Source: Eubacteriales bacterium (GTDB taxonomy: Bacteria > Bacillota > Clostridia > Lachnospirales > Lachnospiraceae). From it: 64,000 nt of DNA. The DNA is taken from the NCBI GenBank assembly GCA_030524545.1, contig JAUNGM010000010.1, positions 1-64,000 of the forward strand. Direction: 5' to 3'. Shown here piece after piece: positions 1-64,000 of the stretch. The notes beneath the pieces were generated by a model. It saw only the letters and a list, made by a program, of their open reading frames with translations. It was not told the DNA's origin and did no database searches. A program made the translations under genes and the position numbers. Within the stretch, counting starts at the first letter, position 1. Every line of letters begins with the position of its first letter.

Positions 1-640
1 GAATACTGCAGCAGTTTAAGAAGCGTGACGATACCAAGTAGTGTGACGAGTATAGGAGAGAGTGCATTTGAATACTGCAGCAGTTTAAGAAGCGTGACGA
101 TACCAAGTAGTGTGACGAGTATAGAATCTCGCGTATTTGAAAACTGCAGCAGTTTAAGCAGCGTGACGATACCAAGTAGTGTGACGAGTATAGGAGCTAA
201 TGCATTTAGTAACTGCAGCAGTTTAAATAGCGTGACGATACCAAGTAGTGTGACGAGTATAAGAGATGGTGCATTTTCTGGCTGTAGCAGTTTAAGCAGC
301 GTGACGATACCAAGTAGTGTGACGTGGATAGGAGCCGCAGTATTTGCTAACTGCAGCAGTTTAAGCAGCGTGACGATACCAAGTAGTGTGACGAGTATAG
401 AATTTTATGCATTTGTTAACTGCAGCAGTTTAAGCAGTGTGACGATTCCAAGTAGTGTGACGAGTATAGTATGGTCTGCATTTGAGGGCTGCAGCAGTTT
501 GAGCAGTATCACGATTCCAAGTAGTGTGACGAGTATAGGATACGAGGCATTTGAGGGATGCAGCAGTTTGAGCAGTATCACGATTCTAAGTAGTGTGACG
601 AGTATAGAAGATGATGTATTTTCTGACTGCAGCAGTAAAT
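1..640 (+). repeat. 69-bp tandem coding repeats of the LRR domain
   Basis: The block TGCAGCAGTTTAA recurs (with one or two changes) at 7, 76, 145, 214, 283, 352, 421, 490, 559 and 628, a strict 69-bp period that keeps the reading frame (23 codons). The framework is nearly invariant at DNA level, while the codons just after TSI change in every unit (GES, ESR, GAN, RDG, GAA, EFY, VWS, GYE, EDD). The last units show more third-position drift. Confidence 0.95.
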
Positions 641-1761
641 TGGTGATATATGGATATGCAGGCAGTACAGCTGAAAGTTATGCAAAATCACATAATATTA
701 AATTCCAGATTTTAGGGCATACTCACACTTACGGCAAATATACCGTGACAAAGAAACCAACCTGTACGGAATTAGGGACTAAGAAGAAGGTATGTACCAC
801 CTGCAGTGCAGAAGTAACAGAGAGCATTCCGGCAACTGGACACACATGGAATTCCGGAAAGATCACAAAAGCAGCAACGGCCAGTGCAACTGGTATAAAG
901 ACTTATACCTGTACTGTGTGCAAAGCAACAAAGACGGAGATAATCCCTAAGAAAACGTTGGTAAATAATACCATTACTGCATCTAATATTACCAGGACGT
1001 ATTCTGCCAAAGCGCAGACATTTTATCTTAATGTAAAACGGAAGGGCAGCGGCAAAATCACATACAGCAGCAATGATAAATCTATTACGGTAAATAGTGT
1101 CGGAAAAGTAACTGTGAAAGCAAAATACGTCGGAAAAGCAACTATTACGATTAAGGTTGCGGAAGACGGGACTTATAAGGCGGCGGCCAAAAAAATTACA
1201 ATAACGGTTAATAAGCTTGCTAATGTTATTACGGCATCTAATATTACCAGGACATATTCTGCTAAAGCGCAGACATTTTCCATTGGAGCAAAACGCAAAG
1301 GTACAGGGAAATTAACCTACAGCAGTAATAATTCTAAAGTGGCAGTGAATTCTTCTGGCAAGATTACAGTAAAAGCGAAATTTATCGGAAAGGCAACCAT
1401 CACAATTAAAGTTGCGGCAAGCAGTGTATACAAGGCTGCTGCTAAGAAGATTACAGTGACTGTTAATCCGACAAAAACTGCATTATCCAGCATTTCCAAT
1501 GTGAAGGGGAAAAAGATTACGGTAAAATGGAAAAAGAATACGGCAGGCACCGGATATCAAATTCAGTACTCGACCAGCAAAACCTTTGCATCAGGGAATA
1601 AAACAGTGAATGTTGCAAAGAATTCTGCTGCGTCCAAGACGATTACCGGTTTGTCCAAAGGAAAAACGTATTATGTGCGCATTCGCACTTATAAGACAGT
1701 TTCCGGAAAAAAATATTATTCCGGATGGAGTGCGGCAAAGAGTGTTAAAATTAATAAGTAA
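1..1761 (+). CDS. BspA-type leucine-rich repeat surface protein, 5' end outside window
   Basis: The frame is open from base 1, so the signal peptide and start lie upstream. The visible 586 residues hold about nine 23-residue LRR_5/BspA repeats (framework SVTIPSSVTSI..AF..C, residues 1-215), then a short Cys-containing domain with CxxC pairs (about 240-315), two near-identical Ig-like domains beginning TASNITRTYSAKAQTF (about 320-400 and 405-490) and a C-terminal fibronectin III-like domain (about 494-586). There is no LPXTG sorting signal, so wall attachment is unclear. BspA-like proteins of gut bacteria and protists are cell-surface adhesins or host-binding proteins; a similar role here is inferred. 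A strong terminator follows at 1850-1905. Confidence 0.85.
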   Translation, partial: EYCSSLRSVTIPSSVTSIGESAFEYCSSLRSVTIPSSVTSIESRVFENCSSLSSVTIPSSVTSIGANAFSNCSSLNSVTIPSSVTSIRDGAFSGCSSLSSVTIPSSVTWIGAAVFANCSSLSSVTIPSSVTSIEFYAFVNCSSLSSVTIPSSVTSIVWSAFEGCSSLSSITIPSSVTSIGYEAFEGCSSLSSITILSSVTSIEDDVFSDCSSKLVIYGYAGSTAESYAKSHNIKFQILGHTHTYGKYTVTKKPTCTELGTKKKVCTTCSAEVTESIPATGHTWNSGKITKAATASATGIKTYTCTVCKATKTEIIPKKTLVNNTITASNITRTYSAKAQTFYLNVKRKGSGKITYSSNDKSITVNSVGKVTVKAKYVGKATITIKVAEDGTYKAAAKKITITVNKLANVITASNITRTYSAKAQTFSIGAKRKGTGKLTYSSNNSKVAVNSSGKITVKAKFIGKATITIKVAASSVYKAAAKKITVTVNPTKTALSSISNVKGKKITVKWKKNTAGTGYQIQYSTSKTFASGNKTVNVAKNSAASKTITGLSKGKTYYVRIRTYKTVSGKKYYSGWSAAKSVKINK

Positions 1762-1849
1762 AACTTAGAACTATGACTTTGTTAAAGGTTTATAAGAGTA
1801 TGATTTTATAAAAAATTTATGTGACGATATCACAACTTTGTAGTATGAT

Positions 1850-1905
1850 GAAACTATCCTTTTTGCAGGGAATCTCTGTCCCTGCGGAAGGGTAGTTTCT
1901 TTTTT
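1850..1905 (+). terminator. Intrinsic terminator after the LRR gene
   Basis: An outer stem (GAAACTATCC with GGGTAGTTTC) encloses a perfect inner stem (GCAGGGA with TCCCTGC) and is followed by a run of six T. Confidence 0.8.
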
Positions 1906-2051
1906 CATTCGGCATTTCGCCGGGATTCCCAATTCCGATATCAATTGTAATTTTTCAAAAGGAGCGTGATGCCTATGTCCTGAATACCCGGGTAATTTAC
2001 CTGATAACTCTTTTAAATAACAGTAAAATAAAGTATAATGGAGGGGATTCC

Positions 2052-3011
2052 ATGGGAAGAAAAAAATCTGCCAAAAAGCGCAGCCATGTGAACCGGAAAC
2101 AGCAGGTTTCCCTTACTCCAGATAAAGGCACTACTGTGCAGAGAACTTATAAAGACAGCTTATTCCGTTTCATTTTCAAGGATAAGCAGAAACTTTTAAA
2201 ACTGTATAATGCCCTCAATGGTACGGATCACCGGGATATCGACAGCCTGTTCGTTACCACGATTGAAAATGTCCTGTACATAGGCTACAAAAATGATGTT
2301 TCATTCCTTCTGGATAATACACTGAATCTTTATGAACACCAGGGGAGCTGGAACCCTAATATGCCTCTCCGGGGAGTGCTGTATTTTGCAAGGCTTCTGC
2401 AGGATTATACAGAGGCCAGCCAATTTAACCTTTACGGAAGTAAGAGAATCCCACTGCCTTATCCGAAGTATATTATTTTTTATAACGGAACTGCTGTGCG
2501 GCCGGAGCGGGAGGTGCTTCGTCTTTCCGATTCTTATCCCGCATCGGCAGCAGATTCTGAAGGAGAACCGGCACTGGAATGTACGGCATTGGTCATCAAT
2601 ATCAATTACGGACAGAACAGGGAAATTATGGAGCAGTGCAGGCCGCTTTGGGATTATGCCGTATTTATCCATTATATCCGCAACAGCCTTTTGGATGGAT
2701 ATTCCGTGCAGGATGCGGTAGACCTTGCCGTAGAGCGCTGTCTGAAGGAAGATATTCTTACGGACGTATTGAGGGCGCATCGTAAGGAGGTAACTGCAAT
2801 GTTTTTAGAAGAATACGATCAGGAACAGCATTATAAGACACTTAGGGACGAAGGGTATGAAGATGGATTTGAAGATGGCTTTGATAATGGATTAGAGAAG
2901 TTTAGGGCGTTATCCGATAAGCTGGTTGAGAATAACCGTAAGGATGATATCATCCGTGCAGCTACGGACAGAGATTTTCAAAAGAAGCTGTTTAAGGAAT
3001 ATGGTTTATAA
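2052..3011 (+). CDS. Rpn-family / PD-(D/E)XK nuclease-type putative transposase
   Basis: The 319-residue protein has a basic N-terminus (GRKKSAKKR) and the motif YKDSLFRFIFKDKQKLLKLYN, typical of the Rpn/YhgA-like recombination-promoting nuclease family of Lachnospiraceae. DNTLNLYEHQ (about residue 87) is a plausible PD-(D/E)XK core of the D...ExQ type. The C-terminus has a coiled, acidic segment (YEDGFEDGFDNGLEKF) and ends KKLFKEYGL, like other members. A GGAGGGG Shine-Dalgarno lies 5 bases before the ATG. Members are common multicopy genes; DNA cleavage or recombination is inferred from the fold. It stands alone with its own terminator. Confidence 0.8.
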   Translation: MGRKKSAKKRSHVNRKQQVSLTPDKGTTVQRTYKDSLFRFIFKDKQKLLKLYNALNGTDHRDIDSLFVTTIENVLYIGYKNDVSFLLDNTLNLYEHQGSWNPNMPLRGVLYFARLLQDYTEASQFNLYGSKRIPLPYPKYIIFYNGTAVRPEREVLRLSDSYPASAADSEGEPALECTALVININYGQNREIMEQCRPLWDYAVFIHYIRNSLLDGYSVQDAVDLAVERCLKEDILTDVLRAHRKEVTAMFLEEYDQEQHYKTLRDEGYEDGFEDGFDNGLEKFRALSDKLVENNRKDDIIRAATDRDFQKKLFKEYGL

Positions 3012-3022
3012 ACCTACAGAGG

Positions 3023-3048
3023 AAAAGGCGGGAATTTCCCGCCTTTTC
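3023..3048 (+). terminator. Terminator of the Rpn-type gene
   Basis: AAAAGGCGGGA and TCCCGCCTTTT pair around a 3-base loop 12 bases after the stop codon, ending in a T-rich tract. Confidence 0.85.
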
Positions 3049-3262
3049 TGCTGCGATAGGACAAAATCATAATAGCGTTTTATACTCTGATAGTTTATTA
3101 AAATTTTCAATGGCTTCATGTGGCTTACAATAAAATTTTATGGCAATTGTTGTAAAAGAATAGCGGGAATGGTAAAATTGATTTAATAATAAGATTCGTT
3201 CTATAAATTTTTGAATAGGAATAGTTCATTATAGTTTCAGTAGCATTGAGGAGGAAACGCTT

Positions 3263-6200
3263 ATGAGAAAAAAAATATTATCTGCCGCATTATCAATTAT
3301 GATGATTGCAGCATCATTCACATCGGCCTATGGTGCGGAGTTTTCCAGTGGGGAAGAGATTGCAGCAGATGCAGAGGGATGGGAGGAATCAGGTTCGGAG
3401 GATATATTCTCAGCGGGAAATGAATGTGAGGTGCCGGAGGAAACTGTATTTGAAGATGCTATGGCTGAAGATACGGGAGAACAGCCGGGGGATAGTTCTG
3501 AAGAAGCCGGAAGCAGTCCGGCAGACCGGGAAGCCGTTTTTCAGGAAGAGACGGATAAAGGGACTGTTGAAGATGAAGAACATCCTGATGAAGAAAATCC
3601 TAATGAAGCTCAAGGAATGCAGACTGCAAAACAGATCATAGCAGACCAGGTGTATCATGACACAGTGGTGGATACCAAAAATCTGGAAGAAGAGGTTGAA
3701 GAGGGAGATTATGACCGGTTTCAGCAGTGGTACCAGTTTGTGCCGGAAGAGGACGGTATTTGTACATTAGGCTGCAAGAGTGAGGATGAATTTGTTTATG
3801 CAGGTGTGAAGATCGGCACTCAGGAGGATTATGACAGTGAGAATTATAAATTCTCGTATACGGGAGGTTCTTCCATAGATGTGGAACTAAAAAAGGGAGA
3901 AACTTACTATATTGAGGTTTATTTACGTAATGAAACATCTGGTGTAGCTGAAAACTTTTCCCTGATGCTGAGAAGCCCTGAACCTCATATAAGGGCAGAA
4001 GCACTTGCAGAAGGAGAAGCATACAGCAATAAGGATAACATGTTTTCCGTCTGCTGGCATCAGTTTGTACCTGAAAAAACAGGATATTACCAGATTGAAT
4101 CGAGTGAAAGCGAAGTTGTTGTTTATACAGACAGTAAACTGGAAGAGACAGTTTGCCGGGAAGAGAAGAGGGGCAATATTTTATTATTTCCGCTGACGGA
4201 AAAACAAACGTATTATATTAAAGTAGAACCGGATTTTGCGGAAGGTTACAGCGTGCTGGTGAAAAGAAAGCTGGTGAGCACCCAGGAGTTTATTGAAGAC
4301 ATTCTGGAGCGTGAAGGGAGTTTGCCGCAGTTAGAGGAGACAGAAAGCGGAAAAGCAGAAACCGATGCCGTAATTTATAACACAGGTGAAAACCAAAGAA
4401 CTTTTATGCAGTTCGTTCCGAATAAGACCGGGAGATATAGCTTGTCACTTTACAAGAAAAATGATCCATCTTATAAAGTTCCAATGTATCTCTATGATTC
4501 AAATTTTGAAAGTGTATTAGAAGATGCATACAGCCCGGGTTATAGACTGGAAAAAGGAAATGTATATTATGCCGCAGATATCACTGATGTAGGCGGGGAG
4601 ATAAACGACTGTGTTTTTTCTGTGGAACGCATTCCTTCAATTACCTCATTGAAAGTTTTGGAGGAGCCAGGCAGTAAGGTGCTGTATAAAGGCTGTATTC
4701 CGTTTTGGAAAGAACCTCAGCAGATATGGATTCCGGGAATAAAGGTTGAAGTGACCTATGAGAATGGAAAAAAAGAAGTTATTACTGCAGCTAATGGTGT
4801 TCTTCCCCAAACGTCTTATGGAGATGATTTAATCGGCGACTATGATGGGATTGATTATCTCAATATATATGATGCACCGTCAGGAAAGTATACATTTAAT
4901 ATCTATCCGCGGTATGATAAGAGCATAAGTGTAAAAATAGAAAATGTCGAACTGAAAGATGTGACAGATTTGCCGTTGCTTAAAAAAGACGGTTCCGTCA
5001 GGGTAAAAACAAATTTTGCGGGTCAGGGATGGGTTCGGTTTCAAGCTTCGGCAACAGGAAAATATGTATTTTCAGCTTCCAATGAAAAGTCCCATATGAT
5101 TGTTTATGAAGACACCCTTGGTGAGGGGGGAATTCCTTGTATACAGAAAATTATAAGCGAAACGAACAGTGTTGAAGCTTCATTGGAAAGCGGCAGGTAT
5201 TATTATCTTGCATCAGGACTGAAAGGCTCGCGTACAGAGGGCTGGACAGACGAGGTTACAATTTCTGCAAAGAGCGCACCCAGGATTTCTTTGTCAAAGG
5301 CAAAAGTTACGGCAGCTTCGACAGCGGCTTACACGGGCAAAGCAATAACGCCAACTGTTAAAGTTACATACGGAACCACTGTTCTGAAAAAAGGAACGGA
5401 TTATACGGTATCCTACAGCAGTAATACCAATATCGGAAAAGCAGCCATAACCATTAAAGGAATAGGAAACTATACAGGAACAATAAAGAAATATTTCACC
5501 ATCAAATTAGGATCGCCAAAAGTAAAATCTGCTGTATCCTCAGGTTATAATGCCGTAAAAGTTACCTGGAATAAGGTACCCGGAGCGAAGACATATTCCC
5601 TGTATTATAAGGGCGGCAGCATTAAAAAATGGAAGCTGGTTGAGACAGGCATTACCGGAACAAGCACCAGGCATGTTTCCGGCAAGAAATTTCCTTTGAC
5701 AACCGGAACCACATATACCTATACGGTAAAAGCAGTAAAAGGCAGTGCCGTCAGTACATATGGCAGCAGCACCAAGTCGGTTAAGGTGATTCCGGCAACG
5801 GTCAAGCTTGGGAAAGTCACTTCCGTTTCCTATAACCAGCAGAAAATTTCCTGGACGCAAGTACCCGGTGCAACCGGATATATCGTATATCAGAAGATCA
5901 ATAACAAATGGACAAGGATTGCTGCAACCAAGGCAACATTTTATATTAACAAAAACGGAAAAGGCCATCCTGTAGTAACCGGTGTTACGAACACATATAC
6001 AGTCAGCGCATACCGGAAAGTGGGCGGTCAAAATATACACGGCAAGTATTCAACTACGGGCAGCAGCGGCAAAGCCCTTCTTGCGAAACCTGTAATCAGC
6101 AAGATCACGAAGACATCAAAAGGATTAAAGCTTCAGTGGAGTAAGATCAGCGGGGCTGCTGGCTATGTGGTTCAGCGTTATGAAAATGGCAAATGGGTAA

Positions 6201-6355
6201 CAAAGAAAACCATTAAGAGCAGTAAGACACTTACTTATACGGATACGAAGACACAGAAGGGCAAAAAGTACAAATACCGTATAGCAGCATACTGTAACGT
6301 AAATGGAAAACCATTCTACAGTGTATATTCCGAAATAAAGTCTAAAACACGGTAA
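3263..6355 (+). CDS. Large secreted multidomain protein with three C-terminal FN3-like domains
   Basis: Start chosen at the ATG behind GAGGAGG. Residues 1-24 are a Sec signal peptide (cut near AYGA). An acidic linker of about 90 residues follows, then several beta-sandwich segments resembling bacterial pre-peptidase/carbohydrate-binding modules (each with WYQFVPE or similar QFVP motifs, about 130-460), an Ig-like region (about 470-560), another QFVP-like module, a domain of the type KAITPTVKVTYGTTVLKKGTDY (about 676-750) and three FN3-like repeats (about 751-845, 849-935, 942-1030). No catalytic domain, LPXTG or membrane anchor is visible. Most likely an extracellular adhesin or matrix protein; specific function unknown. 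Confidence 0.75.
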   Translation: MRKKILSAALSIMMIAASFTSAYGAEFSSGEEIAADAEGWEESGSEDIFSAGNECEVPEETVFEDAMAEDTGEQPGDSSEEAGSSPADREAVFQEETDKGTVEDEEHPDEENPNEAQGMQTAKQIIADQVYHDTVVDTKNLEEEVEEGDYDRFQQWYQFVPEEDGICTLGCKSEDEFVYAGVKIGTQEDYDSENYKFSYTGGSSIDVELKKGETYYIEVYLRNETSGVAENFSLMLRSPEPHIRAEALAEGEAYSNKDNMFSVCWHQFVPEKTGYYQIESSESEVVVYTDSKLEETVCREEKRGNILLFPLTEKQTYYIKVEPDFAEGYSVLVKRKLVSTQEFIEDILEREGSLPQLEETESGKAETDAVIYNTGENQRTFMQFVPNKTGRYSLSLYKKNDPSYKVPMYLYDSNFESVLEDAYSPGYRLEKGNVYYAADITDVGGEINDCVFSVERIPSITSLKVLEEPGSKVLYKGCIPFWKEPQQIWIPGIKVEVTYENGKKEVITAANGVLPQTSYGDDLIGDYDGIDYLNIYDAPSGKYTFNIYPRYDKSISVKIENVELKDVTDLPLLKKDGSVRVKTNFAGQGWVRFQASATGKYVFSASNEKSHMIVYEDTLGEGGIPCIQKIISETNSVEASLESGRYYYLASGLKGSRTEGWTDEVTISAKSAPRISLSKAKVTAASTAAYTGKAITPTVKVTYGTTVLKKGTDYTVSYSSNTNIGKAAITIKGIGNYTGTIKKYFTIKLGSPKVKSAVSSGYNAVKVTWNKVPGAKTYSLYYKGGSIKKWKLVETGITGTSTRHVSGKKFPLTTGTTYTYTVKAVKGSAVSTYGSSTKSVKVIPATVKLGKVTSVSYNQQKISWTQVPGATGYIVYQKINNKWTRIAATKATFYINKNGKGHPVVTGVTNTYTVSAYRKVGGQNIHGKYSTTGSSGKALLAKPVISKITKTSKGLKLQWSKISGAAGYVVQRYENGKWVTKKTIKSSKTLTYTDTKTQKGKKYKYRIAAYCNVNGKPFYSVYSEIKSKTR

Positions 6356-6400
6356 ATGACCTGAAATTATTCTGAACATTACTAAAAAGGGAATTTAATC

Positions 6401-6453
6401 AAAGAGTGAGACTGAAAGCAGATGGGGATCATCTGTTTACAGTCTCACTTTAC
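6401..6453. terminator. Bidirectional terminator between convergent genes
   Basis: AGTGAGACTG (6405-6414) pairs with CAGTCTCACT (6440-6449), with a further inner stem CAGATG/CATCTG. A-rich and T-rich flanks suit termination of both the secreted protein gene and the diguanylate cyclase gene. Confidence 0.7.
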
Positions 6454-6467
6454 TATGAGGAAGTTTT

Positions 6468-7550
6468 TTAAAAAATAACCTTATTTCTTCCATGTTCTTT
6501 CCCATAATAGAGCTTTTCGTCGGCTCTGTTGATCAGTGTGGAAATGTCAGACTGATAATCATATTCTTCCACACCGAAGGTCATGGTAACGTAGAACTTT
6601 TGATGCTTATCATGCATAGGGTGTTTTGACACGGCTATATTCAGATCTGTCATAAATGCACTGGCAACATCCAGATTCATGCCGGGGAAAAAGAAAAAGA
6701 ATTCTTCTCCGCCCCAGCGGCAGACGTGTCCTTTGTCTTCCGTACGCTTCCGAAAGAGTGCGGCGATTTCTTTAAGTACATCATCTCCGCAGTTATGGCC
6801 GCGGGTATCGTTTACCGTTTTGAAAAGGTCGATATCACCGAGTGCAACACTGAAGTTCTCGTTCGGATGCGTGGCTATATATTTTTCCATCAGATCCAGC
6901 ATATAGCGCCGATTGGGCAGCTTGGTCAGAGGGTCTGTGGAAGCGAGGGTCTGAAGCTTTTGGTTATAAAGCCACAGCTTCTTTTCTGACTCCTGGACGG
7001 TGGAACTGAAGATCAGACAGACGATTCCCATACTCATAAATAAGAAGATCGTATTTAAGATCTGCAGTGTGAAGCCCGCATCTTGTGAAAGCTTTACAAG
7101 AGGGGTATGATCCTGACAGTAAAAAAACAGGTAGAGCCGCACAACAATCAAAATCCCCATGAAGCAAAATTTTTTAAATGTGGAATCATGGATGGAAAAA
7201 AAACACATAATCAGCAGCGGCATCATAAAATGCTGGCTTCCGCAGTTCCAGCCAAAAGTGAAAACAGATATTACTGCCCAGGTAAGAAGAACCAGCGTAA
7301 AGATCAGGAAATTCTTGGTACTGGAAATACGATATGTAAGAAATAACCCCATTCCAATCATGAAGAGCCAGGGAATGATATCCGCACTTTCCGTATACAG
7401 GTGAAAGACTATGCAGTAAACAAAATAGCACAAAAAATAAACAACCATTAAACAGTAAGACCAGCGAAGCATTACTGTGAAAGATTTGGATTCATTTTCA
7501 TTAGCAATATCATGATTGATCAGACTTACAAATTTTTTAATGGTATTCAT
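6468..7550 (-). CDS. Membrane diguanylate cyclase (GGDEF domain)
   Basis: 360 residues. The N-terminal half has about six hydrophobic segments (residues 25-200), resembling a membrane sensor module. The C-terminal half (about 205-360) is a GGDEF domain: DPLTKLPNRRYM at its start, active-site loop RWGGEEFFFFFPG (GGEEF variant, consistent with activity), and DEKLYYGKEHGRN at its end. It would make cyclic di-GMP from two GTP at the inner membrane face. No RxxD inhibitory site is obvious just before GGEEF (sequence VCRW), so product feedback may be absent. The gene starts 47 bases after the DUF4317 gene on the same strand, so the two are probably cotranscribed. Confidence 0.92.
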   Translation of the reverse strand: MNTIKKFVSLINHDIANENESKSFTVMLRWSYCLMVVYFLCYFVYCIVFHLYTESADIIPWLFMIGMGLFLTYRISSTKNFLIFTLVLLTWAVISVFTFGWNCGSQHFMMPLLIMCFFSIHDSTFKKFCFMGILIVVRLYLFFYCQDHTPLVKLSQDAGFTLQILNTIFLFMSMGIVCLIFSSTVQESEKKLWLYNQKLQTLASTDPLTKLPNRRYMLDLMEKYIATHPNENFSVALGDIDLFKTVNDTRGHNCGDDVLKEIAALFRKRTEDKGHVCRWGGEEFFFFFPGMNLDVASAFMTDLNIAVSKHPMHDKHQKFYVTMTFGVEEYDYQSDISTLINRADEKLYYGKEHGRNKVIF

Positions 7551-7597
7551 CAGGAAACCTCACTGGTGGGATATCATTATTGGGCTGCAAAATAAAA

Positions 7598-8755
7598 TTA
7601 CATATCTTCCTCATCAGGAAGTACGTTTTCAGTATTCATACGGACATGTATGCCATTCACTTCCACATTGTCCTCCATCGGAATGATGAGGCAGCGTCGT
7701 CCGTCTATCTCTCTGGTTTCAACAAGATCTGCCCGTTCCGGATTTACATGGATTACAACATCCGGTGTCTTGATTTCGACACGGCGGGTATTGGTGATGT
7801 TGGAAGCTACAAGAGAGGACTTTTCTCCTGCTGCGATCTCATACTGCTCATCAAAGCTTTCCAGCTTTTTTTCTTCTACACCGCAGTCTTCAAACAGACG
7901 TTTGACTTCAGATTTGGTCAGTACGACCGGATCCGGCAGTTCCTTCTGTGCTTCGACAAGTTCGTTCAGCTTCTCATGGATATTGATCACTGTATCATAC
8001 GCGCAGTCATTTCCAAGAGTCTCTTCTACAAGTGCATTGAAAGAATCCCTTTGGCCTCCTGCAGAAAGGGGTGTTGTGCAGCCGAGAATCTCATCTACAA
8101 AAGTGCTGCGAAGCTGCTCTGCATTTTTTGTATAGTAAAGAACTCCGTGGATATCTGTACTCCTGTCATTAAATACAGGAAACAGAAATCCCAGATCCGG
8201 CATTTCCACGATCCAGTCGCGAATGCGGTCTTCAATATTGTTCGTTTCCGCATTATAGCAAAGGCCTGCTTTGGAAAGGTTTACCGGGCAGATGCTGCAG
8301 AGAAGATGATCATAAATCTCATCAGATGCATCGAACATCTCCTGTCCGTCTGTGGATTTGCCGGGAATATCATAAACTGCATGAATGAGAATAATGTAAT
8401 AATTCTCTGCATAGTCATAATTTTCTATGATCTTGTCAAAAAAGGCTTCTGCCAGAGTATCGTCCTGGAGTTTGCTCTGGCGCAGCTTCAGGAGAAAATT
8501 CTGTGTACCTCCTTCGCTTTCCTGTTCCAGAGGAAATTCCATGTTCAGAAGATTTTTTCCGAGAGTCCCGGAAAGCGTCTTACGGAAAATTTCAAAATAC
8601 TTAAACATTTCTTCTTCGGATAAAGAAAGAAAAGCTTCTTTTATTTCGGCTTTTTTATTTTTTTCGCCGTCTACGTAACAGCCTCTGATTCGGGTAATGG
8701 CGCAATTGGCTGGAGTAAACTGTTTCTTGATTTCGGATATTTCTTTTTTATTCAT
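7598..8755 (-). CDS. DUF4317 domain-containing protein
   Basis: Start placed at the second ATG (MNKKEISEIKKQF), because GAGGTG lies 6 bases before it; four extra upstream codons are possible. The 385-residue protein carries the conserved beginning FTPANCAITRIRGCYVDGEK of the DUF4317 family, which is widespread in Clostridia and has no known function. It is soluble, without signal peptide or membrane segment, and has an acidic C-terminus. It is the first gene of a likely two-gene unit with the diguanylate cyclase. A link to cyclic di-GMP is only suggested by position. Confidence 0.85.
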   Translation of the reverse strand: MNKKEISEIKKQFTPANCAITRIRGCYVDGEKNKKAEIKEAFLSLSEEEMFKYFEIFRKTLSGTLGKNLLNMEFPLEQESEGGTQNFLLKLRQSKLQDDTLAEAFFDKIIENYDYAENYYIILIHAVYDIPGKSTDGQEMFDASDEIYDHLLCSICPVNLSKAGLCYNAETNNIEDRIRDWIVEMPDLGFLFPVFNDRSTDIHGVLYYTKNAEQLRSTFVDEILGCTTPLSAGGQRDSFNALVEETLGNDCAYDTVINIHEKLNELVEAQKELPDPVVLTKSEVKRLFEDCGVEEKKLESFDEQYEIAAGEKSSLVASNITNTRRVEIKTPDVVIHVNPERADLVETREIDGRRCLIIPMEDNVEVNGIHVRMNTENVLPDEEDM

Positions 8756-8970
8756 GTGCCACCTCAATGATTGTTTCGACTATTCCCATTATAAAACAGA
8801 ATTCCGAAAGGGGCAAGTACATATAATTATCTAAGAATTTACATTTTCAAATTTTATTTTACCAAAACTTAGCAGAGTCATATGATTGAATTTTATAATG
8901 CGCTGATATTTTTATTTTTGTAAAACAACATTCCAAACAGATGCGAAAGCAAGAAGAGGAGAAAAAGTTT

Positions 8971-10509
8971 ATGAAAGTAAAAAAAATCAGTGCATTATTA
9001 TTAGCAGCAGCAATCATGGTTCCCGGAGCAGTTCCTCAGAGCGTAATGGCCGCAGAGACAGATGCAGCAGCTCCGAAATACATTTTCCTGTTTATTGGAG
9101 ACGGAATGAGCTATCCGCAGATCCAAACGACCAATTATTTTAAGAGCGCCATGGAGGACGACGGAGATGAGATCCTCACAAGCCAGAACAACCTGAATAT
9201 GATGAATTTCCCTGTAGCAGGTTCCGCCCAGACCTATGACAGCACATCCTTCTGTCCTGATTCTGCCTCCACGGCAACTTCGATCTCCACAGGGCATAAG
9301 ACCTACAGCGGTACTATCAATATGGATGAAAAGATGGAGACCACATATGAGACGATCGCTGAAAAGCTGAAAAAGCAGCTTGGCTATAAGATCGGCATTC
9401 TTTCCTCCGTAAACTTAAACCATGCAACACCTGCAGCTTTTTATGCTCATCAGGCATCCAGAAACAGCTATTATGAAATTGGCGAGGAAATGATCGCCAG
9501 CAATTTTGATTATTTTGCAGGCGGCGGCCTGAAGAAGGTTACAGGTGCAGAAGGGGATCAGACAGATCTCTATGAACTGGCAGAAGAGGCCGGATATAAG
9601 GTAATCAAAACAAAAGCGGAAGCAGAGGCTCTTACTGCAGAGGACGGCAAGGCCATTGTAATTGATGAGACACTTGCAGATGATGATGCCATGAGCTATG
9701 CAATGGACCTGGAAGAGGGCGAGTGGGGCCTGGCTGACTATGTGGAAAAAGGAATCGAAGTTCTGGACAATGACACAGGCTTCTTCATGATGGTAGAAGG
9801 AGGTAAGATTGACTGGGCATGTCATGCCAACGACGCAGGCGCAACCATTACAGATACCGTAGCTCTGGATGATGCGGTAGGTAAAGCAGTAGAATTCTAC
9901 AACGAGCACCCGGATGAAACTTTGATCCTTGTCACAGGCGACCATGAAACCGGCGGTCTGACGATCGGCTTTGCAGGAACAGATTATGATACCTTCCTTA
10001 CCAATCTGAGCAACCAGAAGATTTCCTATGCGAAATTTGATTCAGACTATGTAGCTGCATATAAAGAAAACAAGACCGATTTTGATACCGTAATGGCTGA
10101 TGTTACGGAACTGTTCGGACTTCAGGCACCTGCGGAAGATGCAGCAGAGACATCCAATCAGGCTGACAGCAAGGACGTTCATCCGGAATCCGAAGACACA
10201 GGCTCTCTTGTGATGACAGATTATGAATATAACAAATTAAAGGCTGCTTATGAGGAAACCATGTCCCGTACAGGAGAAGAGGAAGAGTTCGGTCAGGAAG
10301 AATATCTGCTGTATGGAAGCTATGAGCCGCTGACTGTGACGATTACCCATATTCTGAACAACAAATCCGGTATCAATTTTGCATCTTATGCACACACAGG
10401 ACTTCCTGTAGAGGTATTTGCAATGGGTGCAGGCCAGAATGTTTTCGGCGGATACTATGATAATACGGACATCTATCACAAACTGGCAGCACTTACAGGA
10501 GTAGAATAA
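8971..10509 (+). CDS. Secreted alkaline phosphatase
   Basis: The start is placed at the internal ATG (MKVKKISALL), which follows AGAGGAG, rather than the in-frame ATG 30 bases upstream. Residues 1-28 form a Sec signal peptide. The mature enzyme has the metal site FIGDGMSYPQ (Asp44), the nucleophile motif PDSASTATS (Ser98), GGKIDWACHANDAG and TGDHETGGL, all hallmarks of PhoA-family alkaline phosphatases, which release phosphate from monoesters outside the cell using zinc and magnesium. An acidic insertion around residues 385-415 is family-typical in position. The YibE/F gene begins 3 bases after its stop, implying cotranscription. Confidence 0.93.
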   Translation: MKVKKISALLLAAAIMVPGAVPQSVMAAETDAAAPKYIFLFIGDGMSYPQIQTTNYFKSAMEDDGDEILTSQNNLNMMNFPVAGSAQTYDSTSFCPDSASTATSISTGHKTYSGTINMDEKMETTYETIAEKLKKQLGYKIGILSSVNLNHATPAAFYAHQASRNSYYEIGEEMIASNFDYFAGGGLKKVTGAEGDQTDLYELAEEAGYKVIKTKAEAEALTAEDGKAIVIDETLADDDAMSYAMDLEEGEWGLADYVEKGIEVLDNDTGFFMMVEGGKIDWACHANDAGATITDTVALDDAVGKAVEFYNEHPDETLILVTGDHETGGLTIGFAGTDYDTFLTNLSNQKISYAKFDSDYVAAYKENKTDFDTVMADVTELFGLQAPAEDAAETSNQADSKDVHPESEDTGSLVMTDYEYNKLKAAYEETMSRTGEEEEFGQEEYLLYGSYEPLTVTITHILNNKSGINFASYAHTGLPVEVFAMGAGQNVFGGYYDNTDIYHKLAALTGVE

Positions 10510-10512
10510 ACA

Positions 10513-11676
10513 ATGAAACATATGCTGAAAAAGAACTCGGTTTCTTTATTGGCAATCCTGTTGATCCTCATCCTCATGGCTCTTCCTACGGGCTATGAGG
10601 ATGCCGCCATTTATAAGGGAACAGACAGAGTGAAAGCAAAAGTCCTCTCCACAGATGAGAGTACGGTAAAGAGTTCCGGCCTGATCCGGTCAGGAGAACA
10701 GTATTGTGAGCTGGAGATACTGGAAGGGAAATTCAAAGGACAGAAAACAAGGGGTGTAAACATGCTGAGCGGCTCCCTGGAGTCCGATAAGATCTTTAAA
10801 GAGGGGGACGTAGCGCAGGTTGTGATCAGCTATAAGGAGGATGAAATCCTCTCTGTGATGATGTCCGATCACTACAGGCTGGATAAAGAACTGATTCTTG
10901 CCGGAATGTTTGTGGTGCTGCTGGTTCTTTTTGCCGGGAGAACAGGGCTTCGGGCTGTGTACTCCTTTGTGATCACGGTGCTGACAATCTGGAAGATTCT
11001 TGTTCCTGCCTGCCTGAAGGGAATCAATCCTATCTGGTGCGGGATTTTAATAACTGCGTTTTTAACAGTTCTCATTATCTTTCTGGTGTATGGTTTTGAC
11101 AGAAAGACCATTGCGGCAAGCAGCGGTGCGCTTCTGGGCGTGGCGGTAACGTGTATCATCGGGTGCATTTTTACAGATGCATTTAAGATCCACGGTGCGG
11201 TGATGGCTTATTCAGAAAGCCTGTTATATGCGGGCTATCAGGATCTGAACCTGACGAAGATTTTTATGAGCGGTATTTTTATCGGGGCTTCCGGTGCTAT
11301 GATGGATCTGTCTGTGGACATTACCTCCGCAGTAAACGAGGTGATCCGGAAGAAGCCGGGGATTGGCTGGAAGGAAGCTGCACGTTCCGGGATGAACGTG
11401 GGGAGGGCAGCCATGGGCACCATGACCACAACCCTGCTTCTTGCCTATTCCGGCGGGTATATTGCTCTTTTGATGACGTTTATGGCACAGGGAACGCCGA
11501 TCGACAATATTCTCAATTACAAATATGTATCTGCGGAAATTCTGGATACGGTAGTGGGAAGCTTCGGGCTTGTGACAGTGGCGCCCTTTACCGCACTGAC
11601 CAGCGGAATTCTTCTCACAAGACCGGGAAAAGGGAAAAAACTGTCGGCAGAGGTACCGGACAGATACGGACAGTAA
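10513..11676 (+). CDS. YibE/F-like membrane protein
   Basis: 387 residues. One N-terminal membrane segment is followed by an extracytoplasmic beta-rich domain of about 90 residues (residues 30-115) and then seven or so hydrophobic helices, the arrangement of fused YibE-YibF proteins. Conserved features include the segment TDAFKIHGAVMAYSESLLYA and GASGAMMDLSVDITSAV. The family is annotated as a multipass membrane protein of unknown role, sometimes proposed as a transporter. Position directly behind an alkaline phosphatase could mean a link to phosphate or nucleotide-derived products, but that is inference. Confidence 0.85.
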   Translation: MKHMLKKNSVSLLAILLILILMALPTGYEDAAIYKGTDRVKAKVLSTDESTVKSSGLIRSGEQYCELEILEGKFKGQKTRGVNMLSGSLESDKIFKEGDVAQVVISYKEDEILSVMMSDHYRLDKELILAGMFVVLLVLFAGRTGLRAVYSFVITVLTIWKILVPACLKGINPIWCGILITAFLTVLIIFLVYGFDRKTIAASSGALLGVAVTCIIGCIFTDAFKIHGAVMAYSESLLYAGYQDLNLTKIFMSGIFIGASGAMMDLSVDITSAVNEVIRKKPGIGWKEAARSGMNVGRAAMGTMTTTLLLAYSGGYIALLMTFMAQGTPIDNILNYKYVSAEILDTVVGSFGLVTVAPFTALTSGILLTRPGKGKKLSAEVPDRYGQ

Positions 11677-11720
11677 ACGAAACAGGAGGCGGAATTATTC
11701 ATCCGTCTCCTGTTTCGTTT
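11675..11720 (+). terminator. Long perfect hairpin terminator after yibE/F
   Basis: AAACGAAACAGGAGGCGGA pairs with TCCGTCTCCTGTTTCGTTT (one G-U pair); the arms start within the stop codon. It also sits near the end of the convergent phosphoribosyltransferase-like gene. Confidence 0.8.
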
Positions 11721-11764
11721 GATATAAAAGGTTATAAAAGGAAAGTAATAGCAAAACAATGTTT

Positions 11765-12406
11765 TTATATCTTGGAATAGCCGAAGCCGTTGACAATGGC
11801 ATTCAGCTTCTGTTTATTTTTACAAAGAGGGCAGTCGTGAACGCGGTAGGTGCCATAGTCCGGAATGTCCTTCTGCTGGAAGATGGAATGGACAGGAAGC
11901 TGCGCCACACTGCTGACAGCACTGAAAATGGCTGCGATTCCCCGAATCCTGCCGCCGTAGTACAGAACACTCTCAACTGCACGGGAAAGGGTTTCGCCTG
12001 TAGTTACGGAGCCGTTGAGAATCAGGATATTCTTGCCGTTTATCATCATCTGGACGTTGTCCCGGAAGATCATCTGTCCTACGTTATTGTATTCCGGTGA
12101 AGTAACATATATGGTCTGATGTGCGTTCATGGAAAGAACGCCGGCCTTGGTCAGTTCATCTGCCAGATAAGCGCCTACAACCTCCAGACCGTCCATGCAG
12201 ATAATGGTATCAACGGGAACACTGGCTTCGTAATTGCGTGCAAGCTCCTGGGCAATCCTGCGGGCTTCCGAACAGCGGGATTTCATGGTGGTGATATCCA
12301 GATAGTGCGTGATATGTGACTGGGGTGTTGCATAATGTCCGGGATAGACCTTGAGCTGGATACGCTCGTCATTGCGCGCATAAATTTTGAACATCTTCGA
12401 TTCCAT
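11765..12406 (-). CDS. Phosphoribosyltransferase-family protein (orotate PRT-like)
   Basis: 213 residues, start supported by AAGGAGG 7 bases upstream. VDTIICMDGLEVVGAYLADE and NGKNILILNGSVTTGETL match the fold of type I phosphoribosyltransferases; the second segment corresponds to the PRPP-binding loop, but the usual acidic pair (DD or ED before the TTG loop) is replaced by LNGSVTTGET, so catalytic activity is uncertain. A C-terminal CPLCKNKQK could be half of a metal site. Similar proteins in Clostridia are annotated as orotate phosphoribosyltransferase-like. Monocistronic; substrate not predictable. Confidence 0.75.
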   Translation of the reverse strand: MESKMFKIYARNDERIQLKVYPGHYATPQSHITHYLDITTMKSRCSEARRIAQELARNYEASVPVDTIICMDGLEVVGAYLADELTKAGVLSMNAHQTIYVTSPEYNNVGQMIFRDNVQMMINGKNILILNGSVTTGETLSRAVESVLYYGGRIRGIAAIFSAVSSVAQLPVHSIFQQKDIPDYGTYRVHDCPLCKNKQKLNAIVNGFGYSKI

Positions 12407-12703
12407 ATGACAACCTCCTTTTCCTTGTTTTTTATGATAGACCTATTATAGCATCTGATGGATGATTTTGAAAAGAAAAATATGAAAAATTAACAAAATA
12501 TTTTTTGTTTTCAGATAAAAATTGGGCAGAATCATGTGGGGGAGTCGGGAAAAGGTAAAATTTTAGTATAGTCGTTTTCGCGTTTTCGTGATAGAATGAG
12601 GAAGATGCGAAAACATGGATATCCGCAGGGATACGGTATGTCAGAATCCTGATGCAGATGGAATCCGGGAATGCCGGATTTGGCGGGAAGAAGGAGGGGC
12701 GAG

Positions 12704-13615
12704 ATGACACTGGCACAGTTGAAATACGCAATTATCGTAGCACAGTCCCATTCCATGAATGAGGCTGCGAGGACACTTTTTATTTCTCAGCCCAGCCTTT
12801 CGGCTGCATTGAAGGATTTGGAAGAGGAAATCGGAGTGGAGCTTTTCCGCAGGACGAACAGAGGAATTTCCGTTACTCCGGAGGGAGAAGAATTTCTTGG
12901 CTATGCCCGTCAGGTGGTAGAACAGTATCAGCTTATAGAGACAAAATATGTATCCAAGGAGCAGGCGAAGAAAAAATTCAGTGTATCTACCCAGCATTAC
13001 ACATTTGCGGTAAACGCATTTGTGGAATTGGTCAAGCAGTTCGGCATGGATGAGTATGAGTTTGCCATTCATGAAACTAAGACCTATACCGTCATAGAAG
13101 ATGTAAAGAATTTTAAAAGTGAGATCGGAATTCTTTATATTAATGACTTTAACAGCAAAGTACTGATGAAGCTGTTCCACGAGTTCCAGCTGGAGTTCCA
13201 TGAGATTTTGAAGTGCAGTATTTATGTATACATGTGGAAAGGGCATCCTCTGGCAGACAGAGATGAGATAGCGCTGGAAGAGCTGCTGGAGTATCCATGC
13301 CTGTCCTTTGATCAGGGCGTATATAATTCCTTTTATTTTGCGGAAGAGGTGCTGAGCACTTATGAATATAAGCGTCTGATCAAGGCAGATGACAGGGCAA
13401 CAGTGCTGAACATGATGGTAGGGCTGAACGGATATACTCTCTGTTCCGGTATTATCTGCGAGGAACTGAACGGTACGGATTACTGTGCCGTGAAGCTGAG
13501 ATCGGACGAGGTGATGTCCATCGGGTATCTGGTGAGGAAGGGCGTTACTATCAGCACTCTTGGGCAGAAGTATCTGGAGGAGATCGCCAGATACAAAGAT
13601 AAGGCGTTAAGGTAG
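12704..13615 (+). CDS. LysR-family transcriptional regulator next to metNIQ
   Basis: Start placed at the ATG 4 bases after AAGGAGGGGC, giving 303 residues. The N-terminal winged helix-turn-helix (MNEAARTLFISQPSLSAALK, about residues 18-37) and DLEEEIGVELFRR are standard for LysR. The C-terminal domain (about 90-300) is the co-inducer-binding fold. It lies directly upstream of, and on the same strand as, the methionine importer, so control of methionine or sulfur-compound uptake is likely (compare MtaR/CmbR-type regulators), though not proven by sequence. Confidence 0.88.
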   Translation: MTLAQLKYAIIVAQSHSMNEAARTLFISQPSLSAALKDLEEEIGVELFRRTNRGISVTPEGEEFLGYARQVVEQYQLIETKYVSKEQAKKKFSVSTQHYTFAVNAFVELVKQFGMDEYEFAIHETKTYTVIEDVKNFKSEIGILYINDFNSKVLMKLFHEFQLEFHEILKCSIYVYMWKGHPLADRDEIALEELLEYPCLSFDQGVYNSFYFAEEVLSTYEYKRLIKADDRATVLNMMVGLNGYTLCSGIICEELNGTDYCAVKLRSDEVMSIGYLVRKGVTISTLGQKYLEEIARYKDKALR

Positions 13616-13673
13616 AATAGGGACACTATATTGCTATAGGGAAAAACTATAACTGGCAGTAATTTTTATGGAT

Positions 13674-13702
13674 TTTACTTTTGCTGAAATTGGTGTTATA
13701 GT
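13674..13702 (+). promoter_or_regulatory. Candidate sigma-A promoter of metNIQ
   Basis: TTTACT and TATAGT are separated by 17 bases about 40 bases before metN. No S-box (SAM) riboswitch or T-box leader fits in the short 125-base gap. Confidence 0.4.
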
Positions 13703-13740
13703 ATCCATATCGATCGAAGAGAAAATTTAGAGGTGAAGAC

Positions 13741-14775
13741 ATGTCGGGAATTGTAGTTGAGAATGTGTGCAAGACCTTCCTTTCCAAAGACGGAACGGTG
13801 GACGCATTAAAGAATGTGAATTTAACCATAGAATCCGGCGACATTTACGGAATCATCGGAATGTCTGGTGCAGGTAAGAGTACGCTGGTGCGGTGTATGA
13901 ACTTCCTGGAAGTGCCTACGGAAGGAAGGGTTTTGATTGACGGTCAATCCCTGGGGGATTTCTCCAAGCTGGGATTACGGAAACAGCGGGAAGATATCGG
14001 AATGATCTTCCAGCACTTTAACCTGCTGATGCAGAAATCTGTTTTGGAAAATGTATGTTTTCCATTATACATACAGGGGAAGAAAAAGCCGGAAGCCAGG
14101 ACGCGGGCTGCCGAACTTCTGGAAATCGTCGGACTTTCCGATAAGCAGAATGCTTATCCGGCACAGCTTTCCGGCGGACAGAAGCAGAGGGTTGCCATTG
14201 CAAGGGCACTGGCCTCCGACCCGAAGATTCTTCTCTGTGATGAGGCGACAAGCGCTCTGGATCCTCAGACAACCTCATCCATATTGGAACTTTTGAAGGA
14301 TATTAACAAACGCTTTGGAATTACTATTGTGATCATTACCCATCAGATGTCCGTGGTACGCGAAATCTGCAATCATGTGGCGATCATGAAGGAAGGGGAG
14401 GTTGTGGAGACCGGACTGGTTTCGGAAATCTTCAGCAATCCCAAATCCGCAGTTGCCAGGGAACTGATCCGCAAGGACAGTGGATCCGATACAGAAGGAG
14501 CGAAAGGCTCTTCCCGGAAGCTGATCAGAAGCGGTGAGATCATAAGAATCGTTTTTTCCGCAAATTCCGCTTTTGAGCCGGTCATTGCCAATCTGGTTCT
14601 TACATTCGGTGAGCCTGTCAACATTCTGAAAGCTGATACGAAGAATGTGGGAGGTGTAGCGAAAGGAGAGATGATCCTGCAATTTGCCAAAGACAGTAAA
14701 AATGTGGAGGCAATGAAGGCATTTCTCAGAGAAAGAGGACTTACGATAGGGGAGGCGATGGACTATGTGGACTGA
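13741..14775 (+). CDS. metN: Methionine ABC transporter ATP-binding protein
   Basis: 344 residues. Walker A GMSGAGKST, signature LSGGQKQRVAIARAL and Walker B ILLCDEATSALD are intact. The C-terminal about 95 residues form the NIL regulatory domain, which in MetN binds methionine and inhibits transport when the cell is replete. Start follows GAGGTG. It overlaps metI by 11 bases and is followed by metQ, the usual MetNIQ set that imports D- and L-methionine and related compounds. Confidence 0.95.
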   Translation: MSGIVVENVCKTFLSKDGTVDALKNVNLTIESGDIYGIIGMSGAGKSTLVRCMNFLEVPTEGRVLIDGQSLGDFSKLGLRKQREDIGMIFQHFNLLMQKSVLENVCFPLYIQGKKKPEARTRAAELLEIVGLSDKQNAYPAQLSGGQKQRVAIARALASDPKILLCDEATSALDPQTTSSILELLKDINKRFGITIVIITHQMSVVREICNHVAIMKEGEVVETGLVSEIFSNPKSAVARELIRKDSGSDTEGAKGSSRKLIRSGEIIRIVFSANSAFEPVIANLVLTFGEPVNILKADTKNVGGVAKGEMILQFAKDSKNVEAMKAFLRERGLTIGEAMDYVD

Positions 14776-15424
14776 AGAAGTGATTAATATGATCATTAAA
14801 GGAATCGGAGAGACCTTATATATGACGGTGGTTTCTACGGTGATCGGTTATGTTTTCGGAATTCCGATGGGCGTATTGATGGCCATATCTGATAAAGATG
14901 GGCTGAGACCTAATGGGGTATTGTATAAAGTACTGGATGTGATTGCAAATATTACAAGGAGTATCCCGTTTTTGATCCTGTTGATCCTGATTCAGCCGTT
15001 TACAAGGCTGGTGGTAGGAAAGAGCTACGGTTCCACGGCAACGATCGTTCCTCTGGTGGTAGCAGCAATTCCGTTTATTGCCAGAATGGTGGAGTCTTCT
15101 CTTAAAGAAGTGGATTATGGTGTTATTGAGGCAGCAAGATCCATGGGGGCCAGTGATTTTACAATTGTGATGAAGGTGCTTCTTGTAGAGGCCAGGACTT
15201 CACTGATCACAGGTGCGACCATTGCAATCGGTACGATCCTCGGATATTCCGCTATGTCGGGAACAGTCGGAGGAGGAGGTCTTGGAGACATTGCAGTCCG
15301 CTACGGTTATTACAGATATCAGGCGGATATCATGATCGTTACGGTAGTGCTTCTGGTTCTGCTTGTGCAGATTTTCCAGTCCGTGGGCATGCTCATTGCC
15401 AATCGCTTAGATAAACGTAGATAA
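14765..15424 (+). CDS. metI: Methionine ABC transporter permease
   Basis: 219 residues with five predicted membrane helices and the EAA-type loop around EAARSMGASDFTIVMKVLL, which contacts MetN. Length and order match MetI. Translational coupling with metN is likely because the start codon lies inside metN's last codons. Confidence 0.95.
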   Translation: MWTEEVINMIIKGIGETLYMTVVSTVIGYVFGIPMGVLMAISDKDGLRPNGVLYKVLDVIANITRSIPFLILLILIQPFTRLVVGKSYGSTATIVPLVVAAIPFIARMVESSLKEVDYGVIEAARSMGASDFTIVMKVLLVEARTSLITGATIAIGTILGYSAMSGTVGGGGLGDIAVRYGYYRYQADIMIVTVVLLVLLVQIFQSVGMLIANRLDKRR

Positions 15425-15513
15425 GAAACACCAAAAGTAATGAAAACAAAGTAAATTAAAAGAAATATCTTTTAAGAAATAAAAATTAAAAAAAAGAAAA
15501 TGGAGGATTTATT

Positions 15514-16443
15514 ATGAAAAAATTAGTAGCAGCAGCATTAACAGGCGCATTGGTAGTAAGCTCTTTCAGCTTCAATGTTTTTGCAGATGACGACAAAACT
15601 ATCACAGTAGCAGCATCCGCAACCCCTCATGCAGAAATCCTGGAGCAGGCAAAGCCTCTTCTGGAAGAGCAGGGCTATGAACTGGAAGTAACCGTATTTA
15701 ATGACTATGTACAGCCGAATGAAGTTGTAGAGAGCGGTGACTTTGATGCAAACTATTTCCAGCACATTCCATATCTGGAAAGCTTCAATGAAGAAAAAGG
15801 AACACACCTTGTAAACGCAGGCGGCATTCATTATGAACCGTTCGGAATTTATCCGGGAACCAAGGATAATCTGGATGACATTGCTGAGGGTGATTCCATT
15901 GCAGTACCGAACGATACCACTAACGAAGCAAGAGCACTTCTGCTTCTGCAGGATAACGGAATCATTACCCTGAAAGAAGGGGCAGGCCTGACAGCAACTG
16001 TAAACGACATTGCAGAAAATCCATTTAATGTAGAAATTGTTGAACTGGAAGCTGCACAGGTTGCCCGTGTTGCAGGCGAAACAGCATTTGTAGTCCTCAA
16101 TGGAAACTATGCACTGGAAGCAGGCTATTCCGTAGCCAAAGATTCTCTTGCTTATGAAACATCTGATTCCGAAGCTGCAAAAACCTATGTAAACGTGATT
16201 GCAGTGAAGGAAGGCAATGAAGAAGATCCTGCAATCCAGGCTCTGGTTGAAGTATTGAAATCTGACGATATCAAGAACTACATCAACGAAACCTATGACG
16301 GCGCTGTAATTCCGTTCGAAGAAAGCGCAGATGCTGAAGCAGCAGAAACTGAGGAAGCAGCGGAAGAGACAGAAGAAACCGAAGAAGCTGCTGAAGAGGA
16401 CGCTGCAGCAGAAGAAGCTGAAACAGAGGAAGAAGCAGAATAA
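15514..16443 (+). CDS. metQ: MetQ/NlpA-family methionine-binding protein with acidic tail and no lipobox
   Basis: 309 residues. TVAASATPHAEILEQAKPLL, YVQPNEVVESGDFDANYFQH and the ligand-site region NDTTNEARALLLLQ are those of NlpA/MetQ binding proteins that deliver methionine to MetNI. Two oddities are visible. The signal peptide ends SFNVFADDDK with no cysteine, so this is not a lipoprotein as MetQ normally is. The last about 38 residues are almost only Glu, Ala, Asp and Thr, an extension beyond the normal fold. How the protein stays near the permease is unclear; charge-based wall retention is one possibility. Start preceded by TGGAGG. Confidence 0.93.
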   Translation: MKKLVAAALTGALVVSSFSFNVFADDDKTITVAASATPHAEILEQAKPLLEEQGYELEVTVFNDYVQPNEVVESGDFDANYFQHIPYLESFNEEKGTHLVNAGGIHYEPFGIYPGTKDNLDDIAEGDSIAVPNDTTNEARALLLLQDNGIITLKEGAGLTATVNDIAENPFNVEIVELEAAQVARVAGETAFVVLNGNYALEAGYSVAKDSLAYETSDSEAAKTYVNVIAVKEGNEEDPAIQALVEVLKSDDIKNYINETYDGAVIPFEESADAEAAETEEAAEETEETEEAAEEDAAAEEAETEEEAE

Positions 16444-16460
16444 AGAATGAAGTTAAATGA

Positions 16461-16525
16461 ACCCCGCAGGGGAATCTTTTCAATAGACCTTTGATAGATT
16501 CCCTTCTGCGGGGATTGTTTTTTAT
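16461..16525 (+). terminator. Terminator of metNIQ
   Basis: CCCCGCAGGGGAATC and GATTCCCTTCTGCGGGG form a long GC-rich stem followed by ATTGTTTTTTATT. Confidence 0.85.
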
Positions 16526-16550
16526 TATATGTATTTAATATATATTTAAC

Positions 16551-16568
16551 GCGGAGCAAATGCTCCGC
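16551..16568 (-). terminator. Short hairpin after the M56 protease gene
   Basis: GCGGAGCA and TGCTCCGC pair perfectly around two bases, 52 bases after the stop codon of the minus-strand gene. The downstream T tract is weak, so the terminator call is tentative. Confidence 0.4.
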
Positions 16569-16619
16569 AGGTATTAGGGGGTGCCTAAATGGGTTACTGG
16601 TTATCTGTCTCCGGTCAGG

Positions 16620-18419
16620 CTACCAGGGAAGATAGCTGCCGCTGTCTGAATCATAATAGTACCAGCCTCTGCCCTGCCCAATAGGGGCGCCGTCACCCGC
16701 TGCCTGTTGGAAGGGGATATAGGAATTGGTTCCTGCATCCCAGGAATACAGATCGAAAGGATCGTTCACGCCGGAAGAACTGCCTGTGCCGTCGGAAGCT
16801 TCATCGCCATTCTGGCTGTTCTGTTCCTGATCATCATCATAATCGTTGTATTCATTGTTCTGATAGCCGTTTGAGGTGTCATTATCCGGAAGACCATTTT
16901 CTGCCAGGCTGTCCTGCTGTTCACTGAAAGCAGGGGTGTATGTATCTGTTTCAGATGCATCAAAGGACCAGGCATCCGTTCCATTGCTGTCAATATCTGC
17001 CTGGGAATTGCCGGCTTTTGCAGCAGCGTCCGCTTCCTCGATACTGTTTGTGAGATAGTCTGCATGGATGTAGCCGGAAATTCCGTCTGTTTTTACCGGA
17101 AGCCATCCGTCCCGGGAATTACCGGTTACCGTAACGGTGCTTCCAGGGGGAATTGTTTTGATGACAGAACCGTCCAATGCGGGCAGACTGCGGATATTTA
17201 CATCAGAAAGCGTATACATTTCATATTCATTCGCTGTTGCGGTCATCTTTACAGTTTCAGATGAATTCTGCGTTTCCGATTTTTCAGAAGTCTCAGCCTG
17301 TTGAGGAACTCCTGTGGTCTGTCCTTCTGAACCGCCGTCCAATGATTGAACGATACTTTCCGTACTTTGGCTGTCTGCGGAGGAGTCCGGCTCCTTAACA
17401 GAGGCCGAAAGTACAAAAGAAGCATTCGTTATGATCAGCAGGCCGGTCAGCAGTATTGCGGGAAGCACACTGCCTTTCAGATTCTTCAGATGAATCATAT
17501 AAAGGATCCTGTCCTTAAATACCATAGTGCTGTCATTGAGACTGGCCGTAATGTATGGAATATGGTTTTGAATGGCCACGGTTCTCAGAAGCAGCCTGCG
17601 GTAAAGCTTGTGGTCATTAGCGGTGCAGTGCCGGATAACATTGGTATCACACAGGTTTTCAATATCGTTTTCTGCTTCTTTGAGCATAATGAGCAAAAAC
17701 GGATTAAACCAGTATACTGTAGCACAGATCCTCAAAAGCATTTTATACCACAAATCTTTGTGCTGGTGATGGGACAGTTCATGGTGAAAAATCAGTTTCA
17801 GCTCTTCGGCGGTGTACCCTACTGCGGGAAGATAAAGCTCTGTTTTGATCAGTCCTGTCAGAAGGGGTGTGGAAATCCCGGCATTCTGCATCAGTTTGGG
17901 CGGATGCCTGACATTCTTTAAGCGGCATACGGAGGAGTATGCTCTTATAGTGACAGGATTATAAACAGGAATGCTCATACGCCTCAGATTCTTCATGGAA
18001 ATATAGTAAGCAAGTGCTTCGCAGAGCATCTTTATGACTGCACCTGTGATCCACAGAGTCAGAAAAACTACTGCGGCAAGATGCAGTGATACAGGAAAGC
18101 GATTCCTGCCAGGGGTGCTGCTTCTATTGCTGTCTGCCAAAGTCCTGTTCACCGGCTGGCTTTGGGAAGCTTCCTGGTCGGTTCCGGCTGCCGCCTGCAG
18201 ACGGTTCTCCTGCGCATCCTCGACTTGGAAATGAAATGTTGAATATTGTTCCGGTATTCGGACAGGAATAAGGAGGCTCAAAGAGAGCATGAGCCAGGCA
18301 AGATACTTCCATTTGGCAGTAAATTTTCCCTTGAGAAAAACGGACATCACTTTGACAAGTAAAATGATAACAGCACAAATGATGTTCAGTTTAAGGATAT
18401 GAAGCAAAAATCCTTCCAC
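16620..18419 (-). CDS. BlaR1-like M56 membrane metalloprotease with SH3 domain and unique C-terminal tail
   Basis: Start placed at a GTG (VEGFLLHIL) 4 bases after the stop of the BlaI-type gene, with AAGGAGG 9 bases upstream; this gives 599 residues. Layout: membrane helices near 6-28, 35-52 and 112-130; zinc protease motif HELSH (213-217) with downstream glutamate in EAENDIENLCD; fourth helix about 316-338; low-complexity extracellular linker; bacterial SH3 domain (about 402-460); Ser/Asp/Asn-rich linker; final 48-residue tail beginning NDPFDLYSWDAG. BlaR1/MecR1 proteins sense a cell-wall signal outside and cleave or destabilise a BlaI repressor inside. Here the usual penicillin-binding sensor is replaced by SH3 plus tail, so the ligand is different and unknown. 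Confidence 0.88.
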   Translation of the reverse strand: MEGFLLHILKLNIICAVIILLVKVMSVFLKGKFTAKWKYLAWLMLSLSLLIPVRIPEQYSTFHFQVEDAQENRLQAAAGTDQEASQSQPVNRTLADSNRSSTPGRNRFPVSLHLAAVVFLTLWITGAVIKMLCEALAYYISMKNLRRMSIPVYNPVTIRAYSSVCRLKNVRHPPKLMQNAGISTPLLTGLIKTELYLPAVGYTAEELKLIFHHELSHHQHKDLWYKMLLRICATVYWFNPFLLIMLKEAENDIENLCDTNVIRHCTANDHKLYRRLLLRTVAIQNHIPYITASLNDSTMVFKDRILYMIHLKNLKGSVLPAILLTGLLIITNASFVLSASVKEPDSSADSQSTESIVQSLDGGSEGQTTGVPQQAETSEKSETQNSSETVKMTATANEYEMYTLSDVNIRSLPALDGSVIKTIPPGSTVTVTGNSRDGWLPVKTDGISGYIHADYLTNSIEEADAAAKAGNSQADIDSNGTDAWSFDASETDTYTPAFSEQQDSLAENGLPDNDTSNGYQNNEYNDYDDDQEQNSQNGDEASDGTGSSSGVNDPFDLYSWDAGTNSYIPFQQAAGDGAPIGQGRGWYYYDSDSGSYLPW

Positions 18420-18423
18420 GGGG

Positions 18424-18813
18424 TTAGTCCTCCTTGTTTTCCAGCTCCTGCAGGAAATCACTGAGATCCTGAAGCTCGTCGGAGCTTATTTTTCGTCCCT
18501 GATAAAGAGAAGTCACAAATTTCTTCAGAGAATTGCCGTACAGCTTTTCCAGTACGCTGTGACTTTCATGGGCCTGATATTCCTCCTGTGAAACAAGCGG
18601 GGTATAAAGGTTCATCTTTCCGTGTTTTTCAACGCATACGTAATTTTTGGCTTCAAGGCGTGTCAGCAGGGAAAGAATCGTTGTAGGTGCCAACTGCTTT
18701 TTCATGTTGACGATTTTCTCGATTTCAGACCGGCTCATGGGGGGCGTGCCGTTCCATAATACCAGCATGATATCCAGCTCGGATTCAGGAAGTCTTTGAT
18801 ATGATTTTTTCAT
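18424..18813 (-). CDS. BlaI/MecI/CopY-family repressor
   Basis: 129 residues with the family's N-terminal winged helix (LPESELDIMLVLWNGTPPMSR; MKKQLAPTTILSLLTRLEAK) and C-terminal dimerisation helices. Family members bind TACA-NN-TGTA dyads and are inactivated by proteolysis after a BlaR1-type signal. The M56 protease gene follows after 4 bases. A CTAC-N4-GTAG dyad lies 21 bases before the start, consistent with autorepression. Start follows GAGG at 8 bases. Confidence 0.93.
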   Translation of the reverse strand: MKKSYQRLPESELDIMLVLWNGTPPMSRSEIEKIVNMKKQLAPTTILSLLTRLEAKNYVCVEKHGKMNLYTPLVSQEEYQAHESHSVLEKLYGNSLKKFVTSLYQGRKISSDELQDLSDFLQELENKED

Positions 18814-18833
18814 GATAGTTACCTCACGGTTTT

Positions 18834-18845
18834 CTACGTTTGTAG
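18834..18845. promoter_or_regulatory. BlaI-like operator before the repressor gene
   Basis: CTACGTTTGTAG (CTAC-N4-GTAG), related to the BlaI/CopY consensus TACA-NN-TGTA. It lies just downstream of the putative promoter, at about +10 to +20. Confidence 0.6.
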
Positions 18846-18855
18846 GAACAATTCT

Positions 18856-18883
18856 ATTTTAACATACCTGCGGGGAAAAACAA
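18856..18883 (-). promoter_or_regulatory. Candidate promoter of the blaI-like/M56 operon
   Basis: On the minus strand TTGTTT and TAAAAT are spaced by 16 bases. The operator dyad follows immediately downstream. Confidence 0.45.
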
Positions 18884-18935
18884 GTAATCCCTGCAAAGAA
18901 ATTTTATGCCGGATAAGGATTCTTTGCAGGGATTT
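18883..18935 (-). terminator. Terminator of the secreted tail-sharing protein gene
   Basis: AATCCCTGCAAAGAA (18886-18900) pairs with TTCTTTGCAGGGATT (18920-18934); on the minus strand it leads into ACTTGTTTTTCC. Confidence 0.7.
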
Positions 18936-18949
18936 ATATAGGCTGTTAT

Positions 18950-19750
18950 TTACCAGGGAAGGTAGCTGCCGCTGTTGGAATCATAGTAATACCATCCATT
19001 GCCCTGGCCGATGGGGGAACCATCGCTTGCGGCCTGCTGATAGGGAATAAAGGAATTGGTTCCTGCGTCCCAGGAATACAGGTCATATGGATCATTGACA
19101 TCAGCAGAGTCGTCCGTTTCTTCCGCATAATCGGCGTTCACTTCGGAAGAACTGTCTGTGTTTTCGGAGGAGCCGTCCGTGCTGTCATAGGAGCTGTCAG
19201 TCTCTTCTGAGGTGCTGTCCGTTTCGTTTGCTGTACCGTTCGTTTCTTCGGAAGAGCTGTCAGTATTTTTAGAAGAGGAACTGTCTGTGCTGCCGGAAGC
19301 GGTTTGGGATCCGGCTGAGGCGTTGCTGTTATTCATGGAAACGGTACTGCTGTTTTTCGCAGAGGCCGTTTCGGGATAGGTGATACTGTCAATGATTTCC
19401 TTTACTTCGGAAATATCCGCTGCTTTGACTGCAGAGCCGGTTACTACATAGATTTCATTTCCTGCACAATAGAAGGTCTGATAAACCGCTTCATATTTCT
19501 CATCCACTCTGGCAGGAGCGGGAAGGTCATCATAATCCTCATATTTCAGAACGGTGACTTTATCTGAGCCATTGGTAAACGTGTGGAGAGTATTTGCATC
19601 AGAGATTTCCTTCCAGTCTTTGTTTATGGATTCAAGGGAAATGGAAGTGTCGCTGATATTGATGGATGCAGCGTTTCCTGTAACAGAAAAGGTACAGATA
19701 AGGGCTGCGGATAATGCAAAGGCGGTAAAAATTTTACTGTTTTTTCTCAT
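18950..19750 (-). CDS. Secreted protein sharing the C-terminal tail of the M56 protease
   Basis: Start placed at the ATG (MRKNSKIFTAF) 7 bases after GAGGAG; upstream in-frame codons run through the operators and promoter. 266 residues: Sec signal peptide (1-26), a small folded domain (about 27-135; begins SINISDTSISLES), a Ser/Thr/Glu/Asp-rich linker (about 136-218) and a final 48-residue tail beginning NDPYDLYSWDAG. The tail matches that of the neighbouring M56 protease at 41 of 48 positions in my alignment. The promoter carries three BlaI-like dyads, so it is probably a target of the BlaI-type repressor. Function unknown; a wall-associated effector or ligand of the sensor is a reasonable guess. 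Confidence 0.8.
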   Translation of the reverse strand: MRKNSKIFTAFALSAALICTFSVTGNAASINISDTSISLESINKDWKEISDANTLHTFTNGSDKVTVLKYEDYDDLPAPARVDEKYEAVYQTFYCAGNEIYVVTGSAVKAADISEVKEIIDSITYPETASAKNSSTVSMNNSNASAGSQTASGSTDSSSSKNTDSSSEETNGTANETDSTSEETDSSYDSTDGSSENTDSSSEVNADYAEETDDSADVNDPYDLYSWDAGTNSFIPYQQAASDGSPIGQGNGWYYYDSNSGSYLPW

Positions 19751-19803
19751 TGGGAATCTCCTCTCATTGATTTGTTTATTTGGTTTATATTTTCTCTTGA
19801 TTT

Positions 19804-19877
19804 CTACTTTTGTAGTAGATACATATATACTACATCTGTAGAAGGAAAAAGTCAATAGTTATTTACTACTTTTGTAG
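19804..19877. promoter_or_regulatory. Three BlaI-like operator dyads
   Basis: CTACTTTTGTAG at 19804-19815, CTACATCTGTAG at 19830-19841 (an exact TACA-NN-TGTA) and CTACTTTTGTAG at 19866-19877. All have the form CTAC-N4-GTAG, like the single site before the blaI-like gene. The middle site lies inside the promoter spacer. Confidence 0.7.
19827..19855 (-). promoter_or_regulatory. Strong promoter of the secreted tail-sharing protein
   Basis: On the minus strand TTGACT (19855-19850) and TAGTAT (19832-19827) are separated by exactly 17 bases, near consensus for sigma-A. The central operator overlaps the spacer and -10, so bound repressor would exclude RNA polymerase. Confidence 0.65.
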
Positions 19878-19910
19878 AAAATAATCATTGGCTTTTTCCG
19901 CAAACAAAAA

Positions 19911-19947
19911 TGGAACGTTTTTTGAAACATAATCAAAAAAACGTTCC
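19911..19947. repeat. AT-rich hairpin
   Basis: GGAACGTTTTTTGA pairs with TCAAAAAAACGTTCC (one extra base) upstream of the operator cluster. It may be a secondary terminator for the methionine aminopeptidase transcript. Confidence 0.45.
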
Positions 19948-19956
19948 TGAAAAAGA

Positions 19957-19986
19957 GCAGGGAACCTTTATTAAGGCTCCCTGGCT
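19957..19986 (-). terminator. Terminator of the map gene
   Basis: GCCAGGGAGCC and GGTTCCCTGC pair on the minus strand, followed by TCTTTTTC, 32 bases beyond the stop codon. Confidence 0.65.
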
Positions 19987-20017
19987 ATAAGACATTTTGC
20001 TGTTTTTATAATACCGG

Positions 20018-20899
20018 TTAATATGACAGAATTTCATATCCGTCTTCTGTGACAAGAACCTGGATCTCCCATTGGGCGGAGGGTTTTCCGTCTGCTGTGT
20101 AAACGGTCCATCCGTCGTCTTCATCCGTAAAGATTTCGTCGGTTCCCATATTGATCATTGGCTCAATGGTAAAGACCATTCCGGGAGCCATGACCATTTC
20201 GGTACCCTTTTTGGATACGTAGCTTACCCAGGGGTCTTCGTGGAATTCCAGCCCTACGCCGTGGCCGCCGATCTGTCGTACAACGCTGTAGCCGTTTTGG
20301 AGGGCAAAGTCGTGGATGGCCTGTCCCATATCACCAAGAAATCCCCAGGGCTTTACCTGTTCCAGTCCCACGCTAAGACTCTCTTTTGTGACATCAACCA
20401 GTCTCTGCTTTTCCGGAGAGACGTTCCCAATGCAGAACATACGGGAGGAATCGGAAAAGTAGCCGTTATAGATGGTGGATACGTCCACGTTGACGATATC
20501 GCCGTCCCGGAGTACCACATCCGGAGAGGGAATGCCGTGGCATACCTGGTCATTTACGGAGGTGCATACGCTTTTGGGGAAGCCCTCGTAATTCAGCGGC
20601 GCAGGAATGGCGTGGCAGCGGGTGGTCTGTTCATAAACCCACTGGTCGATCATCTCTGTGGTAATGCCTTCGTGGATGTGTTCGCTGACGTAATCCAAAA
20701 CGGCAATGTTGATTTTGGCACTTTCCCGGATTCCCTGGATCTGTTCCGGTGTTTTGATGAGTTTTCTGGAGGGGACAACAGCGCCCTTGTTTCTGTAGAT
20801 TTCAAGCCTGCTGTCAAAGGAAGCGTGGCATTTTTTATACTTGATGCTGCTTCCGCACCAGCAGGGATCATTTCTTCCTATTTTCATTAATTTGTCCAT
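20018..20899 (-). CDS. map: Type I methionine aminopeptidase with N-terminal SEC-C motif
   Basis: 293 residues. The N-terminus carries a SEC-C zinc motif (GRNDPCWCGSSIKYKKCH), seen in a subset of Clostridial and other MetAPs. The pita-bread catalytic domain follows, with the metal ligands in VNVDVSTIYNGYFSDSSRMF (two Asp), GGHGVGLEFHEDP (His), MVFTIEPMI (Glu) and QWEIQVLVTEDG (Glu). It removes the initiator methionine from nascent proteins in the cytoplasm. The chosen ATG lies 11 bases after AAGGAG. A short DAK-like gene ends 35 bases upstream and is probably cotranscribed. Confidence 0.95.
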   Translation of the reverse strand: MDKLMKIGRNDPCWCGSSIKYKKCHASFDSRLEIYRNKGAVVPSRKLIKTPEQIQGIRESAKINIAVLDYVSEHIHEGITTEMIDQWVYEQTTRCHAIPAPLNYEGFPKSVCTSVNDQVCHGIPSPDVVLRDGDIVNVDVSTIYNGYFSDSSRMFCIGNVSPEKQRLVDVTKESLSVGLEQVKPWGFLGDMGQAIHDFALQNGYSVVRQIGGHGVGLEFHEDPWVSYVSKKGTEMVMAPGMVFTIEPMINMGTDEIFTDEDDGWTVYTADGKPSAQWEIQVLVTEDGYEILSY

Positions 20900-20934
20900 G
20901 ACAAAATATGCTCCTTCTCAGATTGGCCTGCGGT

Positions 20935-21186
20935 TCAGCCTTTCAAACCTCTGGACTGCCTGTCCATGTCTTCAATTACAATATCGTAGATCTCACCAAG
21001 ACCGGCGCAGTACTCAAGAACCTTCCAGGGTTCATTGGTATGAAAATGGATTTTGATCAGATCCTCGTCGCCGACGGCCAGTAAGCAGTCCCCCTTAAAA
21101 TTTTCCGTAAAATAATCGCTGATGACATCTTCATCAAGATCTTCGCCCTCTATTAAAAGCTGGGTATCGTATTTAAATTCAAGCAT
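20935..21186 (-). CDS. Short stand-alone protein resembling part of DAK/FakA (YloV)-type kinase proteins
   Basis: 83 residues with a good Shine-Dalgarno (AAGGAG, 7 bases). YDTQLLIEGEDLDEDVISDYF and LIKIHFHTNEPWKVLEYCAG resemble the middle/C-terminal domain of YloV/FakA-type fatty acid kinase components, but the nucleotide-binding Dak2 domain is absent. Such short versions are annotated in Lachnospiraceae as 'kinase to dihydroxyacetone kinase'. On its own it cannot be a kinase. It may be a regulatory or binding domain, or a stable remnant. Likely operon partner of map. Confidence 0.65.
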   Translation of the reverse strand: MLEFKYDTQLLIEGEDLDEDVISDYFTENFKGDCLLAVGDEDLIKIHFHTNEPWKVLEYCAGLGEIYDIVIEDMDRQSRGLKG

Positions 21187-21337
21187 GTAAGTGCTCCTTT
21201 CATATGGCTGTTCGCCTGTAAACTGTATTTATTATAAGGTTGCCGCCCGATTCTGTAAAGAAAAAAGAAGCGTTTTACAAGAAAGGTATATTGAGATATA
21301 ATCTCAATAGTGATGAATGGACATGGTGAGGGAACTT

Positions 21338-22666
21338 ATGGAAAAGGATTTGACCAGGGGAAATATTACGGTTTCCATGCTGCGTTTTGCCCTGCCGCTG
21401 ATTGCGGGAAACCTGATGCAGCAGTTTTATAATGTGGCAGATACGCTGATCGTGGGAAAGTTTCTGGGAGCCGATGCACTGGCAGCAGTCGGCTCTTCTT
21501 ATACGTTAATGACATTTCTTACTTCCATTCTTCTGGGACTTGCCATGGGATGCGGAACATTTTTTTCGATCCTTTATGGGGCGGGAGACCAGGAGAAGCT
21601 GAATAAGAGTATTTTTACTTCTTTTATCCTGCTTGGCATTGTGGATATCGTAATGAATTTGATTCTGTTTGCGGGAATTGACCGGATTATGGGACTGTTG
21701 AATGTGCCCGGAGAAATCCATGAAATGATGCGGGAGTATCTGATCGTGATCTTTGTGGGGATTACGGCTACGTTTCTGTATAATTTCTTTGCATCTGTGC
21801 TGCGGGCAGTGGGGAATTCCTTCTGGCCGATGGTATTCCTGGGAGCGGCTGCTCTTTTGAATGTGGGGCTGGATCTTTTGTTTGTGATCGTATTTGATAT
21901 GGGTGTGGAGGGAGCGGCTGCAGCTACTGTGATCGCCCAGTATGTATCCGGTGTGGGACTGGCTGTTTATACGTGGTTCCTGTGTCCGGAACTTCGGCCA
22001 AAGCGCAGGCACCGGAGAATTACCGCAGACGTGGTAAAAGAGCTGGCGCAGTTTTCCGTGCTGACCTGCCTGCAGCAGTCCGTGATGAATCTGGGAATTT
22101 TGATGGTGCAGGGACTGGTCAACAGCTTTGGTACCGTGATCATGGCCGCCTTTGCGGCTGCAGTGAAGATCGATTCCTTTGCCTATATGCCGGTGCAGGA
22201 CTTTGGAAATGCATTTTCCACGTTTATTGCCCAGAATTATGGGGCAGGAAAGAGGGATAGGATCCGGGGCGGAATCAAAAGTGCGGTGCTTACCTCCGTA
22301 CTGTTCTGCCTGGTGATTTCTTCTCTGGTGGTGGTGTTTGCCAGGCAGTTGATGTTGATCTTTGTGCAGCCGCAGGAGACGCAGATCCTGGCGGAGGGTG
22401 TGCGGTATCTGCGGATTGAGGGAAGCTTTTACTGCCTGATCGGATGCCTGTTTCTTTTATATGGATTTTACCGTGCCATGGGAAGACCGGGGATGTCTCT
22501 TGTTCTGACGGTCATTTCCCTGGGAACCCGTGTAGTACTGGCCTATGTGCTTTCGGCAATACCAGCCATAGGTGTTGTGGGAATCTGGTGTGCCGTTCCG
22601 ATCGGATGGTTCCTGGCTGATACGGTGGGATTTACATATCTGATCATGCTTCAGAGGAAGCCGTGA
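21338..22666 (+). CDS. MATE-family multidrug/cation exporter
   Basis: Start chosen at the ATG five bases after GAGGG (MEKDLTRGNITVSM), giving 442 residues. About twelve membrane helices in two homologous halves, with the typical start FALPLIAGNLMQQFYNVADT and the second-half FGNAFSTFIAQNYGAGKRDR. MATE proteins expel drugs or cationic metabolites in exchange for Na+ or H+. Its stop codon abuts the stop of the convergent azlD with no terminator between. Confidence 0.9.
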   Translation: MEKDLTRGNITVSMLRFALPLIAGNLMQQFYNVADTLIVGKFLGADALAAVGSSYTLMTFLTSILLGLAMGCGTFFSILYGAGDQEKLNKSIFTSFILLGIVDIVMNLILFAGIDRIMGLLNVPGEIHEMMREYLIVIFVGITATFLYNFFASVLRAVGNSFWPMVFLGAAALLNVGLDLLFVIVFDMGVEGAAAATVIAQYVSGVGLAVYTWFLCPELRPKRRHRRITADVVKELAQFSVLTCLQQSVMNLGILMVQGLVNSFGTVIMAAFAAAVKIDSFAYMPVQDFGNAFSTFIAQNYGAGKRDRIRGGIKSAVLTSVLFCLVISSLVVVFARQLMLIFVQPQETQILAEGVRYLRIEGSFYCLIGCLFLLYGFYRAMGRPGMSLVLTVISLGTRVVLAYVLSAIPAIGVVGIWCAVPIGWFLADTVGFTYLIMLQRKP

Positions 22667-22978
22667 CTACAGCAATTCCAATAAAAAGACCACTGCGCAG
22701 GCGGAAACAGAAACCTGCAGCAGGCTTTTTCCCATCCATGCCAGAATGCCGGCTGTAAGCAGTGCTGCCCATGCAGACCAGATACTGCCGGTCTCGGAAA
22801 GGATGGAAGGAAAGGTCATGACTGCCAGAGTGACATAGGGCACATAATATAGAAAAGAACGAATAGTTCTGTTTTTGATCTGTTTTCGAAGTAATGTCAA
22901 AGGCAGCGCACGGATGAGATAAGTGACGGATGCCATGATCAAAATGTAGATATAAATATTATGCATATCAGAAGTCAT
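22667..22978 (-). CDS. azlD: AzlD-type branched-chain amino acid exporter subunit
   Basis: 103 residues, four hydrophobic helices, conserved ASVTYLIRALPLTLLRK. AzlD is the small partner of AzlC. The start overlaps the azlC stop by 4 bases (ATGA). The pair exports branched-chain amino acids (compare BrnFE, YgaZH). Confidence 0.9.
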   Translation of the reverse strand: MTSDMHNIYIYILIMASVTYLIRALPLTLLRKQIKNRTIRSFLYYVPYVTLAVMTFPSILSETGSIWSAWAALLTAGILAWMGKSLLQVSVSACAVVFLLELL

Positions 22979-23691
22979 AAGGGTTCCTCCTCATTTTGTG
23001 GAAACAGGACTGCGGCGCATCCGGCGATCAGAACCGTAAGCAGAATCGTGCGCGTGCCGGATGACAGTGCGGACAGGAACGGGAGTCTGGTAAAGGCAAA
23101 GCTGGCTCCCATGGAAATCAGAATGATGATTGCAAGAATCCGGTTTTTTCTGGCTGGCGGAATAATGACGGCCAGAAACATACCGTACAGCCCAACACTG
23201 AGAGCGCGTACAATATTAACAGGAAGAAGATTCCCCATCAGTGTGCCAAGGTAAGTTCCGGCAGCCCAGCCCGGGGCTGCAATGGCAATGATGCCATACG
23301 TATAAAAGGGATTCAGCATGCCCGGAACACTGACGGATAATCCAAAAATCTCGTCAGCGATATCGTAGCTGATGAGAAGCCGGTGTTTCAGAGGCGTGTC
23401 CGGTGAAAGCTTCTGGCTTAGAGCGCAGGACATCAGCAGATACCGTGCATTGGCGATCAGTATCATGACTGCTGTTTCCAGATATCCGGCATTGGCTGCA
23501 ACCAGGGTAAAACCGGCAAATTCTCCGGCGGATGCATTATTGGTCAGGCTGGTAAGCATAGCCTGAAAAGGTGTAAATCCGGCATTTTTTGCGGCGATTC
23601 CCAGTGTGAAGGAGACGGCCAGATAACCAAGCGAGATAGGAATGCCGTCCCGAAGACCTTTGGAAAACCATATCTTATTTTCACTTCTCAT
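22975..23691 (-). CDS. azlC: AzlC-type branched-chain amino acid exporter subunit
   Basis: Start set at MRSENKIW, 6 bases after GGGAGG, giving 238 residues; 28 further upstream codons are open but unsupported. The start FSKGLRDGIPISLGYLAVSF and the motif NASAGEFAG identify AzlC. It forms the exporter with AzlD. The divergent LysR gene 235 bases away is the probable regulator. Confidence 0.9.
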   Translation of the reverse strand: MRSENKIWFSKGLRDGIPISLGYLAVSFTLGIAAKNAGFTPFQAMLTSLTNNASAGEFAGFTLVAANAGYLETAVMILIANARYLLMSCALSQKLSPDTPLKHRLLISYDIADEIFGLSVSVPGMLNPFYTYGIIAIAAPGWAAGTYLGTLMGNLLPVNIVRALSVGLYGMFLAVIIPPARKNRILAIIILISMGASFAFTRLPFLSALSSGTRTILLTVLIAGCAAVLFPQNEEEPL

Positions 23692-23926
23692 TTTAAACCT
23701 CCCATTCATAGGCTGCTTTACACTACCCAAGACGTTGTCATTCCTTTTGCAGTCGGCGGCAAGTGCATGAAACATAATGTATATTTACCAATATTTTATC
23801 TCCTGTATTGAAATTAGTCTAACAGATAATTATAATGGAAGTATTAGTTGAACTGATGAAAAAGAAAAGGATATGGAAATGAAAGAAGAAACGAATAGAA
23901 ATAAATAGGAAAAAGAAGGAACAAAT

Positions 23927-24796
23927 ATGAATCGGTATGAGGTCCTTGTGAAGGTTATCGAAAAAGGAAGCTTTACAAAGGCGGCAGAAGAATTGAATTA
24001 TACGCAGTCGGCAGTCAGCCAGATGGTGCATACCCTGGAAGAGGAGCTTTCTACTGTTTTGGTGGTGCGCGCCAAGAACGGAGTAACTCTGACACCGGAT
24101 GGAGCGGCATATTTTCCTTACATCTGTGCCATCAGCAAGGCACATCAGGAGCTGGAGGAAAAGCATAGGGAAATGTGCGGACTTGGCAGCGGCAAAATAA
24201 AAATAGGTTCGTTTACCAGTGTAAGCAGAAACTGGCTGCCTGCATTAATGAAAGAGTTTAAGGAGAAGTATCCGGCTGTTCAGTTTGAACTGCAGCAGGG
24301 GGAATACACCAATATTGCCCAGTGGATCAAAGAAGGGAAAGTCGATTTTGGATTTGTAAACCCGGATGCGGTGAACGGCCTGGAGATGGTTCCTTTATAT
24401 AGTGATGAGATGGTGGCTGTGCTGCCGCCAAACCATCCGCTGACTGAGAAAGATACCGTAGAATTGAAAGACCTTGCCGGCTGCCCGAATATTTTGCTGG
24501 ATGAAGGAGAGTTAAGTGTTCCGTTGAATGCATATGAAGAAAACAATCTGAAGGCAGATATCCAATATCGGGTTTATGATGATTATTCGATCATGACTAT
24601 GGTGGAACAGAATCTGGGCGTGTCCATGCTGTATGAAAGGGTAGTGGAGGATCAGAAACGCTGCTGCGTGACACGCCCCATTATGCCGCCGGTAAATCGT
24701 ACGGTAGCAATTGCCTGCAAAAATCGTAAAACACTGCCCATAGCCAGCAGGTATTTTTTTGATTTTATCCTGAAATTTTTTCGGCATACAAAATGA
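23927..24796 (+). CDS. LysR-family regulator, divergent from azlCD
   Basis: 289 residues. The helix-turn-helix segment FTKAAEELNYTQSAVSQMVH is at residues 17-36, followed by a LysR effector domain. Divergent orientation from azlCD with a shared promoter region suggests it senses a branched-chain amino acid or related compound and controls the exporter. The start has only a weak AAGGA nearby. A bidirectional hairpin overlaps its stop. Confidence 0.88.
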   Translation: MNRYEVLVKVIEKGSFTKAAEELNYTQSAVSQMVHTLEEELSTVLVVRAKNGVTLTPDGAAYFPYICAISKAHQELEEKHREMCGLGSGKIKIGSFTSVSRNWLPALMKEFKEKYPAVQFELQQGEYTNIAQWIKEGKVDFGFVNPDAVNGLEMVPLYSDEMVAVLPPNHPLTEKDTVELKDLAGCPNILLDEGELSVPLNAYEENNLKADIQYRVYDDYSIMTMVEQNLGVSMLYERVVEDQKRCCVTRPIMPPVNRTVAIACKNRKTLPIASRYFFDFILKFFRHTK

Positions 24797-24841
24797 CTGC
24801 CGTACCGAAGGGATACCTTGTGCAGCGGCAGCCATTTTGTA
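24788..24841. terminator. Bidirectional terminator between LysR and anti-sigma-like genes
   Basis: ACAAAATGACTGCCG pairs with CGGCAGCCATTTTGT around a 24-base loop with further pairing; convergent gene ends flank it. Confidence 0.65.
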
Positions 24842-24849
24842 TAAAGGAT

Positions 24850-26148
24850 TTAACGAATGTCTACAATATAAAAATCATCTTCTGTCAAAGTATATTCGCC
24901 GTCACCTGCGTCTTCCGGGATGCTCTTTATGAATACGAGACTTTGTACCTCATCCACATCCAGGATCCGGTCTATCGCAAACATGGATACATACTGGGTG
25001 GATTCTGCATCTACATAGCCCATTTGTCCCGGCCCCATATAAAGGTTGCTCAGGAGAGTTCCGTCTTTCAGTTTGACACCCCTGAGTACAGGCGGTTCTG
25101 TGTAATGGGTGTATTCAAACGGCTCTGATACCTGGCGGGTTTCTCCGTCAACGACTTCCTCATATTCATTATATCCGGTTTCTGTTACCTCTTCCCTTGG
25201 GAAATCGTAGATTGCTTTTATGGAGATCGGAGAAATCTCCGCGCCAATGATCGTTGCGCCTGTGTCACCAAGGGGTTCGCTGCATTCTGCCGTATAGATG
25301 CTGTCATCTCCCTGCAAAGTCCAGTCAAAGGTCCAGGTGCCCTCCACCTCTGTCTGGATATCTTCTGCTTTTCCTGTGTAATATCCAAGATCCTTAAATT
25401 CCACATGGATTGGTTTGCCAAAGAAAGCACCTTTTTCTCCGTTGGCGGACAGATTGATCCGGTATTCCAGACTGCCATCCTCCTGGGTGTAGTCGAGCAG
25501 AAGGCTGCCGTCTTCATTCAGAGGGATGGGGGATCCGTCTGCGAGAACCGCTTTGCCATTATCTCCGAAGATCAGCCCATCGTAAAAGCTGGCGCCCAGG
25601 GTGACAGACTGGCCGTCTACAAGAACATTCATGCTGCCGAAATCAGGCTGGATCCCCGGTTCAACGGAATATCCTTCTACCTTAAAAGAAAGGTAAGCAT
25701 AGTAATTGTCTACAATGCTCTGCTGTGCAGTAACCGTCACGCCGGCGTTTGTTACGGACATCTTCGGAAAATCTGCAAGCCCGGAGGTTTCTGCCGCCTG
25801 TTTTTGTTCTTCCGTGACCCGAAGTTCCTTCTCCAGCCCGGAACTCCAGTTCATATAAACAGCAGCGCCCGCAGTAACGGTGCATACGGCCAGGGCGGCG
25901 GCAAAAGCAGTCGCAATGATTTTTTTGCGGTGCTTTCTGCGGCCTGATATTGCGGTAACTTTTGCTCCGGATGCGCCGGAAGAAGTTCTCCGGCTTTGGA
26001 AATTCCCGGTTTTGGAATTTTGTTTAGATTCCGTATTTCCGGATGCTTCCAGATGAATCCGGGCAAAAGCATCATTTGCTTTTTCCTGTACAATTTCCGG
26101 TATGATAATATCTTCCTGTAAAATATCCAGTGTATTTTTTGTATTCAT
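24850..26148 (-). CDS. DUF4179 membrane protein, putative anti-sigma factor (pair 1)
   Basis: 432 residues: a cytoplasmic N-terminal part with basic stretch GRRKHRKK, one membrane helix (about 77-97), then a large extracytoplasmic domain (MSVTNAGVTVTAQQSIVDNYYAY) of DUF4179 type. It overlaps the upstream ECF sigma gene by 4 bases (ATGA). Proteins in this position generally hold the sigma factor at the membrane until a signal arrives. No zinc-binding HxxxCxxC anti-sigma motif is visible, so the holding mechanism would differ. Confidence 0.8.
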   Translation of the reverse strand: MNTKNTLDILQEDIIIPEIVQEKANDAFARIHLEASGNTESKQNSKTGNFQSRRTSSGASGAKVTAISGRRKHRKKIIATAFAAALAVCTVTAGAAVYMNWSSGLEKELRVTEEQKQAAETSGLADFPKMSVTNAGVTVTAQQSIVDNYYAYLSFKVEGYSVEPGIQPDFGSMNVLVDGQSVTLGASFYDGLIFGDNGKAVLADGSPIPLNEDGSLLLDYTQEDGSLEYRINLSANGEKGAFFGKPIHVEFKDLGYYTGKAEDIQTEVEGTWTFDWTLQGDDSIYTAECSEPLGDTGATIIGAEISPISIKAIYDFPREEVTETGYNEYEEVVDGETRQVSEPFEYTHYTEPPVLRGVKLKDGTLLSNLYMGPGQMGYVDAESTQYVSMFAIDRILDVDEVQSLVFIKSIPEDAGDGEYTLTEDDFYIVDIR

Positions 26149-26663
26149 GACGTTGCTCTCCCTTCTCTGTCTATTTGGTAGATGACCGACATTTTTTCCC
26201 TGCCTCTGGCAAGGCGGGTGCGGACAGTGGATTCCGGGATATCCAGAATCTGACTGATTTCGCCTGTCTTAAAGCCTTCCACATAATACAGTATAATGAC
26301 CAGTCGGTATTTCTCATCCAGTGTGTTAAGGGTTTCTTTCCATTCAATATTGTCAAATTCCCTGGAGGAGACGGCAACCTCATAAAACCTGTCGTCTAAC
26401 AGATATTCGTTTTTGCTCTTCAGCAGATCCTTGCATTTATTGATGAGAATCCGGGTCATCCAGGTTTTGAAATATTTGTTTTCCCTGAGCTGGACTATCT
26501 TTTCCCAGCAGCAGAGGATGGTATCCTGTATGGCGTCCGCTGCATCTTCGTCTGACCGGAGAATGGATCTGGCTGTTTTGTACATGGTCTGCATATGGCT
26601 CTGCATCAGCTCTGTAAAAGCATCCGGATCTCCATTCTTGGCCCTTTGTATCAAATACTCCAT
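26145..26663 (-). CDS. ECF-type RNA polymerase sigma factor (pair 1)
   Basis: 172 residues with region 2 (DPDAFTELMQSHMQTMYKTA; DAADAIQDTILCCWEKI) and region 4 (YRLVIILYYVEGFKTGEIS, then IPESTVRTRLARGREK). Region 3 is absent, as in ECF (group 4) sigma factors. First gene of a two-gene unit with its DUF4179 partner. The target regulon is unknown; the promoter region contains a 10-base palindrome CGTACGTACG near 26694. Confidence 0.9.
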   Translation of the reverse strand: MEYLIQRAKNGDPDAFTELMQSHMQTMYKTARSILRSDEDAADAIQDTILCCWEKIVQLRENKYFKTWMTRILINKCKDLLKSKNEYLLDDRFYEVAVSSREFDNIEWKETLNTLDEKYRLVIILYYVEGFKTGEISQILDIPESTVRTRLARGREKMSVIYQIDREGRATS

Positions 26664-26944
26664 TATCTTTCATTCCGCCTTTCTTTATAAAATCGTACGT
26701 ACGGATGGAACTGATGTGCCGATCCTCTTATTGTCATCCTGGATTTCGTGATGAAAGGGAATCAGGTACATCAGAATTATCATGATCTGCTTATTAGACT
26801 GGGAAAAGGGAGATTATGTCCCAGAGTTTTGAAAATTATTTTAGTCCAGTATATCATAAGAAGCATAAAAAACACTGTTTCTTAACAGAAATTTTATCCG
26901 TTGTCTGTTATAATTGTGTTATCAAAATAAAAAGGAGATTATTT

Positions 26945-28093
26945 ATGAAGATGAAATTTGCCGGAAGCAGGAAATATGATGCAGGAAAATATAGAATAAA
27001 AGCAGCACTTATCGTAGGTGTACTTTGTATGTCCGTAATGACGGGAAACCTATCCGTAACGCCTGTTTACGCAGAGGAATTTTCGGAAGAGGAGCTTGCG
27101 GAGATGATGGAAGGAACCTTCCGTCCGTCTGATGTTACTTTTCCGAGACAGGAGAAATATGAATATCCGTTTCTGGGTCTGAATGCAGTCCTGCCGGAAA
27201 GCCTGATGGAGAAAATGGACAGCAAGGAAGTTGCCATGCTCTGTAACGAAGATTGGACGGATGATTATAAGGCTGTGAAATATGCATATTTAAGCTGGAG
27301 TGTGATGACAGAGGAGCAAAGGGATGCCGAAGTAGACAAACTGGGAGATGGTTATCTTGACTGGGTCGGCAGCCTTGAACGGATCGGAACTTTGGGCATG
27401 TATCAGGAAGATCAGGCGGAGAAGCTTGATGAGCTGACCGGATGTACGGAGCACAAGGAACTTGGGGAGAGCGCCGACGGTAATTATAAGTATTATCTCA
27501 GCATCAATCCGGAGGCTGACAAAGAGCTGACTGATGAGGTCAAAGAAATCCGGACGGAGTTTACGGAAATGACACCGTTCCAGGATACCTCTGTTTTTGA
27601 CCAGCCATATGAAGAAAACGGAGATGTTGACCATGTAGGAAAATTTGAAACTCAGGATGTCCGGGGTGAGACTTATACGGAAGAGCTGTTTCAGGATCAT
27701 GACCTGACAATGGTGAATATCTTTACCACCTGGTGCAGTCCGTGCATTAATGAAATCCCGGATCTGGAGAAACTGCATCAGGAAATGTCTGACAAGGGTG
27801 TCGGTGTTGTCGGCGTCGTTCTGGACTCCGTAGATGGAAACGGAGAAGCCTATGCGGAAGCCCTGGAAAAGGCAAAGCTTATTGCCGAAAAGACAGGTGC
27901 ATCTTATCCGTTCCTGATTCCGGATTCTACAAATATGAACGGCAGGCTGAACGGTATCAATGCTGTTCCGGAGACATTCTTTGTGGATAAGGATGGAAAT
28001 ATTGTGGGTGAAACATATTCCGGCAGCCGAAGCCTGGAGGAATGGAAAACCATTGTTGAAAAGGAACTTGCCGATCTGAAAGGAGAAGAGTAA
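26945..28093 (+). CDS. Secreted TlpA-type thioredoxin-fold protein
   Basis: Start placed at ATG (MKMKFAGSRKYD) behind AAAAGGAG, giving 382 residues. A signal anchor or peptide covers about residues 18-42 (cleavage near VYAEE; no lipobox Cys). An uncharacterised helical domain (about 45-200) precedes a TlpA/AhpC-fold domain (about 225-382) with active-site WCSPC (Cys264, Cys267) and the cis-Pro region VPETFFVDKDG. It should exchange disulfides outside the cell membrane. Its stop overlaps the start of the CXXC small protein gene by one base, and a polyferredoxin-type membrane protein follows, which suggests an electron path to this domain. Confidence 0.88.
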   Translation: MKMKFAGSRKYDAGKYRIKAALIVGVLCMSVMTGNLSVTPVYAEEFSEEELAEMMEGTFRPSDVTFPRQEKYEYPFLGLNAVLPESLMEKMDSKEVAMLCNEDWTDDYKAVKYAYLSWSVMTEEQRDAEVDKLGDGYLDWVGSLERIGTLGMYQEDQAEKLDELTGCTEHKELGESADGNYKYYLSINPEADKELTDEVKEIRTEFTEMTPFQDTSVFDQPYEENGDVDHVGKFETQDVRGETYTEELFQDHDLTMVNIFTTWCSPCINEIPDLEKLHQEMSDKGVGVVGVVLDSVDGNGEAYAEALEKAKLIAEKTGASYPFLIPDSTNMNGRLNGINAVPETFFVDKDGNIVGETYSGSRSLEEWKTIVEKELADLKGEE

Positions 28094-28242
28094 TGAAAAA
28101 ACGTCTGCAGTCTTCTTGGATTGGAATCGGCATTGCAGCCCTGGGAATCGGAATGATGGCGTTCGGTATCTCCCGGGGCGAGATGGGAGTAGTCATGACG
28201 AAAGCGATTAATATATGTCTGGAGTGTATTGGAATTGGATAA
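28093..28242 (+). CDS. CD1871A-type small CXXC membrane protein
   Basis: 49 residues, too short for routine ORF calls: MKKRLQSSW, a single hydrophobic helix (about 9-26), then a tail ending INICLECIGIG with one CXXC pair. It matches the CD1871A family of small CXXC proteins found between TlpA and 4Fe-4S membrane proteins in Clostridia. The start lies in TAATG with the tlpA-like stop and the end overlaps the next gene, so the three are tightly coupled. The CLEC pair is well placed to relay electrons or thiols between the two partners; that role is inferred. Confidence 0.8.
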   Translation: MKKRLQSSWIGIGIAALGIGMMAFGISRGEMGVVMTKAINICLECIGIG

Positions 28243-29176
28243 AACAGATAAGAAAAAAAGAACAAGCGAATGGCCGCGCCACAGGATTCAGGCTCTCTGG
28301 GCGCTGCTGACAAACAGCTATCTGGCTGGTTTTTTCCGGGGAAAGATATACCAGGGAAAATTAAAGAACCTCTGTGTTCCGGGCCTGAACTGCTATTCAT
28401 GCCCGGGCGCGGTGGGCGCCTGCCCTATCGGAGCCATGCAGGCTGTGATCGGAAGCTGGAACTTTAAATTTGCGTTTTATGTGGCCGGATTTCTTATGTT
28501 TGTGGGAGCTCTGATGGGGCGGTTTGTATGCGGCTGGCTGTGTCCGTTCGGGCTGGTTCAGGATCTGCTGCATAAGATCCTTTTTCCAAAGAAAATTAAG
28601 ACATTTCGGGGAGATAAGCTTTTACGAAAGCTGAAATATGTGATCCTCGTGGTTTTTGTAATTCTGCTTCCTCTGTTTTTAGTGGATATTCTGGGACAGG
28701 GCGCACCGTATTTCTGCAAGCTGATCTGTCCGGCAGGAACACTGGAAGGGGGCATTCCCCTTGTTCTGCTGAACAGATCCCTGCACAGCGCCCTTGGCTG
28801 GCTGTATGCCTGGAAAATGGTTTTGCTGGCTGTGACGGTTTTTTTGTCAATTATGATTTATCGGCCTTTTTGTAAATACATATGCCCTCTTGGGGCTGTT
28901 TACTCAGTATTTAACCCAATCTCCGTGTTCCGATATCGGGTAGATAAAGAAAAATGCATAAGCTGCGGTGCCTGCAGAAGAGCCTGTAAAATGCAGGTGG
29001 ATCCTGTTGAAAATGCAAACTATCCGGAATGTATCCGCTGTGGCCGGTGTAAAAAGTCCTGCCCGGCCGGAGCAATCAGTGCTTGTCCGGGAAGAAAAAA
29101 AGAGAAATTGCCTGCACGAGGAAGCAGCCAAAAACGATTGCAAAGCAAAAAGCAATCAAAAACAGTTGCAAAATAG
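28229..29176 (+). CDS. NapH/CcoG-like membrane 4Fe-4S protein
   Basis: 315 residues from a TTG start (GGAG 4 bases upstream; a second TTG two codons later is equally possible). About five membrane helices carry cysteine motifs NCYSCPGAVGACP, CGWLCPFGLVQD and CKYICPLGAVYS. A C-terminal double ferredoxin domain has CISCGACRRACKMQVDP and CIRCGRCKKSCPAG. This architecture moves electrons across or along the membrane. In this operon it probably supplies electrons to the small CXXC protein and the TlpA-like protein. The C-terminus (SSQKRLQSKKQSKTVAK) is encoded by a degenerate DNA repeat that continues past the stop. Confidence 0.9.
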   Translation: MELDKTDKKKRTSEWPRHRIQALWALLTNSYLAGFFRGKIYQGKLKNLCVPGLNCYSCPGAVGACPIGAMQAVIGSWNFKFAFYVAGFLMFVGALMGRFVCGWLCPFGLVQDLLHKILFPKKIKTFRGDKLLRKLKYVILVVFVILLPLFLVDILGQGAPYFCKLICPAGTLEGGIPLVLLNRSLHSALGWLYAWKMVLLAVTVFLSIMIYRPFCKYICPLGAVYSVFNPISVFRYRVDKEKCISCGACRRACKMQVDPVENANYPECIRCGRCKKSCPAGAISACPGRKKEKLPARGSSQKRLQSKKQSKTVAK

Positions 29177-29214
29177 AAAAGTAACTAAAAACGGTTGCAA
29201 AATTACTAAAATTC
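29130..29214 (+). repeat. Three degenerate 28-29-bp direct repeats across a stop codon
   Basis: AAAAACGATTGCA (29130), AAAAACAGTTGCA (29158) and AAAAACGGTTGCA (29187) recur at 28 and 29 bases. The first two are coding (the Lys/Gln-rich end of the ferredoxin protein); the third is beyond the TAG. Confidence 0.7.
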
Positions 29215-29217
29215 AGA

Positions 29218-29264
29218 GCAGGCAGAGAATCTATGATCAGATTCCCTGCCTGCGGCTGTTTTTA
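29218..29264 (+). terminator. Terminator of the TlpA/ferredoxin operon
   Basis: GCAGGCAGAGAATCT pairs with AGATTCCCTGCCTGC, followed by GGCTGTTTTTA. It sits directly before the convergent anti-sigma-like gene end. Confidence 0.8.
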
Positions 29265-29269
29265 TGAGA

Positions 29270-30835
29270 TTACTGGCGGATATCCACATAACCCTGTGCC
29301 AGTGCCTGTTCTGTGAACTGGCTGTCAGCACTGGAGGGGCTTAAATCCAGGTACATATATTTCAGCTCGTCCTCATTTATGATCTGGGCCATATGGACGG
29401 TTATGGTTTCTCCCGGTTTGATGACGGAAATGTAGTTGTTTTTTCGTTCCCCGGCGTGAGTATCATAGAACTGCATTTCTCCAAAACCGCCGGCACTGGT
29501 GCAGGAAACACAGTCCCATTCTTTCGTGCCGTCATGACTTGCTCTGTCATAGATGGAGAAAGTATCTCCGTTTTCTTCAATTCCTGTAAAGAATCCCATG
29601 AAGAGTACATTTCGAAGCTCCGTATTACCGGTATTTGTGTATTCCACTGTAACATCTACCAGTTTTTGAGCAACCTCTTCTGTTTGGATGATCTCGTCCA
29701 GGGTATCAATGCCGTTTCCGCTCTTAATATACTGAATGGTATTTGGCAGAAGCCTTCCGTCTGCGCCGGCCGCATCTGTTAAGAGTGTGTCAATATATTC
29801 GGAATCGCCCAGGAGGCTGAGGTCATCGGCAACCTGTACATTTGTAACAGTCGCAGTAATATCTTTGGTTTCTACCAATTCTTTTTCCGCCGTATCTGCA
29901 ACAGTATTTATGTGGAAAGATTCGCCGATTCGGTGGGTGTTCTGCATATCATCTTTGGATGCAGTGAGCTGTAATGGAATACTTTCGCCTTCTCCTTTAG
30001 ATGCCGCAAAATCGCTCCAGGTATAGGCATCAGCCAGCTTGTATACTTCTCCTGTTGGAACCAGCTCCGTATTTTCAATGACCCTGACAGCTTCTTCCTT
30101 TGTGGTGTCCTGTCCTGCATAAACCTGAAGCACACACCATACCTCCGGATAAACAACATAGAATACTTTGTCAAAAGCGGCCTCGCGTTTCAGATAGACG
30201 GCATCATGGCCGGCAATGGTAAGCTCTTCGCTGTAGGTGACGTTTGTATCCAGCAGTTTCAGGGAGTTTTGGGTAGTGGTATCATCCATGGTAACGTATG
30301 CCATGCTGATGCCGCCCTTGTAGGGATTGGATTCATAAAACATCGTGCCTGGCTTCTCGTTATCAGCAAAGACCATTCCTTCGGGAAGGTAATTATTTGT
30401 GATCTTTACCACAGGCAGCTCATCGGGAGCTTTTCCGTAGGCACTGCCGGAGGTGCTGTCCGTACCGAAGCTTGTTTCTACGCCGTAGTTTCCGACTTTT
30501 TCTTTGTAGATCCGATAGAGTTCCGTTCCGGCAAAGACTGTGGAGCCAAGCACCATAACAGACGCAATGGCAGCCGCGGTAATCTTTCGGGCGGAAAGCC
30601 TGCGGGCAGAGCGGTGTCTGTTGATACTGCGGCGGTGATCAGCGTTTGTGGGGCAATCTGTGGTTGTGCGGCTGTTGGCGGTTGTACTGTTATCGGAAGC
30701 TATGCTGTCATTCAGTCTCTTTGACGTAAAATCCGGCCGTTCTATTTTTATCTGGCGTGCTACTTCATTTTCAATCATTTCCCGGATATCATCCGGCATT
30801 TTTGGGAATTCTTCTTTCATATTTTCTAATCTCAT
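29270..30835 (-). CDS. Membrane protein with DUF4367-like domain, putative anti-sigma factor (pair 2)
   Basis: 521 residues: cytoplasmic N-terminus with a Thr/Asn/Ser-rich stretch and basic RRLSARK, one membrane helix (about 84-104), then two extracytoplasmic parts. The first (about 140-260) has a DUF4367-like pattern (YLPEGMVFADNE; IAGHDAVYLKR). The second (about 290-515) is a beta-rich domain similar in plan to DUF4179-type tails. It overlaps the ECF sigma gene by 4 bases, as in pair 1. Role as membrane anti-sigma and signal receiver is inferred from this pairing. Confidence 0.75.
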   Translation of the reverse strand: MRLENMKEEFPKMPDDIREMIENEVARQIKIERPDFTSKRLNDSIASDNSTTANSRTTTDCPTNADHRRSINRHRSARRLSARKITAAAIASVMVLGSTVFAGTELYRIYKEKVGNYGVETSFGTDSTSGSAYGKAPDELPVVKITNNYLPEGMVFADNEKPGTMFYESNPYKGGISMAYVTMDDTTTQNSLKLLDTNVTYSEELTIAGHDAVYLKREAAFDKVFYVVYPEVWCVLQVYAGQDTTKEEAVRVIENTELVPTGEVYKLADAYTWSDFAASKGEGESIPLQLTASKDDMQNTHRIGESFHINTVADTAEKELVETKDITATVTNVQVADDLSLLGDSEYIDTLLTDAAGADGRLLPNTIQYIKSGNGIDTLDEIIQTEEVAQKLVDVTVEYTNTGNTELRNVLFMGFFTGIEENGDTFSIYDRASHDGTKEWDCVSCTSAGGFGEMQFYDTHAGERKNNYISVIKPGETITVHMAQIINEDELKYMYLDLSPSSADSQFTEQALAQGYVDIRQ

Positions 30836-31314
30836 ATTCCTGCTGCCTCCATATTTTCCAAATCCTGTTTTAATCGTATCCTTGCCCGCATCAGACGGTT
30901 TTTTACTGCACTTTCCGTGGTATCCAGAAGGGATGCGATTTCCTTCACACTATATCCTTCCATATAATAAAGAGTCACTGTGAGACGCATAGGCTCTGTA
31001 AGACGGCTGAGTGCCTCGTATAAGTCGGAATAGTCTTCGGTATTTGCTTCCTGTGCTGTTTCAGGAAGGGTATCCATAGGAATCAGATTTTTTTGTTTCC
31101 GCATAAGCGTGTAGCATTCGTTGATCAGAATCCGGATCAGCCAGGTTCGCGCGTATGCATCCGCTTTCAACGTATGTATTTTGGAAAATGCCTTTACGAT
31201 CGTTTCCTGTATCGCGTCCGCACAGTCCGCATCATTGTAAAGCAGAGTCTTTGCCACATGATACAGTGTGTCCTCAGATGCAAGGACGAGATTTCCAAGT
31301 TGTTCTTTTGTCAT
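30832..31314 (-). CDS. ECF-type RNA polymerase sigma factor (pair 2)
   Basis: Start placed at MTKEQLGNL (160 residues); 16 upstream codons are open but have no ribosome binding site, while AAAGGA precedes the chosen ATG by about 13 bases. Region 2 (DADCADAIQETIVKAFSKI) and region 4 (MRLTVTLYYMEGYSVKEIAS; TTESAVKNRLMRARIRLK) are clear. Lacks region 3. Forms a unit with the downstream membrane protein. Confidence 0.88.
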   Translation of the reverse strand: MTKEQLGNLVLASEDTLYHVAKTLLYNDADCADAIQETIVKAFSKIHTLKADAYARTWLIRILINECYTLMRKQKNLIPMDTLPETAQEANTEDYSDLYEALSRLTEPMRLTVTLYYMEGYSVKEIASLLDTTESAVKNRLMRARIRLKQDLENMEAAGI

Positions 31315-31592
31315 AGCAATCTGTGATTTCCTTTCTGTCAGCCGGCTGAATTTGTTTGACATAGATTAGATGCATGATCCCGCTGTTTGGTCTCTTAAAA
31401 AATATTTTTTTTGCAGGTTTGCGCTTCAGTTGAAAAGAATGATAATGCGATGAAATTTGATTGTCAATAAATGCCGGAACTTTATCGGCAATCCGGTAAA
31501 GAGAAACGTCGGTAAAGGAAGACGGATAGAAAGATAGATGCAGATAGATACGGCGCATGATCTGGCAGTGGACGGAGCTGCTGGAGAAAGCG

Positions 31593-31620
31593 AAAAGCAC
31601 CAGACAATAGGGTCTGGTGC
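31593..31620 (-). terminator. Terminator-like hairpin after the minus-strand remnant
   Basis: GCACCAGAC (31597-31605) pairs with GTCTGGTGC (31612-31620); reading minus, it is followed by TTTTCGCTTTCT. It lies 12 bases past the remnant's stop codon. Confidence 0.6.
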
Positions 31621-31631
31621 CAAACGGCAGC

Positions 31632-31835
31632 TTATTCAAGCCTGCCGTCCGGAAAGGCATTTAAAATATTCTGCGGGGCATCATAGTAAAAGCTGCTGTT
31701 GAAGTCTTCAATTTTATCGCTGACAAAGGAATTGTAGGCGGCAAACAAGATGTCTGCCTTGAGATAACATAAACAAAAGACTCGAAACACTCCAATAAAA
31801 TACCGCAGACAGTAATTCTGTAGACAGGAAGTTCT
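31632..31835 (-). pseudogene. C-terminal remnant of an unrecognised gene
   Basis: An open stretch of 67 codons with no usable start, ending in TAA. The last 40 or so residues look coding (KADILFAAYNSFVSDKIED; FYYDAPQNILNAFPDG) and end LE just before a terminator-like hairpin. The upstream part has a Cys/Phe-rich, less convincing composition. Probably the surviving 3' end of a deleted gene. Family not recognised. Confidence 0.4.
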
Positions 31836-31920
31836 TTAAAGTAGTTTTTAGGTTCCCCGGTTATACTGGGGAAAAATTAAGGAAAACAAAAACCTGAGAA
31901 CAAGAAAGGATTAAAATATT

Positions 31921-34041
31921 ATGAAGAGAAAATATGCAGCGATTATATTGGGAATGGTTTTAAGCCTGTCATCTATGAGTGTTTACGGAGCAGAGGAAGT
32001 TTCCGATATTACAGTGGGCAGTGCTGCTGAAGAAGCAGATACAGAGGATGGGGCCAGTGAAGCAGAAAGTGAAGAAGAGAAAATTTATGGTGAGGTAAGC
32101 CGGGTGGAAGACGGGGTGATTACCCTGAAAACAGGCAAGATGAAAGAAATGGATTCTGGCGAGATGCCGGAAGGCGGGATGAAGGTAAATGGTTCGGATG
32201 AAGCTGCCGGAGAAAATGTCGGAGAAACTGCCGAAGCTGGCGAGGCTGCTGAAACGCCTGCCGGGGATGGTAGCCAGCCCGTAGGGGAACTGCCGTCTAT
32301 GCTTGAACTGACAGGAGAGGAGATACAGATTACCGTTACGGATGAGACTGTCATTAGGCGTCAGAACATGGGGATGGGTGGCCAGCCGGGAGGAGCAGGC
32401 GAAGCACCAGAGAAACCGGACGGAGAAAACGGAGAGCCACAGGGCGAAACACCTGAGAAGCCGGACGGAGAAAACGGAGAGAACCAGGGAGAAGCACCTG
32501 AGAAGCCGGACGGAGAAAGCGAAAACGCTCCGGGTGAAGGGGCCCAAATGCTGGAAGGCGGAAACGGCGGCCCTGATCAGGCAGAGGAAATCACTTTGGA
32601 TGATATTTCCGAAGGAGACATTCTTGCAGTTACCTTAAATGAGGACGGCAGTGCGGCAGAGATTACAGTTATGAGCATGGGAATGGGAGGCGGTCAGCCG
32701 GGCGGTGGTCCCGGAGGCCAGATATCCGGTGCAGACAGTTATACGGCAGTGAATGACTATCAGGAAGATACGGAGATAGACGGCGAGTCATTTGCTTCCA
32801 CAGGGATCGACGAAAACGCCATCCATGTTTCCGGGGGTGCCAGTGCCGCTTTGAAGAATATTATCGTATCCAGAGAATCAGAAGAAAGCCAGGGCGGAGA
32901 CAATTCCAGCTTTTACGGTGTAGGCGCGGCCATACTTACCACAGATGGAATCTCTTATATAGACGGCAGCACTATTGATACGGATGCGTCGGGAGCAGCA
33001 GGTATCTTTGCTTATGGGGACGGCACGGTTTACACAGCCGATACAACGATCACAACAGAAAAAGATACGTCCGGCGGTATTCATGCAGCAGGCGGCGGAA
33101 CGCTTTATGCATGGGATATGAACATTGAAACGCAGGGAGAATCTTCAGCCGCCATCCGAAGTGACAGAGGCGGCGGAACCATGGTGGTAGACGGAGGCAC
33201 ATATATTTCCAATGGAAACGGCTCCCCTGCCATTTACAGCACAGCAGATATTGCGGTAAACAATGCGCAGCTTACTGCCAACGGTTCGGAAGCTATTTGC
33301 ATTGAGGGATTGAATTCCATCCATCTGTATGATTCAGACCTGATAGGAAACATGAGCGACCTGGATCAGAATGACTGCACCTGGAACGTGATCCTTTATC
33401 AAAGCATGTCGGGCGATTCCGAAGTAGGAAACAGCACCTTCGAAATGAACGGAGGAACCCTTACTGCAAAAAACGGAGGCATGTTCTATACAACCAATAC
33501 GGAATCCACATTTACCCTATCAAACGTGGATATTACCTGTGCAGAGGACAGTGAATTTTTCCTGAAATGTACCGGAAACAGCAATGCAAGAGGATGGGGA
33601 CAGTCCGGTGCAAACGGTGCGGACTGCCTGTTTACCGCCATCAATCAGGATATGGAAGGCAGTGTGATCTGGGACAGCATCAGCCTGCTTGACCTTTATA
33701 TGGTGGATGGAAGTACCTTAACAGGTGCAGTGATAAACGATGAGTCCAATGCCGGAAACGGAGGCGAAGGGTACTGCAATTTTTATATTGGCGAAGATTG
33801 TATCTGGACAGTAACAGGAGACAGCGTTTTGAGCAGCCTTTCCTGTGCAGGAACGATCGCAGATGAAAACGGCAGTACCGTTACGGTGAAAGGAACAGAC
33901 GGAACTATTTACGTGGAGGGCCAAAGCAGTTATACTATTACTGTAGAAACCTATCGGGATACAGCAGACCTGTCCGGTGCTTCCGGCGTAACGTACTGGA
34001 CGGATTATGAGACAGAAAAACCGGCAGAGCTGCAGGAATGA
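31921..34041 (+). CDS. Secreted beta-helix repeat protein, cotranscribed with a two-component system
   Basis: 706 residues. Sec signal peptide 1-23 (cut near VYGAEE). A short beta segment (KIYGEVSRVEDGVITLKTGK), acidic linker, then three Pro/Glu-rich repeats GE(A/T)PEKPDGENGE..Q (about 159-206). Residues 235-700 are Gly/Asn/Thr-rich repeated strands (SGGIHAAGGGTLYAWDMNIE and similar), a pattern of right-handed parallel beta-helices. No catalytic motif or anchor was recognised. The response regulator gene starts 24 bases downstream. The system may monitor or control this protein; its own role could be adhesion or binding of polysaccharide. Confidence 0.78.
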   Translation: MKRKYAAIILGMVLSLSSMSVYGAEEVSDITVGSAAEEADTEDGASEAESEEEKIYGEVSRVEDGVITLKTGKMKEMDSGEMPEGGMKVNGSDEAAGENVGETAEAGEAAETPAGDGSQPVGELPSMLELTGEEIQITVTDETVIRRQNMGMGGQPGGAGEAPEKPDGENGEPQGETPEKPDGENGENQGEAPEKPDGESENAPGEGAQMLEGGNGGPDQAEEITLDDISEGDILAVTLNEDGSAAEITVMSMGMGGGQPGGGPGGQISGADSYTAVNDYQEDTEIDGESFASTGIDENAIHVSGGASAALKNIIVSRESEESQGGDNSSFYGVGAAILTTDGISYIDGSTIDTDASGAAGIFAYGDGTVYTADTTITTEKDTSGGIHAAGGGTLYAWDMNIETQGESSAAIRSDRGGGTMVVDGGTYISNGNGSPAIYSTADIAVNNAQLTANGSEAICIEGLNSIHLYDSDLIGNMSDLDQNDCTWNVILYQSMSGDSEVGNSTFEMNGGTLTAKNGGMFYTTNTESTFTLSNVDITCAEDSEFFLKCTGNSNARGWGQSGANGADCLFTAINQDMEGSVIWDSISLLDLYMVDGSTLTGAVINDESNAGNGGEGYCNFYIGEDCIWTVTGDSVLSSLSCAGTIADENGSTVTVKGTDGTIYVEGQSSYTITVETYRDTADLSGASGVTYWTDYETEKPAELQE

Positions 34042-34065
34042 CAGATCAGTTTCAGGAGGGATTTT

Positions 34066-34740
34066 ATGCGTCTTTTACTGGCGGAAGATGAAAAAGAGCT
34101 TTCTAATGCACTGGTGGCGATTTTAAAACATAATAACTATTCCGTAGATGCTGTTTATAACGGAGAGGATGCCTTTGCCTATCTTCAGGCAGAAAATTAT
34201 GATGGTGCAATCCTGGACATCATGATGCCAAAAATGGACGGTATCACTGTATTGAAAAAGATCCGTGCACAGGGAAACACGGTGCCTGTTTTGATCCTCA
34301 CTGCAAAATCAGATGTGGATGACCGTGTCCTTGGACTTGACAGCGGTGCGGATGATTATCTTGGCAAACCTTTTGCCGCAAAAGAGCTTCTGGCGCGTAT
34401 CCGTTCTGTCACAAGGCGGCGGACGGAAGCTGTAAGCTCTGTCCTTACACTGGGGAACATTTCTCTGGATTGTACAAGCTTTGAGCTGTCCACTCCTTCC
34501 GGTACCTGCCGCCTGCCGAATAAAGAATATCAGATGCTGGAAATGCTTATTTCCAATCCCTCACAGATTATTGCGACAGAGCGTTTCATGGAGAAAATAT
34601 GGGGTTACGACAGCAATGCGGAGATCAGTGTTGTCTGGGTATATATTTCCTATTTAAGAAAAAGGCTTGCAGGTCTGGACGCCAACGTCCAGATCAAAGC
34701 CGCCCGCGGGCAGGGATACTATCTGGAGAAGATTGATTAG
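34066..34740 (+). CDS. OmpR/PhoB-type response regulator with rebuilt C-terminus
   Basis: 224 residues. Receiver domain with phosphoacceptor Asp51 (AILDIMMPKMDG), conserved Thr (LILTAKS) and Lys (LGKPF). The C-terminal winged helix begins near residue 125 (LTLGNISLDCTSFELS) and ends AARGQGYYLEKID. Start follows AGGAGGG. The partner kinase is not next to it: a hipBA cassette of about 1.5 kb intervenes, and a second copy of the gene's last codons (GQGYYLEEVV) survives in front of the kinase. The present end therefore comes with the cassette. Confidence 0.95.
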   Translation: MRLLLAEDEKELSNALVAILKHNNYSVDAVYNGEDAFAYLQAENYDGAILDIMMPKMDGITVLKKIRAQGNTVPVLILTAKSDVDDRVLGLDSGADDYLGKPFAAKELLARIRSVTRRRTEAVSSVLTLGNISLDCTSFELSTPSGTCRLPNKEYQMLEMLISNPSQIIATERFMEKIWGYDSNAEISVVWVYISYLRKRLAGLDANVQIKAARGQGYYLEKID

Positions 34741-34750
34741 AAGAATTAGA

Positions 34751-34805
34751 GCTAATATTTTATCCCAAACTTGATAAATTGATCAAAAAGGGATAAAATA
34801 TTAGC
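34751..34805. promoter_or_regulatory. Perfect 16-bp inverted repeat, candidate HipB operator
   Basis: GCTAATATTTTATCCC (34751-34766) and GGGATAAAATATTAGC (34790-34805) are exact complements 23 bases apart. They contain TATCC and GGATA, the half-sites known for E. coli HipB operators, at a wider spacing. A nested TTGAT/ATCAA pair lies between. No T run follows, so an operator is more likely than a terminator. Confidence 0.7.
34771..34799 (+). promoter_or_regulatory. hipBA promoter nested in the inverted repeat
   Basis: TTGATA (34771-34776) and TAAAAT (34794-34799) are spaced by 17 bases. The -10 lies within the right operator arm and only 7 bases separate it from the hipB ATG, so transcription would start at or next to the start codon. 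Confidence 0.6.
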
Positions 34806-34806
34806 T

Positions 34807-35094
34807 ATGAATAGTATATTTAATTTTATGACAAAAACCCCGGGCGAAATAGATATGCTGATTGCCCAGCGAATCCGTGCGATACGAAAAAGACGCAAAA
34901 TATCACAGAAAAGATTAAGTGAGAAATCGGGAGTAAGCTTAGGGTCTGTGAAGCGTTTTGAACAAAGCGGAGAAATATCGCTGATTTCCCTGACAAAAAT
35001 AGCAATCGCCCTGGAAATTGAGAGTGAACTGGAAAACTTATTTAAAGAAGTACCATTTTTATCAATTGAGGAGATTATAAATGGACAGGATTAA
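34807..35094 (+). CDS. hipB: HipB-type antitoxin / XRE regulator
   Basis: 95 residues with a Cro/C1-type helix-turn-helix (IRAIRKRRKISQKRLSEKSG; VSLGSVKRFEQSGEIS) at about 19-60. In HipBA modules this protein represses the operon and neutralises HipA. There is no Shine-Dalgarno before the ATG, and the predicted transcript would be leaderless. The start of hipA lies inside the last codons of this gene (14-base overlap). Confidence 0.88.
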   Translation: MNSIFNFMTKTPGEIDMLIAQRIRAIRKRRKISQKRLSEKSGVSLGSVKRFEQSGEISLISLTKIAIALEIESELENLFKEVPFLSIEEIINGQD

Positions 35095-36223
35095 AAACTT
35101 ATCCGTTTTTTACCATGAGAGAAAAGTCGGTACGTTGGCTTTGTATAAGAATAATCTGGCGGTGTTTAAGTATGAAAAGGAATGGATTGCGGAGGGATTT
35201 TCCATCAGTCCTTTTTCGCTGCCGCTTCAGCCCAAAGTATTTATTCCAAGAATAGACCCTTTTGATGGCATTTTTGGAGTATTTGCAGATAGTCTTCCGG
35301 ATGGGTGGGGACGCTTACTGGTTGATCGGCTCATGATAAAAAATCATATAAATCCACACGAGATAGGAAATCTTAATAGGTTAGCAATTGTAGGAAACTC
35401 AGGTATGGGTGCGCTCTCTTATAGACCGGATTTCTGCTTTGATACGGAGAATTTATCCATGGATTTTGATGAGATAGCAATGGAATGCAGCAAAATCCTG
35501 AGAACAGATTATTCCGGAAACCTGGATGAACTATTTCGGCTTGGAGGTTCCTCCGGCGGCGCAAGGCCAAAGATTTTGACAGAAATAGATGGGGAAGAAT
35601 GGATTGTAAAATTTCCATCTTCCGATGATGGAAAAGAAATAGGCAGACAAGAGTATGAGTATTCTTTATGCGCGAAGGAATGCGGTATTGAAATGGAACC
35701 TACTAAAATTTTTCCGTCAAATTTGTGTGAGGGCTATTTCGGAACAAGGCGTTTTGACAGGCGAAAAAGCAGTAGTGGAGAAATAGAACGGATTCATATG
35801 ATTTCAGCAGGAGCTGTTCTGGAAACCTCACATAGGATTCCAAATCTGGATTATGATATTTTAATGAAGCTGACATTGGAATTGACAAAGGATTATAAAG
35901 AGATTGAAAAATTATATCGCCTTATGTGTTTTAATGTTTTTGCACATAATCGGGATGATCATTCTAAAAATTTTACTTATCTTTATAATGAAAAAGAAGA
36001 AAGATGGATTCTTTCTCCGGCGTATGATTTAACTTATAGTTATTCACTTGGGGGAGAACATGCAACGACGATAAATGGAAATGGAAGCAACCCGGGCATA
36101 ATGGATATACTTGCGGTAGGAAAAAGCATTGGGATGGACGAAAGAAGGGCAAAAATAATTGCAAAAGATATTCAGGAAACGGTTCATGACAGATTGGAAA
36201 GAAATCATTTTTTTAAGACTTGA
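35081..36223 (+). CDS. hipA: HipA-type serine/threonine kinase toxin
   Basis: 380 residues. The N-terminal HipA_N part (VGTLALYKNN to LPDGWGRLLVDRL) is followed by the HipA_C kinase fold: Ser-bearing loop GGSSGGARPK (about 160), catalytic AHNRDDHSKNF (Asp292, Asn297) and metal-binding SPAYDLT. Active-site residues look intact. In E. coli HipA phosphorylates glutamyl-tRNA synthetase, halts translation and causes persistence; the target here may differ. Start has GAGGAG at 7 bases. The gene is visibly richer in A+T at third positions than its neighbours, consistent with acquisition as a cassette. Confidence 0.92.
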   Translation: MDRIKNLSVFYHERKVGTLALYKNNLAVFKYEKEWIAEGFSISPFSLPLQPKVFIPRIDPFDGIFGVFADSLPDGWGRLLVDRLMIKNHINPHEIGNLNRLAIVGNSGMGALSYRPDFCFDTENLSMDFDEIAMECSKILRTDYSGNLDELFRLGGSSGGARPKILTEIDGEEWIVKFPSSDDGKEIGRQEYEYSLCAKECGIEMEPTKIFPSNLCEGYFGTRRFDRRKSSSGEIERIHMISAGAVLETSHRIPNLDYDILMKLTLELTKDYKEIEKLYRLMCFNVFAHNRDDHSKNFTYLYNEKEERWILSPAYDLTYSYSLGGEHATTINGNGSNPGIMDILAVGKSIGMDERRAKIIAKDIQETVHDRLERNHFFKT

Positions 36224-36236
36224 TTTCAGCAGTTAT

Positions 36237-36269
36237 GGACAGGGATACTATTTGGAGGAAGTGGTATGA
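36237..36269 (+). pseudogene. Residual original 3' end of the response regulator gene
   Basis: Codes GQGYYLEEVV and a TGA that overlaps the kinase ATG (ATGA). It corresponds to GQGYYLEKID at the end of the intact regulator gene 1.5 kb upstream; CAGGGATACTAT is identical in both (34711-34722 and 36240-36251). It marks the right junction of the hipBA cassette. Confidence 0.8.
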
Positions 36270-37567
36270 TCAGGGCGCTTCGGAGGAAGTTTATTCTTGT
36301 GGCTATGCTTTCGACATTTGTGGTTTTGGCGGCTATTATGGGTACGGTGAACGTGGTAAATTATTGGCGGCTGTGCAGCAGGGCAGATGGAATGACGTCC
36401 CTTCTGGCACAAAACGATGGGAAATTTCCCGGAGATCTCCAGAATATGGAGCCATCGAACAATACAGAAAATATTCCGGACAGCATTCCGGAAAATCCGG
36501 TTTTTTCTAAAAAAAGACCCAAGGGCGTTCCAGGCACGCTGAAGCAGGACGATTTTTCTCCGGAAACGCCATATGAGACACGGTTTTTTACCGTTACTCT
36601 GGACAATGAGCAAAATATGATTTCCCTGAATACCGATAGTATTGCCGCTGTTGACGAAGAAGCGGCTCAGGAATACGCGGTTAAAGCCGCATCTGATGAA
36701 AACACCACCGGATTTCAGGGGATTTACCGGTATCGTATTGTAGAAGAAGAGGACTGCATCCGCTGCATTTTCCTGGACTGCCGGACAGAACTTACCGGTT
36801 TTCGGAATCTTACATTTATTTGCGTATCTGTATCAGCGCTTGGGCTGGCGGCAGTCTTTATTCTGGTATTTCTGTTTTCCAGGCTGGTGTTCCGGCCTGT
36901 GGAGGAAAGTCTGGAAAAGCAGAAACGGTTTATTACGGATGCCAGCCATGAATTAAAAACACCTCTGACAATCATTGATGCCAATACGGAAGTTATGGAA
37001 ATGGAAAACGGTGAAAGCCAGTGGACAAAGAGTACCCGGAAGCAGATTCAGCGCCTTGCAGCCCTTACCCAGCAGCTTGTAACGTTAGCCCGGTTGGATG
37101 AAGAACAGGGAGCCGGAGATAAAATGGAATTTTCACTGTCTGATGCCCTGGAAGAAAGCATCCGGCCCTTTGAGGCCCCTGCCCAAACCCAGGAAAAGAA
37201 GCTCACGTATCATATTGAAGAGGGGATTTCCTATTTTGGAAACGAAAAATCCATCCGCCAGATGATCGGAATTCTTTTAGATAATGCAGTAAAGTATTCC
37301 TCCCAGGGCGGTATCATCCGGATAACCCTCACTAAAAAGGGCAAGAAGATTTATCTGGAGGTTTTCAACGAGGCAGATGAGCTGCCAAAGGGAAAGCTGG
37401 ATATCCTTTTTGAGCGGTTTTACAGGCTGGATACCTCCCGCAATTCAGATACCGGCGGTTCAGGAATCGGCCTGTCCGTGGCAAAAGCCATAGTCCAGGC
37501 GCATAAGGGCAAAATCAATGCTTATAGTGAAGATGGGAAAAGCCTGACGATCACGGCAGTTCTCTAA
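36266..37567 (+). CDS. Sensor histidine kinase, partner of the response regulator
   Basis: 433 residues: membrane helix about 10-32, extracytoplasmic domain about 33-180, second helix about 186-210, HisKA with His228 (DASHELKTPLTIID), and HATPase with N box (LLDNAVKYSSQGG) and G boxes (DTGGSGIGLSVAKAIVQAHKG). The HAMP domain is absent or very short. It originally overlapped the regulator gene by 4 bases, and must now be transcribed through the hipBA cassette or from a promoter within it. Confidence 0.94.
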   Translation: MIRALRRKFILVAMLSTFVVLAAIMGTVNVVNYWRLCSRADGMTSLLAQNDGKFPGDLQNMEPSNNTENIPDSIPENPVFSKKRPKGVPGTLKQDDFSPETPYETRFFTVTLDNEQNMISLNTDSIAAVDEEAAQEYAVKAASDENTTGFQGIYRYRIVEEEDCIRCIFLDCRTELTGFRNLTFICVSVSALGLAAVFILVFLFSRLVFRPVEESLEKQKRFITDASHELKTPLTIIDANTEVMEMENGESQWTKSTRKQIQRLAALTQQLVTLARLDEEQGAGDKMEFSLSDALEESIRPFEAPAQTQEKKLTYHIEEGISYFGNEKSIRQMIGILLDNAVKYSSQGGIIRITLTKKGKKIYLEVFNEADELPKGKLDILFERFYRLDTSRNSDTGGSGIGLSVAKAIVQAHKGKINAYSEDGKSLTITAVL

Positions 37568-37602
37568 TAAAAAATTTAAATAAAAAACGATTTGACTGTA
37601 CA

Positions 37603-37797
37603 ATGATTGTGGTAACAGCAGCGGTTTCCCTCTTCTTTGCGCACAGAATCATTGGAATTGGGCTTGGAACCGTTCTTTCAGCTTTGTTTATCGGCAGGAT
37701 GATTCAGGTTTTCAGCCGTTTATTAAATCCATATCTGGATAGAGTATTAGAGGAGAGTAGGACGCCGAAAAAAAGGGTACAAAATGAGGCTGTGTGA
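37603..37797 (+). pseudogene. C-terminal fragment of a YczE/DUF6198-type membrane protein
   Basis: 64 codons: two hydrophobic segments (VVTAAVSLFFAHRIIGIGLG; TVLSALFIGRMIQVF) then a charged tail. The pattern matches the last helix pair of YczE/YitT-like proteins (GIGT...A...G...FF). There is no ribosome binding site, and the frame is open upstream into the kinase terminator area, so this is best read as a truncated gene. Confidence 0.55.
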
Positions 37798-37966
37798 AGA
37801 TAAGAAAATGGCAGTAAGCCGCGGGGATTTTTAGTTAAATAATATAGGTAATGTATCTGCACAGACATTTAACGAACAAAAGTTAAAAATCCTATAGCAC
37901 CCTGCTTCCGGACATGTTATGATATCCGTAGAAAATCAAATGAAAAAACAGGAGGAAATCCTTATC

Positions 37967-39184
37967 ATGAAATATGATTTTACATCAATTATTGACCGTC
38001 ATGGGATGGATGCAATCGCGGTGGACGGACTCGGTACGGGAGGAATGGCTCCGGATGCACCGAAAGAAGGATTTGATGCAATTCCCATGTGGGTTGCAGA
38101 TATGAATTTTGCCACAGTTCCCACGATTCAGGAGGCAATCATTGCGCGTGCGAAGCATCCGACTTTTGGATACTTTGATCCGCGGGAGGAATATTATGAA
38201 TCAATTATCCGGTGGCAGGAGAAACGAAATGGAGTCATTGGCCTGACAAAGGAATGTATCGGCTATGAAAACGGTGTGCTCGGCGGTGTTGTATCTGCTT
38301 TGACAGCTTTTGCGTCGCCGGGAGATGCGGTGCTTCTGCATAGCCCTACCTATATCGGCTTTACCGGAAGTATCGAAAATAATGGCTTCAGAATCGTTCA
38401 CAGCCCTCTGAAGCAGGATGAAAACGGCATCTGGCGCATGGATTATGAAGATATGGATGCGAAGATCAAAGCCAATAAGATCCATGTGGCTGTCTTCTGC
38501 AGTCCCCACAATCCCTGCGGACGTGTCTGGGAGCGCTGGGAAATCGAGAAAGCCATGGAGGTATATAAAGCTAATGACTGTGTCGTGATCTCAGATGAAA
38601 TCTGGTCGGACATTATCCTGGAGGGATACCACCATATTCCAACCCAGTCCGTCAGTGAAGATGCCCGGAACCGTACGATTGCCCTGTATGCACCAAGCAA
38701 GACCTTTAACCTTGCAGGATTGATCGGAAGCTATCATATTATTTACAGCAAATATCTCCGGGACCGTGTGCGTGCCAAAGCAAGCAAATCTCATTATAAT
38801 TCCATGAATGTTTTGTCCATGCATGCACTGATCGGTGCTTATAAGCCGGAAGGATATGAATGGGTGGATGAGCTTTGCCAGGTGATCACCGGAAACATTG
38901 CTTATGCATGTGATTATATTGCAGAGCATTTCAAGGGAATCAAGGTCAGCAGGCCACAGGGAACCTATATGCTGTTTCTGGACTGCAGCGAATGGTGTGA
39001 GAAGCACGGCAAAACTATTGAGGAACTGGAAAAAGCAGGATGGGATGTTGGAGTGGCCTGGCAGGACGGCCGTGCGTTCCATGGGCCATGTGCCATTCGT
39101 ATGAACCTGGCGCTGCCGCTGGAAAGAGTGAAAGAAGCATTTGCCCGTCTGGATAAATATGTATTTAGTGAAACAGATAATTGA
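37967..39184 (+). CDS. MalY/PatB-type PLP aminotransferase (probable cystathionine beta-lyase)
   Basis: Start at the ATG 11 bases after GGAGG (MKYDFTSIIDRHG), giving 405 residues. Fold-type I PLP enzyme: MWVADMNFATVP start, NPCGRVWERWE, SDEIWSDIIL and PLP lysine in APSKTFNLAG; it ends with AIRMNLALPLERV. The MWVADMxF motif is typical of MalY/PatB, which cleave cystathionine or cysteine to thiol, pyruvate and ammonia. Substrate cannot be fixed from sequence. The YczE-type gene begins 20 bases after the stop, so they are probably cotranscribed. Confidence 0.9.
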   Translation: MKYDFTSIIDRHGMDAIAVDGLGTGGMAPDAPKEGFDAIPMWVADMNFATVPTIQEAIIARAKHPTFGYFDPREEYYESIIRWQEKRNGVIGLTKECIGYENGVLGGVVSALTAFASPGDAVLLHSPTYIGFTGSIENNGFRIVHSPLKQDENGIWRMDYEDMDAKIKANKIHVAVFCSPHNPCGRVWERWEIEKAMEVYKANDCVVISDEIWSDIILEGYHHIPTQSVSEDARNRTIALYAPSKTFNLAGLIGSYHIIYSKYLRDRVRAKASKSHYNSMNVLSMHALIGAYKPEGYEWVDELCQVITGNIAYACDYIAEHFKGIKVSRPQGTYMLFLDCSEWCEKHGKTIEELEKAGWDVGVAWQDGRAFHGPCAIRMNLALPLERVKEAFARLDKYVFSETDN

Positions 39185-39203
39185 TCAGGAGCGGAGGAGG
39201 AAG

Positions 39204-39863
39204 ATGAAAAGAAGCTGGAAAGAATTACTGGTACGAGTAGTGATCCTTCTGGTGGGACTGACGATCGCCCATCTGGGAGTTACTCTGTTTTTGCTGGCAA
39301 ACCTGGGCTCAGATCCGTTTAATGTTCTGGTGCAGGGGATTTTCCGAACGATATCCCGGTTAACGGGGTGGTCGGTACTGACTCATGGATATACTCATGT
39401 TGCGATGTGCTTTTTAATTATTATTGTACTGCTGATCGTGGACAAAAGCTACATAAAAATTGGAACCCTGCTTTGCATGGTCTGCGGCGGTCCGATCATC
39501 GATTTTTTTACTGGAATTTTGTCACCGCTGTTTACGGAGGACATGTATCTTGGGACGAAGCTGCTGATTCTTTGCCTGGGGTGTGCGATTCTGGCATTCG
39601 GTATGACCATTGTCATCAAATCCGATGCAGGAACAGGCCCCAATGATCTTGTGGCTGTTGTCATCAGTGACAAGACCGGGCGTAAATTCAGTGTTGTCCG
39701 GATTGTGGTAGATGTGACATTTTTGGTTGTGGGATTTGTCCTCGGGGGAGCAATCGGTATCGGAACTATCATCTGTGCCGGCTTTGTAGGCCCCGTAGCG
39801 GGATTCTTTATGCCATACAGTGAAAAGATTGTAAAGCTGGTACTCGGATTGCAGAAATTCTAA
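39204..39863 (+). CDS. YczE/YitT-like multipass membrane protein
   Basis: Start set at MKRSWKELL behind GGAGGAGG, giving 219 residues with about six hydrophobic helices. Conserved LGSDPFNVLVQGI, GPIIDFF, SDAGTGPNDLVAVVIS and GTIICAGFVGPVAGFF identify the YczE family (COG2364-like). Function is unknown; membership in amino acid metabolism operons has led to transporter proposals. It follows a MalY-type gene here. Confidence 0.85.
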   Translation: MKRSWKELLVRVVILLVGLTIAHLGVTLFLLANLGSDPFNVLVQGIFRTISRLTGWSVLTHGYTHVAMCFLIIIVLLIVDKSYIKIGTLLCMVCGGPIIDFFTGILSPLFTEDMYLGTKLLILCLGCAILAFGMTIVIKSDAGTGPNDLVAVVISDKTGRKFSVVRIVVDVTFLVVGFVLGGAIGIGTIICAGFVGPVAGFFMPYSEKIVKLVLGLQKF

Positions 39864-39894
39864 AAGATGAAAAAAGGCATCAGGGAGAGAATAA

Positions 39895-39936
39895 AAGGTT
39901 ACTATTTGCAGATGAGATTCTGTAAATAGTAACCTG
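39895..39936. terminator. Bidirectional terminator
   Basis: AAGGTTACTATTTGCAGA pairs with TTCTGTAAATAGTAACCT, between the YczE-type gene and the minus-strand remnants. Confidence 0.8.
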
Positions 39937-39949
39937 AAATTTTATAGAC

Positions 39950-40132
39950 TCAGCAGTCCCATAGGGCCAGTGTCCGGCTCAGCTCCAGATACTCTCCGCT
40001 GTCACCGAAAATCGGTATGGCCATCAGGTTTTTGGATATCCACAGGAAGCCGAGAACGATCTGGACAGCCATGAGAAACCCAGCGGCTATAAGCAGAATA
40101 TGGATAATGGATTTGCAGCTTTTGATCTTCAC
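39950..40132 (-). pseudogene. N-terminal fragment of a large membrane glycosyltransferase-like protein
   Basis: From a GTG (VKIKSCKSIIHIL) with AAAGGA upstream: one membrane helix followed by IPIFGDSGEYLELSRTLALW and then a stop. The FGDSGEYLELSRTL segment resembles the first periplasmic loop of GT-C/PMT-type (ArnT-like) transferases, which run to 400 residues or more. Only 60 residues remain, so most of the gene was deleted. It lies 4 bases after the GtrA remnant's stop. Confidence 0.55.
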
Positions 40133-40136
40133 TATT

Positions 40137-40712
40137 TTATATTCCTTTCTGAAAAATAAACCTGCGCTGTATCTGGTAACTGACAAAAAACAGAGCGGTA
40201 TATACGATCAGTTTTACGATCACTTTTATGATCACTTCATCAAGCTTTGTCAAAGCGAAGATCCCATTAACCAGTAAGGCGGAAGCCAGCGCCTGCACAA
40301 TACAAAGCATAAAATAACGAACTGCAGCGGAACTATATTTCCGACTGCTTTGAAATACCACATTCCGGTTCAGGCAGAAATTAAATATGGCAGAAAATAC
40401 CCTCGCAAGTCCTGTGGCAATAAAAATTCTGTTAGCAAAGCCCGAGAGGAATATTTTGGAAAACAGTGTAAACAGAAGAAAATCCACCAGGCAGGAACTT
40501 AAGGAGGAAAAGATATACCGGAAAAAAGTTCCGAAGATGGTTCCATATATTTTGATCGAGTCCACAACCGGATTAAAATGGGTGCCGGAGTTTGTTTCAT
40601 AATAAACCGTTTCTATCGGAATTTCCAGAATACCGGCTATTTTGCAAATATTGAAAAATGAAATAAGCCCGAAAAAATAAAGTACACCACTTGTCTTAGA
40701 AAGAAAATGGTC
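40137..40712 (-). pseudogene. Remnant of a GT2-GtrA polyprenol-sugar protein
   Basis: Open from 40712 with no start. The first residues (KIAGILEIPIETVYYE; THFNPVVDSIKIYGTIF) are the linker that follows the catalytic domain of dolichol-phosphate-mannose-synthase-like GT2 proteins. Four GtrA helices follow (FSSLSSCLVDFLLFTLFSKI to SYQIQRRFIF). The GT2 catalytic domain is absent. A shorter start at GTG 40565 would give a GtrA-only protein of 142 residues, which could still be made. GtrA proteins flip lipid-linked sugars for wall or O-antigen glycosylation. Confidence 0.7.
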
Positions 40713-40842
40713 TTAAAATAATCTTTGTAAATATTTGTATGAAAACAGAGTAAAGATATCGTTCAGAGGAAACGTAAAAAATGATAGATCATACAAAACA
40801 CTGGATCATACAAAACCATATGGAATGAAGGGAGAAAGACAG

Positions 40843-41361
40843 ATGAACGAAGCAATCCAAAATCTGATGGAACGCAGAAGTGTCCGCGGTTATAAAAAAG
40901 ATCTGGTACCACAGGAGGTGCTGGATGAAATCCTGGAGGCAGGGAAATACGCGCCAAGCGGAATGGGAATGCAGGGAACGATGATGGTTGTCACCCAGAA
41001 CCCGGAACTGATCGCAAAGCTTTCCAAAATGAATGCGGAGGTAATGGGGTCCAAAGCGGATCCATTTTATGGGGCGCCGACGGTTGTGATCGTATTTGCT
41101 GATAGTGATCAGGGAACTTTTGTAGAAAATGGCAGCCTTGTTATGGGGAATCTGATGCTGGCAGCTCATGCACTTGGGGTAGACTCCTGCTGGATCCACC
41201 GTGCAAGAGAGGTCTTTACAAGTGAAGAGGGTAAAAAGCTGAAGGAAGAATGGGGTGTGCCGGAGAGCTATGAGGGAATCGGCCACTGCATTCTTGGGTA
41301 CCGAAGCGGAGATTATCCTGCTGCGAAACCGAGAAAGGACGGCTTTGTGGTGAGGGTATAA
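40843..41361 (+). CDS. Nitroreductase-family flavoprotein
   Basis: 172 residues from the ATG after GGGAGAAAG (MNEAIQNLM); upstream open codons lack a ribosome site. MERRSVRGYKKDLVPQEVLD and EAGKYAPSGMG are the FMN-binding start of the nitroreductase family, and LAAHALGVDSCWI is the conserved middle segment. It reduces nitro groups, quinones or related acceptors with NAD(P)H. The EamA transporter gene starts within the stop codon (TAATG), so they are coupled. Confidence 0.9.
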   Translation: MNEAIQNLMERRSVRGYKKDLVPQEVLDEILEAGKYAPSGMGMQGTMMVVTQNPELIAKLSKMNAEVMGSKADPFYGAPTVVIVFADSDQGTFVENGSLVMGNLMLAAHALGVDSCWIHRAREVFTSEEGKKLKEEWGVPESYEGIGHCILGYRSGDYPAAKPRKDGFVVRV

Positions 41362-42230
41362 TGCAGAAGGAAAATTATGTGAAAGGAATGCTGATGATTA
41401 TTTTGTCAGCATTCTGTTTTGCCTGCATGAATGTGTGCGTACGTCTGGCCGGAGATATTCCGTCTGTGCAGAAGAGCTTTTTCCGGAATCTGGTTGCTGC
41501 AGTTTTTGCCGGAGTAATTTTATATAAAAATCATTTACAGCCAAAAGTAAAAAAGGATTACTGGGGCCCGCTGGCTCTTCGCTGTATTTTTGGAACAATG
41601 GGGATTCTCTGCAATTTTTATGCGGTGGATTATCTGCTGGTGGCAGACGCGTCGATTTTGAACAAGCTGTCACCGTTTTTTGCCATCGTTTTTTCTTTTC
41701 TGCTTTTAAAGGAAAAGATTAAGCCTGCGCAGGCTGCATGCGTGATACTGGCGTTTGCGGGATGCCTGTTTATCGTAAAGCCGGGATTCCAGAATGCTGC
41801 GCTGGTTCCCGCGCTGATCGGTGTCTGCGGAGGACTGGGCGCAGGAATGGCTTATACCATGGTGAGAGTGCTTGGCACACACGGTGTAAAAGGCCCGGTG
41901 ATTGTTTTTTACTTTTCCGCCTTTTCCTGTGTGGCTGTGCTGCCATGGATTCTTTTGGATTATGCACCTATGACAATCGGACAGGTAGGTACTTTGCTGC
42001 TGGCAGGATTATTCGCTGCGGGCGGACAGTTTTCCATTACAGCGGCGTATACGTATGCGCCTGCAAGGAAGATATCCATTTTCGATTATTCCCAGATTAT
42101 TTTTGCAACGCTGCTGGGATTTGTTCTTTTCAGGGAAATTCCGGATTTCTACAGCTTTGTGGGCTACGGGCTGATCATTTTGGCATCTCTGTGCATGTTC
42201 CTGTATAACCGCAGAGAGCAGCAGGCATAA
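41361..42230 (+). CDS. EamA/DMT-family transporter
   Basis: 289 residues, ten hydrophobic helices in two EamA repeats (first starts KGMLMIILSAFCFACMNVCV; second near LIGVCGGLGAGMAYTMVRVL), ending EIPDFYSFVGYGLIILASL. Drug/metabolite transporters of this kind export amino acids, nucleosides or other metabolites. Substrate unknown. Coupled to the nitroreductase gene by a one-base overlap. Confidence 0.88.
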   Translation: MQKENYVKGMLMIILSAFCFACMNVCVRLAGDIPSVQKSFFRNLVAAVFAGVILYKNHLQPKVKKDYWGPLALRCIFGTMGILCNFYAVDYLLVADASILNKLSPFFAIVFSFLLLKEKIKPAQAACVILAFAGCLFIVKPGFQNAALVPALIGVCGGLGAGMAYTMVRVLGTHGVKGPVIVFYFSAFSCVAVLPWILLDYAPMTIGQVGTLLLAGLFAAGGQFSITAAYTYAPARKISIFDYSQIIFATLLGFVLFREIPDFYSFVGYGLIILASLCMFLYNRREQQA

Positions 42231-42245
42231 AAAAATAATAATATT

Positions 42246-42277
42246 AGAAAGAATCCCGCAAAGCAGGATTCTTTCTT
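42246..42277. terminator. Bidirectional terminator
   Basis: AGAAAGAATCCCGC and GCAGGATTCTTTCT pair around AAA, between the convergent EamA and ROK genes. Confidence 0.8.
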
Positions 42278-42288
42278 TGGAATTGGAC

Positions 42289-43422
42289 TTAACTGCGTAA
42301 TGCAAAGTCCTTCAGGAATTCTTTAATAAAGGGAAGTGCAGCTCCTATAGAGACTGCATCGCTGCGGCACCTTCCCTGAATAATGTAGGAAACATCGTCC
42401 TGGAACGTGGAACGTTTCAGGACATTTTGTTTTATAACAGTGATATCCTGTTCGGTGAAATACGGAGTAATATTTCCGCCCAGGATCACGATATTTTCTA
42501 TGACCATATGAAGGTTGTTGATCAGTATGGAAAGATTTTGAAGATAATCATCCCATTTTTTCTGGCAGGAAGGATCGCCCTGTTCTTTTTTGGCGAAAAA
42601 CTCATCCAGTTCCATATCTGATTCCATAAGGAAGTGTCCGGAACAGTAACATTCTGCACATCCTTTTTTCCCACAGTAGCATTCAAGCCCGTTCGGAATA
42701 AGAGTCATATGTTCAAAAGTACCGGATTTTCCTGTAAGCCCATTTTGAAATTCTCCATTAATGATAATAGCGCCGCCAAGATGCTGTCCAAGGGAGAGAT
42801 AAATGGCATCGTTGATTTCGGGATTTTCCCAGAGCTCACTGGTTGATGCACATTCCGCATCGTGGATGAATTTGCAGGGAACAGAAAAATAATCAGCAAA
42901 CATTTGGATGGAAAGGCCTGTACAATCCAGAATTTTGCCGTAGGTGATTTGTGAGCCGTCCGGAGAAGCAAGTCCCTGCATTCCCAAACCAATCCCAAGA
43001 ATCTGTTCTTCTTTGTATGAGTATTTCTGAAGAAATCCCTTTACCGTCTTTTGCAGCTCTTCAAAATATATCCGGTTAGGCTGGAAATTCAGCCGGAACT
43101 TTTCTTTTGCTTCTTTTTTTCCATATAGATTTAAAGCGGTAATATAAACATTTTTTGCAAGGATTTCAATGCCTACAGCAATTCTTGCAGTGGGGATGAT
43201 CTGATAAGCCATTGCGCGTCTGCCTACAGAAGAGGATAATTGCCCGGATTTTTCAATCAGGTTTTCATTCATCAAAGTGGTGAGATGCTGTGAAACGGTT
43301 GGCAGGCTGATAGCAAGTGCATTTGCGATAGCCTGTTTGGAACAGCCGGGATTTTTATAAATGTAATGATAAACATCGGACAAATTTTTTTTCTTAATAT
43401 CTGTAAGAGAAAAGGTATCCAT
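42289..43422 (-). CDS. ROK-family transcriptional repressor (XylR/NagC type)
   Basis: Start placed at MDTFSLTDIKKKN, after AAAGGAG, giving 377 residues; 65 upstream codons cover the promoter. N-terminal winged helix (CSKQAIANALAISLPTVSQH, about 27-46), then a ROK domain with the zinc motif CYCGKKGCAECYCSG. Such proteins repress sugar genes and release DNA on binding a sugar or sugar phosphate. It diverges from the polyol/sugar operon starting at 43672, and three related palindromes lie between. Confidence 0.9.
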   Translation of the reverse strand: MDTFSLTDIKKKNLSDVYHYIYKNPGCSKQAIANALAISLPTVSQHLTTLMNENLIEKSGQLSSSVGRRAMAYQIIPTARIAVGIEILAKNVYITALNLYGKKEAKEKFRLNFQPNRIYFEELQKTVKGFLQKYSYKEEQILGIGLGMQGLASPDGSQITYGKILDCTGLSIQMFADYFSVPCKFIHDAECASTSELWENPEINDAIYLSLGQHLGGAIIINGEFQNGLTGKSGTFEHMTLIPNGLECYCGKKGCAECYCSGHFLMESDMELDEFFAKKEQGDPSCQKKWDDYLQNLSILINNLHMVIENIVILGGNITPYFTEQDITVIKQNVLKRSTFQDDVSYIIQGRCRSDAVSIGAALPFIKEFLKDFALRS

Positions 43423-43515
43423 TCTGCGCTCCTTTGTAGTAAATATGATAAAGTCGTTTGATAAAACTATTATACAATTTAATCGAAAAAAAAGAAAGAG
43501 GGATATCATTGGCGG

Positions 43516-43621
43516 TTTTGTACAAAAAACAGTCCTAATATTTGTTAGAAATAAAATATTGAACAATTTTGTAAAATGGGTTATTATAATAACACAATAA
43601 ATAAAATCATTTTGCAAAATG
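43516..43621. promoter_or_regulatory. Candidate ROK operators between the repressor and the sugar operon
   Basis: TTTTGTACAAAA (43516-43527, perfect palindrome), CAATTTTGTAAAATG (43564-43578) and CATTTTGCAAAATG (43608-43621, perfect palindrome) share the core TTTTG(Y/TA)AAAA. A further palindrome GTTATTATAATAAC (43580-43593) contains a -10-like TATAAT. Confidence 0.5.
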
Positions 43622-43671
43622 AAAAACTAAAATAATTTAACAATTTTAATAAAAAGAAAAGGAGAACGGTA

Positions 43672-44448
43672 ATGGGTATTATTGAAAAAATGAAGCTGGA
43701 TGGAAAAAAAGGATTTGTCACCGGAGCAGCAAGAGGAATCGGTAAATGTACGGCAACCGCATTTGCAGAGGCTGGAGCAGATGTAGCAATCGTAGATCTT
43801 GACTTTGAAGAGGCAAAGAAAACTGCCGCAGAGATTGCTGAAAAAACAGGCAGAAAAGTTATCGCCATCAAGACAGATTGTACAGATAAAGAGCAGGTAG
43901 ATGCAATGGTAGCACAGGTTGTAGAAGAGCTTGGCGGCCTTGATTTCTGCCACAACAATGCAGGTATCTGTATCAATGCACCGGCAGAAGAGATGACATA
44001 CGAGCAGTGGTCCAAGGTAATCAACATTAACCTGAACGGCATCTTCCTTACCGATATTGCAGCAGGAAAATACATGCTGGAAAACGGCGGCGGTTCCATT
44101 ATCAATACAGCTTCCATGTCAGCGCATATCGTCAATGTTCCGCAGCCGCAGTGTGCATACAATGCCTCCAAAGCAGCGGTGATCCAGTTGACTAAATCAC
44201 TGGCCATCGAGTGGGCAAAACGCGGAGTACGTGTAAACAGCATCAGCCCGGGATACATTGGAACGGAATTGACCCTGAATTCCCCAACTCTGATTCCGCT
44301 TATCGAAAAATGGAATGAGATGGCGCCTCTTGGAAGAATGGGTAAACCGGAAGAACTGGAATCCATCTGCGTATACCTTGCCGGAGATACCAGTACCTTT
44401 ACTACAGGATCTGATTTTATCATTGACGGAGCATTCACCTGCTTCTAA
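43672..44448 (+). CDS. SDR-family dehydrogenase of a polyol/sugar operon
   Basis: 258 residues. Rossmann motif VTGAARGIGKC, NNAGI, catalytic Ser in TASMSAHIV, and YNASK. Overall resembles sorbose/xylulose reductase and gluconate 5-dehydrogenase-type SDRs that interconvert polyols and keto-sugars with NAD(P)H. First gene of an operon with a kinase, transporter and HAD phosphatase, so it probably oxidises an imported polyol to a ketose. Start follows AAAGGAG. Confidence 0.9.
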   Translation: MGIIEKMKLDGKKGFVTGAARGIGKCTATAFAEAGADVAIVDLDFEEAKKTAAEIAEKTGRKVIAIKTDCTDKEQVDAMVAQVVEELGGLDFCHNNAGICINAPAEEMTYEQWSKVININLNGIFLTDIAAGKYMLENGGGSIINTASMSAHIVNVPQPQCAYNASKAAVIQLTKSLAIEWAKRGVRVNSISPGYIGTELTLNSPTLIPLIEKWNEMAPLGRMGKPEELESICVYLAGDTSTFTTGSDFIIDGAFTCF

Positions 44449-44461
44449 AAAGAATGGATGC

Positions 44462-44512
44462 GGCACAGTATTTGAGAATAGCGGTAAGGCGGAATTCTCA
44501 ATTACTGTGCCG
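44462..44512 (+). repeat. Long intercistronic hairpin between SDR and kinase genes
   Basis: GGCACAGTATTTGAGAAT pairs with ATTCTCAATTACTGTGCC (one or two mismatches). No T tract follows, so it may adjust expression or protect the SDR message rather than end transcription. Confidence 0.6.
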
Positions 44513-44612
44513 GGGAGAAGGCAGATACAAAGCATTTAGAAAAATGACTTCCGGCAACATGCCGCCGAACCGAAGGTGAGGAGGCACTAATAATACGAGA
44601 TGGGGAAAAAAT

Positions 44613-46208
44613 ATGGATAAGAAAGAATTGATCATAAACGGGAAGACTGCTCTTGGTATTGAGCTGGGTTCCACCAGAATAAAAGGAGTACTGATTGATC
44701 TTCAGGGAAATGTTCTGGCAGTCGGCATACATGATTGGGAAAATTCCTTTATTGATAATATCTGGACCTATAGTCTGGAAGAAATCCACACAGGAATCCG
44801 TCATTGCTACAGTTCATTAAGAGAGGACGTAGAGAAGAAATACGGGGTTGTCCTGCAAAACATCGGAGCGATCGGAGTAAGTGCCATGATGCATGGATAT
44901 ATGGCATTAGATAAAAACGGCAGCCAAATCGCGCCGTTCCAGACATGGAGAAATACCAATACGCAGAAGGCAGCAGATGAGCTGACGGAGCTTTTTGATT
45001 TTAATATTCCGCTGCGCTGGTCTGTTGCACATTTATACCAGCGGATCCTGGACAGGGAAGAACACGTGGAGCGGCTTGATTATGTTTCTACCTTAAGCGG
45101 ATACATTCACTGGAAGCTTACAGGACAAAGAGTGATCGGAGTCGGCGATGCAGCGGGAATGTTCCCGATTGATTCCGATAAAAATGATTACGATGAGGTC
45201 ATGATAAGTAAATTTGATGCTTTGGTAGAGCCGTATGGATATTCCTGGAAGATCAGAGACATTTTCCCCAAGGTTCTTGTAGCAGGTGAAAATGCAGGAA
45301 CACTGACTGAAGCCGGCGCTGAATTTCTTGATGAAACCGGAAATCTGAAAGCCGGAATTCCCATGTGCCCTCCGGAGGGTGATGCCGGAACCGGAATGAC
45401 TGCAACTAATTCTGTTGCTCCCAGAACCGGAAACGTATCTGCCGGAACCAGTACCTTTGCAATGATCGTGCTGGAAAAGAAACTGAGCAAGGTTTACCGT
45501 GAGATTGATATGGTATCAACGCCAACAGGCTTTCCGGTTGCCATGTCACATGCAAATAACGGAACTTCGGATTTGAATGCATGGGTAGGGCTGTTTGGAG
45601 AATTCTGTGAATTGATGGGAGTTCAGGCGGATACCGGAACTTTATTTGAAAAGCTTTATACACAGTCCTTAAAGGGAGATAACGACTGCGGAGGACTTCT
45701 TGCATATGGATATTATTCCGGTGAAAACATTACGATGATCAACGAAGGCCGCCTTGCATTTCTGCGTACTGCGGAAAGCAGATTTAACCTTGCAAACTTC
45801 ATGAAGGTTCATCTGTATACGTCATTAGGAGCAGTGAAAATGGGACTGGATATTCTGATCGAGGATGAAAAGGTAAAGGTTGACCGTCTTATGGGTCACG
45901 GCGGCTTCTTTAAAACAAAAGGGGTAGGACAGAGATATCTGGCTGCCACGGTCAATGCACCGGTTACTGTTATGGATACGGCCAGCGAAGGCGGTGCATG
46001 GGGAATTGCCCTGCTTGCGGCGTTCCTGATTGACCGGAATCCGGATGAAAAGCTGGAGGATTATCTGGAAACAAGGATTTTTACAGGATTGTCCGGAGAA
46101 ACGCTGATGCCGCATAAAGAAGATGTAGAGGGCTTCAACGTATTTATGGAGAGATACAAAGCTGGACTTACAATTGAGAAATGTGCAATTGACGTGATGA
46201 ACTGGTAA
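44613..46208 (+). CDS. FGGY-family carbohydrate kinase
   Basis: 531 residues. ATP-binding GIELGSTRIKGVLIDLQG at the N-terminus, GVSAMMHGYMALD with the sugar-binding QTWRNTNT, and C-terminal ATPase segments (GDAGTGMTATNSV; VSAGTSTFAMIV; DRLMGHGGFFKTKG). It should phosphorylate a ketose or polyol; the exact sugar is not evident. Its neighbours (SDR dehydrogenase upstream, GPH transporter 10 bases downstream) define a complete uptake-oxidation-phosphorylation route. Confidence 0.9.
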   Translation: MDKKELIINGKTALGIELGSTRIKGVLIDLQGNVLAVGIHDWENSFIDNIWTYSLEEIHTGIRHCYSSLREDVEKKYGVVLQNIGAIGVSAMMHGYMALDKNGSQIAPFQTWRNTNTQKAADELTELFDFNIPLRWSVAHLYQRILDREEHVERLDYVSTLSGYIHWKLTGQRVIGVGDAAGMFPIDSDKNDYDEVMISKFDALVEPYGYSWKIRDIFPKVLVAGENAGTLTEAGAEFLDETGNLKAGIPMCPPEGDAGTGMTATNSVAPRTGNVSAGTSTFAMIVLEKKLSKVYREIDMVSTPTGFPVAMSHANNGTSDLNAWVGLFGEFCELMGVQADTGTLFEKLYTQSLKGDNDCGGLLAYGYYSGENITMINEGRLAFLRTAESRFNLANFMKVHLYTSLGAVKMGLDILIEDEKVKVDRLMGHGGFFKTKGVGQRYLAATVNAPVTVMDTASEGGAWGIALLAAFLIDRNPDEKLEDYLETRIFTGLSGETLMPHKEDVEGFNVFMERYKAGLTIEKCAIDVMNW

Positions 46209-46218
46209 GGAGAATGAT

Positions 46219-47556
46219 ATGGGAAAATGGGGAAAACGAATAGGGTATGGTATTGGGGATCTCGGATGTAATCTTGTTTTTAGTACAATGGCATCCTATC
46301 TCATGGTTTTTTACACAGATGTATTTGGTATTACCGCAGCGGCTGCAGGAACGATGATGCTGGTTACAAAGTTTATCGATGCACTGACAGATACAGGAAT
46401 GGGCCTGATTGTTGACAGAACCCACTCAAAATGGGGCCAGGGACGGCCGTATTTCCTTCTGGGGGCTGTACCGTTTGCAGTATTTACGTTTTTGACATTT
46501 TATATTCCGAATCTGGGAGGCACCGGAAAGCTGGTATGGGCTTATGTAACCTACTGTCTGCTCTGCACGGCATATACGGTAGTAAATATCCCGCTGAATA
46601 CAATCGTTCCGAGACTGACCTCAGATGTCCATGAGCGGGATATTCTGGTATCTACACGAATGGTATGTGCTATGGCTGGAACAGCGATCGTTATGTCTAT
46701 TACAGCACCATTGGTAGAGTTTTTTGGAAAAGGCAATGAGGCAAGAGGATATCTTGTTACAATGACTATTTACGGAATTGCAGCAATGCTTATTTTCTTT
46801 GTTACCTTTGCAAGCACTGAGGAGGTTGTTCCTCCTTCTGTTACTCAGAAGCACAGCTCTATTATCGAAGATTTCAAGGGGCTTACCGGACAGGCATGGA
46901 TTCTGTTTTTGCTGAACCTGTTTTACTTTTCCCTTTATGTAGTCAGAAGCACCACTGTTATTTATTACTTTAAATATAATCTGGACAGATCGGACTGGCT
47001 GTCTTTGGTTGGTATCCTTGGAATTTTGTCCGGCCTTCCAATGCTGCTTCTTCTTCCTGCACTTGAAAAGAAATTCAGTAAGAGAAGCCTGATGTTCTTT
47101 AGTATCGCATTATATATTGCAGGCGACCTGCTCATTTTTGTAGGAAGAAATTCTGCATTCTGCCTGCTGGCCGGCCTGGTGATCACAGGACTTGGAATCT
47201 ATGGTATCTTTGGAATTACCTTTGCTATGCAGCCTGACGTTATTGATTATTCAGAGTATAAAAAGAATGCAAGCGTATCCGGTCTGATTGCTGCATTCCA
47301 GGGCTTTTTTGTAAAAGGCGGAATGGGACTGACAAGCTTTATTATCGGTGTATTCCTGAAAAACGGCGGTTATGTTGCGAATGCAGTTCAGACGGAAAAG
47401 GCTCTTTCCTATATTGAAATATGTTTTATCTGGATTCCGATCGTTTTATGTGTGCTGATCGCAGTGCTTACCTATTTCTATAAGCTGGACGGCATCCGTG
47501 GGGAGATGACCATGGAATTAGAAAGCCGGAGAGGAAAAATGGCAAATGAGATTTAA
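46219..47556 (+). CDS. GPH-family (MFS-related) sugar transporter
   Basis: 445 residues and about twelve helices. Family motif GLIVDRTHSKWGQGRPYFLL after helix 2, and KRIGYGIGDLGCNLVF at the start. Glycoside-pentoside-hexuronide transporters are cation symporters for sugars (compare MelB, XynB-linked transporters). The HAD gene starts 11 bases before its stop. Confidence 0.92.
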   Translation: MGKWGKRIGYGIGDLGCNLVFSTMASYLMVFYTDVFGITAAAAGTMMLVTKFIDALTDTGMGLIVDRTHSKWGQGRPYFLLGAVPFAVFTFLTFYIPNLGGTGKLVWAYVTYCLLCTAYTVVNIPLNTIVPRLTSDVHERDILVSTRMVCAMAGTAIVMSITAPLVEFFGKGNEARGYLVTMTIYGIAAMLIFFVTFASTEEVVPPSVTQKHSSIIEDFKGLTGQAWILFLLNLFYFSLYVVRSTTVIYYFKYNLDRSDWLSLVGILGILSGLPMLLLLPALEKKFSKRSLMFFSIALYIAGDLLIFVGRNSAFCLLAGLVITGLGIYGIFGITFAMQPDVIDYSEYKKNASVSGLIAAFQGFFVKGGMGLTSFIIGVFLKNGGYVANAVQTEKALSYIEICFIWIPIVLCVLIAVLTYFYKLDGIRGEMTMELESRRGKMANEI

Positions 47557-48193
47557 AGGAGCAATTTTTGATATGGATGGAGTGCTTTTTGATACGGAAA
47601 GGCTCTATCAGGAAACCTGGAAAGAAATTGCTATGGAGCGCTCCATTAGACTGGAAGATGATTTTTTGATGGCAATTTCCGGAACAAACGGAATACATAT
47701 GAAACAGGTGATTGAAAAATATTACCATGTTTCGGATGGAACCGGAATTATGGAAGAGTGTATGGAGCGGATGAAACGGAAACTTGAGATACAGGTTCCT
47801 GTGAAAAAAGGGGTATATGAGATATTAGAGTATTTTCACGGGACCGGTATGCGTCTTGCTGTGGCAAGCAGCAGCTCTGCAAGGCAGATAGAAGCAAATC
47901 TTTCAAAGAGCGGCATACGGGACTATTTTTCAAAAATCGTCAGCGGAGCAGAAGTAGCATACGGCAAACCGTCACCGGATATTTTCCGGCTTGCTGCCCA
48001 AAAGCTCGGCTGCAGGCCGGATGAATGCCTGGTTTTCGAAGACAGTGAAAATGGAGTAAGAGCCGGACATGCGGCAGGCTGCTTCACAGTTATGATCCCG
48101 GATCTGATCGAACCGAATGAGGAGATCAAGGCACTGTGTTCTAAAGTTTCTCCTGATTTTCTGCAGGTTCGTGAAGAAATGGAAAAGGTATAG
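47546..48193 (+). CDS. HAD-family phosphatase / beta-phosphoglucomutase-like
   Basis: 215 residues. Motif I FDMDGVLFDTE with the two Asp, motif II AVASSSS, motif III and IV GKPSPDIFRLAAQKLG and VFEDSENGVRAGHAAG. Cap domain of subclass I. In this operon it likely dephosphorylates a sugar or polyol phosphate, either for salvage or to relieve phosphate stress, or it isomerises a phosphorylated sugar. Overlaps the transporter gene. Confidence 0.88.
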   Translation: MRFKGAIFDMDGVLFDTERLYQETWKEIAMERSIRLEDDFLMAISGTNGIHMKQVIEKYYHVSDGTGIMEECMERMKRKLEIQVPVKKGVYEILEYFHGTGMRLAVASSSSARQIEANLSKSGIRDYFSKIVSGAEVAYGKPSPDIFRLAAQKLGCRPDECLVFEDSENGVRAGHAAGCFTVMIPDLIEPNEEIKALCSKVSPDFLQVREEMEKV

Positions 48194-48283
48194 TGATTGA
48201 CATTGCCGGCGCATGGCTTTATCATAGAAAGCGTATTCAATGAAAAAAGCAGAAAGTTTCACAGGCTTAGGAGGATGTATCAA

Positions 48284-48634
48284 ATGTTATTTTTAGAATA
48301 CCCGGCATGCAGTACATGTAAAAAGGCAAAGAAATGGCTGGAAGGAAACGAAGTTGCCTTTGAAGACCGTCATATCAAAGAGCAGAATCCAACAGTGGAG
48401 GAGCTGAAAGAATGGCACAGGAAAAGCGGCCAGCCTTTGAAAAAGTTTTTTAATACCAGCGGTCAGCTTTATAGAGGTATGGGTCTGAAGGACAAGCTTT
48501 CTTCTATGAGTGAGGAAGAGCAGTACAGGCTTCTGGCTGCGGACGGAATGCTGGTTAAGCGTCCCCTTATAATTGGTGAGGATTATGTGCTGATCGGATT
48601 TAAGGAAACGGAGTGGAGCGAGAAGCTTCTTTAA
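48284..48634 (+). CDS. ArsC/Spx-family thioredoxin-fold protein
   Basis: Start at the ATG 9 bases after AGGAGG (MLFLEYPACSTCKKAKKW), giving 116 residues. CSTC is the redox pair near the start, as in Spx/MgsR and YffB-like proteins; ArsC proper uses a single Cys. KEQNPTVEELKEW and KRPLIIGEDYVLIGFKE are conserved in the family. It could be a stress regulator or reductase. It lies 90 bases after the HAD gene and has its own terminator, so its link to the sugar operon is weak. Confidence 0.85.
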   Translation: MLFLEYPACSTCKKAKKWLEGNEVAFEDRHIKEQNPTVEELKEWHRKSGQPLKKFFNTSGQLYRGMGLKDKLSSMSEEEQYRLLAADGMLVKRPLIIGEDYVLIGFKETEWSEKLL

Positions 48635-48673
48635 AAAGTAAAATCTATAAAAAATAGATTTGTATTTAAGCAG

Positions 48674-48708
48674 ACGGCAGGAATTCATTGGGGATTCCTG
48701 CCGTTTTA
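48674..48708 (+). terminator. Terminator of the ArsC/Spx-like gene
   Basis: ACGGCAGGAAT pairs with ATTCCTGCCGT around a short loop, followed by TTTATC. Confidence 0.8.
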
Positions 48709-48747
48709 TCATATTTATAAAAAAAATAAAAAAATTTATAAAAAAGC

Positions 48748-48775
48748 GAAACCTTTTGCCTGAAAATACGGTCTA
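48748..48775 (+). promoter_or_regulatory. Possible ECF-type promoter of ECF sigma pair 3
   Basis: GAAACC (48748-48753) and CGGTCTA (48769-48775) with a 15-base spacer resemble the GAAAC / CGTC promoters of Bacillus-type ECF sigmas, suggesting autoregulation. A sigma-A-like TATAAT also lies close (48776 region). Confidence 0.35.
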
Positions 48776-48912
48776 TATAATATAGGGGTTTTTAATACCG
48801 TATCCTGTAGACCGTCGCTGGTAAAGCAAATGCGCAGGGGAAATGTTAAGATACGATCATACGATCGGGTATGAAACAGGCTTCCGGGTGCAGCAAATGA
48901 AATGAGGAAAAT

Positions 48913-49476
48913 ATGGAAGATGGAAAGATCATAGAACTGTTTTTTCGAAGAGAAGAGAGGGCAATCCGGGAACTGAGTGCGAAATACCAGCCCTATTGTT
49001 TTAAGATTGCCTGGAATATCCTGAATAATAAAGAAGATTCGGAAGAATGTGTGAATGACACATGGCTTTCCGTGTGGTCGGCAATTCCCCCTGACAGGCC
49101 GTCCATACTGGCAGCCTTTGTGGGGAAGATAACAAGAGGACATGCGATTGACTGTTTAAGAAAAAAATATGCTGCAAAGAGAATGGATATGCATATCACA
49201 TACATAGAGCAGGAAACAGAGATCATTGATAAAATGATTTCGCATTCCCTGGATGATGCAATAGCAGAGAAAGAACTGATTCGGATCATCAATGAATTTC
49301 TTCGGAGTCTGTCAGAAGCGGACAGGGATATTTTTTTGAGAAGATACTGGTATCTTGACAAAGAAGCAGACATTGCCAGGAGACATGGAAAAACAGTGAA
49401 TGGAATCAAAATGAATCTGCACCGAAGCAGAAAAAAACTGTATAAAATTTTAAAGGCAGAAGGGAGCTTATTATGA
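48913..49476 (+). CDS. ECF-type RNA polymerase sigma factor (pair 3)
   Basis: 187 residues. Region 2: NNKEDSEECVNDTWLSVWSA and GHAIDCLRKKYAAK; region 4: DRDIFLRRYWYLDKEADIAR and GKTVNGIKMNLHRSRKK. Start follows GAGG at 5-6 bases. It overlaps its DUF4179 partner by 4 bases, as in pairs 1 and 2 but on the other strand. Confidence 0.9.
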   Translation: MEDGKIIELFFRREERAIRELSAKYQPYCFKIAWNILNNKEDSEECVNDTWLSVWSAIPPDRPSILAAFVGKITRGHAIDCLRKKYAAKRMDMHITYIEQETEIIDKMISHSLDDAIAEKELIRIINEFLRSLSEADRDIFLRRYWYLDKEADIARRHGKTVNGIKMNLHRSRKKLYKILKAEGSLL

Positions 49477-50540
49477 GCGGAAGACATTATGAGTTACTGG
49501 AACTTTTGCAGAATGCGGATGAACAGATGGTGTATCAGGCAGGACAGCCGTGGGCAGAAAAAAAGAAAAGATTTCCGGTTTCCGCCTGGGCATGTGCGGC
49601 CTGTATCGCACTTGTTATCTTTGCCGGAACCGTCGGTATTTTTCATGAGCAGGTTGTGGCTGCCATCCGGGAGTTTACCACAAGAATTTCAGAAATTATT
49701 GTAAACAGGAAGGACTTACAGCCGTATACGGAAGTGATCAATCAGACACAGACCAAGGACGGCGTCAGTATGACCCTGGATGAGGTTGTGCTGGATTCCC
49801 ACAGAATTTTGGCAACTGTTGAAGTCTCTTCGGACGTGCCGGTCGTTATAGATGACAGAGGGCTTTCAAACCAGTGGCCATTGCTGGCGTCTGTGAAAAT
49901 GGACGGGGAATATCTGGATAGTCTTATGATGAGCCAGTATATGACTGATCTCCCCGGCCAGTATGTGCTGGAATACTCCGTGGAGGAAGGGGAAATTCCG
50001 CAGAATTTCTCAGAGGTAGAGCTTTTTATTAATTATGGTATGACAAATGCAGAAAGCCAATGGGAAAATAAGGTTGATTTTACCTATTCCTTTGCCGCAA
50101 CGAAGCAGGAACTGCTGCGTAAGTCAGCAACGATTCCGATTGATGCGGATATTACGGCAGGAGACGGACTTGTCTTCCATTTGGAGGAAATAACATATAC
50201 GGATGCTTCGGCACGTATGAAAATGACCTGTAACAAAGAGCCGGGAACCCGGACAGAAGAAGATGGGGACAGCTATTACAGTCTCCCATACTATTATTCA
50301 CTGGATGTGGAGGATGACAGGGGCAATTGCATGTCTTTTGATGTATTGGAAAATTCCTATAACGATGAAACCAGAGGGCTGACCTGCGAAAGCTTCCTCG
50401 GAACACCGCCGGAAGAAAGTACGGCATATCTGGACATTTCCCTGGTAAGGTTTAAGCCGGTGTTTGTCATGGAGGAAGAGAACGGCAAAGAACCGGAGGA
50501 AGAGAAGGTAGGCGAAATCCGGGTCGGGCTGGAACATTGA
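49473..50540 (+). CDS. DUF4179 membrane protein, putative anti-sigma factor (pair 3)
   Basis: 355 residues: short cytoplasmic N-terminus (MSGRHYELLELLQNADEQMV), one helix (about 40-57), extracytoplasmic DUF4179-type domain (YTEVINQTQTKDGVSMTLDE), acidic near the end. Cytoplasmic part is only about 38 residues, so any sigma-binding domain is minimal. Partner of the upstream ECF sigma by overlap and by analogy to pair 1. Confidence 0.8.
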   Translation: MSGRHYELLELLQNADEQMVYQAGQPWAEKKKRFPVSAWACAACIALVIFAGTVGIFHEQVVAAIREFTTRISEIIVNRKDLQPYTEVINQTQTKDGVSMTLDEVVLDSHRILATVEVSSDVPVVIDDRGLSNQWPLLASVKMDGEYLDSLMMSQYMTDLPGQYVLEYSVEEGEIPQNFSEVELFINYGMTNAESQWENKVDFTYSFAATKQELLRKSATIPIDADITAGDGLVFHLEEITYTDASARMKMTCNKEPGTRTEEDGDSYYSLPYYYSLDVEDDRGNCMSFDVLENSYNDETRGLTCESFLGTPPEESTAYLDISLVRFKPVFVMEEENGKEPEEEKVGEIRVGLEH

Positions 50541-50623
50541 CAGAAAGAAATTGAGGAAAGCGATAATAAAAAGAATCTGTTGGAAGGATATACGGAAAAG
50601 AATGGATCATGGAGGGATAAAGA

Positions 50624-50971
50624 TTGTATAGGACAGAAGAAATGGAATGGAAAAGAAGGATTCGGGAAGAAAAAGCAGGAATTGTCCGTATATCTATTCT
50701 GGCAGCAGTGCTGGTTTTCATTGTGATGGTATTGGATTCAATTAAATACGGAGCGGATTTCTCTGTTTTTCTATTTGCACTGGTATATGTTTCGCTGTTT
50801 GGCCTGATCGCAGGGCTGTCCTTTGCGGTGTGCAGTGTTGTCAGGAGCCGCAGAAGTCTGCCGTTTATAAGAACGGCAGTCATATCACTGCTTTATATGG
50901 CATTTCCGATCGTCCTGTTTACGTTTGGAATCATATGCGTTATACTGGGAATAGGACCGGTTCCAAATTAA
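50624..50971 (+). CDS. Small membrane protein of unknown function
   Basis: 115 residues from a TTG (GGAGGG 6 bases upstream). A charged N-terminus (EEMEWKRRIREEK) precedes three or four hydrophobic helices (about 22-40, 48-70, 85-108). No family recognised. It lies 83 bases after the DUF4179 gene and 99 before the DUF4825 gene, all on the same strand, and may belong to the ECF-controlled group. Confidence 0.6.
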   Translation: MYRTEEMEWKRRIREEKAGIVRISILAAVLVFIVMVLDSIKYGADFSVFLFALVYVSLFGLIAGLSFAVCSVVRSRRSLPFIRTAVISLLYMAFPIVLFTFGIICVILGIGPVPN

Positions 50972-51070
50972 CGGAACCGATGTATGATGTTGGAAGAAAG
51001 AATATAAAACATAATTATCAAACAGGATCGGTAATGATAGAAACGATCATATAGGACTGAGGAGGCCGGG

Positions 51071-51742
51071 ATGAAAAGAAAGATTTGTTGCTTAGTAATA
51101 ATCATCAGTATGCTAGCTGCAGCGCAGGTGCAGGCGAATGAGAAAAAAGATTCAGCATCGATTTCCGTTATTGGCGGAGCAGACGGCCCAACCTCCATAT
51201 TTCTGGCCGGGAAACTGGAGGAGGAACCGTCCGAAGAGGGCGAACATGCGGCTGAGGATCTCTATGCATTAAAAACAGAATATGTGGGTGATGCTTCTGC
51301 GATTGGATTCCTGATTGCGGAACTGACAGAGACCGGTTATCTGCCGCAGTCAAAAGGTACGACCTTTGAAATCCTGTCAGAAAAAGAACCCTATGGTCTG
51401 CGTATCCTTTTTGAGGAAGAGCCTGAGGACAGAGATGCAGCGGATCAGAGGCTGATGGATGGCGGAACGATAATGCTGGCGCTGGTTGATAATCTGTCGG
51501 AAATAGAGTTTATTTATCCGCTTGGCAGCCAGGAAGATTCGGGTGGTCGTCCGGCGGCAGATTCTGAGGGTGAGACGGGTGAGGGTGGCGATGTGTCGTA
51601 TACCCTCTGCTGGGATCTGGAATCTGCAGAAGCGTATCTGGGCAGGAATGTGAAAGATTACGGAGAAAACCTGGAAACGTTTCAGGAGTTGATCACTGAA
51701 ATACAGGCAGAAGTAGTACCTGGGGAAAGTGAAGCGGACTGA
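51071..51742 (+). CDS. Secreted DUF4825-type protein with IGGADGPTSIF motif
   Basis: 223 residues with Sec signal peptide (1-22, cut near VQANE). Next comes ISVIGGADGPTSIFLAGK, a motif best known from the beta subunit of Na+-translocating decarboxylases, here outside any such protein. Then a domain YVGDASAIGFLIAELTETGYLP to about residue 140 of DUF4825 type. Glu/Asp-rich. Start after GAGGCCGGG. Role unknown; its place after an ECF/anti-sigma pair suggests an envelope function. Confidence 0.65.
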   Translation: MKRKICCLVIIISMLAAAQVQANEKKDSASISVIGGADGPTSIFLAGKLEEEPSEEGEHAAEDLYALKTEYVGDASAIGFLIAELTETGYLPQSKGTTFEILSEKEPYGLRILFEEEPEDRDAADQRLMDGGTIMLALVDNLSEIEFIYPLGSQEDSGGRPAADSEGETGEGGDVSYTLCWDLESAEAYLGRNVKDYGENLETFQELITEIQAEVVPGESEAD

Positions 51743-51859
51743 CCGGCCATAAATAGGAAATAGAGAGAAGAGTTAAAAAATCAGTATTGAAGCTGCAGGG
51801 AAAGGTGAATAATATAAACAGAAGAGATGGAGGATCAGATGTAACGGAGGTAGCTGAGA

Positions 51860-52840
51860 ATGTGTACGGCAGTGACATACAGGACAAAGGATCATTACTT
51901 TGGGCGGACACTGGATTATGAGATTTCCTATCATGAAAATGTGGCGGTGACGCCGCGGAATTATCCGTTTCATTTCAGGAGGATGGGAAGTCTGGAGAAG
52001 CATTATGCCATGATCGGAGTAGCGGCTATGGCGGGGGATTATCCGCTCTATTATGATGCAAGCAATGAAAAAGGACTGAGCATGGCCGGGCTGAATTTTC
52101 CGGGGAATGCGGATTATAAGGAGGAAGTGCAGGGGAAAGATAATGTAGCACCGTTTGAGTTTATTCCGTGGATTTTGGGACAGTGCAAAACGGTGAGGGA
52201 GGCCAGAGGGCTTTTGGAGCATATTAATCTTCTGAATCTGAATTTCAGCGGGGATATGCCGCTGGCAATGCTGCACTGGATCATTTCTGACAGAGAAGAA
52301 TCCATCACCGTAGAGTCCATGAAGGACGGATTAAAGGTTTATGAAAATCCGGTGGGAGTCCTGACAAACAATCCGCCGTTTGATTATCAGATGTTTAATC
52401 TGAACAATTATATAAGTCTGACCAGGGAGGAACCGGTGAATCGCTTTTCCGGCGAAATTTCCCTTGAAACCTATTGCCGTGGGATGGGCGCTATTGGCTT
52501 GCCGGGGGATCTCTCTTCTTCCTCACGGTTTGTAAGGGCAGTATTTACAAAGATGAATTCCGTGTCGGGAGATTCGGAGTCAGAAAGTGTCAGCCAGTTT
52601 TTTCATATTCTTGGTTCCGTGGAGCAGCAGAGGGGCTGTGTGCATTTAGGAGAAGGGAAATATGAGATGACAATTTATACTTCCTGCTGTAATACGGATA
52701 AAGGAATTTATTACTATAAAACTTATGAAAACAGCCAGATTACGGGAGTGGATATGTACAAAGAGAATCTGGAAGGAACAGAGGTAGTCAGCTATCCTCT
52801 GATAGAAGGTCAGCAGATTCGAATACAGAATGAAAAATAG
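51860..52840 (+). CDS. bsh: Bile salt hydrolase (choloylglycine hydrolase)
   Basis: 326 residues. After removal of Met1, Cys2 (MCTAVTYRTKDHYFGRTLDY) becomes the N-terminal nucleophile. Arg16, Asp19, Asn79 (GLNFPGN), Asn170 (LTNNPPFDYQ) and Arg223 (SSSRFVRAVF) match the catalytic set of bile salt hydrolases; GAIGLPGDLSS is typical of the BSH rather than penicillin acylase branch. No signal peptide, so cytoplasmic: it deconjugates imported glycine- or taurine-linked bile acids. AACGGAGG precedes the start. It has its own terminator. Bile salt import or export partners are not adjacent. Confidence 0.93.
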   Translation: MCTAVTYRTKDHYFGRTLDYEISYHENVAVTPRNYPFHFRRMGSLEKHYAMIGVAAMAGDYPLYYDASNEKGLSMAGLNFPGNADYKEEVQGKDNVAPFEFIPWILGQCKTVREARGLLEHINLLNLNFSGDMPLAMLHWIISDREESITVESMKDGLKVYENPVGVLTNNPPFDYQMFNLNNYISLTREEPVNRFSGEISLETYCRGMGAIGLPGDLSSSSRFVRAVFTKMNSVSGDSESESVSQFFHILGSVEQQRGCVHLGEGKYEMTIYTSCCNTDKGIYYYKTYENSQITGVDMYKENLEGTEVVSYPLIEGQQIRIQNEK

Positions 52841-52856
52841 ACTGTGCAAAAGGAAT

Positions 52857-52899
52857 ACATCCGGAAGAGACAATGTCTTATTTCCGGGTGTATTTTTGT
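52857..52899 (+). terminator. Terminator of the bile salt hydrolase gene
   Basis: ACATCCGGAA pairs with TTTCCGGGTGT (one G-U), inner AGA/TCT pairing, followed by ATTTTTGTTTTT. Confidence 0.8.
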
Positions 52900-53003
52900 T
52901 TTTCGGGAGAATGAATTTAACAGAAAGAAACCGGAGATGTGCGATAATACAGATAACAGAAAAGAACGTGAAACAATAAAAAATTGAAAAAGGAGGGCAG
53001 CGT

Positions 53004-53960
53004 ATGAAAAGAAAAGCAGTTGTTTTTTTAGCAATGATCCTTACCGGAGCCGGACTGTTCGGGATGAAGGAAGCGGGCATGGAAAGATTGGTATGCGCAG
53101 CAGAAAAGGAAACGGAAGAGACAGAGATTTCAGCACAGAGCGGGGAAGTACAGAACAGCGTTCCAAAGCCGCAGATGTCCTACGAGGAATATCCGCGGAT
53201 CGATGGTTCCCTGGCCTGTGTACCGTTGTGTGAAGCACTGGCGGTGGAGATGACCGGCTGTACTCAGGCACAGGCAGAAGAAACGATGGCGGATTTTACC
53301 AATACGAATCCCTGTTATCTGCTTCTTGCGGAAGGAGGGACAGATATTCTTCTTGCCTACGAACCTGCAGAAAGTACGAAGAATGAGCTGGATAGTTATG
53401 AACCTCTTGACGTACGGCCGGTGGGAAAGGATGCGCTGGTTTTTATCGTTAATGAGGACAATCCGGTGGAAAGCCTGACGCAGCAGCAGGCGTATGATAT
53501 CTATACCGGAAAAATTACCAGCTGGAGCGAGGTTGGAGGCAGTGACATGGAAATCAAAGCGTTCCAGCGTCCGGAGACCAGCGGCAGCCAGACCATGATG
53601 CGCAAGCTGCTCATTGGTGATGCAGAGATGGCAGAGGCAGAAACAGAGATGATCGCAGCAGGCATGGATGATATTATCAATGCATTGAAGGAATACGACA
53701 ATTCCGCGAATGCATTGGGCTACTCTGTTTACTATTACGCCTCGGAAATGTTCAAACAGCCGGGACTGAAGTTTCTGCAGATAGACGGTGTGGAGCCATC
53801 CAATGAGACGATCAAAAGCGGAGAATATCCGCTGATCAATGAGTTCTATTGTGTAACGAATGAGCAGTCCTCTGACAGGGCAAAGGAAATCAGGGAATGG
53901 CTGCTGTCTGAGGACGGACAGGAGTTTGTGGAGGGATGCGGCTATGTTCCGGTTATGTAA
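53004..53960 (+). CDS. Secreted PstS-like substrate-binding protein, orphan
   Basis: 318 residues. Signal peptide 1-33 (cut near VCAAE), no lipobox. RIDGSLACVPLCEALAVEM, VFIVNEDNPVESLTQQQ, IYTGKITSWSEVGG and FQRPETSGSQTMM are the PBP-like (PstS) motifs; TSGSQTM resembles the phosphate-binding loop. No pstC, pstA or pstB is near. As it lacks transporter partners it may serve as an extracellular sensor or scavenger. GGAGG lies 7 bases upstream. The next gene overlaps its end by 17 bases. Confidence 0.85.
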   Translation: MKRKAVVFLAMILTGAGLFGMKEAGMERLVCAAEKETEETEISAQSGEVQNSVPKPQMSYEEYPRIDGSLACVPLCEALAVEMTGCTQAQAEETMADFTNTNPCYLLLAEGGTDILLAYEPAESTKNELDSYEPLDVRPVGKDALVFIVNEDNPVESLTQQQAYDIYTGKITSWSEVGGSDMEIKAFQRPETSGSQTMMRKLLIGDAEMAEAETEMIAAGMDDIINALKEYDNSANALGYSVYYYASEMFKQPGLKFLQIDGVEPSNETIKSGEYPLINEFYCVTNEQSSDRAKEIREWLLSEDGQEFVEGCGYVPVM

Positions 53961-55422
53961 AATGGCAAAGATTTTTCGGCTGCTGTCGTTGGGAATCTGT
54001 CTGGCAGGAATTTTGATTACGGGAACAGGGCAGCAGTGTATGGCATCTGAGATGGTTTCTGAAGAGTGCAAAGCAGAGAATCCCGGTACTCCGGCACTTT
54101 GTAATGAAGATGAGTATATCCTTTTGTCAACAGGAAATAATTATGCGGAGATTTATGACAGTCATGGTATCTGCGTGGGAAGCTGCAGGGCTTATCTGGA
54201 TGACACCTACGGCGCAGCGACAATAAAGAATAATACTCTTTTGGATTATATGGATGGTGACACGATTGCAGTATACAGTATGGCAGACCTGAAAACGGTT
54301 CTGGAATTTCCGGGAGGTGAGTATTATATTCAGATAAATGGAGATGTTTGTCTGGCGACGAACAGAAATACAGGCCGGGTTTGCTTATATGACTGTCATG
54401 GAGAATTGTTGTACGGCTCCGGGGAAAGTACATGGACGGAAGACGAATATCAGGGGCGGCTGATGGTACTGGATCATGGATATTTGATCGGGTCATGCAG
54501 AGTTACAGATGCGGGTACGCTTCCGGCTATTGGACCGGTATGGCTGAGCATTGATGGACAGGAAAAACGGGAAGTCACAGATTTTTATCTGACAGAGGCG
54601 TTTGCAAATTGGGAGACACAGGAATTCGGGGACTATATTCTGGTTTATAACTGGGAGACTGAGACAGGAGCAGTATATGATCTGGATGGGAAGGCTGTTT
54701 TGGATCAGATAGAAACGTACCTGAGTCCATACACAGATGATAGCTGGTTTTACAGCTATAATTATAATATGAAGACTGCGCTGGTATTTCAGAATGTGGA
54801 TGATATGTATACGGTTTACAATACGCAGCTTCAGGATTGTGCAATGTTTCCCGCTTTAGAGACGGAACGCTGGGCTCTGGGTTATGCTGCCGGATTTATA
54901 AAAGGAGCATCTTATCAGCAGCTGGAGGGAAATACCTGCGATGGTTTTGTACGGTACAATGACAAAGCGTGGTATCCCTATGCGGAAACAGGAGAAGGGT
55001 ATCTGGTATATGCAGACGGACAGCAGATCCTTGTGCCGATGCAGGAGGGCCAGGATCTGAATTCTTTTAATGAAAGATATGCCATGGCCGGTTTCTATGA
55101 GAACGGGGTGTATCTTACACGCCTGCTTGACCGGAAGACAGGTGATATTCTGATGGATTCCTGTTGGGAAGAGAACGGCGGCATTTCATTTGAAATCGGA
55201 AAGGATTATTGTATTATTACGGAAACGAATTGGGATGGGGACGACTGTCAGACATCCATTACCATACATGACAGCGAAAACCAGATATGTTACAGCTCAG
55301 ACAAAGCCAGCGCAAGAACGTGGAAGAATGGTTATATCGTAATGAAGAGAGGAATTTATCACGGAATTGCAGATATTGAAGGAAACTGGATCGTGAAGAC
55401 CATCTGTAGAGCGGAGGAGTAA
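53944..55422 (+). CDS. Secreted protein of unknown function, coupled to the PstS-like gene
   Basis: Start taken as the ATG inside the PstS-like stop region (MFRLCKMAK), because GGAGGG lies 8 bases before it; an ATG six codons later (MAKIF) is an alternative. 492 residues. Signal peptide about 1-30. The rest is repeated short beta strands with YDxxG or YDLDG turns (IYDSHGICVG; VYDLDGKAVL; IHDSENQICY), suggesting a beta-propeller-like fold. No family recognised. Its translation is probably coupled to the PstS-like protein. A coding-like stretch in another frame directly after the stop raises the possibility that the C-terminus was truncated by frameshift. Confidence 0.65.
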   Translation: MFRLCKMAKIFRLLSLGICLAGILITGTGQQCMASEMVSEECKAENPGTPALCNEDEYILLSTGNNYAEIYDSHGICVGSCRAYLDDTYGAATIKNNTLLDYMDGDTIAVYSMADLKTVLEFPGGEYYIQINGDVCLATNRNTGRVCLYDCHGELLYGSGESTWTEDEYQGRLMVLDHGYLIGSCRVTDAGTLPAIGPVWLSIDGQEKREVTDFYLTEAFANWETQEFGDYILVYNWETETGAVYDLDGKAVLDQIETYLSPYTDDSWFYSYNYNMKTALVFQNVDDMYTVYNTQLQDCAMFPALETERWALGYAAGFIKGASYQQLEGNTCDGFVRYNDKAWYPYAETGEGYLVYADGQQILVPMQEGQDLNSFNERYAMAGFYENGVYLTRLLDRKTGDILMDSCWEENGGISFEIGKDYCIITETNWDGDDCQTSITIHDSENQICYSSDKASARTWKNGYIVMKRGIYHGIADIEGNWIVKTICRAEE

Positions 55423-55871
55423 GGGCAGAGTATGTTGCTGTTTATGCCGAAGGCGTGGACAGTAACCGGAATATGGTTTGCATGACAGGAATTTCATATA
55501 TAGCAATTGACTTACAGGAAGCCAGGTGATAGACTTAAAACATCGAAGTTTTGAATATTTTAAAAATTCGGAATAAATTTATGAAAGGAGCAGCAGTATG
55601 AACGGATTGGGTTATACACCGATTTGCAGCAGCAGTGCATTGTCAAAAACAAACACTTTTGTTCATTTACGGGATTACTGCGCTCTTTTTAGGATAAATC
55701 TACCTTATCGCATGCTTCTGATCTGAAGGAGCAGGCATAAGAGTTGTCCGTATGGAGGCAGTAATTTCTGATACAGTTTGGTCACTATAGAGGTGAACAG
55801 GCTGTTTTTTATTTATATTTATGAGATTTATGAGTTTCATAATCATGAAAAAATGAAAAGAGGAATTACAG
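55423..55871. other. 449-base region with one small ORF
   Basis: It holds an out-of-frame coding-like tail (to 55529), a 42-codon ORF at 55598-55726 and a leader for the MFS gene. No terminator or RNA gene was recognised. Confidence 0.5.
55598..55726 (+). CDS. Small 42-residue ORF
   Basis: Begins MNGLGYTPICSSSALSKT and ends RINLPYRMLLI, with a good ribosome site (GAAAGGAG, 7 bases before ATG). Two cysteines; no membrane helix. Not recognised. Only the ribosome site and intact frame support it, and it may be a chance ORF or a remnant. Confidence 0.3.
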   Translation: MNGLGYTPICSSSALSKTNTFVHLRDYCALFRINLPYRMLLI

Positions 55872-57071
55872 ATGAATCCAAATTTAAGACGAAATATAAA
55901 ATTAGACTATTTGAACACCTTTATTACAAATCTAAATATGCAAAGCTTTGTATGGGTGCTTTATCTTACATATTGTCATATGAGTCTGATGCAGATTGGT
56001 ATATTAGAGGGAATTTATCACGCAACAGGCATCCTTTTTGAAATTCCTTCCGGTGCTTTGGCGGATCTTGTGGGCAGAAAGCGAAGTATGATACTCAGCC
56101 GTATTTGTGTAACTGTTTCCTGCATTATTATGATGTTTTCCAGAAGCTTCTGGCTTTTTGCGGTGAGTTTTGTGTTACAGGCATTGGGTAATAATCTGAA
56201 CTCCGGTTCAGAGGAGGCTCTTGTTTATGACAGTATGAAATGCCTTTCGGAAGAAAACATGTATAGGAAAGTAAATGGACGAATCAATATGCTTATAGAA
56301 ATTTCCCAGGCAATCGCAACAGTTGCCGGGGGAATTTTGGCAGAGTATTCTTATTTCTGGTGTTATGCTGCATGTGTAGTCATTTCCCTTTTAGCTGTTC
56401 TTCCGGTTCTTTTTATGATTGAGCCGCCTGTTGCGGCAAATTCCGGTAAGAAAGAACCGTTGGACGGATTTCGGACGGTAATCCGGCATTTTGAAGTCAG
56501 TTTTGAGATTTTGGCGGGAGATTTACGGATTTTAAAAATCATCACTTATTTTTCTATTGTATTTGCGTCATACACACTGCTGTTTTTTTACAGCCAGCAG
56601 TACTATTCTGATTTCGGTTACAGTAAAATTGAGATTAGTGTTATTTTTCTTCTGGCCGGGATTTTTTCCTGCTTTGGAGCATTATTGAGTAACAGGCTAT
56701 ATTGCAGGCTGGGAGAGAAAATTTCTGTTATTTCGTCACTCAGCATAGCAATGACGCTCATTTGCTTCGGTTTCAGAAAACCGGCGATATCGATAGTGGC
56801 ATTTGTAATAGCCGGTTTTTTTAATTCGGCATTGTATCCGGTGGAGTCGGAAGCTTTAAATGCTCTGATTCCTTCTGAACAGCGGGCAACATTGATATCC
56901 GTAAACAGTATGCTTTTTTCTGTGATGATGATCGTTATGTTTCCCATCGCCGGGGCATTGGCGGATCAATGGGGACTGCCATGCATTCTCAGGATGCTTG
57001 GAATATTATTATTGCTTTTTGTGTCCGGGTGGAACAAAATAGGGCATAGGCCTGTCTTAAGCGTGTTTTAA
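55872..57071 (+). CDS. MFS transporter
   Basis: 399 residues, about twelve helices. Start MNPNLRRNIKL follows AGAGGA. The motif-A-like loop GALADLVGRKRSMILSR lies between helices 2 and 3; charged central loop about residues 195-215. Resembles MFS drug or metabolite exporters of Firmicutes. Substrate unknown. The MATE gene follows after 67 bases on the same strand. Confidence 0.88.
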   Translation: MNPNLRRNIKLDYLNTFITNLNMQSFVWVLYLTYCHMSLMQIGILEGIYHATGILFEIPSGALADLVGRKRSMILSRICVTVSCIIMMFSRSFWLFAVSFVLQALGNNLNSGSEEALVYDSMKCLSEENMYRKVNGRINMLIEISQAIATVAGGILAEYSYFWCYAACVVISLLAVLPVLFMIEPPVAANSGKKEPLDGFRTVIRHFEVSFEILAGDLRILKIITYFSIVFASYTLLFFYSQQYYSDFGYSKIEISVIFLLAGIFSCFGALLSNRLYCRLGEKISVISSLSIAMTLICFGFRKPAISIVAFVIAGFFNSALYPVESEALNALIPSEQRATLISVNSMLFSVMMIVMFPIAGALADQWGLPCILRMLGILLLLFVSGWNKIGHRPVLSVF

Positions 57072-57138
57072 GCAATCCGAAAGGAGCTGGGCAGTAAAGA
57101 AAGATATGCTATAAATGACCGAAAGAGGGATGAGGATC

Positions 57139-58494
57139 ATGAATGAAGCAGAAAACAAACAATATGAAAAGATGACGCAGACGCCTGTCTGGAGGCTGGT
57201 TCTGATGCTTGGACTGCCTACGACGGTGAGTATGCTCATAACCAATATTTATAACACGGCAGATACGTTTTATGTAAGTAAGATCAGTGTTTCGGCAAGC
57301 GGGGCTACAGGAATCGTGTTTGCACTGATGGCAATCCTGCAGGCATTTGGATTTATGTTCGGGCATGGGGCAGGGAGCAATATCAGCAGGCTTTTGGGTG
57401 CGAGGAAAGTGGAACATGCAAATATTTTTGCCTCCACGAGTGTCTTTCTGGCCCTTGCGGCCGGTGCGGCGATCGGAATTCTGGGACTGCTCTTTCCTGA
57501 ACCTCTTATGCGGCTTCTGGGCAGTACGGACACCATTTTGCAGGAGGCCAAAATATACGGAACCTTTATTCTGATCGCAGGCCCGGCTATGACCGTAGGC
57601 TGTGTGCTGAATAATATTCTGCGCTATGAAGGCAGGGCTGCTTTTGCAATGGTGGGGCTGACGACAGGCGGTGTTTTGAATATGATGCTGGACCCGGTTT
57701 TTATCTTTTACTGCCATATGGGAATTGCAGGAGCCGGGTTGGCTACAGCTCTTTCCCAGTATATCAGTACCGTAATTCTGCTGATGCCGTTTCTGAAAGG
57801 GAAAACCGTTACAAGGATTCGTATACGCTATATTACACGGGATATCTCCGATGTAAAAAATATTATGCTCACAGGACTTCCGAGTCTGGCGCGTCAGGGG
57901 CTGAACAGTATTTCCACCACTTTGGTGAATGTTCAGGCGGCGGCCTACGGCGATGCAGCGATCGCAGCTATGAGTATTGTGGGAAGATGCGGCAATCTTC
58001 TGTTCAGCTTCGCCCTTGGGATTGCCCAGGGCTTCCAGCCGGTTTGCGCGTTTAACTACGGTGCAGAGAAATACGGCAGAGTAAAAAAAGCTACATGGTT
58101 TACAATCTTCATGGGAATGGGAATCCTGGGTGTACTGTGCACTGGCTGCTATATCAATGCACCGGCAATCGTGCATCTGTTCCGTGATGAGGAGGAGATC
58201 CTGCAGACCGGAACCGGAGCGCTTCGGTGGCTGTGCGGATTTTTATTTGTCCTGCCTGTGTCCGCAGTGGGAAGTATGCTGTTCCAAAGTATTGGAAAGA
58301 AGGGCAGGGCGCTGTTCATTGCTTCCATGCAGAGCGGGCTGATCGTGATTCCGCTGCTTCTTGTACTCCCTCATTTTCTGGGACTTACCGGAATCCAGGT
58401 GGCACAGCCTATGGCTTACCTGGTGTCCGGAATCGTGACTGTGCCGGTGGTGCTGGGCTTTTTCAGAGAGCTGGGGAGTACGGCGAGGAATTAG
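57139..58494 (+). CDS. MATE-family exporter
   Basis: 451 residues from MNEAENKQYEKM (GAGG close upstream; an ATG 8 codons earlier is possible). Twelve helices, start LVLMLGLPTTVSMLITNIYN, GHGAGSNISRLLG and second-half LGIAQGFQPVCAFNYGAEKY match the MATE family, closer to the NorM/DinF-like branch of Clostridia. It is the second MATE gene in this window and differs clearly from that at 21338-22666. Confidence 0.9.
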   Translation: MNEAENKQYEKMTQTPVWRLVLMLGLPTTVSMLITNIYNTADTFYVSKISVSASGATGIVFALMAILQAFGFMFGHGAGSNISRLLGARKVEHANIFASTSVFLALAAGAAIGILGLLFPEPLMRLLGSTDTILQEAKIYGTFILIAGPAMTVGCVLNNILRYEGRAAFAMVGLTTGGVLNMMLDPVFIFYCHMGIAGAGLATALSQYISTVILLMPFLKGKTVTRIRIRYITRDISDVKNIMLTGLPSLARQGLNSISTTLVNVQAAAYGDAAIAAMSIVGRCGNLLFSFALGIAQGFQPVCAFNYGAEKYGRVKKATWFTIFMGMGILGVLCTGCYINAPAIVHLFRDEEEILQTGTGALRWLCGFLFVLPVSAVGSMLFQSIGKKGRALFIASMQSGLIVIPLLLVLPHFLGLTGIQVAQPMAYLVSGIVTVPVVLGFFRELGSTARN

Positions 58495-58575
58495 ATATGT
58501 TTTTAGATATTCCTTTTGTTGACGTTTATACATTATTTTGGTATATTTATACAATACCGTATGAGACTGTACAAT

Positions 58576-60129
58576 ATGGCTAATGAAAAAGAAAAAAGGA
58601 AGGGGAGATATGCTGTGGATTATGGTATTTTAAGTCTGCTGCCTCCAATTGTGGCTGTTGTTCTGGCAATCAAGAGTAAAAATGTAATCTTTTCACTTTT
58701 TTGCGGAGGATTTACCGGTGCGCTGATCCTGTGTATGTGGAATCCGTTTGCGGCAGTGAAGTCTATGATCGGGGATTACTTTTTTATCCAGCTTACGGAC
58801 AGCTATAATGCAGGCGTGATTGTACTTGTTATTTTTATCGGCGGATTTATCAAGCTGATGGAGAAGTCAGGGGGTGCCCAGGCATTTGCAAAAGGCGTAC
58901 ATAAGGTGATCAATACAAAACTGAAAGCACAGTTGTGTGCATGGCTGGGAGGTATTTTGATCTTCTTTTCGGATTTGGGAACACCGCTTCTGGTTGGCCC
59001 GGTTTTCCGGCCGTTGTTTGACAAATTAAAGGTGTCGAGGGAAAAGCTTGCGTGGATTCTGGACTCAACTTCCTCTCCGGTTGCGATCCTGGTTCCGTTT
59101 ATCGGATGGGGCGTTTATATTATGGGACTGATTCAGAGTGAGTTTGCTAATCTGGGAGTGGCAGAATCGGATTATACGACATTTGTACAGGCGATTCCGT
59201 TCCAGATTTATTCGATTCTTGCAATCATCATGATTCCGCTGGTTGCTGTGACGAAGAAAGACTTTTCCCAGATGAGAAAGGCAGAGCTTCAGGCACAGAA
59301 AAATCCCGTACCGGAAGAAATGGAAGATCATTATGTACCGGAGGTGGATGAGAAAGGGTACTCCCTTGGAAATGCGAAGCCGATCATGGTGCTGCTTCCG
59401 ATCATCACGGTGTTCGTAGTACTGTTTGTGAATCTGGTTCCGCTTGGATTCCCATTTAAAAAGGTGGACGGAAATACCTTTCGTGTAGCTCTTACCATGG
59501 GATATTTCCTGGCATCCCTGGTATTGATGGCGATGATTCTGCTGTTTAAGGTAAAAAATGCCCATGATACTTTTAAGATTTATGTAGACGGTATGAAAGG
59601 CATGACCGATGTAGCGATTACATTGGTTCTGGCGTGGTCCCTTGGAACGATGATCAGCAATCTTGGGACAGCGGAATTTATTATCAATTTCCTGAAGAAA
59701 GCAAATTTCGCAACGGGTCTGATACCTGCGTTTATCTTCCTGTTTGGTACGTTTGTATCTTTCTCTACAGGAAGCTCCTGGGGAACCTTTGCAATCATGA
59801 TGCCGCTGGCGATTCCTATGGCAAATGCATTCGGCATTCCCTATGCAATCTGTGTGGGAGCGGTACTGTCAGGCGGTCTGTTCGGAGATCACTGCTCACC
59901 GATTTCGGATACCACGATTTTGTCATCTACAGGTGCAGGATGTGACCTGGTTGACCATGTGAAGACGCAGCTTCCATATGCATGTGTGAATGGAGTGATT
60001 GCGTTTGTTTCCTTTATTCTTGCGGGATTTACCAGGAGCCCTCTGTGTGTGGTGTTTGCGGTAGTCGTTCTGCTTCTCTGTATGTTTGCGTGGAATAAGG
60101 CGGAGAATGGAAAAGCAGCAAATGAATGA
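58576..60129 (+). CDS. NhaC-family Na+/H+ antiporter-like protein
   Basis: Start taken as MANEKEKRKGRY (517 residues); no clear ribosome site is visible, and upstream in-frame starts exist. About eleven helices. FFSDLGTPLLVGPVFRPLFD, SFSTGSSWGTFAIMMPL and FGDHCSPISDTTILSSTGAG are the motifs of the NhaC/Na+:H+ antiporter superfamily; related proteins exchange malate-lactate or tyrosine, so the substrate is not certain. Confidence 0.88.
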   Translation: MANEKEKRKGRYAVDYGILSLLPPIVAVVLAIKSKNVIFSLFCGGFTGALILCMWNPFAAVKSMIGDYFFIQLTDSYNAGVIVLVIFIGGFIKLMEKSGGAQAFAKGVHKVINTKLKAQLCAWLGGILIFFSDLGTPLLVGPVFRPLFDKLKVSREKLAWILDSTSSPVAILVPFIGWGVYIMGLIQSEFANLGVAESDYTTFVQAIPFQIYSILAIIMIPLVAVTKKDFSQMRKAELQAQKNPVPEEMEDHYVPEVDEKGYSLGNAKPIMVLLPIITVFVVLFVNLVPLGFPFKKVDGNTFRVALTMGYFLASLVLMAMILLFKVKNAHDTFKIYVDGMKGMTDVAITLVLAWSLGTMISNLGTAEFIINFLKKANFATGLIPAFIFLFGTFVSFSTGSSWGTFAIMMPLAIPMANAFGIPYAICVGAVLSGGLFGDHCSPISDTTILSSTGAGCDLVDHVKTQLPYACVNGVIAFVSFILAGFTRSPLCVVFAVVVLLLCMFAWNKAENGKAANE

Positions 60130-60508
60130 GATACTGCTGATAGAGCGCTCAGTGGAAAAACTAAAGGATTAGGGAAAGGATACACCTTGCATCTTTGTCC
60201 GCGGGGTATGCAGCGAAGCGGACGATGATGATTTACGGAAATTAAGAAAAGCCATTTTATGATTTAAAAGTCATAGAATGGCTTTTTCTATCTGTCAGAT
60301 GAAAGGAAGCTCCGGTAAAGGTTCTTCTGCGTCGATTTTTGTCGAACGAAATAGGATTTACAAGAGCAGTATGTTCTTATATAATAAATATGTCTAAGAC
60401 AATTCTTGTGTATAATCTTTGGTCATCATGCCGGCAATTCACATGAAATCAAACAAAATTCACACTATTTATTTTGAAGGAAATGTATTATACTGAAAGG
60501 AGAGATGA
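60130..60508. other. 379-base intergenic region
   Basis: Contains the terminator at 60246-60290 and an AT-rich leader before the next gene, whose ATG follows AAAGGAG. Nothing else recognised. Confidence 0.6.
60246..60290 (+). terminator. Terminator after the NhaC-type gene
   Basis: GAAAAGCCATTTTATGA pairs with TCATAGAATGGCTTTTTC. Its left arm GAAAAGCCATTTTAT recurs exactly in the terminator at 61354. Confidence 0.8.
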
Positions 60509-61339
60509 ATGGAAGAGGGAAAAATTCAGTGGCATCCTGCCTTTGGAGCTGCCCTGCGGATTGAATTGGCAGAAGAGCTTGAGAAAGTGCAGATTGAAGA
60601 GGAACATCTATTGGGAAAGAGTCCTTTGCAGATAGATATTGTTTTATTGAAAAAGAATCCAGGGGAAAAAATCGTCAAAAATATAGGAAGGATTTTCAGA
60701 AGCTATAATATTATAGAATACAAATCCCCGGACGATAACCTGAGTATCCGGGATTTTTATAAGGTGTATGCCTATGTCTGCCTCTATCAGGCAGAAGAAA
60801 AAAAGAAGATTGCACCGGAAGAATTGACGATTACTTTTGTCTGCAATCATTATCCCCGTAAGATGCTGAAGCATATTACCAGAAAAAGGGGAATGAAGGT
60901 TGAGAAGGTAGAAGCAGGAATCTACTATCTGCAGGGAGATTTTTTTCCAATGCAGCTCATTATTACAAAGAAATTAACAAAGGATAAGAACTATTGGCTG
61001 CAAAGTCTGCGGAAAGACTTGACGCCAGGTGGAGAAATACAGGATCTGATAGAACAATATGAACCGAACAAACATGAATCCTTGTATCAGGCAGTGATGA
61101 ATGTAGTCATGCGTGCAAACTGGGAGGCAGCAGAGGAGGAGAGGAAAATGTGTGAAGCTTTGAAAGAATTATTTGCAGAAGAGATAGCTGAAGGAGAAGC
61201 TAAAGGTATGGCCAAGGGGGAGGAAAGGTTTGGAAAACTGAATCTGCTTCTTTTGGAGAAGGGACAGTATGAAAGCCTGAAGAGGGCATCCGAAGATAAG
61301 GACTATCGGGAAGCTCTTTTTAAAGAATTCGGCATATGA
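60509..61339 (+). CDS. Nuclease-fold protein (PD-(D/E)XK-like) of a Lachnospiraceae family
   Basis: 276 residues. Begins MEEGKIQWHPAFGAALRIEL. SPLQIDIVLLKK followed by NIIEYKSPDD gives a D...ExK core typical of PD-(D/E)XK nucleases. A charged coiled segment (EEIAEGEAKGMAKGEERFG) and end REALFKEFGI resemble the tail of the Rpn-type protein at 2052-3011. The family is frequent and multicopy in this group; sometimes misnamed in databases. Function unproven; DNA cleavage is an inference from the fold. Confidence 0.7.
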   Translation: MEEGKIQWHPAFGAALRIELAEELEKVQIEEEHLLGKSPLQIDIVLLKKNPGEKIVKNIGRIFRSYNIIEYKSPDDNLSIRDFYKVYAYVCLYQAEEKKKIAPEELTITFVCNHYPRKMLKHITRKRGMKVEKVEAGIYYLQGDFFPMQLIITKKLTKDKNYWLQSLRKDLTPGGEIQDLIEQYEPNKHESLYQAVMNVVMRANWEAAEEERKMCEALKELFAEEIAEGEAKGMAKGEERFGKLNLLLLEKGQYESLKRASEDKDYREALFKEFGI

Positions 61340-61353
61340 TTTCTGTTTTGTGT

Positions 61354-61400
61354 GAAAAGCCATTTTATACTCCAGAGGGGGGTGTAAAATGGCTTTTTTT
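61354..61400. terminator. Terminator between the nuclease-fold and AraC genes
   Basis: GAAAAGCCATTTTATACTCC pairs with GGGGTGTAAAATGGCTTTTTT. It serves the plus-strand gene and probably the convergent AraC gene. Confidence 0.8.
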
Positions 61401-61420
61401 CAGATAGTTTCAAATATCTG

Positions 61421-62335
61421 CTAAAATACCTGCTTCCGAAACTGGCTCGGTGTCATCTCAAATCTTTTCTTAAACAGCCGGTTGAAATTTGACAGGTTGT
61501 CAAATCCTGTCTGTTCGGCAATTTCCAATATGGAATCATCGGTATTGCGAAGCGCCTGGGCGGCCCTGCCGAGGCGGTATTCGATCAAATAACCAGAAAA
61601 ACCCGTTCCGGTAACTTCCTTAAACCACCGCATAAAGTGACTGGCACTGTAACCGCATTCTTCTGCTATGTCTCTGACCGTTAGTTTCTTATCATAATCG
61701 GATTCAATTCGGGAAAGTACGGCTTTCAGCTTCTGTACATTTTTTTGATCCATCGCATTTACCGGATTTGCCGCATGATCCACGCCTGCCTGCATCAGAA
61801 TAGAAAACAGGATCATCAGATATCCCTTTACGCCCAGCTCATAGCCATTGGGGCGCAGGGAACATAAATGGTCAGAAGCATCCAGACACAAAGAGACAGG
61901 ATTGTACATGTCGTGTTCCCTTCCAATATAAGCCGGAAGCTGTATTTTACCGTTCATGACCGGTTGGAGATACTTCTGGCTGCACAGGTCTACATTGTCA
62001 CTTCCGAGAAAATTCATATCAAAGATAATATTTTCATATTCCATACGTTTTTGCAGGATGCCCCGAAGTCCGTGAAGGTGCCCAGGTAAAACAAGAAAGA
62101 TATCCCCTTCCTTTGCCGTGTAGGTTGTAAAATCCACCTGTACAGTCCCGCTCCCACGTTTTATATAAATGATTTCCACGCTGTCCTGCCAGTGCAGAGG
62201 GACAAAGGTAAAATCCGCAGGAATCGTACAAGGATAGACATTAAATGCAAACATTGTATCAGAGTGACGCTTGGTTTCCTGGTATGCAGGATTTTTTATA
62301 AGCGTCGTATTTTCAATATTTTTCAAATTTTTCAT
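61421..62335 (-). CDS. AraC-family transcriptional regulator
   Basis: 304 residues. N-terminal cupin-type sensor (PLHWQDSVEIIYIKRGSGTV; GDIFLVLPGHLHGLRG) and C-terminal double helix-turn-helix (LTVRDIAEECGYSASHFMRW; ILEIAEQTGFDNLSNFNRLF), ending FEMTPSQFRKQVF. Start follows GAGGGA. It diverges from glycogen phosphorylase, so it may respond to a sugar and regulate that gene or others, but a direct link is unproven. Confidence 0.9.
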   Translation of the reverse strand: MKNLKNIENTTLIKNPAYQETKRHSDTMFAFNVYPCTIPADFTFVPLHWQDSVEIIYIKRGSGTVQVDFTTYTAKEGDIFLVLPGHLHGLRGILQKRMEYENIIFDMNFLGSDNVDLCSQKYLQPVMNGKIQLPAYIGREHDMYNPVSLCLDASDHLCSLRPNGYELGVKGYLMILFSILMQAGVDHAANPVNAMDQKNVQKLKAVLSRIESDYDKKLTVRDIAEECGYSASHFMRWFKEVTGTGFSGYLIEYRLGRAAQALRNTDDSILEIAEQTGFDNLSNFNRLFKKRFEMTPSQFRKQVF

Positions 62336-62547
62336 AATATTCCCTCAATTTTATTTATATTAATGATGATAGGATTGTATTATATTTTGGTGGCATTATA
62401 CAAGCATTTTTTAAAATAATGTATTAAAAATAATATATAGCAGTTGGGAATGCCGCAATTCATTCTGGAACGACGGCATGTAAGTTTGGGGTCTGTTGGG
62501 GACAGAGGGTTCATTTCACATTGCGTAAAATGAAAGGAGATTTTATC

Positions 62548-64000
62548 ATGATGAAAATGAAGAACGTCAAAGAAATCGAAGCAGCTTTAACAAAAGCCTG
62601 CAAAAAAGAAATGGAACAGTGTTCCTATGAAGAATTATACACAGCACTGCTTCATATCGTGGAAGAGGAAAGTGAAAAGAAGGCAGAGCCTGTAAAAGGG
62701 CGTAAGCTTTACTATATATCTGCAGAATTTCTGATCGGTAAATTATTGAGCAACAATCTTATTAACCTTGGGATGTATGATGATGTAAAAGCATGTCTGG
62801 AAGCACACGGTAAATCCATGTCCGATCTGGAAGAGGTGGAGCCGGAACCGAGCCTTGGCAACGGAGGCCTGGGAAGACTGGCAGCCTGCTTCCTGGATTC
62901 TCTGGCAACCCTGAACCTGCCGGGCGACGGCATTGGCCTGCGTTATCACTGCGGCCTGTTCCATCAGAATTTTAACAACCAGCTTCAGAACGAAACACCG
63001 GATTTCTGGCTGGGCGGAGACGACTGGGCAAGAAAAACGGAAAAGACCTATACCGTATCCCTTGCAGGCAAGGACTATACAGCACGGCTTTACCAGCTTG
63101 CAGTTACCGGATATGAGGGCCGAACCAATTTCCTGAACCTTTTTGACCTGGATACCATTGACCCGTCTGTGATCGGCGAGGGAATCTCCTTTGACAAGAC
63201 TGATATTGAGAAAAACCTGACCTTATTCCTTTATCCGGATGACAGCGATGATGCGGGACGGCTTCTGCGGATCTACCAGCAGTATCTGATGGTCAGCGCA
63301 GGTGCGCAGATGATTCTGGAGGAATGCATGGAGCGCGGAAGTAATCTTCATGATCTCGACCAGTACGCAGCCATCCAGATCAATGATACCCATCCGTCCA
63401 TGGTGATTCCGGAGCTGATCCGCCTTCTGTGCGAAAAGGGAATTGATTTTGACGAAGCCACAGAAATCGTGACAAAGGTATGCGCATATACGAACCATAC
63501 CATTCTTGCGGAGGCACTGGAAAAGTGGCCGAAGCATTATCTGGATACGGTCGTTCCGCAGCTCATGCCGATCATTGAAAAACTGGACGCGATCGTGCGC
63601 ACCAGAACGGAAGATACCTCCACAGCCATTATTGACGGCTATCAGACCGTACACATGGCGCATATGGACATTCATTTTACGCACAGCACAAACGGTGTTG
63701 CAGCACTTCACACGGAAATTCTGAAGAACAGTGAGCTGAACAACTTTTACAGGTTATATCCGGAGAAATTCAATAATAAAACAAACGGCATTACCTTCCG
63801 CCGCTGGCTTCTGAAATGTAATCCTGAGCTGACAGACCTGATCGAAAGCCTCATCGGCCCGGGCTTCAAGAAAGATGCATCCGAGCTGGAAAAGCTGATG
63901 GATTTTGTAAATGACGAAAAGGTTCTGGCAAAGCTTGAGGATATTAAATACGATAACAAAGCGGCCCTTGCAGGGTGGCTTGCGCATACCCGGAATGTAA
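62548..64000 (+). CDS. glgP: Glycogen/alpha-glucan phosphorylase, 3' end outside window
   Basis: Open from ATG 62548 (AAAGGAG 9 bases upstream; the next codons 62551 and 62557 are also ATG) to the window end, 484 residues so far. RKLYYISAEFLIGKLLSNN, PEPSLGNGGLGRLAACFLDS, RYHCGLFHQ, NDTHPSMVIPELIRLL, and EKFNNKTNGITFRRWL are phosphorylase signatures. The PLP lysine lies downstream of the window. The enzyme releases glucose-1-phosphate from glycogen or maltodextrins in the cytoplasm. Confidence 0.96.
   Translation, partial: MMKMKNVKEIEAALTKACKKEMEQCSYEELYTALLHIVEEESEKKAEPVKGRKLYYISAEFLIGKLLSNNLINLGMYDDVKACLEAHGKSMSDLEEVEPEPSLGNGGLGRLAACFLDSLATLNLPGDGIGLRYHCGLFHQNFNNQLQNETPDFWLGGDDWARKTEKTYTVSLAGKDYTARLYQLAVTGYEGRTNFLNLFDLDTIDPSVIGEGISFDKTDIEKNLTLFLYPDDSDDAGRLLRIYQQYLMVSAGAQMILEECMERGSNLHDLDQYAAIQINDTHPSMVIPELIRLLCEKGIDFDEATEIVTKVCAYTNHTILAEALEKWPKHYLDTVVPQLMPIIEKLDAIVRTRTEDTSTAIIDGYQTVHMAHMDIHFTHSTNGVAALHTEILKNSELNNFYRLYPEKFNNKTNGITFRRWLLKCNPELTDLIESLIGPGFKKDASELEKLMDFVNDEKVLAKLEDIKYDNKAALAGWLAHTRNV

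Follow-up and report, generated by a model that had tools for sequence, protein, structure and literature searches.

Why does a sensor protease end, in its extracellular part, with the same tail as a secreted protein encoded next to it? In the 64,000-nucleotide stretch of Lachnospiraceae DNA analyzed here (the window), the genes for a BlaI-type repressor, for an M56 protease of the BlaR1 type and for a secreted protein named SEC are clustered together (Table 1). The original prediction that the protease and the adjacent secreted protein end in the same 48-residue tail, here called LPW, was borne out: the two copies, both on the minus strand, are identical at 41 of 48 residues (85%). At the nucleotide level 115 of 144 positions agree, with the first, second and third codon positions being the same in 45, 44 and 26 of the 48 codons, and a pN of 0.07 beside a pS of 0.70 indicates purifying selection on the pair. 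A search of the 4.34-Mb genome for a third copy of the tail found none, the next best place having an E-value of 1.38.

Table 1. Features of the SEC-blaI-M56 locus, in window coordinates
Feature	Positions	Strand	Basis
M56 (BlaR1-type) zinc protease/sensor, 599 aa from GTG, HELSH motif	16620..18419	-	PF05569, E 2.4e-43
LPW tail of sensor, 48 aa	16623..16766	-	protein alignment
SH3_3 domain, extracellular part of sensor	17049..17207	-	PF08239, E 2.5e-11
BlaI/MecI/CopY-family repressor, 129 aa	18424..18813	-	PF03965, E 6.1e-27
Operator-like dyad before blaI	18834..18845	.	dyad present here in 11/13 units
Stem-loop in SEC/blaI gap, 15 bp, T-rich stretch behind, terminator-like	18868..18949	-	z -5.14
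SEC, secreted protein, 266 aa, ATG start	18950..19750	-	frame read from sequence; no convincing Pfam match
LPW tail of SEC, 48 aa	18953..19096	-	protein alignment
Operator-like dyad 3, downstream of -10, 26 bp from dyad 2 in 14/14	19804..19815	.	SEC promoter comparison
SEC promoter TTGACT-17-TAGTAT	19827..19855	-	consensus match; scan found equally many promoters in its shuffles
Operator-like dyad 2, overlapping spacer and -10	19830..19841	.	in 14/14 SEC promoters
Operator-like dyad 1, upstream of -35	19866..19877	.	exact match in 8/14 SEC promoters

The domain assignments agree with the predicted BlaI/M56 circuit. The Penicillinase_R domain of the blaI product scored 94.7 bits against a cut-off of 22.6, and the M56 domain of the sensor (peptidase family M56) scored 148.9 bits against a cut-off of 31. 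Orthologues of blaI were found at 78-93% identity in 12 other genomes of the genus, and the HExxH motif of the sensor reads HELSH or HELTH in 13 of 13 units. Judging from the sequence, the protease most likely starts at the GTG at 18419, directly behind blaI. The sensor had also rightly been described as carrying an SH3 domain in place of a beta-lactam sensor: the Pfam search for the PF00905 transpeptidase domain found no match in it, SH3_3 and the tail standing there instead, and its best score against the NCBIfam BlaR1 models was 123.3 bits, with a cut-off of 400. For SEC, the listed 301-aa frame begins too early and was corrected from the sequence. The protein consists of a signal peptide (by eye), a genus-specific N-terminal domain, a Ser/Asp-rich linker and the LPW tail. 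Pfam and a structure-database comparison gave no convincing known fold for it; a PsbP/Mog1-like nature of the N-terminal domain is speculation.

The arrangement of operator-like sites would connect the three genes. The window contains four CTAC-N4-GTAG dyads against 0.29 expected, a count reached in 0 of 100 shuffles, and all four lie at this locus, on both transcription units as had been proposed; we regard them as predicted operators. Two of them, exactly 26 bp apart, surround the -10 region in 14 of 14 SEC promoters, in all of which TTGAC is invariant. The dyad before blaI is missing in two relatives, G434 and G423. The consensus box of CopY/MecI/BlaI-type operators is TACA-NN-TGTA; the sequence CTACANNTGTAG here includes this box, whereas some dyads, such as CTACTTTTGTAG and CTACGTTTGTAG, deviate from it on one side. 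A promoter of its own is supported for SEC, and the stem-loop between the genes, together with blaI's own dyad, makes separate transcription of SEC and blaI plausible; the calls of the terminator scan did not include this stem-loop. In the whole genome, where the pattern searched was CTAC-N3-TGTAG (N4 dyads were counted in the 64-kb window), there were 14 distinct places, four at the locus and ten outside. Nine of the latter fall within ORFs of at least 80 aa. The tenth, C29:18233, is intergenic, with a 445-aa ORF beginning about 85 bp further on, and may mean that the regulon extends beyond this locus. Globally, the pattern was not enriched, with 11+8 matches versus 29+33 for the pattern read backwards.

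We next turn to relatives, where the shared tail can be compared across loci. A contiguous SEC-blaI-M56 unit is present in 13 of 64 genomes of the genus, the genome of the window included; in another genome, G428, SEC and M56 are on two contigs, each close to a contig end. In 12 of the 13 units, the sensor ectodomain is homologous to part of the secreted product, regulation of the latter being suggested by the dyads, and the homologous part is a common C-terminal module (within-locus E 5e-18 to 5e-39). In 11 units, however, the shared module is not LPW but a different one of 52 aa, and no homology between the two was detected. The exception is G434, which is mixed, with LPW on SEC and the 52-aa module on M56 (E 0.003 between them without masking), and which groups with the window in the unit tree (100/99). 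This tree covers 10 of the 13 units (G439, G405 and G410 were left out). The module tree holds 15 copies, from seven units and the G434 sensor (G412, G439, G405, G410, G428, G457 and the second G458 copy were left out), and separates SEC from M56 copies (96/94), except that the M56 copies of G420 and G458 fall among the SEC copies. In these two genomes, which belong to a clade other than the window's, the sensor's module is, as judged from the tree, replaced by an SEC-type copy. Because five of the 13 units (G263, G412, G439, G405 and G410) are nearly identical, the comparison amounts to few independent lineages, in three clades. Overall, since 12 of 13 units are matched with two module types and sensor modules seem to have been re-copied, what is conserved, at the level of sequence, is the matching of the SEC and sensor modules, not a particular tail. 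The predicted link between the shared tails is thus supported, even though the tail itself differs. Matching is not indispensable, as the G434 pair is unmatched yet its reading frames are open.

To see how unusual such sharing is, we surveyed M56 loci in the family, in which an M56 sensor is present in at least 111 of 160 sampled genomes. The survey comprised 80 M56 loci from 71 genomes, hand-picked among the matches listed (for the most part long frames, taken in order of score from the best down), one of them being a second locus of the window's own genome. A usable ectodomain was available in 79 loci (81 proteins, 66 of them with at least 2 kb on both sides). At E<1e-3, an ectodomain shared sequence with its own locus in L167 and L223 and, as weak cases, in L185 and L182. 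Relaxing the limit to E<0.01 brought in L177 and L176 as well as an antisense ORF of L174. Strong sharing with a neighbor was limited to two ectodomains in the 79 other loci. In the between-locus control, 30 of the 81 ectodomains matched 17 ORFs at E<1e-3, making 111 pairs; of the 47 pairs with E below 1e-15, 45 were onto L167's neighbor and L222, itself an M56 gene. L167 encodes an M56 protein with a PF00905 ectodomain and a convergent neighbor, inferred to be class-D-like, that shares this domain. While M56 sensors are common in the family, a minority of the sampled ectodomains (23 of 81) match this transpeptidase-type protein. A sensor bearing its product's module, in two matched module types and with a mixed intermediate, offers a direct handle on sensor input.

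These observations are best explained, with a probability of about one half in our estimate, by a self-contained sensory circuit in which sensor and SEC carry the same module to recognize the same extracellular partner. Following BlaR1/BlaI biology, BlaI, bound at the CTAC-N4-GTAG operators, would repress both SEC and the blaI-M56 operon that encodes BlaI itself; a signal at the extracellular part would cause the M56 protease to cleave BlaI, and SEC would be released from repression. The sensor thus probably switches on SEC. It would carry SEC's C-terminal module because both must recognize one partner, a surface component or ligand, a step that we infer from the co-switching of the modules; a cell-wall ligand is a guess. 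In the window's lineage, SEC would have acquired LPW as its new module, with a lipoprotein of the genus as the apparent donor, and the sensor would later have taken the same one, re-matching input and output. As SEC builds up, it would take up the common partner and so might damp the signal or report it. Beyond the shared partner, SEC may, as a further step, compete or give feedback, and the earlier wording that SEC competes with or mimics the sensor's tail is one among several readings.

Two known systems hint, by analogy, that sensor and product may recognize the same partner: BlaR1 compared with the class D beta-lactamases, and RsgI compared with the enzymes of the cellulosome. As in BlaR1/BlaI of S. 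aureus and others, an M56 protease with a C-terminal extracellular sensor stands beside BlaI and an output gene under predicted repressor control. By contrast, the sensor here lacks a transpeptidase domain, the output SEC has no recognized enzyme domain, and the shared tail is short and has been exchanged for one not detectably related to it. In RsgI/SigI of Clostridium thermocellum, PMC4711584 describes extracellular sensor modules of families found in the controlled secreted proteins: RsgI6 carries GH10, in a B. subtilis host SigI6 acts on the promoters of GH10 xylanases, and several RsgI carry CBM3. That system is sigma/anti-sigma instead of repressor/protease, and its carbohydrate modules are of known kind. 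A literature search, mostly of papers available without subscription, returned nothing on a SEC-blaI-M56 circuit.

A bolder version is that a copied product tail sets the specificity of the sensor: the product's tail changes first and is then copied onto the sensor. G434 would be a living intermediate, and SEC, besides being the output, would act on its sensor as a competitor or as the signal. We hold this only tentatively, as somewhat unlikely. Alternatively, gene conversion between neighbors could homogenize the tails without function: neighboring genes of a modular surface-protein repertoire would recombine C-terminal repeats, the tail being a surface-binding patch of no regulatory meaning. 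LPW and W-x-D-x-x-G modules are indeed borne by several surface proteins of the genus, G434 is mismatched, and the replacement in G420/G458 resembles conversion. Nevertheless, the window swap joined modules without detectable homology, which homologous conversion fails to explain. Moreover, the purifying selection on the window pair acted after copying, strong sharing was rare in the survey, and the 52-aa module at E<1e-14 is confined to 27 genes in the 64 genomes, 12 SEC and 15 M56, with no other genes. We consider neutral copying unlikely. Rather improbable, too, is that SEC itself is the signal, the cell gauging external SEC through a putative homotypic tail-tail association or through displacement of the sensor tail from a docking loop by the SEC tail. 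This would account for the matched tails across units and for the 27 columns that are invariant when sensor and SEC copies are taken together, but G434 would be deaf, and LPW also sits on lipoproteins without a sensor nearby. A very improbable alternative is that the sensor's tail is a decoy, reporting a protease, chaperone or hostile factor outside the cell that acts on the SEC tail; a sensor may look like the target of the thing that it detects. The same sharing pattern would fit, as would the BlaR1 sensor domain, which is related to class D beta-lactamases (PMC9834060, PMC5957439), but no such factor was seen and the tails appear conserved, not fast-changing.

Where else do the modules occur? 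LPW is also carried by eight intact lipoprotein-like genes among the 64 genus genomes, and the surrounding stretches examined had no dyad and no BlaI/M56 match. The idea that the tail is specific to BlaI regulons, and could serve as their marker, was thus rejected for LPW, and for this tail the result is of the kind that the original proposal had itself named as refuting. No match to the LPW profile was found among PDB chains at E<=1; the 52-aa module gave two weak ones, 9loc (E 0.0011) and 4ijy (E 0.031). Choline-binding and cell-wall-binding repeat models matched none of the window proteins (PF19127 reached E 0.52 on one lipoprotein), and the OCRE repeat model (PF17780) stayed below its cut-off of 24.7 bits, giving 19.2 bits solely on a distant relative of LPW in L044. 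The tail had no match in plasmids, nor SEC in viral contigs. Among 397 family genomes, the 52-aa module appeared outside the genus weakly, in three places at 5e-8 to 5e-7. LPW was found in one of the 397, the window's own, and the SEC N-terminal domain in two, the same genome and G263, the sole genus members of that sample. In the genome_contigs collection, the tail occurred in one contig, from a Lachnospiraceae MAG.

The original prediction that the secreted protein (SEC) and the M56 protease, the sensor of the locus, end in a common 48-residue tail (LPW) was confirmed, with 41 of 48 residues identical. At the DNA level, 115 of 144 bases agree between the two copies in the window. At codon positions 1, 2 and 3, the same base is found in 45, 44 and 26 of 48 cases respectively; pN is 0.07 and pS 0.70. 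This pattern shows that the tail copy is old and has been kept by purifying selection, and it rules out an assembly echo as the source of the twin tails. The CTAC-N4-GTAG dyads, also predicted, are present in four exact copies at the locus and nowhere else in the window.

Genes of the SEC-blaI-M56 unit in the window
Feature	Position	Strand
SEC, secreted protein	18950-19750	-
BlaI-family repressor	18424-18813	-
M56 protease	16620-18419	-

Of the 64 genus genomes searched, 12 besides the window's own contain a BlaI orthologue (78-93% identity). The gene order was constant in all 13 genomes, own included: SEC sits beside the promoter end of blaI, and M56 comes immediately after blaI. A further genome, G428, carries SEC and M56 close to the ends of two contigs. 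In 11 units, SEC and M56 have in common a different C-terminal module of 52 aa (...TTNGDYYYRDDNGTGFTDNGDGTWTDENGNTYTE), which shows no detectable relatedness to LPW; in the window, both carry LPW. Sharing of the C-terminal module is a property of the unit. At E<1e-14, the other module was found in 27 genes of the 64 genomes, 12 SEC and 15 M56, and nothing else; the weaker matches (3e-6 to 1e-3), inspected in G415, G417 and G435, were inner repeats or other proteins. Two places look like remnants of the unit. A second copy in G458 has a BlaI frame without a match in its N-terminal part and lacks SEC and the dyad; in G457 (L136 5227-8138), an OrfB_IS605 gene immediately precedes an M56 with the other module, and the 12-kb stretch shows neither a BlaI nor a SEC match. 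In a sample of 397 genomes from the wider family, 2 have the SEC N-domain, and these are the sample's two representatives of the window's genus.

LPW itself was found at E<1e-5 in 12 of the 64 genomes: two places in the window genome, one on the G434 SEC, eight lipoprotein-like genes (lipobox assigned by eye) and two remnants. Whether the tail always sits beside M56 or on a BlaI regulon, as had been asked, can be answered in the negative, as dyad, BlaI match and M56 match are all absent around the eight lipoprotein-like genes on the fetched stretches, although two of these stretches are short contigs (L033, 6.9 kb; L034, 4.4 kb).

The co-switching of the tails argues for a partner common to SEC and the sensor, or for recognition of one by the other. 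By analogy with BlaR1 (PMC9834060), the M56 protease would cleave BlaI upon a signal at the ectodomain; SEC may damp this signal or report it. In G434, SEC carries LPW plus the lipoproteins' middle region and M56 retains the other module; this mismatch shows that the matching rule can be broken, at least temporarily. A midpoint-rooted tree of BlaI and the M56 N-terminal part, covering 10 of 13 units, gave three groups: the window with G434, G420 with G458, and the remaining units. The mixed state of G434 allows two orders of events: the switch in SEC came first, with that of the sensor following in the lineage of the window, or the sensor of G434 reverted. In the module tree, SEC copies stand apart from M56 copies (support 96/94) except in G420 and G458, whose M56 copies fall among the SEC copies; this is a second case of a sensor tail replaced by one of SEC type. 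The module of the G434 sensor forms a long branch of unsure placement, and the LPW tree is without strong support (window pair 84/83).

Two dyads lie exactly 26 bp apart in 14/14 SEC genes, and eight of these genes also match the dyad exactly at a third site further upstream. TTGAC is invariant across these 14 promoters; the window's central dyad and -10 hexamer overlap. Another dyad starts 31-41 bp before blaI in 11/13 units (G434 and G423 have none). This arrangement is that of a repressor blocking RNA polymerase, and BlaI is predicted to bind there. The dyad pattern was not enriched genome-wide (11+8 matches versus 29+33 for the pattern read backwards), and nine of the ten places outside the locus fall within ORFs. 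The intergenic one (C29:18233 on an own-genome contig; L078 1501-1512) is a CTAC-N4-GTAG ~85 bp before a 445-aa ORF, and is therefore possibly a further BlaI target, or chance.

We surveyed 80 further M56 loci from 71 genomes, hand-picked among the matches listed, 79 with a usable ectodomain. Strong ectodomain sharing with a neighbour was seen only in L167 and L223, and weak sharing in L185 and L182. In L167 (5963-8764; G099), the positive control, the M56 ectodomain is of transpeptidase type and a convergently oriented neighbour contains this domain as well, fitting the known BlaR1/class D precedent. RsgI likewise shares a module between sensor and output (PMC4711584); the principle is therefore already known. 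In the literature searched, we found no account of this type of tail, of such an output or of a swap like the one documented here for the SEC/M56 unit. Between loci, 111 pairs were similar at E<1e-3, the strong ones nearly all of transpeptidase type. In L223 (G039), the ORF at 4359-5612, next to the M56, starts with a membrane stretch like that of M56 proteins and duplicates the neighbour's ectodomain, lacking the protease part; it is possibly a sensor decoy or a fragment.

In L036 (G437) and L039 (G399), the LPW lipoprotein gene is flanked by a hexapeptide-repeat gene on one side and a TraX gene on the other; in L039, a topoisomerase gene follows. L148 (3984-5195; G415) and L149 (4135-5295; G417) encode secreted proteins with a SEC-like N-domain, SH3_3 (slightly below its cut-off in L149) and W-x-D-x-x-G modules; BlaI match and dyad are absent on these 8-kb stretches. 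The SH3 part of the window sensor resembles that of L148 (E 3.7e-4). In L240 (G010), from another genus, no M56 was recognised, and two distant relatives of the other module lie ~2.4 kb apart.
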